Part shown: positions 1 to 27,516 of the stretch, piece by piece | Position numbering within the stretch: position 1 is the stretch's first letter | Layout of the letters: each line of letters starts with the position of its first letter | IMG/VR virus record: IMGVR_UViG_3300042691_019876 | Span: 1 to 27,516 of that record | DNA length: 27,516 nucleotides | Direction: 5' to 3' (one strand) | Origin: a virus | Notes under the pieces: model-generated | What the model was told of the DNA's origin: nothing | Seen by the model: only the letters and a program-made list of their open reading frames with translations | Databases searched by the model: none | Translations under genes and position numbers: made by a program

Positions 1-2
1 TT

Positions 3-1463
3 TCAAGGTTTATGGGATTGGAGTTTCTAAAAAAGAAAGAGGAGGTGGCAAAGGAAATCTATTCTACATTTAGTAAATCCAAAATTTCCAACCTTTATAA
101 TTCAGAACAACTCAAAACTGATATTGAAACATATCAAAACACAATCACCGAACTTAAAGATGAAATCAAAACATTAGAGGATGAGGTGAAAGAAATTGAA
201 GATAATATTACAAAAGGTAAGAACTATCGGGATGATATGTTGAAGAAAAAACATTCTGACATTGATAAAGATATTGCCTTGTTGAACCCTGAAAAGACAC
301 AACAGGAGATTGATACAATTGAGTTTGATAAGAAGTCCTACATTAAAAAACTTTCTGAGTTACAAGTTGTTGAACCATCAGAATTTTACCACGAAGATAA
401 ACACGATGAGGTAAAGGAGCAATACAACAGTTTAAATAAGGAGATGATTCAAATTGAAACAAAGATTGAAGATATTGAAAAACTAAAATCTTCTGTTGAA
501 GGTGGAATTAAATGTGAACATTGTGGTATTGAACTTATGAATGCTGCGATAACTAATGCAAAAATTGCAGAACTTGATGGTTATATTAGTCAAAAAGACA
601 ACATTTACGTATCAACGCAGGTTTTAACAGGCATAGAGCAAACGTTTGTAAGGTTGAAAAAAGAGTTTGATGAATATGAAAAAAACAAACTTATCAAAGA
701 AAAATACGATTTAAGTATTGAAAGTTGTGACTTGAAAATTGAGGGGTTGAAAAACAAAATCAAACGTTGGGAAGAAGTCCAAGACAAGATTCAAACAAAC
801 GATAAGATTGATTCATTACTTATCAAAGCGGATTTGAAATTGGAAAGTTATGGGCAGATGTTAAAAGAAAAACAAAACAAGATATCAACAAACAATTTCA
901 ATATCAAAACAAACGAGGACAAGATTGAAAACAACAGATCTCTTATTGAAAAGATTTCAGAAGAGGAGGACAAAGACAAGATTTATAAAATGTATTTGGA
1001 ATCTTATGGAAAAAATGGTGTCGGAAAAATGATTATGAAAAGTATGATGCCACTAATCAACTCAGAACTTCAAAGATTAATGGAAGATAGTTGTTACTTC
1101 AAACTTGAAATCAGAATCAACGATAAGAGTGAGGTTGAGTTTGTAATGGTTGATAACGGAACTGGTGTTGAGAAACTAATGGTGTCAGGTTCAGGTTATG
1201 AAAAGACAATCGCATCACTTGCTCTTCGTTCAGTATTAAGTAAGGTGTGTTCATTACCAAAACCAAATGTGGTTGTTTTTGATGAGGTGTTTGGAAAAAT
1301 ATCCAACGATAACTTGGAACTTGTGTCGGAATTCTTCATTAAGATTAAAGAATACTTTGAAAAGATATTTGTAATCACACATAATCCTATGGTTAGTCAG
1401 TGGGCGGATACTATTATTAAGATAAAGAAGGAAAATAATGTTTCAAAAGTTTTGGTGGATTAA
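3..1463 (+). CDS. Rad50/SbcC-like recombination nuclease subunit (T4 gp46 type), 5'-truncated
   Basis: ATPase subunit of a Mre11/Rad50-type nuclease complex, which in T4 (gp46/gp47) processes DNA ends for recombination-dependent replication. The frame is open from the left edge, and the first Met (position 12) lies in the middle of the family, so the N-terminal Walker A lobe is outside the window. Numbering from that Met: long coiled coil about 30-165, a zinc-hook CxxC (C168, C171), a second coiled coil about 200-320, then the C-terminal ATPase lobe with an ABC signature-like SGSGYEK (392-398), Walker B VVVFDE (420-425) and H-loop ITH (455-457). The signature is a variant of LSGGE. The gp47-like nuclease is not visible and may lie upstream. 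A host-type promoter for the next gene begins inside the last codons. Family assignment is firm; the exact orthologue is less so. Confidence 0.9.
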   Translation, partial: SRFMGLEFLKKKEEVAKEIYSTFSKSKISNLYNSEQLKTDIETYQNTITELKDEIKTLEDEVKEIEDNITKGKNYRDDMLKKKHSDIDKDIALLNPEKTQQEIDTIEFDKKSYIKKLSELQVVEPSEFYHEDKHDEVKEQYNSLNKEMIQIETKIEDIEKLKSSVEGGIKCEHCGIELMNAAITNAKIAELDGYISQKDNIYVSTQVLTGIEQTFVRLKKEFDEYEKNKLIKEKYDLSIESCDLKIEGLKNKIKRWEEVQDKIQTNDKIDSLLIKADLKLESYGQMLKEKQNKISTNNFNIKTNEDKIENNRSLIEKISEEEDKDKIYKMYLESYGKNGVGKMIMKSMMPLINSELQRLMEDSCYFKLEIRINDKSEVEFVMVDNGTGVEKLMVSGSGYEKTIASLALRSVLSKVCSLPKPNVVVFDEVFGKISNDNLELVSEFFIKIKEYFEKIFVITHNPMVSQWADTIIKIKKENNVSKVLVD

Positions 1464-1482
1464 GGAAATGTCAGTATATTTG
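1451..1482 (+). promoter_or_regulatory. Bacteroidota-type promoter for the sigma-factor operon
   Basis: TTTG at 1451-1454, a 20-nt spacer and TATATTTG at 1475-1482 match the Bacteroidota consensus (-33 TTTG, -7 TAnnTTTG). The predicted start near 1487-1490 leaves a leader of about 13 nt before the ATG at 1502. The -33 element lies inside the end of the gp46-like gene. Confidence 0.75.
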
Positions 1483-1501
1483 TAATATCAAAATCAAAAA
1501 T

Positions 1502-2008
1502 ATGAAATATCTATTGTTTGTTTACAAATGTGAAGACACTGAAATGGAAGGTCACTCACTTAATAATTTAATTGCTGAAGAAATATCTAAAATTGTTACA
1601 TCCAAAGAGGTAAAATATGTTTATGGGGAAAATCACGGTATTTTTCATTTCCACACAACCCTGAGTTTCGAAGAGTTAGATATTTATTTAAGACTAGTTA
1701 TTGAAGATTCAGACCAATTTATGTATCTTATAACACCGTCAATGGGTAATTTCATGACTAACATGAATCAAAATCATTCTGAATATTTGAAAAATATTGA
1801 ACCACCAAAAGACGATAAAAATATTTTCTTTGAGACTATTGATTCTGATTTTGTAGAGGATGAAGAAGATTATATCATAAATTTGAAACAAAATGAAGAA
1901 TCAAATTTGACTATTGATGAAATTTTAGATAAGATTAGTGATTGTGGAATTGAATCTTTAACACTAACAGAAAGAAAAAAATTAGAAAATTACTCAAAAT
2001 CTATATAA
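1502..2008 (+). CDS. Unknown protein with a rhomboid-tail-like (DUF6576-like) C-terminus
   Basis: A 168-residue acidic protein of unknown function. Residues 1-95 are a mixed alpha/beta segment with no motif I recognise. Residues 100-130 are a charged linker. Residues 135-168 contain IDEILDKISDCGIESLT followed by a short helix. That pattern resembles the small tail found at the C-terminus of many Bacteroidota rhomboid proteases and some other proteins (DUF6576, from memory); no rhomboid helices are present. The gene has its own host-type promoter and is followed after one base by the sigma-factor gene, so the two are surely cotranscribed and probably translationally coupled. It could be a partner or modulator of the sigma factor, but only the arrangement suggests this. 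Confidence 0.75.
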   Translation: MKYLLFVYKCEDTEMEGHSLNNLIAEEISKIVTSKEVKYVYGENHGIFHFHTTLSFEELDIYLRLVIEDSDQFMYLITPSMGNFMTNMNQNHSEYLKNIEPPKDDKNIFFETIDSDFVEDEEDYIINLKQNEESNLTIDEILDKISDCGIESLTLTERKKLENYSKSI

Positions 2009-2009
2009 T

Positions 2010-2810
2010 ATGAAGGACAGAAACATCGGAGTACCCATTAACCAAGAAGAAATTCAACACTATCTTAAAGACATTCGTAAAATTAAGGTCATGACACCTG
2101 AAAGGGAGAAAGAACTTGCAAAAAAAATGAAGTCAGATACACTAACTAAATTTGAGAAAGATAGGGTAGAACAAGAACTATTGGTTGGAAATCTTAGATT
2201 TGTAATTACAGTTGCAAAACAATATCAAAATCAAGGTTTGGACTTATCTGACCTTATTGCTGAGGGTAATTTAGGTCTAATGAAAGCAATTAAAAACTTT
2301 GATTGGAATAAAGACTTAAGATTTATTTCTTATGCGGTATGGTGGGTTAAACAATCAATAATTCAGTCATTAAATGATAATGCAAGAACTATAAGACTCC
2401 CCGTTAATGTAGTTCAAGACTTACAAAGAGCAAAAAAAGAAGTCGAGCAAACAGGTAAAAAAATGAGTGATAAGTTATCAACTTTACCATCTATCATAGA
2501 TTTAGATATGAAGATAAATGAAGATGGAGATACACTTATAGATATGATATCAAATCCTGATGCGGAGTCTCCTGATGCTATCTTTAACACCAAAGATATT
2601 CTCAAAGATAAGTTGGTATCATTGTTAAATGTGTTAGATGAAAGAGAAAAATCAATTATTGGTGATTATTTTGGTTTGACTGGAACACCAAGAACACTTG
2701 AAGACATTGGTTCTGATTTTGGTTTAACTAAAGAGAGAGTTAGACAAATCAAAGAAAAGGCTTTAAGAAGGCTTAGAAATGAATCTTCAGAACTATTTGA
2801 TTATTTATAG
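2010..2810 (+). CDS. Phage-encoded sigma-70 family factor lacking most of region 3
   Basis: RNA polymerase sigma factor of the primary (RpoD/RpoS-like) type, 266 aa. Region 1.2 is at about 10-40 and regions 2.1-2.4 at about 55-130, with SYAVWWVKQSIIQSLND and RTIRLPVNV close to the host housekeeping pattern. Regions 4.1-4.2 are at about 196-260, with the helix-turn-helix TLEDIGSDFGLTKERVRQIK. Between 131 and 160, the part that normally carries the region 3.1 helices is about 25-30 residues shorter than in RpoD. The finger-like stretch (IIDLDMKINEDGDTLIDMI, 162-180) is kept. It probably redirects host RNA polymerase, as T4 gp55 does, although this protein is much more complete than gp55. It is second in a two-gene operon and is followed by structured noncoding DNA with a terminator. 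Confidence 0.92.
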   Translation: MKDRNIGVPINQEEIQHYLKDIRKIKVMTPEREKELAKKMKSDTLTKFEKDRVEQELLVGNLRFVITVAKQYQNQGLDLSDLIAEGNLGLMKAIKNFDWNKDLRFISYAVWWVKQSIIQSLNDNARTIRLPVNVVQDLQRAKKEVEQTGKKMSDKLSTLPSIIDLDMKINEDGDTLIDMISNPDAESPDAIFNTKDILKDKLVSLLNVLDEREKSIIGDYFGLTGTPRTLEDIGSDFGLTKERVRQIKEKALRRLRNESSELFDYL

Positions 2811-2938
2811 TTTTGGGTCGAACCGAGATAACCCTTATAACTCGGCGGAATGAGGCACGAGGTTCTCAAGGTGAAATACCTCAATTGTATCTATATGGTA
2901 CAATGAAACACTTAACCCCATCTTTTGGTGGGGTTTTT
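2811..2938 (+). ncRNA. Candidate structured RNA or 3' UTR with three hairpins and a terminator
   Basis: No gene fits here. The strand folds into successive hairpins: CCGAG (2823-2827) with CTCGG (2841-2845), extended inside by ATAA/TTAT; GAGGT (2859-2863) with ACCTC (2878-2882), which competes with TGAG/CTCA (2851-2854/2865-2868) plus AGGT/ACCT (2869-2872/2878-2881); ATTGTATC (2884-2891) with GGTACAAT (2897-2904) around a TATAT loop; then a strong terminator. It could be a 3' UTR of the sigma mRNA or an independent or processed small RNA. No clear host-type promoter directly precedes it. Confidence 0.5.
2914..2938 (+). terminator. Rho-independent terminator after the sigma operon
   Basis: AACCCCATC (2914-2922) pairs with GGTGGGGTT (2927-2935) around a TTTT loop, followed by TTTTT. 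The nine-pair GC-rich stem ends transcription from the sigma-factor operon. Confidence 0.85.
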
Positions 2939-2939
2939 G

Positions 2940-2947
2940 ATATTTAT
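2940..2947 (+). promoter_or_regulatory. TGATATTTAT element (second promoter class, candidate)
   Basis: The octamer ATATTTAT is preceded by TTTTTG, the same context as at 3495 and 19618. It lies just after a terminator and just before the small-RNA promoter, with no start codon directly downstream, so its role here is unclear. Confidence 0.35.
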
Positions 2948-2957
2948 AAGAAATAAA

Positions 2958-2988
2958 TTTGTTAGTTAACAAAAAAACACTATCTTTG
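2958..2988 (+). promoter_or_regulatory. Consensus Bacteroidota promoter of a short transcript
   Basis: TTTG at 2958-2961, a 19-nt spacer and TATCTTTG at 2981-2988. This is a full match to the host consensus. The predicted start is near 2993-2996, only about 65 nt before a strong terminator. Confidence 0.8.
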
Positions 2989-2993
2989 TAAAA

Positions 2994-3060
2994 CAAACAA
3001 CAGTTCTTTATGTCAGAATACATTTAGAACAACCACAGTCAGAACACTGTGGTTTTTTTT
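2994..3060 (+). ncRNA. Candidate small RNA of about 65 nt (perfect promoter to perfect terminator)
   Basis: Between the promoter ending at 2988 and the terminator at 3031-3060 there is only a short A-rich leader and a five-codon reading frame (3010-3027, MSEYI, TAG stop). The transcript would be about 65 nt. It is either a small regulatory RNA or a leader whose terminator is regulated. The gene beyond it is on the opposite strand, so attenuation of a downstream gene is unlikely. Confidence 0.55.
3031..3060. terminator. Terminator of the small RNA, possibly shared with the minus-strand gene
   Basis: AACCACAGT (3031-3039) pairs perfectly with ACTGTGGTT (3046-3054) around CAGAAC, followed by eight T on the plus strand. 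It lies directly after the stop codon of the minus-strand gene ending at 3059. On the minus strand the T-tract is weak. Confidence 0.85.
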
Positions 3061-3454
3061 ATACAAAAATTTGTAATTGACCTTTACCAACATTGAAGTC
3101 AGATTTTTTCATCACTGTTACAATAATAAGATTCCATTTGGTTGATTCTAATTTTTCTGGTTGAACTACAACATTTAAATTATCGCCTCTTTCTCTTGAA
3201 ACTATAAATCTTCTATTGTGTCTAATATAACCATCTATTATGTTATAAATTATTTGGTCGGTTGCGTTATTTAATAATTTAACAATATCGTAGTCACTTA
3301 TTTTATTTTCAGAACCATGTCTCCATTTTCTTACTTGAGTATGACCATATTCGTCATGATATAAATTGAAATCAAATGTTATTTCTTTATTTATTTCATG
3401 AAATTTTTGTTCTTTCAGAATATTTTTTCTTATTATTTCTTCGAGTAGAGACAT
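3059..3454 (-). CDS. Small protein with a capsid-targeting-like N-terminal helix
   Basis: A 131-residue protein of unknown function. I chose the start at MSLLEEIIRKNILKEQ: the frame can extend five codons upstream, but those codons would overlap the ATATTTAT element at 3459-3466. The first 16 residues form a short amphipathic helix ending in ILKEQ, similar to the starts of the proteins at 7475, 13160 and 19629. The rest is a mixed fold (QVRKWRHG near the front, HNRRFIVSRERGDN in the middle) ending in a beta-rich tail (WNLIIVTVMKKSDFN). No catalytic motif is recognised. Its convergent end lies against the small-RNA terminator. It is likely a late, possibly virion-packaged protein, judging only from the leader and promoter element. 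Confidence 0.7.
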   Translation of the reverse strand: MSLLEEIIRKNILKEQKFHEINKEITFDFNLYHDEYGHTQVRKWRHGSENKISDYDIVKLLNNATDQIIYNIIDGYIRHNRRFIVSRERGDNLNVVVQPEKLESTKWNLIIVTVMKKSDFNVGKGQLQIFV

Positions 3455-3458
3455 AATG

Positions 3459-3466
3459 ATAAATAT
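3459..3466 (-). promoter_or_regulatory. TGATATTTAT element upstream of the 3059-3454 gene
   Basis: Read on the minus strand, TGATATTTATCATTATG places ATATTTAT four bases before the chosen start codon. The stretch ATGATA-AA-TATCAT (3456-3469) is also a near-perfect palindrome. Confidence 0.45.
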
Positions 3467-3494
3467 CATATATGTCCCTTTATTTTATTTTTTG

Positions 3495-3502
3495 ATATTT
3501 AT
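3495..3502 (+). promoter_or_regulatory. TGATATTTAT element upstream of the 3521 operon
   Basis: TTTTGATATTTAT ends 18 nt before the ATG at 3521. It has the same left context as the copies at 2940 and 19618, and faces away from the minus-strand copy at 3459-3466. Confidence 0.45.
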
Positions 3503-3520
3503 TGATTATAATTTACAATT

Positions 3521-4591
3521 ATGAAAGAGAAATTTTTGCCTTGGTTTTTATTGTTTTGTGCTATTGGATTGTCGGGTACTGCGGCTTATTATAGTGTTGT
3601 TGGTTTATCTGTTGTTTTCATTGGGGTTGCGACTCCTGTGATTATTATGGGGTCATTTTTAGAGATATCTAAGATTGCAATAGCTACGTATCTTCACGAC
3701 AAATGGAAAGAAACTTACGGGGCTTTAAAGATATATATGACAATTGCTCTTGTTACACTATCTTTAATAACTTCACTTGGTATTTACGGACTATTGAGTA
3801 CAGGATTTCAAGGAAACATCGCAAAACTTGAAATTAATGAGAAAAAAATCAAAAACATTGAGGTTAAGAAAGAAAGATTCGTACAAATAAAAGATGAGTT
3901 GACAAAAGAAAAAACTATTTTGGATGGTGATATTACAAAGTTACGTGATGGATTGTCAACTAACACTACCACACAATCAGTTGACAGAAGAACAGGACAG
4001 GTTATAACAAGAGCAAATAATGCAAACAGAAAGTCATTTGAAAACCAACTCAAGGAAGCTCAAGTTAGAAGAGACGACATTTCAAAAAGAATTGATGGTA
4101 TGAACGATAGTATCACTAAACTTGAAGTTCAGGTTTTGGATTTAGAATCGGTTGAAATATCGGGTAGTGAATTAGGTGCTATTAAGTATGTAAGTGAACT
4201 ACTTGATTGGGATATCAAAAAAACCGCAAATTTATTTATTCTAATACTTATTTTTGTTTTCGACCCATTGGCAATTACTCTTGTAATCGCTACTAACCAA
4301 GCTTTTACATCAAAAAAGAAAAAGAACATTGAACAAGAAATTGAAGAAACAGAAATAGTATTTGACGTAGAAAAAATTGAACATATCGAGGAAACCAAAC
4401 CTAAAAAAAGAGGTAGGAAGAAAAAAATAGAAACCCCCCAAGTTGAAGTGAAAAACAATGAAACAAGTGAAGAAACAATTGAAGAGATTGTTACTCAAAT
4501 ACCAAATGAAGAGTTGTTTACTGACATTGATTATTATTCAAAAGAGGAAGAGGAAAAAAAACCTAAAAGACTTATATATAAAAAGGAATGA
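3521..4591 (+). CDS. Four-helix membrane protein with coiled coil and AT-hook-like tail
   Basis: A 356-residue integral membrane protein, function unknown. Hydrophobic segments lie at about 7-28, 29-57 and 68-94. They are followed by a coiled coil (about 97-215) and a fourth membrane segment (236-257). The C-terminal 100 residues are highly charged and contain PKKRGRKKK (294-302), centred on RGR flanked by lysines as in AT-hooks that bind AT-rich minor grooves. If helices 1-3 and 4 span as predicted, the tail would face the cytoplasm with the N-terminus. That would suit a membrane tether for this AT-rich phage DNA, which is inference. The stop overlaps the next start (ATGA, 4588-4591), coupling it to an amidase, so a lysis role is also possible. 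It is much larger than usual holins. Confidence 0.8.
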   Translation: MKEKFLPWFLLFCAIGLSGTAAYYSVVGLSVVFIGVATPVIIMGSFLEISKIAIATYLHDKWKETYGALKIYMTIALVTLSLITSLGIYGLLSTGFQGNIAKLEINEKKIKNIEVKKERFVQIKDELTKEKTILDGDITKLRDGLSTNTTTQSVDRRTGQVITRANNANRKSFENQLKEAQVRRDDISKRIDGMNDSITKLEVQVLDLESVEISGSELGAIKYVSELLDWDIKKTANLFILILIFVFDPLAITLVIATNQAFTSKKKKNIEQEIEETEIVFDVEKIEHIEETKPKKRGRKKKIETPQVEVKNNETSEETIEEIVTQIPNEELFTDIDYYSKEEEEKKPKRLIYKKE

Positions 4592-5184
4592 TAAATATTA
4601 TTGATTTCGGAAATTTTGAAAGTGATTTAATTAATGAAAACAAGAAACAAATAATTTTGATACATAGCGGAAGGTATTCAAACGAATACCTTTTGTCTTT
4701 AAAAAACAGACATAATGGGAATTATAATAAGACACCGAATTATTTTATTTCAAGAAACGGTAAAATATTGAAACTATTAGAAGATAAAAATTATAGTAAA
4801 TTTTTTTATAAAAATGAAATAAATAAAAATTCTATTATAGTATGTTTAGAAAATTTGGGATGGCTAGAAAAAATGTCGTTTAACAAGGGGTACAATAACT
4901 GGGTAGGTTATATTTATAATAGTAATGTATTTGAAAAAAAATGGAGAGATAGATTTTATTGGCATCCATACACAAAAGAACAAGTGGTGTTAACATCAAA
5001 ATTGTGTGTTGAAATAGCAAAGAAAAACTCCATAAAATTAAATATGTTAGGACATAATACAAAGATAAATGGTGTTGAGAAATTTGAAGGTATTGTGACA
5101 AGAAGTAACTATCTAAGTGAAGTTACTGATTTGAGTCCGGCTTTTGATTTTGAACTATTTGAAAAATACTTGAAATATGAATAG
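4588..5184 (+). CDS. N-acetylmuramoyl-L-alanine amidase-like protein (Amidase_2 fold)
   Basis: Probable zinc amidase that cuts the bond between MurNAc and the stem peptide: the phage endolysin or a virion-associated lysin. The order of elements fits Amidase_2/PGRP: IILIHSG (H26 as first zinc ligand), a beta hairpin NYFISRNGKILKL (51-63), SIIVCLENLG (82-91), a helix after WHPYTKEQ (125-132), LGHN (H156 as second ligand) and TDLSPAFDF (180-188), where D181 sits where the third ligand (Cys or Asp) is expected. The length (198 aa) suits a single-domain enzyme. There is no signal peptide, so access to the wall would need a holin or delivery with the virion. It overlaps both neighbours (4 nt upstream, 8 nt downstream). 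The ligand assignment is by pattern, not alignment. Confidence 0.72.
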   Translation: MINIIDFGNFESDLINENKKQIILIHSGRYSNEYLLSLKNRHNGNYNKTPNYFISRNGKILKLLEDKNYSKFFYKNEINKNSIIVCLENLGWLEKMSFNKGYNNWVGYIYNSNVFEKKWRDRFYWHPYTKEQVVLTSKLCVEIAKKNSIKLNMLGHNTKINGVEKFEGIVTRSNYLSEVTDLSPAFDFELFEKYLKYE

Positions 5185-5737
5185 ACAAGAAGAAATAAAA
5201 AATTTACTGACAGCATCTAGAAATTTACTGAAAAAAGAATCTATTTCTGAAAATCATAAAATTTTGGACAAATATTATGGTATTTTAACTGAAGAAGATG
5301 AAGAAAAAATAGAACCAAATGTTAAAACAACAGGTGAAACACCTACTGATAGAAAATTCGAAAAAACAAAAACATATAGAATATCTGGAGGTTTAATGAG
5401 TATTAGTTCTAAAGATAAAAATGGATTACAATTAACAACTGATGATAAAACAGCGTTCCAAGAAACTATGGATGAATTTGTGTCAGAAGTATCAGATTTG
5501 GTCGATTTCAATAAATTAAATCTTTATGAGAGTAATGTTGAGTGGTCAGGTAAAATACAAAATTTGGACATTGAGTTCTTCTTTTCAATCGGAGAAACAA
5601 ATGGAATGTACATTAATGGGGATATGATTCAAATCAACGATGAGTTCGTTGAATTTATAACCAAGTTAAGAACTTATTATGAAAAGTTTAAAGCTAAATG
5701 GGCAAAGGTAATCGCTAATAGAAAAAAAACTAAATAA
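5177..5737 (+). CDS. Hypothetical protein, probably structural
   Basis: A 186-residue protein with no recognised catalytic motif. The N-terminal 30 residues are helical and charged (EEIKNLLTASRNLLKKES). They are followed by an acidic linker (about 35-55) and a beta-rich domain from about 65 containing YRISGGLMSIS, a helix TAFQETMDEFVSEVSDLVDF, then SNVEWSGKIQNLDIEFFFSIG and NGMYINGDMI. The tail is a basic helix (YYEKFKAKWAKVIANRKK). Its first eight bases overlap the amidase gene, and the next gene begins one base after its stop. The N-terminal helix loosely resembles the leaders described in the findings. I recall similar sequences in other uncultured Bacteroidota phages but cannot give a function. 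Confidence 0.75.
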   Translation: MNRQEEIKNLLTASRNLLKKESISENHKILDKYYGILTEEDEEKIEPNVKTTGETPTDRKFEKTKTYRISGGLMSISSKDKNGLQLTTDDKTAFQETMDEFVSEVSDLVDFNKLNLYESNVEWSGKIQNLDIEFFFSIGETNGMYINGDMIQINDEFVEFITKLRTYYEKFKAKWAKVIANRKKTK

Positions 5738-5738
5738 C

Positions 5739-6092
5739 ATGATTAATTTTTTTAAAAAATATTATAGAGAAATTATACAAGTATTTTTATTGGTAATTGC
5801 TTGTTTTCTATTATTTGATAGACTTAGTCCTGTGGAAGATAGGAGTAAGCTAGTTGATTATAAATTAAATCAAATAGATATTAAGATAGGAGAACTGAAA
5901 GAAAAACAAAAAATACTTAATGACTCAATCAATTCTTATCAAAAAAGTATAGAAGTAATTGATACAAAACTTTCGGATTTGAAAGTAGAAAGAAAAACTA
6001 TTAACAATTATTATGACGAAAAAAAGACAACCATTACACAGATGGATAAAAAACAAGTGGATAGCACTTTTAGAAAAAGATACAATTATTAA
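5739..6092 (+). CDS. Membrane-anchored coiled-coil protein, inner-spanin-like
   Basis: A 117-residue protein with a short basic N-terminus, one membrane helix (about 11-27, IIQVFLLVIACFLLF) and a long coiled coil (about 40-100) that would lie in the periplasm. This is the layout of an inner-membrane spanin (Rz-type), which with an outer-membrane partner fuses the two membranes at the end of lysis. The neighbouring gene encodes a secreted coiled-coil protein, and an amidase lies two genes upstream, which favours a lysis role. Short coiled-coil membrane proteins are common in phages, so the call rests on architecture and context only. Confidence 0.6.
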   Translation: MINFFKKYYREIIQVFLLVIACFLLFDRLSPVEDRSKLVDYKLNQIDIKIGELKEKQKILNDSINSYQKSIEVIDTKLSDLKVERKTINNYYDEKKTTITQMDKKQVDSTFRKRYNY

Positions 6093-6093
6093 T

Positions 6094-6510
6094 ATGAAAA
6101 AGATTTTTACTTTATTTTTTATAATCATCACAACATTGTCTTTTGGGCAAGAAAGTTGTCAAAAAGAGGACTCAACAACGATGTGTTTTCCTGTTGAGGT
6201 TGGAAAACAAATTTTGTTGGATTTAAATGAACTTGATAGATTAAAAGAAGAAAAAAAATTATATAATACAGAAATAGAGTTGTTGAACACAAAAATCAAC
6301 AAACAAGATACTATTATAAAATTACAAAATGATAAATTTAATGTTTGTGAAGAAATAGTTAAAGAAACTGAAAATAAAGTTACAATTCTGAAAGATGAAA
6401 ATGAAGAACTACGTAAGGACATTAAAAAAGTGAGAAGAAAAAACACTATCATAGAAATCGTTTCAGGTTCAATTATAGCAGTATTAACAGGAGTAATTGC
6501 GTTTAAATAA
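6094..6510 (+). CDS. Secreted coiled-coil protein with C-terminal membrane helix, spanin-like
   Basis: A 138-residue protein. The start at 6094 is chosen because it follows the previous stop by one base and begins a classic signal peptide (MKKIFTLFFIIITTLSFGQ); a frame extension upstream would bury this signal. After cleavage near residue 19, the mature protein has Cys at 22, 31 and 84, a coiled coil (about 45-115) and a hydrophobic C-terminal segment (118-137). C22 is not in a convincing lipobox, so it is probably not a lipoprotein. Together with the upstream membrane-anchored coiled coil it may form a two-component spanin, or act as a one-protein spanin with its C-terminal anchor. The next gene begins one base after the stop. 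Confidence 0.62.
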   Translation: MKKIFTLFFIIITTLSFGQESCQKEDSTTMCFPVEVGKQILLDLNELDRLKEEKKLYNTEIELLNTKINKQDTIIKLQNDKFNVCEEIVKETENKVTILKDENEELRKDIKKVRRKNTIIEIVSGSIIAVLTGVIAFK

Positions 6511-6511
6511 A

Positions 6512-7447
6512 ATGGGTGAAGATTGGAAATCACATATATCAAAATCTTTTAATGATGCGGTAAGAGATTATAGAGGTTGGGACGGAACATTTTCAGACCC
6601 AACTGAGCTTATTAATCAAAAGGTAGATTTATTGTCCAATATAAAAACAGAAAGTGAAGATATTGAAAAAGATGAAAATCAAAAAAAAGATTATATCAAT
6701 TACTTAAAAAACAAAAACAACATCACAAAAATTTTAGATTTAATAAAAAATAAAAAATTATCAAACAACAAAATCAAAACGGAAATAAAAAAATTATTGA
6801 AAAATCCTGAAGATATAAATAATTTTTTACAAGCGGTTTTGGATAAAAGATTCTCAAAAAAAGAAACTAAAGAAGTCACTTCAACAGCATCTTCAGGATC
6901 ATACGAACCATTATTTGGTGATATGAAAGAAGAAAAACTCAAAGGAGGTAAATCAGACAATAAAAACTTCACTGATTTAGTAAAAAAATATAAAAACAAA
7001 TCAACCGAACAACTCAAATTACAATTTAACAAAGGTTTGAAAGTAGAGATGGAACATACTGAAAATAAAAATGTTGCAAAAGAAATTGTTTTAGACCATT
7101 TATTTGAAGACCCTAATTATTATACAAAATTAAAAAAAGTAGAGACTAAAGAAGCAACTTCCACAGCGTCTTCAGGATCATACGAAACGCCTAAAATGTG
7201 GGCAAAATCATTGAGTAAAAAAGATTGGGGTGGAAGACGAAAAACACAAATACCTGGAGGAAAATTCGTTCAGGTTAAAAAAAAATGTAAACGTTTTCCA
7301 TATTGTAATCAAGGTGATATCAAGGCTCTTAATATTTTTGAAAATCAAACATTGAAAAATACAATAAAAAAAGTCAGTGAAAAATATGATATTCATGAGG
7401 ATATTATAAAAGATATTATAGTGACTGAAATGAACAAATCATATTAA
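6512..7447 (+). CDS. Virion-like protein with DUF5661-like domain and duplicated Ser/Thr linker
   Basis: A 311-residue basic protein. The start MGEDW (6512) is preferred because it directly follows the previous stop; an earlier ATG at 6497 lies inside the upstream gene. Residues 1-110 are helical and lysine-rich. A 14-residue linker (TKEVTSTASSGSYE at 119-132, TKEATSTASSGSYE at 212-225) flanks a domain around 155-207 with GLKVEMEHTENKNVAKEI and DHLFEDPNYYTKL, which I match to DUF5661. A third part has WGGRRK, IPGGKFVQVKKKC and FPYCNQGDI. The C-terminus is a helical KYDIHEDIIKDII segment. Similar linker and domain combinations occur in phage structural or packaged proteins, from memory. Exact function is unknown. 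Confidence 0.75.
   Translation: MGEDWKSHISKSFNDAVRDYRGWDGTFSDPTELINQKVDLLSNIKTESEDIEKDENQKKDYINYLKNKNNITKILDLIKNKKLSNNKIKTEIKKLLKNPEDINNFLQAVLDKRFSKKETKEVTSTASSGSYEPLFGDMKEEKLKGGKSDNKNFTDLVKKYKNKSTEQLKLQFNKGLKVEMEHTENKNVAKEIVLDHLFEDPNYYTKLKKVETKEATSTASSGSYETPKMWAKSLSKKDWGGRRKTQIPGGKFVQVKKKCKRFPYCNQGDIKALNIFENQTLKNTIKKVSEKYDIHEDIIKDIIVTEMNKSY
6866..6907 (+). repeat. Copy 1 of a 42-bp coding repeat (Ser/Thr linker)
   Basis: Encodes TKEVTSTASSGSYE. It is identical to copy 2 at 38 of 42 positions, with three of the four differences in third codon positions. Confidence 0.85.
7145..7186 (+). repeat. Copy 2 of the 42-bp coding repeat
   Basis: Encodes TKEATSTASSGSYE. The two copies bracket the DUF5661-like domain, as expected of a shuffled domain cassette. 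Each copy contains one of the rare GATC sites. Confidence 0.85.
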
Positions 7448-7451
7448 ACTA

Positions 7452-7459
7452 ATATTTAT
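7452..7459 (+). promoter_or_regulatory. ATATTTAT element upstream of the 7475 gene
   Basis: ACTAATATTTATTAA lies 15 nt before the ATG at 7475, between two tightly spaced genes. It may give the 390-aa gene its own transcript. Confidence 0.4.
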
Positions 7460-7474
7460 TAAATAAAATCCGAA

Positions 7475-8647
7475 ATGAGAAATTTAAATAGAGTAATAAA
7501 AAATGTTTTGACTGAGAAACAACATAAAATGGAGTTTGAAGATAAACCCTCTTTTGACTATGTAGAAGAAAACGAAATGTTTTCACCTGAACCTATGTAT
7601 GAAATTATGTTAGACGAAGGAGAAACCTGTGAACAATGTGGTGGTTCATCATTGAAAGAAGGTGAATGTACAGAGTGTGGATATATGAAAGAAGGTGAAG
7701 TATTTGAAAAACTTTACGGTAATCAATCTCGTTTGGATAGAAACAAAAATGGTAAATTAGACTCCGAAGATTTCAAAATGTTAAGAGGTAAAAAGAAAGA
7801 ATCTAAAGAAGGAAATGCTTTTGGTTTAGCAGTTAGAAACGCAAAAAAACAAGGAAAAAAATCTTTTGAACTTGACGGTGAAGAATATCCTGTTAAAAAT
7901 GAAGAAACAATTTATGAATTAGAAATAGATACTGATAACATTAACGAGATGGTATATGACATTTATAATGAAAATTTAGGTGTCAACATGAGATTAACGG
8001 AAGACCAAGTTCTAAATTTAATAGAAACACTGGTAGAACAAAAGTTGAAAAAGACAAGAGGATACGAAGAGTATGAAAAATCACATAGAAGGTCTGGAAA
8101 AGAAAATGATGATTATTTTAAGGAGGTTACTAAAAAAATGAAAGATTATATGAAAGATGGTTCTGAAGAATCTTTTACAATGGATGCTAAACATTTTCCA
8201 ATGGGTAACGGTGAATTAAAAAAGATGGATAAAATGGCTTATGTCCCATCTGAAGCTGTTCAAGAGTACATAGATAACTTTACTGCAGCGGCATTAGAAA
8301 ACTTAGACTTTAATGACGGAATAACACCAAATGAAGATTGGATGACAGATAACATTGAAGGTTCATCTAGAACGGGTAATAATCCTGAATGGGCAAATGC
8401 GGTTGAAACGCCAACAAACAAGAAAAGAAACAAAATAAGAAAAGATAATTTACTTGGTAAACTAAAAAGGAAGGCTTATAATAAATCCGTACAACCAGTG
8501 GTTTCAGATAAATCAGGTAATGAAACGGATAAAGCAAGTAAGATTATGATGAAACTTGAATCTACCGAAGATAAGAAAACAAAATATCTTAACGAAGAAT
8601 TCGAGAGAATGAAAGACTTAATAGGGTATCGAAAAAATACTCAATAA
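7475..8647 (+). CDS. Virion-associated protein with leader helix, zinc ribbon and EF-hand-like loop
   Basis: A 390-residue acidic protein. It begins with MRNLNRVIKNVLTEK, an amphipathic leader like those at 3454(-), 13160 and 19629. A zinc ribbon follows (C52, C55, C65, C68), then a canonical 12-residue EF-hand loop DRNKNGKLDSED (88-99) and FGLAVRNAKKQGKKSFELDG (116-135). A second leader-like helix, RLTEDQVLNLIETLVEQ, lies at 173-189. The middle (200-300) has YEEYEKSHRRSGKENDDY and HFPMGNGELKKMDKMAY, and the C-terminus ends with LNEEFERMKDLIGY. I recall related multi-motif proteins in other T4-like phages of marine and freshwater Bacteroidota, probably structural or prohead-core components; this is not proven. 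It follows a DUF5661-like gene and has its own ATATTTAT element. Confidence 0.75.
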   Translation: MRNLNRVIKNVLTEKQHKMEFEDKPSFDYVEENEMFSPEPMYEIMLDEGETCEQCGGSSLKEGECTECGYMKEGEVFEKLYGNQSRLDRNKNGKLDSEDFKMLRGKKKESKEGNAFGLAVRNAKKQGKKSFELDGEEYPVKNEETIYELEIDTDNINEMVYDIYNENLGVNMRLTEDQVLNLIETLVEQKLKKTRGYEEYEKSHRRSGKENDDYFKEVTKKMKDYMKDGSEESFTMDAKHFPMGNGELKKMDKMAYVPSEAVQEYIDNFTAAALENLDFNDGITPNEDWMTDNIEGSSRTGNNPEWANAVETPTNKKRNKIRKDNLLGKLKRKAYNKSVQPVVSDKSGNETDKASKIMMKLESTEDKKTKYLNEEFERMKDLIGYRKNTQ

Positions 8648-8663
8648 TTTACATAACCATAAA

Positions 8664-8703
8664 ATGAATTATAATTATCCATAGATGTTGTCTATGGATA
8701 ATT
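8664..8703 (+). promoter_or_regulatory. Start-site hairpin with an upstream six-codon minicistron
   Basis: AATTATCCATAG (8673-8684) and CTATGGATAATT (8692-8703) form a perfect 12-bp stem with the seven-base loop ATGTTGT. The first possible start of the next gene (8685) occupies the loop, and the second (8694) lies in the 3' arm. A minicistron, MNYNYP (8664-8684), starts after a typical A-rich leader and ends with TAG directly abutting the ATG at 8685. TTTT after the stem could also make it a weak terminator. Confidence 0.6.
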
Positions 8704-9158
8704 TTATTAATTACATTACTAAACCTGTGAATAAAGAAGAAATTGACATATGGTTTAGAATTAATAATATAATACCTGAAAAAATGGAATTATATTATGA
8801 CTTTTCCTATTCCCTTTTTGATTTAATAAGAAAAACTTTTTTGGGTGATAATGATGATTCTGAAACCAAAGTTAGTATGTCAGAAGAAGATATAAAAAAT
8901 CATTTTGACTGGTGTTGGAAAAAAACAATAGATAATTTTAAAAAAGAAGGATTAACATTTAGTGAAGAAGGAGACCATTATGTGTACTTTAATACATTCT
9001 TTATGGACATTTATTATTCACAACAAGACAAAAAAATAAAAAACTCAATAGGTGATTTTTTTAATGACATCTTTAACATTGAGAGAAACTTCACGAAATC
9101 AGATTTGGACATTATGTTAAGTATTTACAAGTCGTTAGACGATAATTTGTCCGTTTAA
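8685..9158 (+). CDS. Hypothetical protein with hairpin-embedded start
   Basis: A 157-residue acidic, aromatic-rich, mostly helical protein with no recognised motif; features include EIDIWFRINNIIPEKMELYYDF near the front, HFDWCWKKTIDNFKKEG in the middle and FNTFFMDIYYS later. The start is either 8685 or 8694 (MDNF, 154 aa); both lie within a perfect hairpin. The preceding in-frame codon is a TAG that ends a six-codon minicistron. TAG is a normal stop elsewhere in this window (for example at 2810, 5184 and 12032), so read-through recoding is unlikely. Function unknown. Confidence 0.7.
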   Translation: MLSMDNFINYITKPVNKEEIDIWFRINNIIPEKMELYYDFSYSLFDLIRKTFLGDNDDSETKVSMSEEDIKNHFDWCWKKTIDNFKKEGLTFSEEGDHYVYFNTFFMDIYYSQQDKKIKNSIGDFFNDIFNIERNFTKSDLDIMLSIYKSLDDNLSV

Positions 9159-9219
9159 TATTTACAACACATATCTTATTGGTATTTTTTTGTCAAATAA
9201 ACATATCATTTAAAATAAA

Positions 9220-9390
9220 ATGGAAACATTAGAAAAAATTAAAGTATTAACCGAACAATTAAGTGTTGATACAACAAAATTTTACAGTGGAAATAAAAGT
9301 GCTGGTACAAGAGCAAGGAAATCTGCTCAAGAATTAAAATCTTTATTACAACAATTAAGAGGGGAAATATTGGAATCCAAAAAGGCATAA
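9220..9390 (+). CDS. Histone H1-like (Hc1 family) small DNA-binding protein
   Basis: A 56-residue basic protein, METLEKIKVL at the start, then KFYSGNKSAGTRARKSAQEL and LLQQLRGEILESKK. This matches the short histone H1-like Hc1 proteins of Bacteroidota, whose conserved core is a GNK-(A/S)AGTR-RK turn between two helices, followed here by a short lysine-containing tail. Such proteins bind DNA and are thought to compact it; in a phage it could coat or remodel viral or host DNA. The start follows the typical A-rich leader AAAATAAA. The next gene begins one base after its stop. The family match is strong for so short a protein; the phage role is inference. Confidence 0.82.
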   Translation: METLEKIKVLTEQLSVDTTKFYSGNKSAGTRARKSAQELKSLLQQLRGEILESKKA

Positions 9391-9391
9391 T

Positions 9392-9580
9392 ATGAATAGT
9401 TTAGGGACAATATATTTGTTTATTTTTATATTTTCGATATTGTCTGTCGCTCGAATTGTAACAAGATTTATATTTTCCCTACTACAGACAAATCCAAAAC
9501 CAATATTGTTTGATAGTAGGGAACTTATTTTTTATGGTTGTTTAGTTTCTTACATAATAACATATATAATACAAAATTAA
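9392..9580 (+). CDS. Small two-helix membrane protein
   Basis: A 62-residue hydrophobic protein with a membrane segment at about 4-30 (TIYLFIFIFSILSVARIV), a short polar turn (TNPKPILFDSREL) and a second segment at about 45-60. The layout is that of a small inner-membrane hairpin protein, as seen in some holins, but there is no specific motif. It starts one base after the Hc1-like gene and ends two bases before the next start, so it belongs to that operon. Confidence 0.65.
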   Translation: MNSLGTIYLFIFIFSILSVARIVTRFIFSLLQTNPKPILFDSRELIFYGCLVSYIITYIIQN

Positions 9581-9582
9581 TA

Positions 9583-10008
9583 ATGAGTTTATTTACTGAA
9601 TTTAATATATTATTTCCATACTTACAGTCTGTTAGAAAATTAAAAAATTATCTAACTTTTGACGTAGAATTCCCAAATACATGGAAATTACCAAAAAAAT
9701 ATGTTGACGAAAAAAGCGTAATGGAGAACGAATCGTCAACAACTAATAATAGGTCGTTTACTTTTGTTACCGAATTCAAAGAAGTTAACGTTGAAAAACT
9801 AATATCGAATATAAAAAGTATTATTTCTTATAACAAAGAAAGGGAAGCAAAAGACAGACTATTCCAACAGAAAATAAATGAACTTAAAAACATTTTTGAA
9901 AAACAAAAGTTGGACGAATTACAAAGTTTAAAATTTGAGTTATTAACAGATAAATTAGATTTAGAAGACAATGAAGAAGAAACAGACAAAGTTGGAAACC
10001 CAGATTGA
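9583..10008 (+). CDS. Hypothetical coiled-coil protein
   Basis: A 141-residue protein. The start at MSLFTEFN (9583) follows the previous stop by two bases; the frame is open further upstream, but that part overlaps the membrane-protein gene. Residues 1-30 are hydrophobic and aromatic, the middle holds FPNTWKLPKKYVDEKSVM and FTFVTEFKEVNVEKL, and the C-terminal half (about 75-125) is a charged coiled coil ending in an acidic tail (LEDNEEETDK). No function recognised. Its last 38 bases overlap the next gene in another frame. Confidence 0.7.
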   Translation: MSLFTEFNILFPYLQSVRKLKNYLTFDVEFPNTWKLPKKYVDEKSVMENESSTTNNRSFTFVTEFKEVNVEKLISNIKSIISYNKEREAKDRLFQQKINELKNIFEKQKLDELQSLKFELLTDKLDLEDNEEETDKVGNPD

Positions 10009-10171
10009 TTGGTTAAAAAATGAAATAAAAAAAGATTCATTAGAAGTTGATTTAGAAAAGGAGGAATTCATCAACAGTATAAAAAAATTGAAGAAAGAGG
10101 ATATCCTACCAAAAAAACAAAAAAAATTAACGCTATGGCAAAAGATGAAAAAAATATTGATGATATCTTGA
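9971..10171 (+). CDS. Small basic helical protein overlapping both neighbours
   Basis: A 66-residue lysine-rich protein, mostly a coiled coil (KLETQIDWLKNEIKK) with a C-terminal LTLWQKMKKIL amphipathic segment that might touch the membrane. It overlaps the upstream gene by 38 nt and the downstream gene by 37 nt, in different frames. The tail pattern and its position filling the space between two likely genes support it. Low complexity and overlap mean it could be spurious. Confidence 0.5.
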   Translation: MKKKQTKLETQIDWLKNEIKKDSLEVDLEKEEFINSIKKLKKEDILPKKQKKLTLWQKMKKILMIS

Positions 10172-10461
10172 ATAAATTAGTATTATTAACAGAGGGAGCA
10201 CAAGAATTATTTCCTGACGGTAAAAACATTATTCTTTTTGAGTTGTCACAAGAAGACTTCGGAATGGTACAAAAAAATTTTAGAGAGATTGATAGGGGTA
10301 AAATGAGGTTCAAGATAGATATCTCAGGATCTGAAGTTGTCTTTATAAATGAAAAAATATATGAGACAGAAGAGAAAACAATAGAGGAGGTTGTTGAAGA
10401 ACCAAAAAAGAATATATTCAAGAGATTATTTCTTAAAATAAGTGGTAGAGGTTCTGTATAA
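10135..10461 (+). CDS. Hypothetical protein
   Basis: A 108-residue protein: a helical, acidic N-terminus (EKNIDDILNKLVLLTEGAQ), a compact alpha/beta core (IILFELSQEDFGMVQKNF, MRFKIDISGSEVVFIN), an acidic linker (ETEEKTIEEVVEEP) and a basic tail (KKNIFKRLFLKISGRG). No known family is recognised. It is the last gene of the run that starts at 9220. Its final 36 bases overlap the end of the convergent minus-strand gene. Confidence 0.7.
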   Translation: MAKDEKNIDDILNKLVLLTEGAQELFPDGKNIILFELSQEDFGMVQKNFREIDRGKMRFKIDISGSEVVFINEKIYETEEKTIEEVVEEPKKNIFKRLFLKISGRGSV

Positions 10462-11064
10462 AAAAGACTTTTCTATACCTTTTTCTTCTAACAAATCGTA
10501 TAAATATTTTTTTTGAGTTTTTGACACATCATTAACAATCAAACAATCTATCCTTTTTTTATCAAACAAAAACTCTTGTAATATGGTTGAAAATCTCTCA
10601 CAATCCTCACAAGTTTTTAGAGAAAACACTTCAACTTCATTATCATTTTGTACTATAATTTTATTATTAATTTTAGATATTAATTTGAGTCCATTACCGC
10701 GAAGAAACTTGTTTACAAAAAATTCAAAAGTTATTTTATTTTTTGATTTGTAATGGTAAATTAATTCTTCTTTTCTGTATTTAATAAGTTTAATTATTTT
10801 ATATTCTGAATCCTCCAAATTTACCTGAAGTTGTCTTCCTAAATCATCTTTTATAAAAAAAGGTTGGAAATCCAGAGAGTTTTTTTCTAATAAACCTAAT
10901 TCGTAGTCACAGATTTTACCGTTTTCAACTTTTACATCAAAAGTTATTGATAAATTCTCGTTTTGGTTTTTTTCAAAAAAAGATTTTGCTTTATCTAAAG
11001 TTACAAATTTGTTTAGAATCTTTTTTCTTTTTTTATTTTTAAATAGAACGATTAGATAATTCAT
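10426..11064 (-). CDS. Hypothetical phage protein
   Basis: A 212-residue lysine-rich protein starting MNYLIVLFKNKKRKKILNKF. It has a beta-rich N-terminal half (NLSITFDVKVENGKICDYELG), a middle helix (YHYKSKNKITFEFFVNKFLRG) and a C-terminal part with CEDC (cysteines at about residues 152 and 155) and a final helix (QKKYLYDLLEEKGIEKSF). The N-terminal pattern recurs, as I remember it, in other large phages, but no function is attached. It converges with the plus-strand gene ending at 10461 with a 36-bp overlap and no terminator between them. It diverges from dnaJ across a 44-bp AT-rich gap. Confidence 0.7.
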   Translation of the reverse strand: MNYLIVLFKNKKRKKILNKFVTLDKAKSFFEKNQNENLSITFDVKVENGKICDYELGLLEKNSLDFQPFFIKDDLGRQLQVNLEDSEYKIIKLIKYRKEELIYHYKSKNKITFEFFVNKFLRGNGLKLISKINNKIIVQNDNEVEVFSLKTCEDCERFSTILQEFLFDKKRIDCLIVNDVSKTQKKYLYDLLEEKGIEKSFLYRTSTTYFKK

Positions 11065-11108
11065 AATTTTTTTACTATACTACCAATAATAAATAAAACG
11101 GTTATTAA

Positions 11109-12032
11109 ATGAATACTGAAGATTATTATAGTGTTTTAGGCGTTACAGAGGACGCATCTCAAGAGGACATTAAGAAAGCTTATAGAAAATTAGCAAAAGA
11201 GTATCATCCAGATAAAGGAGGAGATGAAGACACGTTTAAAAAAATATCCGTAGCCTACGATGCCATAGGTGATGAGAGCAAAAGAAGACAATACGACATG
11301 GAAAGGAAAAATCCATTCGGAGATGCAAGGTTTGCAAATTTTAATGATATGTTCAGTATGTTTGGTAATCAATTTGGGAGGAATCAAAGACCAAACAAAG
11401 TCATAAGGTTTGAAGTCGATATTGTTGATTCATATTTGAACAATAAAGTAAAATTAACATATAAAAGAAAAGAAAAGTGTGACACTTGTAATGGTACTGG
11501 CGGTAGAAAAAATGTATGTAAACAATGTGGTGGACACGGTCAAATAATACAAACAATAGGAAGTGGTATGTTTGTACAAACTGTGGCAATGACTTGTCAA
11601 CAGTGTGGTGGTTCGGGAGAAATAATATTAGATCCTTGTCATACTTGTAATGGAGCATCAACTAAAGAGGACTTCAAAACGTTAGAAATAAGAATACCTC
11701 ATGGGGTAGAAGATGGTCAAATTGTTAGGTTACAATCAATGGGAGACTTTCACAATGGGGAATATGGTGATTTGTCTATGAAAATAGAATTAAAATCCAC
11801 TCAAGGATTTGGTAAAATGGGGGAACACCTTCTTTATAATAAATTTTTCACGTTGGAAGATTTGAGTAAAGAAAGTTTTAGTGTACCACACCCAAATGGG
11901 GAATTATCTGTTAATTTCCCAAAGAATTTTGATACATCAAGACCCCTTAGAGTTAAAGGGAAAGGTTTCAAGTATAGTAATGTAATTGGGGACTTACTTA
12001 TAAATCAATATATAAAGTATAATAGAGATTAG
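11109..12032 (+). CDS. dnaJ: DnaJ/Hsp40 co-chaperone (type I)
   Basis: A complete class I J-protein of 307 aa, shorter than the bacterial length of about 375. The J domain (1-65) carries HPD at 33-35. The Gly/Phe region is short (about 68-92, [15 protein letters not shown]). Four zinc-binding modules follow: CDTCNGTG (124), CKQCGGHG (137), CQQCGGSG (163) and CHTCNGAS (177), the last lacking the usual final Gly. C-terminal substrate-binding domains run from about 190 to 307. It stimulates the ATPase of a DnaK partner; no dnaK is visible, so it probably recruits the host Hsp70, perhaps for capsid assembly or replication. The gene starts 44 bp from a divergent gene. Its stop overlaps the end of a small minus-strand gene by four bases. 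Confidence 0.95.
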
Positions 12033-12190
12033 AAAATATCTTGAACTAATCTAACTGCTCCATATATTGCTAAAAAAAACATAATTGTACCCAAAACAAC
12101 TAAAAATGTTTGAAGTTTTTCCTGTCCTTTATTACACTGTCTACAACCAGTAACTTGAGTTGCTTCTTTCTTTTGTTCTAACTGTTCCAT
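12029..12190 (-). CDS. Small single-pass membrane protein with CxxC
   Basis: A 53-residue protein found by reading the minus strand of the gap between dnaJ and the next plus-strand gene. It has a polar N-terminus ([16 protein letters not shown]), a CRQC pair (C16, C19), a basic stretch and one membrane helix at about 28-45 ([17 protein letters not shown]). It is convergent with dnaJ, overlapping its stop by four bases. The CxxC and single helix resemble tiny membrane proteins in other phages, but no function is known. Coding is supported by the clean start, the stop placement and the sensible topology; its short length keeps confidence moderate. Confidence 0.62.
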
Positions 12191-12271
12191 ATATAATAAT
12201 TATATCAATTTAGTTATTACAAGTGAATTGATTTATCAACATAAATAAATTATATTTTATAAAAAAAAAGA

Positions 12272-13111
12272 ATGTTATCTTACATTGGAGGAAAATCTAA
12301 AATTGGTAAATGGATAGTTCCATACTACCCGAAGGATATGGAAACATATCTTGAGACATTTGGAGGTATGTATTGGTGTTTCTTCAACATGAACCTGAAA
12401 GAATACCCAAATCTCAAAAAAGTTGTTTATAATGACTTTAACCCGTTGAATTACAATTTATTCAAATGTGTTCAGAACCCAACAGAATTATTAAAAGCAA
12501 TTAATTCTATCGATTGTCAAAAACAGGGTGTCGAAAACACACCATCAATATACAAAGAACAGTTTTTAAGGTTTCAAGCTGAAATATTTAATGAGGGTTT
12601 CAGTGTAGACGCTTATGATTATGAGGTTGCGGCAAAATATGTGTACATTCTAACACAGGTATTTAGTGGGTCAAAACCAGAAACAAGTACATTCATTGAT
12701 TTAAAAGGTAAATATAAATCAAAGTACCTTACGTTTAGGGACAAACTGTCCAAACCCGATTGGATTGAACATTTCATGAAAATTACAGATGTCGAAAATA
12801 TGGATTTTGCGGACGTAATTAACAAGTACGACTCAGAATCCACATACATTTATTTAGATCCCCCATATTGGAAAACCGAAAACTACTATTCTAATCATGA
12901 TTTTGATAGACAAGACCACGAAAGACTTGCAAATGTTCTACATGGTGTTAAAGGTAATTTTAGTCTATCATATTATGATTTTGAGTTACTTCACGAATGG
13001 TTTCCTGAAGATAAATATAGATGGGAGAGAAAGGAATTCGCAAAAGCCGCAGCAGCAAAAAAAGGTACAAAACAGAACATGGGTGAAGAACTTTTGATAA
13101 TGAATTACTAA
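12272..13111 (+). CDS. D12-class DNA adenine-N6 methyltransferase
   Basis: A 279-residue Dam-like enzyme that transfers methyl from S-adenosylmethionine to adenine N6. Motif X is YIGGKSKIGKWI (4-15), motif I is a variant, YLETFGGMYWCFF (26-38), where most members have EPFxGG, and catalytic motif IV is LDPPYW (195-200). The C-terminus ends in a conserved-looking GEELLIMNY. It differs clearly from the second D12 enzyme at 23112, so the two probably recognise different sites or act at different times; GATC is a guess for either. The gene is preceded by an A-rich leader and an 81-bp divergent gap, and followed by the 640-aa gene. It probably protects phage DNA from restriction. Confidence 0.9.
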   Translation: MLSYIGGKSKIGKWIVPYYPKDMETYLETFGGMYWCFFNMNLKEYPNLKKVVYNDFNPLNYNLFKCVQNPTELLKAINSIDCQKQGVENTPSIYKEQFLRFQAEIFNEGFSVDAYDYEVAAKYVYILTQVFSGSKPETSTFIDLKGKYKSKYLTFRDKLSKPDWIEHFMKITDVENMDFADVINKYDSESTYIYLDPPYWKTENYYSNHDFDRQDHERLANVLHGVKGNFSLSYYDFELLHEWFPEDKYRWERKEFAKAAAAKKGTKQNMGEELLIMNY

Positions 13112-13135
13112 TTCATAAGTTTTTAACCCCAAGAG

Positions 13136-13143
13136 ATATTTAT
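13136..13143 (+). promoter_or_regulatory. TGATATTTAT-type element upstream of the 13160 gene
   Basis: GAGATATTTATTTATAAA contains ATATTTAT (13136-13143) overlapped by a second copy-like TATTTATA (13141-13148), 16 nt before the ATG. Confidence 0.42.
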
Positions 13144-13159
13144 TTATAAAAATACGGAA

Positions 13160-15082
13160 ATGGAGTTAGTAAATATTCTATCTAAAATAGTAAAAGAAAC
13201 AAAACAAAAAAGAGGACACATCTTATTAGAATATCCAGAATCAACAGTTAAAAAATTGATAGGTAAATTCTCAGGAGACACCCAAGACTCAGCGGAAGAG
13301 ATAACACAAATCATACAAGATTTTGAAAAATTCAAAGACTCATTACCAGGTAATGAAAGGGATATTTTCACTTATGATTATGAAAAACTAAAAAGTTTTG
13401 TAACAACCAAATTAGACGCTCAGAAAGCAAAGAAAACGTTCAATGAAGTGTACCAAAATTTTATTAAGAAAAATAAAGGTTCTGATAAAAATTTGGTTAA
13501 ATTAAATTTGAAGAAATTTTTTGAATTGAAGGCTTTGGACAAAAGAAGATATGACAAAGATGTTTTGTCCATGACTTCTATGGAACTTAACGCTCTGATA
13601 AGAAGAGATTTTGAAAATGTGTTGAAAGACAAATTGACTGCTAAATTAGCAAAAGAAAATTCCGACGAAAACATTGAACAAATAGTTACAAGAGTTGAAA
13701 GGTATATAGCAAATTACCCATTAGTACCAATTAATACAAAACCTGCGGGAATGATGAATTTCCAAGAGTTTGAACACGTTGTTGATGCGTTACCAATTAA
13801 GGATGAATATAAGTTACCAGAAGTAGATACAAGTGATGTTGATATTGCTTATGAAGACGATGATGTGCTTATATTTGCTCCTGACCAAAAACATAAATGT
13901 ATCAACATTCGTAAGAAATTTGCACCAGATAGAAGATGGTGTACGTCTTGGGAAGGTTCATCTAATTATTACTACAATTATAGATTAAGACAAAATTTAA
14001 CACTTTATTATGTTATTAATAAAAACATGAAAGAAAGTGATGTGAATTACGCAGTAGTAATTTTGACTGACTATGATTACGGTAGTAAAGTAAGATTCAG
14101 ATTAGCGGATGGAACAAACTCAGGAAGATATGCTGGGTCAACGGTTATACCTTGGAGTGAAGTAACAAGTAAAGTACCTAATCTGATAGGAAAAGAACAA
14201 TATTTCAAACCAAATCCGTATTCATCAGAACAACAACAAATGATGATGACTTTTGAAAGAAAGAATATAGAGTCAGATGCGATTAAAGAATTAGGTTCAG
14301 AGGAAAATGCGGAACTATGGTTAGAACTAAGAAGTCCCGATTTAACTACAACTAGAAATGGTGAAGAAATTTATAGAAATTTCACACCATATTTAAGACA
14401 CAAATATATAGGGTTAGATGGTAAACTTAACGGTCAAATGTTAAAAGATTCTGATGAAGAAAGTAAGGGTTACTATCTATCTAAAAAAAGAAAGGCATTA
14501 TTGTTGACACCGATTGAAAATTTGAGTGAAGCGGATGTAACTTTAATTATGAGTAGAGAAATGGCACCATACCATAATTCACTTATGAAAAAATACGCAG
14601 AACAAATAGCTAAAAAGGATTTGGATATGGATTATCTACCAATTACTTTCCCAAATGATGCACACGCAAAATATGCAATGATGTTTGGTTTAGATAGTTT
14701 ATTTGAAATATTACCGGAAGACACCAGATTTATAAATTTAGAAAATAAATCAGAAAAAGTAGAACCTTTTGATATCCCATCTAATATTGCAAGATTCAAA
14801 GGGTTAAAAACATTGGTTGCTGATAATGTTATTAAAAGTTTACCTGAATCTATTGGAGAGTGTAGTTTATTAAGTTTTATAAATTTAACAGATAATAAAG
14901 AATTAACTACGTTACCAAAGTCATTATCTAAATTATATTGCTTAACTTTCCTATCGGTATTGGGTTCTAGTGTGGACGTTGAAAATTTACCAAGAGAATT
15001 ATACCAATATATGACACCAACAGAGGATTTCTTTATTGTTGATTTCCCTGAAGAATTGAGAAGTAAAAGACGTTGTGAGTAG
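13160..15082 (+). CDS. Large protein with leader helix, WCT core and C-terminal leucine-rich repeats
   Basis: A 640-residue protein of unknown function. It opens with MELVNILSKIVKETKQ, a leader-like helix, and continues as a helical, lysine-rich region to about 195. A central domain (about 200-350) contains DVDIAYEDDDVLIFAPD, FAPDRRWCTSWEGSS (C261), a Tyr-rich YYYNYR, LTLYYVINKN and a beta-rich YAVVILTDYDYG. A third helical region covers 350-530. The C-terminus (about 538-610) has leucine-rich repeats: FKGLKTLVADNVIKSLPESI, LLSFINLTDNKELTTLPKSL and LTFLSVLG, ending with NLPREL. LRRs mediate protein contacts, so it may bind a host or virion partner. The leader and upstream ATATTTAT suggest a late, possibly packaged protein. 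The W-C-T core looks enzyme-like, but I know no activity for it. Confidence 0.78.
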   Translation: MELVNILSKIVKETKQKRGHILLEYPESTVKKLIGKFSGDTQDSAEEITQIIQDFEKFKDSLPGNERDIFTYDYEKLKSFVTTKLDAQKAKKTFNEVYQNFIKKNKGSDKNLVKLNLKKFFELKALDKRRYDKDVLSMTSMELNALIRRDFENVLKDKLTAKLAKENSDENIEQIVTRVERYIANYPLVPINTKPAGMMNFQEFEHVVDALPIKDEYKLPEVDTSDVDIAYEDDDVLIFAPDQKHKCINIRKKFAPDRRWCTSWEGSSNYYYNYRLRQNLTLYYVINKNMKESDVNYAVVILTDYDYGSKVRFRLADGTNSGRYAGSTVIPWSEVTSKVPNLIGKEQYFKPNPYSSEQQQMMMTFERKNIESDAIKELGSEENAELWLELRSPDLTTTRNGEEIYRNFTPYLRHKYIGLDGKLNGQMLKDSDEESKGYYLSKKRKALLLTPIENLSEADVTLIMSREMAPYHNSLMKKYAEQIAKKDLDMDYLPITFPNDAHAKYAMMFGLDSLFEILPEDTRFINLENKSEKVEPFDIPSNIARFKGLKTLVADNVIKSLPESIGECSLLSFINLTDNKELTTLPKSLSKLYCLTFLSVLGSSVDVENLPRELYQYMTPTEDFFIVDFPEELRSKRRCE

Positions 15083-15099
15083 TAAGTAATATACATAAA

Positions 15100-15390
15100 A
15101 TGAAAAACGTAGACATAGAAATTTATATTTCAAACTTGATTAGTTTTTTTGAAAACAATCCTAACGATTTAATAAGTTTAATTGGGGATGTCCAAAAACA
15201 AGAATTCTATGAAAAACTAAGAGAAAAATCTGAAAAGAATTTTTCTGAAGGTAATGATTTTGTTTTAACAAGAAATCAAATTGTAGAAATAGTGGTGGAG
15301 TTAAAAATACCACAAATCAAAAATGAGAAAAAGTCTGAGATGGATAGAATCATACAAAAAACAAAATTTGGTGAAATAATTTTGAATTAA
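15100..15390 (+). CDS. Small hypothetical protein
   Basis: A 96-residue helical, acidic-to-neutral protein (ISNLISFFENNPNDLISLIG, FYEKLREKSEKNF, LTRNQIVEIVVELK). No family is recognised. It starts 17 nt after the 640-aa gene behind an A-rich leader (ACATAAA), so it is probably cotranscribed. A host-type promoter for the next gene begins immediately after its stop. Confidence 0.65.
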   Translation: MKNVDIEIYISNLISFFENNPNDLISLIGDVQKQEFYEKLREKSEKNFSEGNDFVLTRNQIVEIVVELKIPQIKNEKKSEMDRIIQKTKFGEIILN

Positions 15391-15391
15391 A

Positions 15392-15422
15392 TTTGTTTTT
15401 TAGAAAAAAAGTTATAACTTTG
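15392..15422 (+). promoter_or_regulatory. Consensus Bacteroidota promoter for the DUF932 gene
   Basis: TTTG at 15392-15395, a 19-nt spacer and TAACTTTG at 15415-15422. The predicted start near 15427-15430 gives a leader of about 20 nt before the ATG at 15449. Confidence 0.8.
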
Positions 15423-15448
15423 TATTCTAATCAAAAAACATAAAACAT

Positions 15449-16204
15449 ATGATTTACACACCAGAAATTATCAAGTCCGTAGCTCCTTCAGTTTTCGCAA
15501 CAAGTCCGTCTCCTAAAATGACAGATAAGTACTCATTTGTACCAACAGAACAAGTGTTGGAATTTTTTGACCGTGAAGGTTGGCAGGTTTCTTCTGTTAA
15601 ACAAACAGGACGTGGTGTTCATTCTCTTCATGAAATTAAATTTCGTAACGGTGAATTACCTAAAGTTGGTGATACTGTTGTAGAAGCAATCATCCGAAAC
15701 TCTCACAATGGAACAGCGGCATTTTCTTTAAGTGCAGGACTCTTCAGATTAGTTTGTTCAAACGGTCTTACCGTACCTACATCTGTGGCTGACAGATTTA
15801 CAATGAGACACAATCACTTTACGTTTGACGAGGTAAAAGGTTTAGCAGAATCCTTCTCTAAAAAATTACCTATGATTAGTCAATCCGTTGGGAGAATGAT
15901 GTCTCGTGAACTTTCAGATGATGAAAAAATCCGATTTGTACAACAATCCGCAAAAATCAGATTTAATGCTGAAAAGACATTCAATGACATGGAAGTTCTT
16001 GGATTGTTACAACCAAACAGAGTTGAAGATGAGGGTAATTCTTTGTGGCAAGTTTTCAATACAGTACAAGAAAAGTTTATTCGAGGTGGAGTTAGTGTTA
16101 ACAACTCACGAGGTAAAAACACCAAAATGAGAAAAATTGATAACATCATTGCTCAAAACACAATCAACACTAAACTTTGGGAATTGGCCGAAACAGTAAT
16201 TTAA
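15449..16204 (+). CDS. DUF932 family phage/plasmid protein
   Basis: A 251-residue protein matching DUF932, a family widespread in phages and plasmids and without an agreed biochemical role. Telling segments are YSFVPTEQVLEFFDREGWQV near the front, RNSHNGTAAFSLSAGLFRLVCSNGL (85-109, the family's most conserved part), RHNHFTFDEV, and the C-terminal WQVFNTVQEKFIRGG and NTKLWELAE. Codon use includes more CGT and CTT than its small neighbours, as expected for a well-expressed early gene. It has its own host-type promoter and a terminator directly after the stop, so it is largely monocistronic. Confidence 0.9.
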   Translation: MIYTPEIIKSVAPSVFATSPSPKMTDKYSFVPTEQVLEFFDREGWQVSSVKQTGRGVHSLHEIKFRNGELPKVGDTVVEAIIRNSHNGTAAFSLSAGLFRLVCSNGLTVPTSVADRFTMRHNHFTFDEVKGLAESFSKKLPMISQSVGRMMSRELSDDEKIRFVQQSAKIRFNAEKTFNDMEVLGLLQPNRVEDEGNSLWQVFNTVQEKFIRGGVSVNNSRGKNTKMRKIDNIIAQNTINTKLWELAETVI

Positions 16205-16211
16205 CAAACAT

Positions 16212-16232
16212 GGGGGTGAAATACCCCCTTTT
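16212..16232 (+). terminator. Terminator after the DUF932 gene
   Basis: GGGGGT (16212-16217) and ACCCCC (16223-16228) form a GC-rich stem with a GAAAT loop, followed by TTTT. The short T-run suggests partial read-through into the gene at 16237, for which no other promoter is visible. Confidence 0.7.
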
Positions 16233-16236
16233 ACAT

Positions 16237-16569
16237 ATGTCAAAAGTTTTCAAAATAGATGATTTATTTAAGAAAAATTTATCAAAAAAATTTGATAAAG
16301 TTTTTTGTGAATTGAAAGTTAGTAGTTATACTTCAATCAGTCCCGATTTTTTAATGACAAAAAATTATGATGTTGAATATTTGGACAGTATTGAAAATAA
16401 TGGGACTTTAATTCATATGGAAGGAATATTTAGACACAGGTCTAATATTTATTTATATCTGTCAAAAGAGAATACTATGGAAGCTAGTTATCAATTAAAA
16501 ATTTATTACGAGGTTGATAAGTTAGATGAAGTCAATTTTTTGGTAAAAAATTTAATTAAATTAGGATAG
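16237..16569 (+). CDS. Small hypothetical protein
   Basis: A 110-residue protein starting MSKVFKIDDLFKKNLSKKFD. An earlier in-frame ATG at 16177 lies inside the DUF932 gene and would place the terminator hairpin in the coding sequence, so 16237 is preferred. The sequence predicts a helical front, a beta-rich middle (HMEGIFRHRSNIYLYLSK) and a C-terminal helix. No family is recognised. Confidence 0.65.
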   Translation: MSKVFKIDDLFKKNLSKKFDKVFCELKVSSYTSISPDFLMTKNYDVEYLDSIENNGTLIHMEGIFRHRSNIYLYLSKENTMEASYQLKIYYEVDKLDEVNFLVKNLIKLG

Positions 16570-16607
16570 AACTATTAATTTTAAATTAAAATAAACTAAT
16601 ATTAATC

Positions 16608-16877
16608 ATGAAAACATTTAAACAAGAGTTGAATAAATGGTTAGAAAATAGAGATACTGAAACTATTGAAGAAAATGTGAAAACATTTATTGGTGAGTTA
16701 AAAGATAAAATAAATGAAATTGAAAGTATTGAGAGGTATACAATCAACGGAGCTTATGACACTGGATATCATGACAAACTAAATAACAGAGGTATGAGGT
16801 CTAATTATTATTCAAGTACTTATGCGTTAGATGATCAATTAAAAAAAATAATGATAGGAATAAATGGAAATCAGTAG
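16608..16877 (+). CDS. Small hypothetical protein
   Basis: An 89-residue charged protein, helical at the front (TFKQELNKWLENRDTETIEE and a coiled-coil-like stretch to about 45) with a Tyr/Asn-rich second half (YTINGAYDTGYHDKL, RSNYYSSTYALDDQL). No function is recognised. Its last 14 bases overlap the thioredoxin start, so the two genes are translationally linked. Confidence 0.65.
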   Translation: MKTFKQELNKWLENRDTETIEENVKTFIGELKDKINEIESIERYTINGAYDTGYHDKLNNRGMRSNYYSSTYALDDQLKKIMIGINGNQ

Positions 16878-17178
16878 TATTGAATTGCAAGAAAAAATAA
16901 ACGATGGTAAACGTATCATCGTTGAATTCTGGGCTGAATGGTGTGGTCCATGTAAGATGATGAAACCAAAATTTGAAAAGGTTGCCAACGAGAATAAATC
17001 TGAGGTTGAGATGTACACAATGAATGTTGACATGAATAGAGAAATTGCTATGTCAATGGGTATAAAAAGCATCCCAACAATTAAAGTTTTTAATAGTAGA
17101 GAAATTGTTGACACTAGAGTTGGGGTTTTATCAGAAACCCAAATAAATGATATGTTAAAAGAATTGATAAATGGATAA
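16864..17178 (+). CDS. trxA: Thioredoxin
   Basis: A 104-residue thioredoxin with the full active site WCGPC (W26, C27, C30) and the conserved cis-Pro in SIPTIKVF (P71). The length and fold are those of the classical family (about 105 aa). As a cytoplasmic dithiol carrier it could supply electrons to ribonucleotide reductase or, as for T7 with host thioredoxin, assist another enzyme; no reductase gene is in view. It overlaps the previous gene by 14 nt and the glutaredoxin-like gene by 8 nt. The start is preceded by a weak GGAATAA. Confidence 0.95.
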   Translation: MEISSIELQEKINDGKRIIVEFWAEWCGPCKMMKPKFEKVANENKSEVEMYTMNVDMNREIAMSMGIKSIPTIKVFNSREIVDTRVGVLSETQINDMLKELING

Positions 17179-17473
17179 GATTGTTGTTTTGTTCACTATG
17201 AAAACCTGTCCATATTGTCAGGAACTAAAAGATATGTTAGTTAATGAGAATATAGAGTTTTTCGAAAGAGATATACACGAGTACGAACAAGAATATCAAA
17301 TTTTTTCTGAAATTACTGGTAATGATTATGTACCGGCATTTATGACAATAGAAAATCCTGAAAGTGAATCTCCAGATACCCAATTATATGCACCCGAAAG
17401 AGACTTTGATGAGTTAGAAGAAGGTGTAAGTATAATAAAAGAATTTTATGACAACACAAAAAACCCCATTTAA
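17171..17473 (+). CDS. Glutaredoxin-like protein
   Basis: A 100-residue thioredoxin-fold protein with a dithiol CPYC site (C13, C16) and a cis-Pro in DYVPAFMTI (P55), typical of glutaredoxins. The C-terminal third is acidic (FDELEEGVSIIKEF). It would reduce disulfides in ribonucleotide reductase or other targets, depending on glutathione or a phage/host reductase. It is coupled to the thioredoxin gene by an 8-nt overlap. The stop codon lies inside the loop of the terminator that ends this operon. Confidence 0.88.
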   Translation: MDKIVVLFTMKTCPYCQELKDMLVNENIEFFERDIHEYEQEYQIFSEITGNDYVPAFMTIENPESESPDTQLYAPERDFDELEEGVSIIKEFYDNTKNPI

Positions 17474-17485
17474 AAATGGGGTTTT
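17460..17485. terminator. Bidirectional terminator between convergent operons
   Basis: AAAACCCCATTT (17460-17471) pairs with AAATGGGGTTTT (17474-17485). T-runs follow the stem on both strands. The TAA of the glutaredoxin-like gene (17471-17473) is in the loop, and the minus-strand gene stops at 17489. Confidence 0.88.
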
Positions 17486-17488
17486 ATT

Positions 17489-18184
17489 TTAAATAATAAT
17501 TACGTGTTCTAATAAATCTTGTACTAAATAAGGTTTGATTTTATCTTGATGTGTTATATCATCAATTAAATTATAACCATGTATTTTTTCCCTAAAAGAC
17601 TCTAAATCAAAATCAAAAACATCTAATATCAAAGATAGTATTTTTTCCTTTTCAAACCTTGAGTCACAATTAACATCAATCATAAATTCGTCTTCTTCAT
17701 TTTTTTCTGTACTATATGTAAAAGAAACATTATCTACACCTAAAAGAGAATACATATGATTGAAAATATAATGTGAGTAATAGTATTTTAATCGGTCATA
17801 CTCTAAACTATAACCGTAAGGAAACTCAGAGGATATTGATACATCTAATGTATTACTAATAACATCTTTATAAATGTCTTTATTGATTTCAAATTGAACA
17901 GTATCATCATTTTTTAATGATTTATTATAATCAATAATGTCGATAATATTCATGTAAGATATTTCAGATAGTTCTATTTCTTTTTTAAATTTTTCACAAA
18001 ATTCGAACTTAATTACTTGAGTATCCAAAATTTCCTTACTTGTTGTGATTCCCCTTATCACAAAAAACTTTTCGAAGTCTGTAACTTGGATAATTGAATT
18101 TTCTTTCTTACCAATCTTTGATAAAATGAAGTCGGCAAATAAATTTACAACGCCCCTTCTTGTATTAACATCTAATTTTCTCAT
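17489..18184 (-). CDS. Hypothetical protein
   Basis: A 231-residue acidic protein (MRKLDVNTRRGVVNLFADFI at the start) with no motif I can name. It is mixed alpha/beta: a helical N-terminus, VTDFEKFFVIRGITTSKEIL, a middle with DKDIYKDVI-type charged helices, YGYSLEYDRLKYYYSHYIFN (aromatic-rich) and a tail rich in Asp/Leu. It is the last gene of a minus-strand run that also contains the genes at 18239 and 19405. The 54-bp AT-rich gap upstream holds no clear consensus promoter, so it may be read through from the 367-aa gene. Confidence 0.68.
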   Translation of the reverse strand: MRKLDVNTRRGVVNLFADFILSKIGKKENSIIQVTDFEKFFVIRGITTSKEILDTQVIKFEFCEKFKKEIELSEISYMNIIDIIDYNKSLKNDDTVQFEINKDIYKDVISNTLDVSISSEFPYGYSLEYDRLKYYYSHYIFNHMYSLLGVDNVSFTYSTEKNEEDEFMIDVNCDSRFEKEKILSLILDVFDFDLESFREKIHGYNLIDDITHQDKIKPYLVQDLLEHVIII

Positions 18185-18238
18185 ATCAAATTATTTTTAA
18201 CAATTGATATGATTTTTATTTCAATAACTAAATAGTTG

Positions 18239-19342
18239 TTAGATGTAATGAGTGAATATCTCGTTTATTTGATTTTGAACTAATTCATAGTCAGGGTAAT
18301 CAGGTATTCTAAAACTAATTTTTTCAAAAACCTCATCATCAAATAAAGCATCCATAATACCAGTAAATGAACCAAAATAATCAAGTGTCCAATTTGAACC
18401 TAAATTATTTTCTAAATAAACTTTTACATCGTAAGGAAAATCCTTTATTCTAATATAAGGAATATACATTGTTCTATCACGGACTTTAGTTTGTTCTTCT
18501 GATATTTTAGATGAGAAAAATTCTTGTAAACCATCCATTACCATATTATAACATTCATCACCATAAGCACCGTTATAAGCATTATTATGGATACTATACA
18601 ACTCACCCTTCAAGTCAGATAAATCACCTTTTAGTAATTCATTCATCGCTTCCTCATCTTTAATCAAATTATATACATCTTCGTTTCTAATTTGAAAAAA
18701 GTCCTCCCTTCCTTGTTCACTCATTAATTCATGGAAAAAGTCAGAACCATACTCCTCAATACTTAAATCTTGGTTACCAATAGAGTCCATAATGTATTTA
18801 GCAAGATGTTGTAAATTAGTATCATCAAGTTCCTCAATCACATCTCTATATACATCATCAGTTGAGTCATAAAATGTATCATAAAAATCCGAATCTTCAA
18901 GTACTCTTCTTGCTACATCATTGGGACTTGTTTCTCTTCTATAATCTTTAAAAAATTTTGCAAGTTCATCTCTTCCATCTAAACGTAACCAATAACCATC
19001 ACCCCTTTCAAAAACATCAGTAAGTAGATTATCACAGACGTATTTAAGACAAGATTTTGGGTCTTTATTTAACCACCATAACATAAATCTATTTTGTAAC
19101 TCATCAGCCAAATGTCTGACATTTATATCTTCTAAAAAACCGTTTTGATGAAGGTAGTCCAATAAAGTTTCGTCTTCTTCAAACGCAGATGGAGGAATTT
19201 CGTAAATATCAACTTCATCTTGTAATCCTTTTTTGATTATAAGTTGTAGAAAATTCTTTGGATTATTAAATACTCGCATGACTTTATTATAGTCATCTCT
19301 ATCTCCTTTAAACCACTCTATGTAATTAGTTAAATTTGCCAT
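18239..19342 (-). CDS. Large acidic hypothetical protein
   Basis: A 367-residue, strongly acidic, mostly helical protein beginning MANLTNYIEWFKGDRDDYNK. It has many Asp/Glu/Tyr-rich helices (DDVYRDVIEELDDTNLQHL, DVYNLIKDEEAMNELLKGDL), a segment NAYNGAYGDECYNMVMDGL and a beta-rich C-terminus (YIPYIRIKDFPYDVKVYLE, FRIPDYPDYELV). No known family is recognised. Its composition resembles the acidic central part of the 499-aa protein encoded divergently at 19629, but I see no clear homology. It has its own TATTTATA element just after a terminator, so it is probably a separate transcript. Confidence 0.72.
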   Translation of the reverse strand: MANLTNYIEWFKGDRDDYNKVMRVFNNPKNFLQLIIKKGLQDEVDIYEIPPSAFEEDETLLDYLHQNGFLEDINVRHLADELQNRFMLWWLNKDPKSCLKYVCDNLLTDVFERGDGYWLRLDGRDELAKFFKDYRRETSPNDVARRVLEDSDFYDTFYDSTDDVYRDVIEELDDTNLQHLAKYIMDSIGNQDLSIEEYGSDFFHELMSEQGREDFFQIRNEDVYNLIKDEEAMNELLKGDLSDLKGELYSIHNNAYNGAYGDECYNMVMDGLQEFFSSKISEEQTKVRDRTMYIPYIRIKDFPYDVKVYLENNLGSNWTLDYFGSFTGIMDALFDDEVFEKISFRIPDYPDYELVQNQINEIFTHYI

Positions 19343-19346
19343 ATCT

Positions 19347-19354
19347 TATAAATA
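19347..19354 (-). promoter_or_regulatory. ATTTAT-type element upstream of the 18239-19342 gene
   Basis: On the minus strand, TGTATTTATAAGATATG places TATTTATA four bases before the start codon, immediately downstream of a terminator. It matches the second promoter class except at its first base. Confidence 0.38.
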
Positions 19355-19381
19355 CAAAAAAAGGTGGAAAATTCCACCTTT
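19354..19381 (-). terminator. Terminator after the 47-aa minus-strand gene
   Basis: AAAGGTGGAA (19360-19369) pairs with TTCCACCTTT (19372-19381) with a two-base loop; on the minus strand a run of seven T follows. A separate 12-bp palindrome CTTTGGCCAAAG (19389-19400) lies between the gene and this terminator. Confidence 0.78.
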
Positions 19382-19404
19382 AATTTTTCTTTGGCCAAAG
19401 GAAA

Positions 19405-19548
19405 TTACTTTTTATTATAATACTTCTCAACAATCTTTTTTACTGATTCTTGAACAGATTGATTTTTAACTGCTTCCTGTTGAGGTCTCGCAGCCTGTTG
19501 AGGAGCATTTGTTTGTTGATTTCCTTTATTTTTACAACCACAACCCAT
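19405..19548 (-). CDS. Tiny Cys- and Gln-rich protein
   Basis: A 47-residue protein: MGCGCKNKGNQQTN, then a Gln/Ala/Pro-rich stretch, then a C-terminal amphipathic helix SVQESVKKIVEKYYNKK. The CGC pair at positions 3 and 5 may bind metal or be modified; there is no signal peptide, so it is not a lipoprotein. Coding is supported by an upstream ATATTTAT element on the same strand, a proper terminator after the stop, and third-position-rich AT composition. It is too short to assign by homology here. It diverges from the 499-aa gene across 80 bp. Confidence 0.65.
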   Translation of the reverse strand: MGCGCKNKGNQQTNAPQQAARPQQEAVKNQSVQESVKKIVEKYYNKK

Positions 19549-19579
19549 AGCTTTTGTTTTTGTTGTTTATTTTATTTAT

Positions 19580-19587
19580 ATAAATAT
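19580..19587 (-). promoter_or_regulatory. TGATATTTAT element upstream of the 47-aa gene
   Basis: On the minus strand GTGATATTTATATAAAT carries ATATTTAT, 31 nt before the start at 19548. It faces away from the copy at 19618. Confidence 0.4.
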
Positions 19588-19598
19588 CACAACAAAAC

Positions 19599-19625
19599 TA
19601 TATTTGTAAATCTTTTGATATTTAT
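19599..19625 (+). promoter_or_regulatory. Two promoter-like elements upstream of the 499-aa gene
   Basis: TATATTTG at 19599-19606 matches the host -7 element but lacks a good TTTG 19-20 nt upstream. TTTTGATATTTAT, with ATATTTAT at 19618-19625, ends three bases before the ATG at 19629. Which one is used cannot be decided from sequence. Confidence 0.42.
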
Positions 19626-19628
19626 TAA

Positions 19629-21128
19629 ATGAGTATGAAAAAAATTGTAGTTTCAGAGGATCAGTTTAAAAGATTGGTTAATAACATTATAAATGAAGAA
19701 GAAGGTGTCGAAGAAGTTTATATTACACCTGATGAGTATTATACCCTTTTAAAACAAGTTGGAAATATGGCACACGCCATACCACACCTACCTAAATTCA
19801 GAGGAAAAAAATTAATCATAAAAGGTAGTTTAGACATAAGTGGAAATAAAAAAGTTACTAGTTTAGGAGATATCAAAATTGAGGGTAATGTAAATATTCA
19901 AGGAACAAGTATTAGAGATATTAAAAATTTAAATTACACAGGAAGATTTACATATTGGGACACACCTTTATATCAAAGAGAATTACAAATCAGACAACAA
20001 AAAAGAATTGCAGAAAACGAACAAAGAAGAGAAGACAAAGAGTGGGATTTAAGTAATACAGATGAAGAAGGTGAAATGGCAAATGCGGCATTTAATTATG
20101 CGGTAGAACTAGGGTTATTAAAGGCAAGAACAGAAGAAGAGGAAGAAGAATATCAAGAGTTAGAAAGAAGAATGGAAGAACTCAACGATAGAATGGAAGC
20201 AGAAGAAGATGAGGATTTACGTGATGAAATGAGTGATGAATATGACGAACTCGAAGAAAGACTTGATGAGTTGAAAAACACTGCGGATGTTTATGATTTA
20301 TATCCAGAAGGTAGTCACTATTCTTTACATAGATTCATATCTTTAAGTCAAGATTTTGAAATAGCTGTTGGAACAGAATATGAAGCGGACGATTCAATGA
20401 GAGATTACTTCCAAGAGTGGGTTGATAGTCCTGAACACTACATTAATAGAGATTACGCTTCTCGTCATTTGGATGGTGATAGTATTGCTGACGAGTTCGA
20501 AGATATGATAAGAGGGTGGTATGAAGAAGATCCAAGTAATTACGGTGTTACAAGAAATTTAAGTTCAGATCAAGAAGAAGAAATATGGTTACTTGAAATG
20601 GAGAAGTGGGTTTATGAGAATGAAGGAATAAGAGCTCCAATTTCTGAACCAACAAGAGAGGAAGGTGATGTGTTTGATTTTGAAGATGATGAAGGTAATA
20701 GATTCCAATATAGAAATACAAGTTCAGATCCAGGAAGAAGTAGTTGGGTATTATATAAAGATGGACAAGTTGTTTCACCACACCAAATATATGAAGATGA
20801 AGATACACAAGAACACAAAGATGAACGTGAAAGTAGAATAAGTGATATTGAATACGAAATAGAAAGTATCAAAGATGATCCAGATGGTGAGTATAATGAA
20901 GATGAAATTGAAGATTTGATTGATGATAGACTTTATGATATTAGAAGAAACCCAGATGAGTTTTTAGATGAGTTAGGTTTAGAATATTTTGATTATATAG
21001 ATAAAGATAAGTTATTAGATGCATTAATTAGTGATGACGATTATGGAAATGCTCTTAATGGATATGATGGTTCATATGATGAAACAATAATTAATGACAA
21101 TTATTACATTGTAATGAGGATTGATTAA
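19629..21128 (+). CDS. Large acidic protein with leader helix and short beta-ladder repeat
   Basis: A 499-residue very acidic protein of unknown function. It begins with MSMKK and IVVSEDQFKRLVNNIINEE (6-24), the clearest of the leader-like helices. Residues 60-104 form a short repeat ladder (KLIIKGSLDISGNKKVTSLG, IKIEGNVNIQGTSIRDIKNL) like the solenoid repeats of some phage and LRR proteins. A Glu/Arg coiled coil spans about 160-215. A Tyr/Asp-rich middle follows (AVGTEYEADDSMRDYFQEWV), then repeated ISDIEYEIESIKDDP and IEDLIDDRLYDIRRNPDEFL helices. It carries five of the window's fifteen GATC sites, perhaps reflecting different origin or codon habits. The start could also be the second Met (19635). 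Likely late and possibly packaged. Confidence 0.75.
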   Translation: MSMKKIVVSEDQFKRLVNNIINEEEGVEEVYITPDEYYTLLKQVGNMAHAIPHLPKFRGKKLIIKGSLDISGNKKVTSLGDIKIEGNVNIQGTSIRDIKNLNYTGRFTYWDTPLYQRELQIRQQKRIAENEQRREDKEWDLSNTDEEGEMANAAFNYAVELGLLKARTEEEEEEYQELERRMEELNDRMEAEEDEDLRDEMSDEYDELEERLDELKNTADVYDLYPEGSHYSLHRFISLSQDFEIAVGTEYEADDSMRDYFQEWVDSPEHYINRDYASRHLDGDSIADEFEDMIRGWYEEDPSNYGVTRNLSSDQEEEIWLLEMEKWVYENEGIRAPISEPTREEGDVFDFEDDEGNRFQYRNTSSDPGRSSWVLYKDGQVVSPHQIYEDEDTQEHKDERESRISDIEYEIESIKDDPDGEYNEDEIEDLIDDRLYDIRRNPDEFLDELGLEYFDYIDKDKLLDALISDDDYGNALNGYDGSYDETIINDNYYIVMRID

Positions 21129-21167
21129 TCTTTACAGAAAAAGACAAATTGGTTATTATTATGTCAG

Positions 21168-21932
21168 ATGGCAAGAAAAAAGAAAATAGAATTTTTGATG
21201 AACACCGATTGGATGTTCGAAAAACCAATTGATAGAGAACACAAGGAATACAAATTACTTTCATACTTTCAAAAAATGGGAGATAAGTTAGATAAGATGG
21301 AACTTTATCCTGGTTTCATTGAATTATCACTTCATTTGGCAAACGTCCAAACCTTAATTAAAGATAAGAAAATCATATACACAGATAAGAAATTCTCATC
21401 CGTAGATGATGAATTATTAGTTAAGGATTTAAAAATCAGAGACGTTCCCGAAATGACAAATGAGGAGTATCAGGAGTTTGCAAAAATTCTAACATATTCA
21501 GCACCAAGAATGTATGAATACTTCAATATTGCAAAGTCAGTGTGGACAATAGTTTATGATAGTGTAACTATGAAGCCAAATAAAAGGGCGAAGGAAATAT
21601 CATCAGACATTGGATATTTCTTTTTTTTAGATAAGAGTAATCTTTGTTATGTTTGGGAATTTTCCGTTAAACCAGCAAGTAAAAACTCACCCGAAAGTAA
21701 AACATTAGTTAATCTTATTTATTCTGGTGAAAAAAATACAACAATAACTAAACTCATTAATCAAAACTCAAATTGGAACAAAGGTAAAAAAAGTTTACCA
21801 GTGTTTGAGATGATTAGTAAAGGGGAATTTCCGATAGATGAAACCCTACTCCCTATTTTCAAAAGGAAATTAATTTCTTATATTAATTTCAAAAAACAAA
21901 CAGAATTCAAAAACGAAGAAACAATTTCTTAA
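21168..21932 (+). CDS. Conserved phage protein of unknown function
   Basis: A 254-residue protein beginning MARKKKIEFLMNTDWMFEKP. I recall this opening and the following LDKMELYPGFIELSLHLANV from other large Bacteroidota phages, where the family has no assigned function. The body is helical with a central beta segment (YFFFLDKSNLCYVWEFSVKP) and a basic C-terminal half (NLIYSGEKNTTITKLINQNS, LLPIFKRKLISYINF). No catalytic motif is visible. It starts 39 nt after the 499-aa gene with no clear promoter. The next gene begins two bases after its stop, so it leads a tight five-gene run with nucleotide and DNA-modification genes. Confidence 0.75.
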   Translation: MARKKKIEFLMNTDWMFEKPIDREHKEYKLLSYFQKMGDKLDKMELYPGFIELSLHLANVQTLIKDKKIIYTDKKFSSVDDELLVKDLKIRDVPEMTNEEYQEFAKILTYSAPRMYEYFNIAKSVWTIVYDSVTMKPNKRAKEISSDIGYFFFLDKSNLCYVWEFSVKPASKNSPESKTLVNLIYSGEKNTTITKLINQNSNWNKGKKSLPVFEMISKGEFPIDETLLPIFKRKLISYINFKKQTEFKNEETIS

Positions 21933-21934
21933 TT

Positions 21935-22162
21935 ATGGAAAAAAATGAAATGGTAAATCACCCCAATCATTATGGGGGAGAAACAAACCCATACGAAGCC
22001 ATCAAGGTTATTGATGCTTGGAATTTAGGGTTTTCACTTGGTAATACTGTAAAGTACATCTCAAGAGCAGGAAAAAAAAATAAAGATAAAGAGTTAGAGG
22101 ACCTTGAAAAAGCCTTGTGGTATTTAACTCACCACATAAATAATTTAAAAAATAATAAATGA
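21935..22162 (+). CDS. DUF3310 protein
   Basis: A 75-residue protein with the DUF3310 signature: VNHPNHYGG (7-15), a helix NPYEAIKVIDAWNLGFSLG and YISRAGKK, then a helix LEDLEKALWYLTHHI. The family is common in phages, often annotated as nucleotide kinase-like from one context, and without a settled activity. It starts two bases after the previous gene, and its stop overlaps the RmlB-like start (ATGA). Confidence 0.92.
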   Translation: MEKNEMVNHPNHYGGETNPYEAIKVIDAWNLGFSLGNTVKYISRAGKKNKDKELEDLEKALWYLTHHINNLKNNK

Positions 22163-23106
22163 AAATTGTAGTAACAGGAGGTTTAGGATTTATAGGATCC
22201 GCTTTTATAAATCATGTAATGGAAAATTATGAATGTGAGATACTTTGTGTTGATAAACTCACATATGCCGGAAATCAAAAAAATTTGAAACATAATGTAT
22301 TATTTTTACATAAAGATATATGTGATATCACGGAAGATGATTTAGGTGAATACGATTATATTGTTCATTTTGCTGCGGAGTCTCATGTAGATAATTCCAT
22401 TAAAAATGGGTTACCTTTTATAAAATCAAATGTTGAAGGAACTTTTAATTTACTTGAAGTATCAAGAAAAAATAAAAATATTAAAAAATTTATACATATA
22501 TCTACCGATGAGGTGTACGGAGACATGGATGAACATTTTTCAATAAATCATGTTGCTGATGAAAATGAAAGCATCAAAACAAGTTCTTACTACTCAGCAA
22601 CAAAGGCATCCTCTGATTTATTAGTTTTATCTGCAAATAGAACATATGGTTTACCCTATTTAATTACAAGAACTTGTAATAATTTCGGAGAACATCAATA
22701 TGAAGAAAAGTTTTTACCAAAAATTGCTAAGTCTATTGAAAATGATATTGAAATCCCTGTATATGGTGACGGTAAACAAGTCAGAGAATGGATGTACGTA
22801 TATGACAATGTTAGAGTTATTTGTGATTTGATGTTTGATGATAATGTTAAAAACACAGTATATAATATTGGGACTGGGTTTAGAGTCTCAAACATTGACA
22901 TTGTCAAAAAAATATCAAATATTTTAGAAAAAGAAGTCAAAATTAAACACGTTGAAGATAGATTAGGTCATGATGTAAGATATGGTTTAAATTCCTCCAA
23001 AATGAGAACGTATTATATGGAAAAAAACGGTAAGTTACCTGAATTTTTAAATCTGTATAAATTTTTAGAAACACAGTATTCAAAACAAAAAGAAACACAA
23101 CATTAA
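22159..23106 (+). CDS. rmlB: dTDP-glucose 4,6-dehydratase-like enzyme
   Basis: An extended short-chain dehydrogenase of the RmlB type, 315 aa (typical about 340-355). The NAD-binding motif TGGLGFIG is at 6-13. Other landmarks are VDKLTYAGN (31-39), HFAAESHVDNSI (70-81), the catalytic triad region STDEVYG (T116, D117, E118) and YSATK (Y145, K149). RmlB converts dTDP-glucose to dTDP-4-keto-6-deoxyglucose, the first committed step to rhamnose and other deoxysugars. All key residues are present, so it should be active on a nucleotide sugar, though the exact sugar is uncertain. No RmlA, C or D gene is visible. It is embedded between DUF3310 and methylase genes, which makes a link to DNA or virion glycosylation possible but unproven. 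Confidence 0.88.
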   Translation: MKIVVTGGLGFIGSAFINHVMENYECEILCVDKLTYAGNQKNLKHNVLFLHKDICDITEDDLGEYDYIVHFAAESHVDNSIKNGLPFIKSNVEGTFNLLEVSRKNKNIKKFIHISTDEVYGDMDEHFSINHVADENESIKTSSYYSATKASSDLLVLSANRTYGLPYLITRTCNNFGEHQYEEKFLPKIAKSIENDIEIPVYGDGKQVREWMYVYDNVRVICDLMFDDNVKNTVYNIGTGFRVSNIDIVKKISNILEKEVKIKHVEDRLGHDVRYGLNSSKMRTYYMEKNGKLPEFLNLYKFLETQYSKQKETQH

Positions 23107-23111
23107 TTTTT

Positions 23112-23903
23112 ATGAACACACCAATAAAGTATTTTGGAGGAAAAGGAACAATGTTTAATAATATCATCAAGTATTTTCCTGAACAAGGAACGTTTAACAC
23201 ATACATTGAACCTTTTGGTGGTTCATTTTCAATAGGGTTAAAAAAACCAGAAACCGAAGTTGAAATATATAACGATTTAGAACAAAACGTTTATTCGTTG
23301 TATAAAGTATTGTCAGATAAAGAATTATTTGAAGAATTCAAGTTCAAGTGTGATTTGGTTCACTTCTCTGAGGATTTAAGAAAAGAATTTAAAGAAAAAC
23401 TAAAAGAAGAACAATCAATTGTTGATAGAGCATTTTATTTCTTTTATGTGAACAGAACATCAAGAAATGGGATTGGTGGGATTACCCTCAACACCATTGT
23501 TAGAAGAAAAATGAGTAAGTCTACATCTGATTTCTTATCGGCAATAGACAGACTACCCGAACTCCACCAAAGACTATCAAAGGTTATTATTCTTAATAGA
23601 GATGGTATTGGACTAATAGAAAAATACAATCAAGAAAACATATTCATTTATTGTGACCCACCATACGTTCATTCAACAAGAACAGATACAAGATATAATG
23701 TTGATATGATTGATGAGCAACACGAAAAGTTTTTAGATGTTGTTATTAAATCAAAGTCTAAAATATTAATCAGTGGTTATGATTGTGAAATGTACGACAG
23801 ATTAACTGAAAATGGTTTTGAAAAAATAAGTTTTGAAGTAAAAACCGTAGACGGAGCATTCAAAAAGAAAACAAAGGTTGAAACTCTTTGGAAAAATTAC
23901 TAA
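23112..23903 (+). CDS. Second D12-class DNA adenine-N6 methyltransferase (Dam-like)
   Basis: A 263-residue Dam-like enzyme closer to the standard pattern than the one at 12272: motif X IKYFGGKGTMFNNII (5-19), motif I YIEPFGGSFSIGL (31-43), motif IV IYCDPPYVHS (179-188). The target-recognition region (about 90-150) contains FYFFYVNRTSRNGIGG, a segment typical of Dam-family proteins. It probably methylates adenine in a short palindrome; GATC is plausible but not determined. It starts five bases after rmlB and is followed after nine bases by a third methylase, forming a modification cluster. Confidence 0.92.
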   Translation: MNTPIKYFGGKGTMFNNIIKYFPEQGTFNTYIEPFGGSFSIGLKKPETEVEIYNDLEQNVYSLYKVLSDKELFEEFKFKCDLVHFSEDLRKEFKEKLKEEQSIVDRAFYFFYVNRTSRNGIGGITLNTIVRRKMSKSTSDFLSAIDRLPELHQRLSKVIILNRDGIGLIEKYNQENIFIYCDPPYVHSTRTDTRYNVDMIDEQHEKFLDVVIKSKSKILISGYDCEMYDRLTENGFEKISFEVKTVDGAFKKKTKVETLWKNY

Positions 23904-23912
23904 ACTTAACGT

Positions 23913-24761
23913 ATGATAGAAACAGGAAAAATTATAAATGGGGATTGTATTGAGGTAATGAAAACATTACCCGAAGGTAGTGTGGATTTAGTTGTAACTA
24001 GTTGTCCTTATGGTGTTGGAATTGATTATGATGTTCACGATGATGATGTTGAATTTGAGGATTATAAAATTTTCAGTCGTGATTGGTTATTACAGGTGTA
24101 TCGTGTATTAAAAGATGATGGTAGGATTGCTCTAAATATTCCATATGAAATCAACAGACAAAAAAAGGGGGGTAGAATTTTCTTTGTTTCAGAGATGTGG
24201 CAGATAATGAAAGAGATTGGTTTTGGGTTCTTCGGTATTGTTGATTTAGAGGAACAATCACCTCATCGTAGTAAGACAACTGCTTGGGGTTCTTGGATGA
24301 GTCCAAGTTCACCATATATTTATAATCCAAAGGAGTGTGTAATACTTGCATACAAAAAACACCACATTAAAAAGGTTAAAGGAGAACCTCAGTGGAAAGG
24401 GACACCTACTGAAATTGAACAGGAGGATGGAACCATAAAAAAGAAAGTTGTATATGAAGAACAAGATAAGAAGGAGTTTATGGAACTTGTTTTTGGTCAG
24501 TGGAATTACTTTGCAGATACTAAATCACTCACCAAGGCGACGTTTTCAATGGACATCCCAACGAAAGCAATTAAAATATTGTCCTACAAAAACGATGTAA
24601 TATTAGACCCATTTGCAGGTAGTGGAACAACTTTGGTTGCTGCTGAAATATTAGGGAGAAGATGGTTAGGAATTGAGTTATCACCAAATTACACAGAAGT
24701 TGCAAAAACAAGAGTTGATTACTTCAAGACATTACAAGAAATAAAGGATGAGATTGTATAA
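23913..24761 (+). CDS. Beta-class N4-cytosine/N6-adenine DNA methyltransferase
   Basis: A 282-residue enzyme with motif IV before motif I, the beta-class order. The catalytic motif is TSCPYG (29-34), where S/D-PP-Y is usual, so one proline is replaced by cysteine. The SAM-binding motif is LDPFAGSGTTLVAAEI (231-246), followed by GRRWLGIELS. The middle (110-200) has SKTTAWGSWMSPSSPYIYNP and serves for target recognition. A first Ser in the catalytic motif is typical of N4-cytosine enzymes but not decisive. It is most likely a solitary methylase protecting phage DNA; no restriction partner is nearby. It ends the run begun at 21168. Confidence 0.88.
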   Translation: MIETGKIINGDCIEVMKTLPEGSVDLVVTSCPYGVGIDYDVHDDDVEFEDYKIFSRDWLLQVYRVLKDDGRIALNIPYEINRQKKGGRIFFVSEMWQIMKEIGFGFFGIVDLEEQSPHRSKTTAWGSWMSPSSPYIYNPKECVILAYKKHHIKKVKGEPQWKGTPTEIEQEDGTIKKKVVYEEQDKKEFMELVFGQWNYFADTKSLTKATFSMDIPTKAIKILSYKNDVILDPFAGSGTTLVAAEILGRRWLGIELSPNYTEVAKTRVDYFKTLQEIKDEIV

Positions 24762-24778
24762 CATTTGTTTCTAATGTC

Positions 24779-24786
24779 ATATTTAT
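24779..24786 (+). promoter_or_regulatory. ATATTTAT element upstream of the DHH phosphoesterase gene
   Basis: TCATATTTATAGATATG places ATATTTAT four bases before the ATG at 24791. A TTTG lies 11 nt further upstream, as it also does at 19603-19606, too close for a host -33 element. Confidence 0.4.
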
Positions 24787-24790
24787 AGAT

Positions 24791-26158
24791 ATGGCAAAAT
24801 TAATAAAAGAATCAGGTATTAGAGGTATTAATGATTTATCAAGAAGATACCCCAAAGCAAAAATATATTTTCATCAAGATTTAGATGGCGTTACCACCGC
24901 AATTGCAATGAAAGAATATTTGGAAGATAATGGTATCAATGTTGTTGATGCTGAAGTAATCCAATATGGAGATAAAGAATTTGCGGTAAAAAAACCTGAT
25001 GCTAGAGGAGATGTGATGCCGGTATTGGTAGACTTTGCGCATGGTAAACCAATGTTTGTTATACACACAGACCATCATGATACACAAGCTGGTGTTGAGG
25101 CTGGTACATCAACATCATTTAAAAGTTCAAGGTCTAACGTTGAAACAATATCTCAATCAATTTCCCCAAGAGAGATTTTTCCTCAAAGTGATATAACGTT
25201 AATCTCAACTGTAGACTCTGCCGATTTTGCAAAATACAACATCAGTGTCGATGATGTTATGAGTTATATTTTCAAGTTGAATAGAAATTCTGATGTTAGT
25301 AGAAACAAAATGATGTTGGGTTTGGTAACAAATAAAATGTTATTAGCATTTAAAAACAAACCAAAATTTTTAGAAGAACTTGTTTTAGACTGTAAACCAT
25401 CCCTCTTGAATATCTTACTTAAGATAAAATCAATAATGAAACGAGAAGGGTATGACGATGTTCTAAAAATGAAAGAACATCAAAAATCATACGTAGAAAA
25501 AATGAGTGATACCGAAAATGTAAAAGTGGACGGAAATATAATAATCCAATATGGTGGAGGATCTATGGTAAAGTCAGGTTCTTACGATAGGTACACACCG
25601 TTCAAAAACAACCCAAACGCAGATTTTTTAATTATAGCATGGCCGTTAGGTTTAGTTCAGGCTTCTTGTAATCCCTTCAAACAAGATAGAGCGTTGAAAG
25701 GAGTTGATTTAGGTCAGATAAAAAACGAAGTTTTGGACGAGATGAACATGGAACTAGAAAGTATAATCGTTCCTCTATCAACACTTAAAAGAATATCTGA
25801 AACCAAAACAGTATTTCAGTCAGTTGGATTCACATTTAAAGATTTTATGGCGATATATGGAGAAAGTCCCTCATTAAAAGTAATGTCAAACAGAAAAACA
25901 TTGTTCCCAATATTGGATAACATTATGAATAGACCTTTTAAAACTCTTTCAGAAAAACAAAAAGCGCTTTTAGATAAAGTTACTTTAAATGGAAGGGATA
26001 TTATTAACGCTAATTCAGGAGGTCACAAATGTATTACAAACATTTCTGGTATAAGTTTTCTTTATAGAAATGGTAAGGGTGGAAAATCTTATGTGGATTT
26101 AACAAAAGAAATACAAAGTAAATTTCACGAAATATTACAAAGTAAAATCAAAGGGTAA
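24791..26158 (+). CDS. DHH-family phosphoesterase
   Basis: A 455-residue member of the DHH superfamily (RecJ, NrnA and relatives), metal-dependent enzymes that cut phosphodiester bonds in single-stranded DNA, nanoRNA or cyclic dinucleotides. Motif I is YFHQDLDGVTTAIAM (26-40, D30 and D32), motif II is VLVDFAHG (78-85, D81) and motif III is HTDHHDTQ (92-99, DHH at 94-96). A DHHA1-like C-terminal site is SGGHKCITNISG (409-420). The middle is helical and specific to this group. Possible roles are removal of short oligonucleotides, exonuclease action in recombination, or hydrolysis of cyclic-nucleotide signals used in host defence; sequence alone does not decide. It overlaps the convergent DUF192 gene by 11 bp. 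Confidence 0.88.
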   Translation: MAKLIKESGIRGINDLSRRYPKAKIYFHQDLDGVTTAIAMKEYLEDNGINVVDAEVIQYGDKEFAVKKPDARGDVMPVLVDFAHGKPMFVIHTDHHDTQAGVEAGTSTSFKSSRSNVETISQSISPREIFPQSDITLISTVDSADFAKYNISVDDVMSYIFKLNRNSDVSRNKMMLGLVTNKMLLAFKNKPKFLEELVLDCKPSLLNILLKIKSIMKREGYDDVLKMKEHQKSYVEKMSDTENVKVDGNIIIQYGGGSMVKSGSYDRYTPFKNNPNADFLIIAWPLGLVQASCNPFKQDRALKGVDLGQIKNEVLDEMNMELESIIVPLSTLKRISETKTVFQSVGFTFKDFMAIYGESPSLKVMSNRKTLFPILDNIMNRPFKTLSEKQKALLDKVTLNGRDIINANSGGHKCITNISGISFLYRNGKGGKSYVDLTKEIQSKFHEILQSKIKG

Positions 26159-26495
26159 AATTTACAGTATCTCCTTCTTTTATTTTGTATTTGGAACAAT
26201 CACCAGCAGGTATTTCTAAAACATAATTACCATTGGCGGTATATCTTTTACATTCCTCACTTCTACACGGTTCACAGTTTTCAAAAATTTTAGTAATGAC
26301 ATTATCGTTTATAAAAATAATATCTAAAGGTGTGATACAGTTTTTCATCCAAAAGTTGTGTTCACCATCATCCATTATAAAAAACATACCGTCAAAATTA
26401 TTATCAAATTTCTTACCCATCATACCATTAGATATATCTTTTTGGGTTAGAACACACTTTACATCATATTTATTATTATTTACTATAACTTCCAT
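26148..26495 (-). CDS. DUF192 family protein with an extra cysteine cluster
   Basis: A 115-residue DUF192 protein. The family pattern is clear: SNGMMGKKF (22-30), FDGMFFIMDD (34-43), HNFWMKNCITPLDIIFI (46-62), YVLEIPAG (91-98). The family's function is unknown; many cellular members are exported, but this one lacks a signal peptide. It has six cysteines (14, 53, 74, 77, 82, 100), with CEPCRSEEC forming a possible metal or disulfide cluster where most members have few. The gene converges with the DHH gene (11-bp overlap) and diverges from the Nudix gene over only 18 bp, which contains an ATATTTAT element on its own strand. Confidence 0.9.
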   Translation of the reverse strand: MEVIVNNNKYDVKCVLTQKDISNGMMGKKFDNNFDGMFFIMDDGEHNFWMKNCITPLDIIFINDNVITKIFENCEPCRSEECKRYTANGNYVLEIPAGDCSKYKIKEGDTVNFTL

Positions 26496-26499
26496 AACT

Positions 26500-26507
26500 A
26501 TAAATAT
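26500..26507 (-). promoter_or_regulatory. ATATTTAT element in an 18-bp divergent gap
   Basis: On the minus strand AATATTTATAGTTATG puts ATATTTAT four bases before the DUF192 start. The same bases read TATAAATATTA on the plus strand just before the Nudix gene at 26514, so both genes may use one short region. Confidence 0.4.
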
Positions 26508-26513
26508 TAAATA

Positions 26514-26933
26514 ATGGGTGAATTTAAAAAATATTCAGGAATACTTGTAAAATATAAAAACAGAGGATTGTTTTGTAAAAGGTCAAAAACAAATACCTTA
26601 CCTAACGAATGGTCAATTCCTTCAGGTCAAATAGAAGGTGATGAAACACCAAAACAAGCGGCAGTTCGAGAATTTTATGAAGAAACAGGTATAAAAATCA
26701 AAGAAAAGGATATAAAATTCGTTGATTTATTAAATATTTACAATACAACTAAAACAAATAAAAGAGGATTGATGTATATATTTTTACATGAATCCAGTAA
26801 AATTATTTTACCAAATTTAAAATTGGCAAAAGATGGTTTTGAACATGAAGAGTGTCAATATTTTGATGTAGAAGATGTTCCTTTCACAAAAAAAACAGAA
26901 GAAATGAAAAAAATTGTAAAAAAATATTTATAA
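26514..26933 (+). CDS. Nudix hydrolase
   Basis: A 139-residue Nudix protein. The Nudix box (G38 to I60) fits GX5EX7REUXEEXGU exactly: GQIEGDE, then R52, E53, E56, E57, G59. Such enzymes hydrolyse nucleoside diphosphates linked to another group, for example oxidised dNTPs, ADP-ribose, dinucleoside polyphosphates or RNA caps; T4 NudE is a phage precedent. The flanking substrate region (NEWSIPSG before the box, RGLMYIFLHES after) does not identify a substrate for me. It is preceded by the 18-bp divergent gap and followed by noncoding DNA with a structured RNA candidate. Confidence 0.93.
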   Translation: MGEFKKYSGILVKYKNRGLFCKRSKTNTLPNEWSIPSGQIEGDETPKQAAVREFYEETGIKIKEKDIKFVDLLNIYNTTKTNKRGLMYIFLHESSKIILPNLKLAKDGFEHEECQYFDVEDVPFTKKTEEMKKIVKKYL

Positions 26934-26935
26934 AA

Positions 26936-26966
26936 TTTGTTTTTTTACAAAATTGTTCATATTTAT
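26936..26966 (+). promoter_or_regulatory. Possible promoter of the second structured RNA
   Basis: TTTG at 26936-26939 is followed after 20 nt by TATTTATT, a poor match to TAnnTTTG; the same site contains the second-class octamer ATATTTAT (26959-26966). It lies directly upstream of a hairpin-terminator unit. Confidence 0.4.
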
Positions 26967-26969
26967 TTA

Positions 26970-27057
26970 CACAAAACGACATTACACCCCTTTCAGTTAA
27001 TGTAATGGTTTATCGACACTTAACCCACAAATTAAAAAAATTTTTTGTGGGTTTTTG
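26970..27057 (+). ncRNA. Candidate structured RNA related to the one at 2811-2938
   Basis: No gene fits between 26934 and 27089. CATTACA (26980-26986) pairs with TGTAATG (27001-27007) around a 14-base loop; then comes a terminator. The 11-mer ACACTTAACCC (27016-27026) enters the terminator stem exactly as in the RNA at 2811-2938 (2908-2918), again just after a hairpin whose 3' arm ends in AATG or AAT-G. Two elements with the same order suggest a small RNA family in this phage. Confidence 0.5.
27022..27057 (+). terminator. Terminator of the second structured RNA
   Basis: AACCCACAAA (27022-27031) pairs with TTTGTGGGTT (27044-27053) around an A/T loop, followed by TTTTTG. The -33 element of the next promoter lies inside its T-tract. 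Confidence 0.82.
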
Positions 27058-27085
27058 TTTTTTATAAAAAAACTGTTTATATTTG
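27054..27085 (+). promoter_or_regulatory. Host-type promoter giving a near-leaderless mRNA
   Basis: TTTG at 27054-27057, a 20-nt spacer and TATATTTG at 27078-27085. The ATG at 27090 begins five bases after the final G, where transcription itself should start. Confidence 0.78.
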
Positions 27086-27089
27086 TATC

Positions 27090-27365
27090 ATGAACAAGAC
27101 AGTATTTAACATCAGGATTTTAAACGAAGGTTTCGGTGAATTACTTAACGAAACATTTATGGACGAAGTACAATTCAAATTGTTTTTGAAGATGATTCAT
27201 GGTTGTGTTGAATTGGGTGAGGATTTGACATTTTACAATGGGGATACATTTTTTATCAATGTCCCAAACAAAATTTTAAAGTCATCTGTAATAGTTACAA
27301 ACACAAAAGAACTGAATTTAACTGAACAAGTTAAAAGTAAGATAGAAGCGCTAGTGACGAGATAG
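27090..27365 (+). CDS. Small hypothetical protein, probably leaderless
   Basis: A 91-residue protein, MNKTVFNIRILNEGFGELLN at the start, then FMDEVQFKLFLKMIHGCVEL, LTFYNGDTFFINVPNKIL and a C-terminal helix LTEQVKSKIEALVTR. The frame is open further upstream (Met at 27045), but that would run through the terminator and promoter, so 27090 is chosen. It has mixed alpha/beta character and no known family. The ATG sits at the expected transcription start of a strong host-type promoter. It is followed by a hairpin and a terminator, so it is a single-gene unit. Confidence 0.75.
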   Translation: MNKTVFNIRILNEGFGELLNETFMDEVQFKLFLKMIHGCVELGEDLTFYNGDTFFINVPNKILKSSVIVTNTKELNLTEQVKSKIEALVTR

Positions 27366-27370
27366 TGTTT

Positions 27371-27390
27371 CCTTGTTTAGAAAAACAAGG
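27371..27390 (+). other. Hairpin in the 3' UTR
   Basis: CCTTGTTT (27371-27378) and AAACAAGG (27383-27390) form a perfect eight-pair stem with an AGAA loop, five bases after the stop of the 91-aa gene. It could protect the mRNA end or act in a small 3'-UTR RNA. Confidence 0.6.
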
Positions 27391-27425
27391 TGGTGGAAGA
27401 CGATCCGTTAATGGACGACCCAAAA

Positions 27426-27457
27426 AAAAGAACCTGTAGTGGGTTCTTTTTTTTTTT
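27426..27457 (+). terminator. Terminator after the 91-aa gene
   Basis: AAAAGAACC (27426-27434) pairs with GGTTCTTTT (27442-27450) around TGTAGTG, followed by a long T-run to 27457. The next promoter's TTTG begins at the end of this run. Confidence 0.85.
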
Positions 27458-27485
27458 GTTTATTAGAATTATTTTATTATCTTTG
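27455..27485 (+). promoter_or_regulatory. Host-type promoter of the last gene, near-leaderless
   Basis: TTTG at 27455-27458, a 19-nt spacer and TATCTTTG at 27478-27485; the ATG at 27490 starts five bases after the final G, the same geometry as at 27085/27090. Confidence 0.78.
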
Positions 27486-27489
27486 TGAC

Positions 27490-27516
27490 ATGGAAAAAGT
27501 ATTATATATTGTAAGG
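27490..27516 (+). CDS. Start of a gene cut by the window edge
   Basis: Nine codons, MEKVLYIVR, after a consensus promoter. The opening resembles the beta strand that leads into a P-loop in phage kinases or AAA ATPases, but the P-loop itself is outside the window, so the function is a guess. Confidence 0.6.

Follow-up and report, generated by a model that had tools for sequence, protein, structure and literature searches.

A twin-hairpin small RNA predicted behind a phage sigma-factor gene and facing a convergent protein gene

The window analyzed here, a 27.5 kb IMG/VR virus record, very probably contains a genuine phage small-RNA gene, as judged from its promoter, terminator and fold and from 22 distinct homologues; its transcription is predicted. 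The RNA would form two hairpins that carry the same six-base loop (Table 1), and its function is probably carried by these loops and not merely by termination. It converges on a small protein gene, here called gene 3. The best explanation as a whole, to which we assign a probability of roughly 0.4 from comparative sequence evidence, is that the RNA acts in trans as an RNA partner, or antitoxin-like regulator, of gene 3. The preliminary description of this locus had proposed a small regulatory RNA; it lacked hairpin 1 and hence the twin loops, and it named neither the slot of alternative RNAs in which the unit resides nor the linkage to gene 3.

Table 1. Features of the twin-hairpin locus and of related small RNAs. 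Positions are those of the window unless a contig is named.
Feature	Position	Strand	Description
Sigma factor gene (phage RNA polymerase)	2010..2810	+	266 aa; PHROG phrog_351, E 1.5e-55; marks the small-RNA slot
Type 2 RNA	2815..2940	+	directly behind the sigma gene; without its own promoter here; terminator 2914-2935
Bacteroidota sigma-A type promoter	2958..2988	+	TTTG 2958-2961, 19-nt spacer, TATCTTTG 2981-2988
Twin-hairpin small RNA, type 1a (predicted)	~2993..3060	+	~66 nt; fold, homologues, covariance model R1
Hairpin 1	3003..3030	+	GUUCU-UU-AUGU-[CAGAAU]-ACAU-UU-AGAAC
Hairpin 2 = intrinsic terminator	3031..3060	+	AACCACAGU-[CAGAAC]-ACUGUGGUU plus U6
Gene 3	3059..3454	-	131 aa from the MSLLEE start (136 aa from 3469); stop codon 3059-3061
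Types 3 and 4	L234:4372-4517, L240:4373-4518, L250:4373-4518; L224:2842-3001, L009:5660-5819		promoter-driven families
Single-case small RNAs facing gene 3	L151:4695-4812; L148 about 5050-5170

The promoter, first described simply as host-type, conforms to the Bacteroidota sigma-A type. Because the -7 box of the Flavobacterium primary sigma factor, TAnnTTTG, lies at -12 to -5 (PMC9723704), the same spacing from the corresponding box in the window puts the likely +1 at 2993. The promoter pattern by itself is weak evidence and is not rare in the window, where it has five matches against 2.0 expected; there are 13 terminator-like sites where 4.7 would be expected. What makes the unit convincing is the RNA fold together with its conservation. 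The predicted RNA folds better than 200 of 200 shuffled sequences (z -4.84), and its two hairpins have the hexaloop motif GU-CAGAAY-AC in common (GU-CAGAAU-AC in hairpin 1, GU-CAGAAC-AC in hairpin 2). In hairpin 2 the stem-loop itself spans 3031-3054, nine pairs closing a six-base loop, with Ts behind it. The nine pairs of the terminator thus stand as originally described, whereas the eight Ts do not all form a tail: they follow GG, two of them within the stem and six beyond it. Contig L002 (IMGVR_UViG_3300031857_000169, 62.9 kb) has an identical sequence at this locus. A comparison with Rfam (Rfam 15) at gathering and permissive thresholds gave nothing convincing for the twin-hairpin RNA, and nothing at the gathering score.

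The GUUCUU arm of hairpin 1 in the window resembles a boxA-like leader, AGUUCUUUGA, and some variants of the hairpin do not have GUUCUU. Leaders of this AGUUCUUUGA-like kind follow a host-type promoter and precede a phage tmRNA and another RNA region (G018 at 205744 and 220248; G015 at 45754). Related large phages also carry a tmRNA gene (L283:299-691, L292:5280-5697, L281/L282), and about 25 tRNA genes are present in G018.

About 30 contigs of uncultured phages contain the twin-hairpin unit, and their stems differ by compensatory changes, so the conservation in related phages that had been named as a check on the first proposal is indeed found. The first homologue search covered 2.9 million viral contigs with a pattern demanding two CAGAAY-type loops and returned about 23 true homologues; the pattern matches in L083, L084, L090, L091, L093, L095, L099, L101, L103, L108, L114 and L116 were discarded by eye as repeats or coding sequence. 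Among 14 distinct sequences, 96% of the cells were paired and two-sided changes were seen in 7 pairs. With later finds included (22 distinct homologues), 94.9% of the cells were paired and 9 of 18 pairs showed two-sided changes, as against 32-54% of cells paired in slid-alignment controls. RNAalifold recovered the same two-hairpin structure from the homologue alignment. Cultured phages, searched both by DNA and by element, contained no twin-hairpin unit, and the flanking proteins have only distant relatives there. The strict twin pattern found no true copy in 85,000 bacterial and archaeal genomes; its one match, in Mycolicibacterium, lies in a tandem-repeat array and is unrelated.

Since the first search required the loops, loop constancy was assessed by two further searches in which the loop was left free. 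Hairpin 2 with any six-base loop matched 36 stretches, comprising 29 homologues and 7 unrelated sequences; the loop was CAGAA[U/C/A] in 29/29 homologues and different in all 7 unrelated matches. The corresponding search with hairpin 1 gave 15 matches, one of them unrelated, and the 14 homologues all had CAGAAU (14/14). When hairpin 2 was searched with its loop fixed and hairpin 1 unspecified, every match also had hairpin 1, although in the one odd case, L226/L322, it has a variant form. Covariance searches of unselected sigma-gene loci and of whole contigs returned only the known copies and a variant, type 1b (L222, L075, L226), which has the same two-hexaloop architecture with other loop letters (CNUCAU / CANNGC in place of the CAGAAY of type 1a). 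Covariation and loop constancy together establish two hairpins presenting one hexaloop.

In most phages the unit occupies what we call slot A, either immediately after the sigma-factor gene or one or two genes beyond it; in others it lies in slot B, where it forms the 3′ UTR of a gene for 98 aa with a homologue at 15100-15390 in the window. Its own promoter precedes most slot-A homologues and is absent in slot B and in a few other cases. The unit is accessory, being carried by few of about 100 sampled sigma-gene contigs, and whole-contig searches found no second copy in the same contig. A portable, single-copy element of this kind speaks for action in trans. In L003:5801-6000, where the sigma factor is 95% identical to that of the window, a single GTCAGAATAC is left and gene 3 is missing, as if the two loop copies had recombined.

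The slot behind the sigma gene is also used by unrelated small RNAs, of which there are at least five. Close relatives carry different structured RNAs in slot A, often with the same kind of promoter, and the content of the slot turns over between them. The type 2 RNA has a probable 5′ pseudoknot (GGGU/ACCC with CCGAG/CUCGG), two more hairpins and a terminator; in its 42 distinct copies from related loci, compensatory changes affect 16 of 29 predicted pairs. Types 4, 3 and 2 stand in a row in L012. The RNA of L151 is of a different kind, yet it carries a GU-CAGAAU-AC hairpin. None of these alternative RNAs matched Rfam at the gathering score.

The gene next to the RNA is on the opposite strand, as first stated, and its stop codon overlaps the 3′ tail of the RNA. 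With the next gene convergent and no co-directional gene downstream, the earlier conclusion that the unit is not an attenuator also holds. Gene 3 was present in 35 of 129 distinct sigma loci, and in every one of these (35/35) a small RNA faces it. An RNA of type 1, 2, 4 or 5 was recognized at 33 of them; in L232 a promoter and a type 2 RNA lie just beyond the scanned stretch, and L148 has an unclassified promoter-RNA-terminator unit. An RNA of such a kind was also present at 31 of the 94 loci without gene 3. In the loci examined gene 3 thus always came with a facing RNA, while many RNAs stood without gene 3, a pattern that resembles the logic of toxin-antitoxin systems. Among type 1 RNAs, promoter-bearing copies accompany gene 3 and promoterless copies reside in contigs without it; the L009/L333 phage has a promoterless copy away from gene 3. 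Type 2 provides exceptions to this rule (L030, L034, L035).

In a quick tree of gene 3 with several long branches, the genes facing type 1a and the L151 RNA form one clade with type 1b as its sister, and types 2 and 4 branch off elsewhere; the RNA-type labels can be placed on the tree with only five changes. The agreement between RNA type and gene-3 phylogeny is suggestive, and because the two are physically adjacent it may reflect co-inheritance. No Pfam family matched gene 3 above threshold (DUF4258 appeared below threshold in 1 of 23 members, E 0.001), and PDB sequences gave only weak matches and no solved relative. Gene 3 begins with a short, conserved, amphipathic N-terminus, SLLRESIRKHLLLE, ahead of a variable body; as a speculation, this could be a capsid-targeting peptide of an injected protein. 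Boxes like AATAAATA/TATTTAT, which recall T4-type late promoters, lie upstream of gene 3 and its neighbors (window about 3455-3510, minus strand, and homologues); the promoters of the small RNAs, by contrast, are of the host type.

If the RNA is a partner of gene 3, the locus might work as follows. Host-type RNA polymerase would start at about 2993 and stop at about 3060, producing an RNA with two hairpins that each display GU-CAGAAY-AC. The promoter-bearing RNA and gene 3 form a cassette, as their genomic association shows. The RNA would act in trans, its loops binding either the gene-3 protein or a factor on which that protein acts, and this binding would restrain or guide the protein or its factor in an antitoxin-like manner. 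In phages without gene 3, the promoterless copies that follow other genes as their 3′ UTRs would be orphans of the same RNA with an immunity or regulatory role. A partnership in this specific form is tentative: the type 1b loops differ and types 1 and 2 often occur without gene 3, and a toxin-antitoxin-like arrangement is disfavored by the convergent orientation of the genes and by the lack of a recognized toxin domain in gene 3. On a wider scale, the locus could represent a new phage RNA-protein module, a proposal that we consider rather unlikely. In such a module an RNA gene would lie convergent with the gene for a fast-evolving protein of about 130-150 aa behind the sigma gene, at least five unrelated and interchangeable RNA kinds would face this gene, each matched to a clade, and RNA-only copies would serve as immunity or decoy RNAs.

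The preliminary description had suggested a regulatory RNA, a decoy or a sponge. In seven phage contigs, full complements of the loops were confined to the element, except in G015, which had two more hits, and the gene-3 mRNAs had no conserved site; conserved complementary sites in phage mRNAs, by which an antisense sRNA would be recognized, were thus found in neither set. It is therefore unlikely that the RNA is a sponge for phage mRNAs or regulates them by antisense pairing; the RNA may instead be a partner of the gene-3 protein or act as a decoy that captures a host factor. The same dearth of phage targets favors a small RNA directed at the host, whose twin loops would base-pair with transcripts of the host or titrate one of its RNA-binding proteins or an RNA-sensing defence, in each case independently of gene 3; RNA and gene 3 would then merely share a location in an exchangeable cassette. 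The persistence of promoterless copies without gene 3, a host-type promoter suggestive of early expression, and the turnover of the slot among close relatives, as expected of an arms race, are all consistent with this idea, which we hold to be possible rather than probable. It does not account for the presence of a facing small RNA at every gene-3 locus or for the match between RNA type and gene-3 clade. Antisense pairing with the gene-3 mRNA itself, in which the overlapping 3′ ends would meet tail to tail, would fit the convergent transcripts, and because the stop codon overlaps the RNA tail, the 3′ UTR of a gene-3 read-through transcript would be complementary to the RNA. Such pairing would require no conserved loop sequence, however, loop-complementary sites within gene 3 are not conserved, and the twin-hairpin RNA is retained at sites away from gene 3 as well, which together make this mechanism very improbable.

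A purely structural role has somewhat better grounds than antisense pairing, although we still regard it as improbable. The unit could be a strong terminator or insulator, possibly bidirectional, between the sigma transcript and gene 3, with hairpin 1 and the promoter as accessories. Several phages have the unit directly after an ORF without a promoter. Read on the reverse strand, hairpin 2 folds as well, has a U-rich stretch behind it and could terminate the convergent gene 3. However, a pure terminator would need neither a promoter directly before it, nor a second hairpin, nor a loop fixed in 29/29 homologues, and the terminator of the type 2 RNA already lies upstream in the window. That the product is instead a short peptide or leader seems hardly credible. 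The five-codon frame MSEYI noted originally does lie between promoter and terminator and begins with ATG in the window and in L082, but its start and stop are not kept in the homologues: others have TTG, some read through, and L334, L337 and L011 have no start codon. The conserved letters are explained by hairpin pairing, and the peptide was rejected because the five-codon ORF is not conserved. The original proposal of a small non-coding RNA is borne out to the extent that the predicted RNA combines its own promoter where it faces gene 3, an intrinsic terminator and a conserved structure without a conserved ORF.

Post-transcriptional control in Bacteroidota phages has been little explored. The twin-hairpin RNA provides a compact, conserved family with a clear signature that can be scored in genomes, and it marks a hotspot of structured-RNA exchange beside a phage sigma factor. 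The association with gene 3 leads to a specific and testable hypothesis, namely that the gene-3 protein binds the RNA or is neutralized by it.

The kind of RNA described here is known: trans-acting sRNAs encoded by phages have been reviewed (PMC12197685), and the twin-hairpin RNA resembles them as a short non-coding phage RNA with its own promoter and an intrinsic terminator. Neither Rfam, nor cultured-phage records, nor a limited literature search yielded the family itself, the anatomy of its twin loops or a slot in which RNAs are exchanged beside a matched protein gene. The family differs from known phage sRNAs in its twin identical loops, in its occurrence in uncultured Bacteroidota-type phages and in having no Rfam entry or known target. 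RNA anti-CRISPRs (Racrs) are likewise solitary small phage RNAs (PMC10651486), and the twin-hairpin RNA might similarly be a structural decoy. In contrast to a Racr, its twin hairpins share a loop and not a repeat, and its CRISPR-DR50 score of 16.7 bits against a gathering score of 47 is at chance level, the comparison being with CRISPR repeat models. RNAs of the CsrB/RsmZ type titrate a protein through several hairpins with the same loop motif, GGA; the repeated loop motif is alike, whereas the loop here is CAGAAY and there are only two hairpins. To our knowledge, CsrA is generally absent from Bacteroidota. In type III (ToxIN-like) toxin-antitoxin systems, a small structured RNA with a tandem repeat array lies beside a small protein gene in a co-directional operon. 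Gene 3, by contrast, is convergent in all loci and not downstream and co-directional, has no ToxN-family match, and faces an RNA without a tandem repeat array. The likeness, besides the pairing of such an RNA with a small protein gene, is that the kind of RNA follows the clade of the protein and that, in the loci seen, the RNA occurs without the protein gene and not the reverse.
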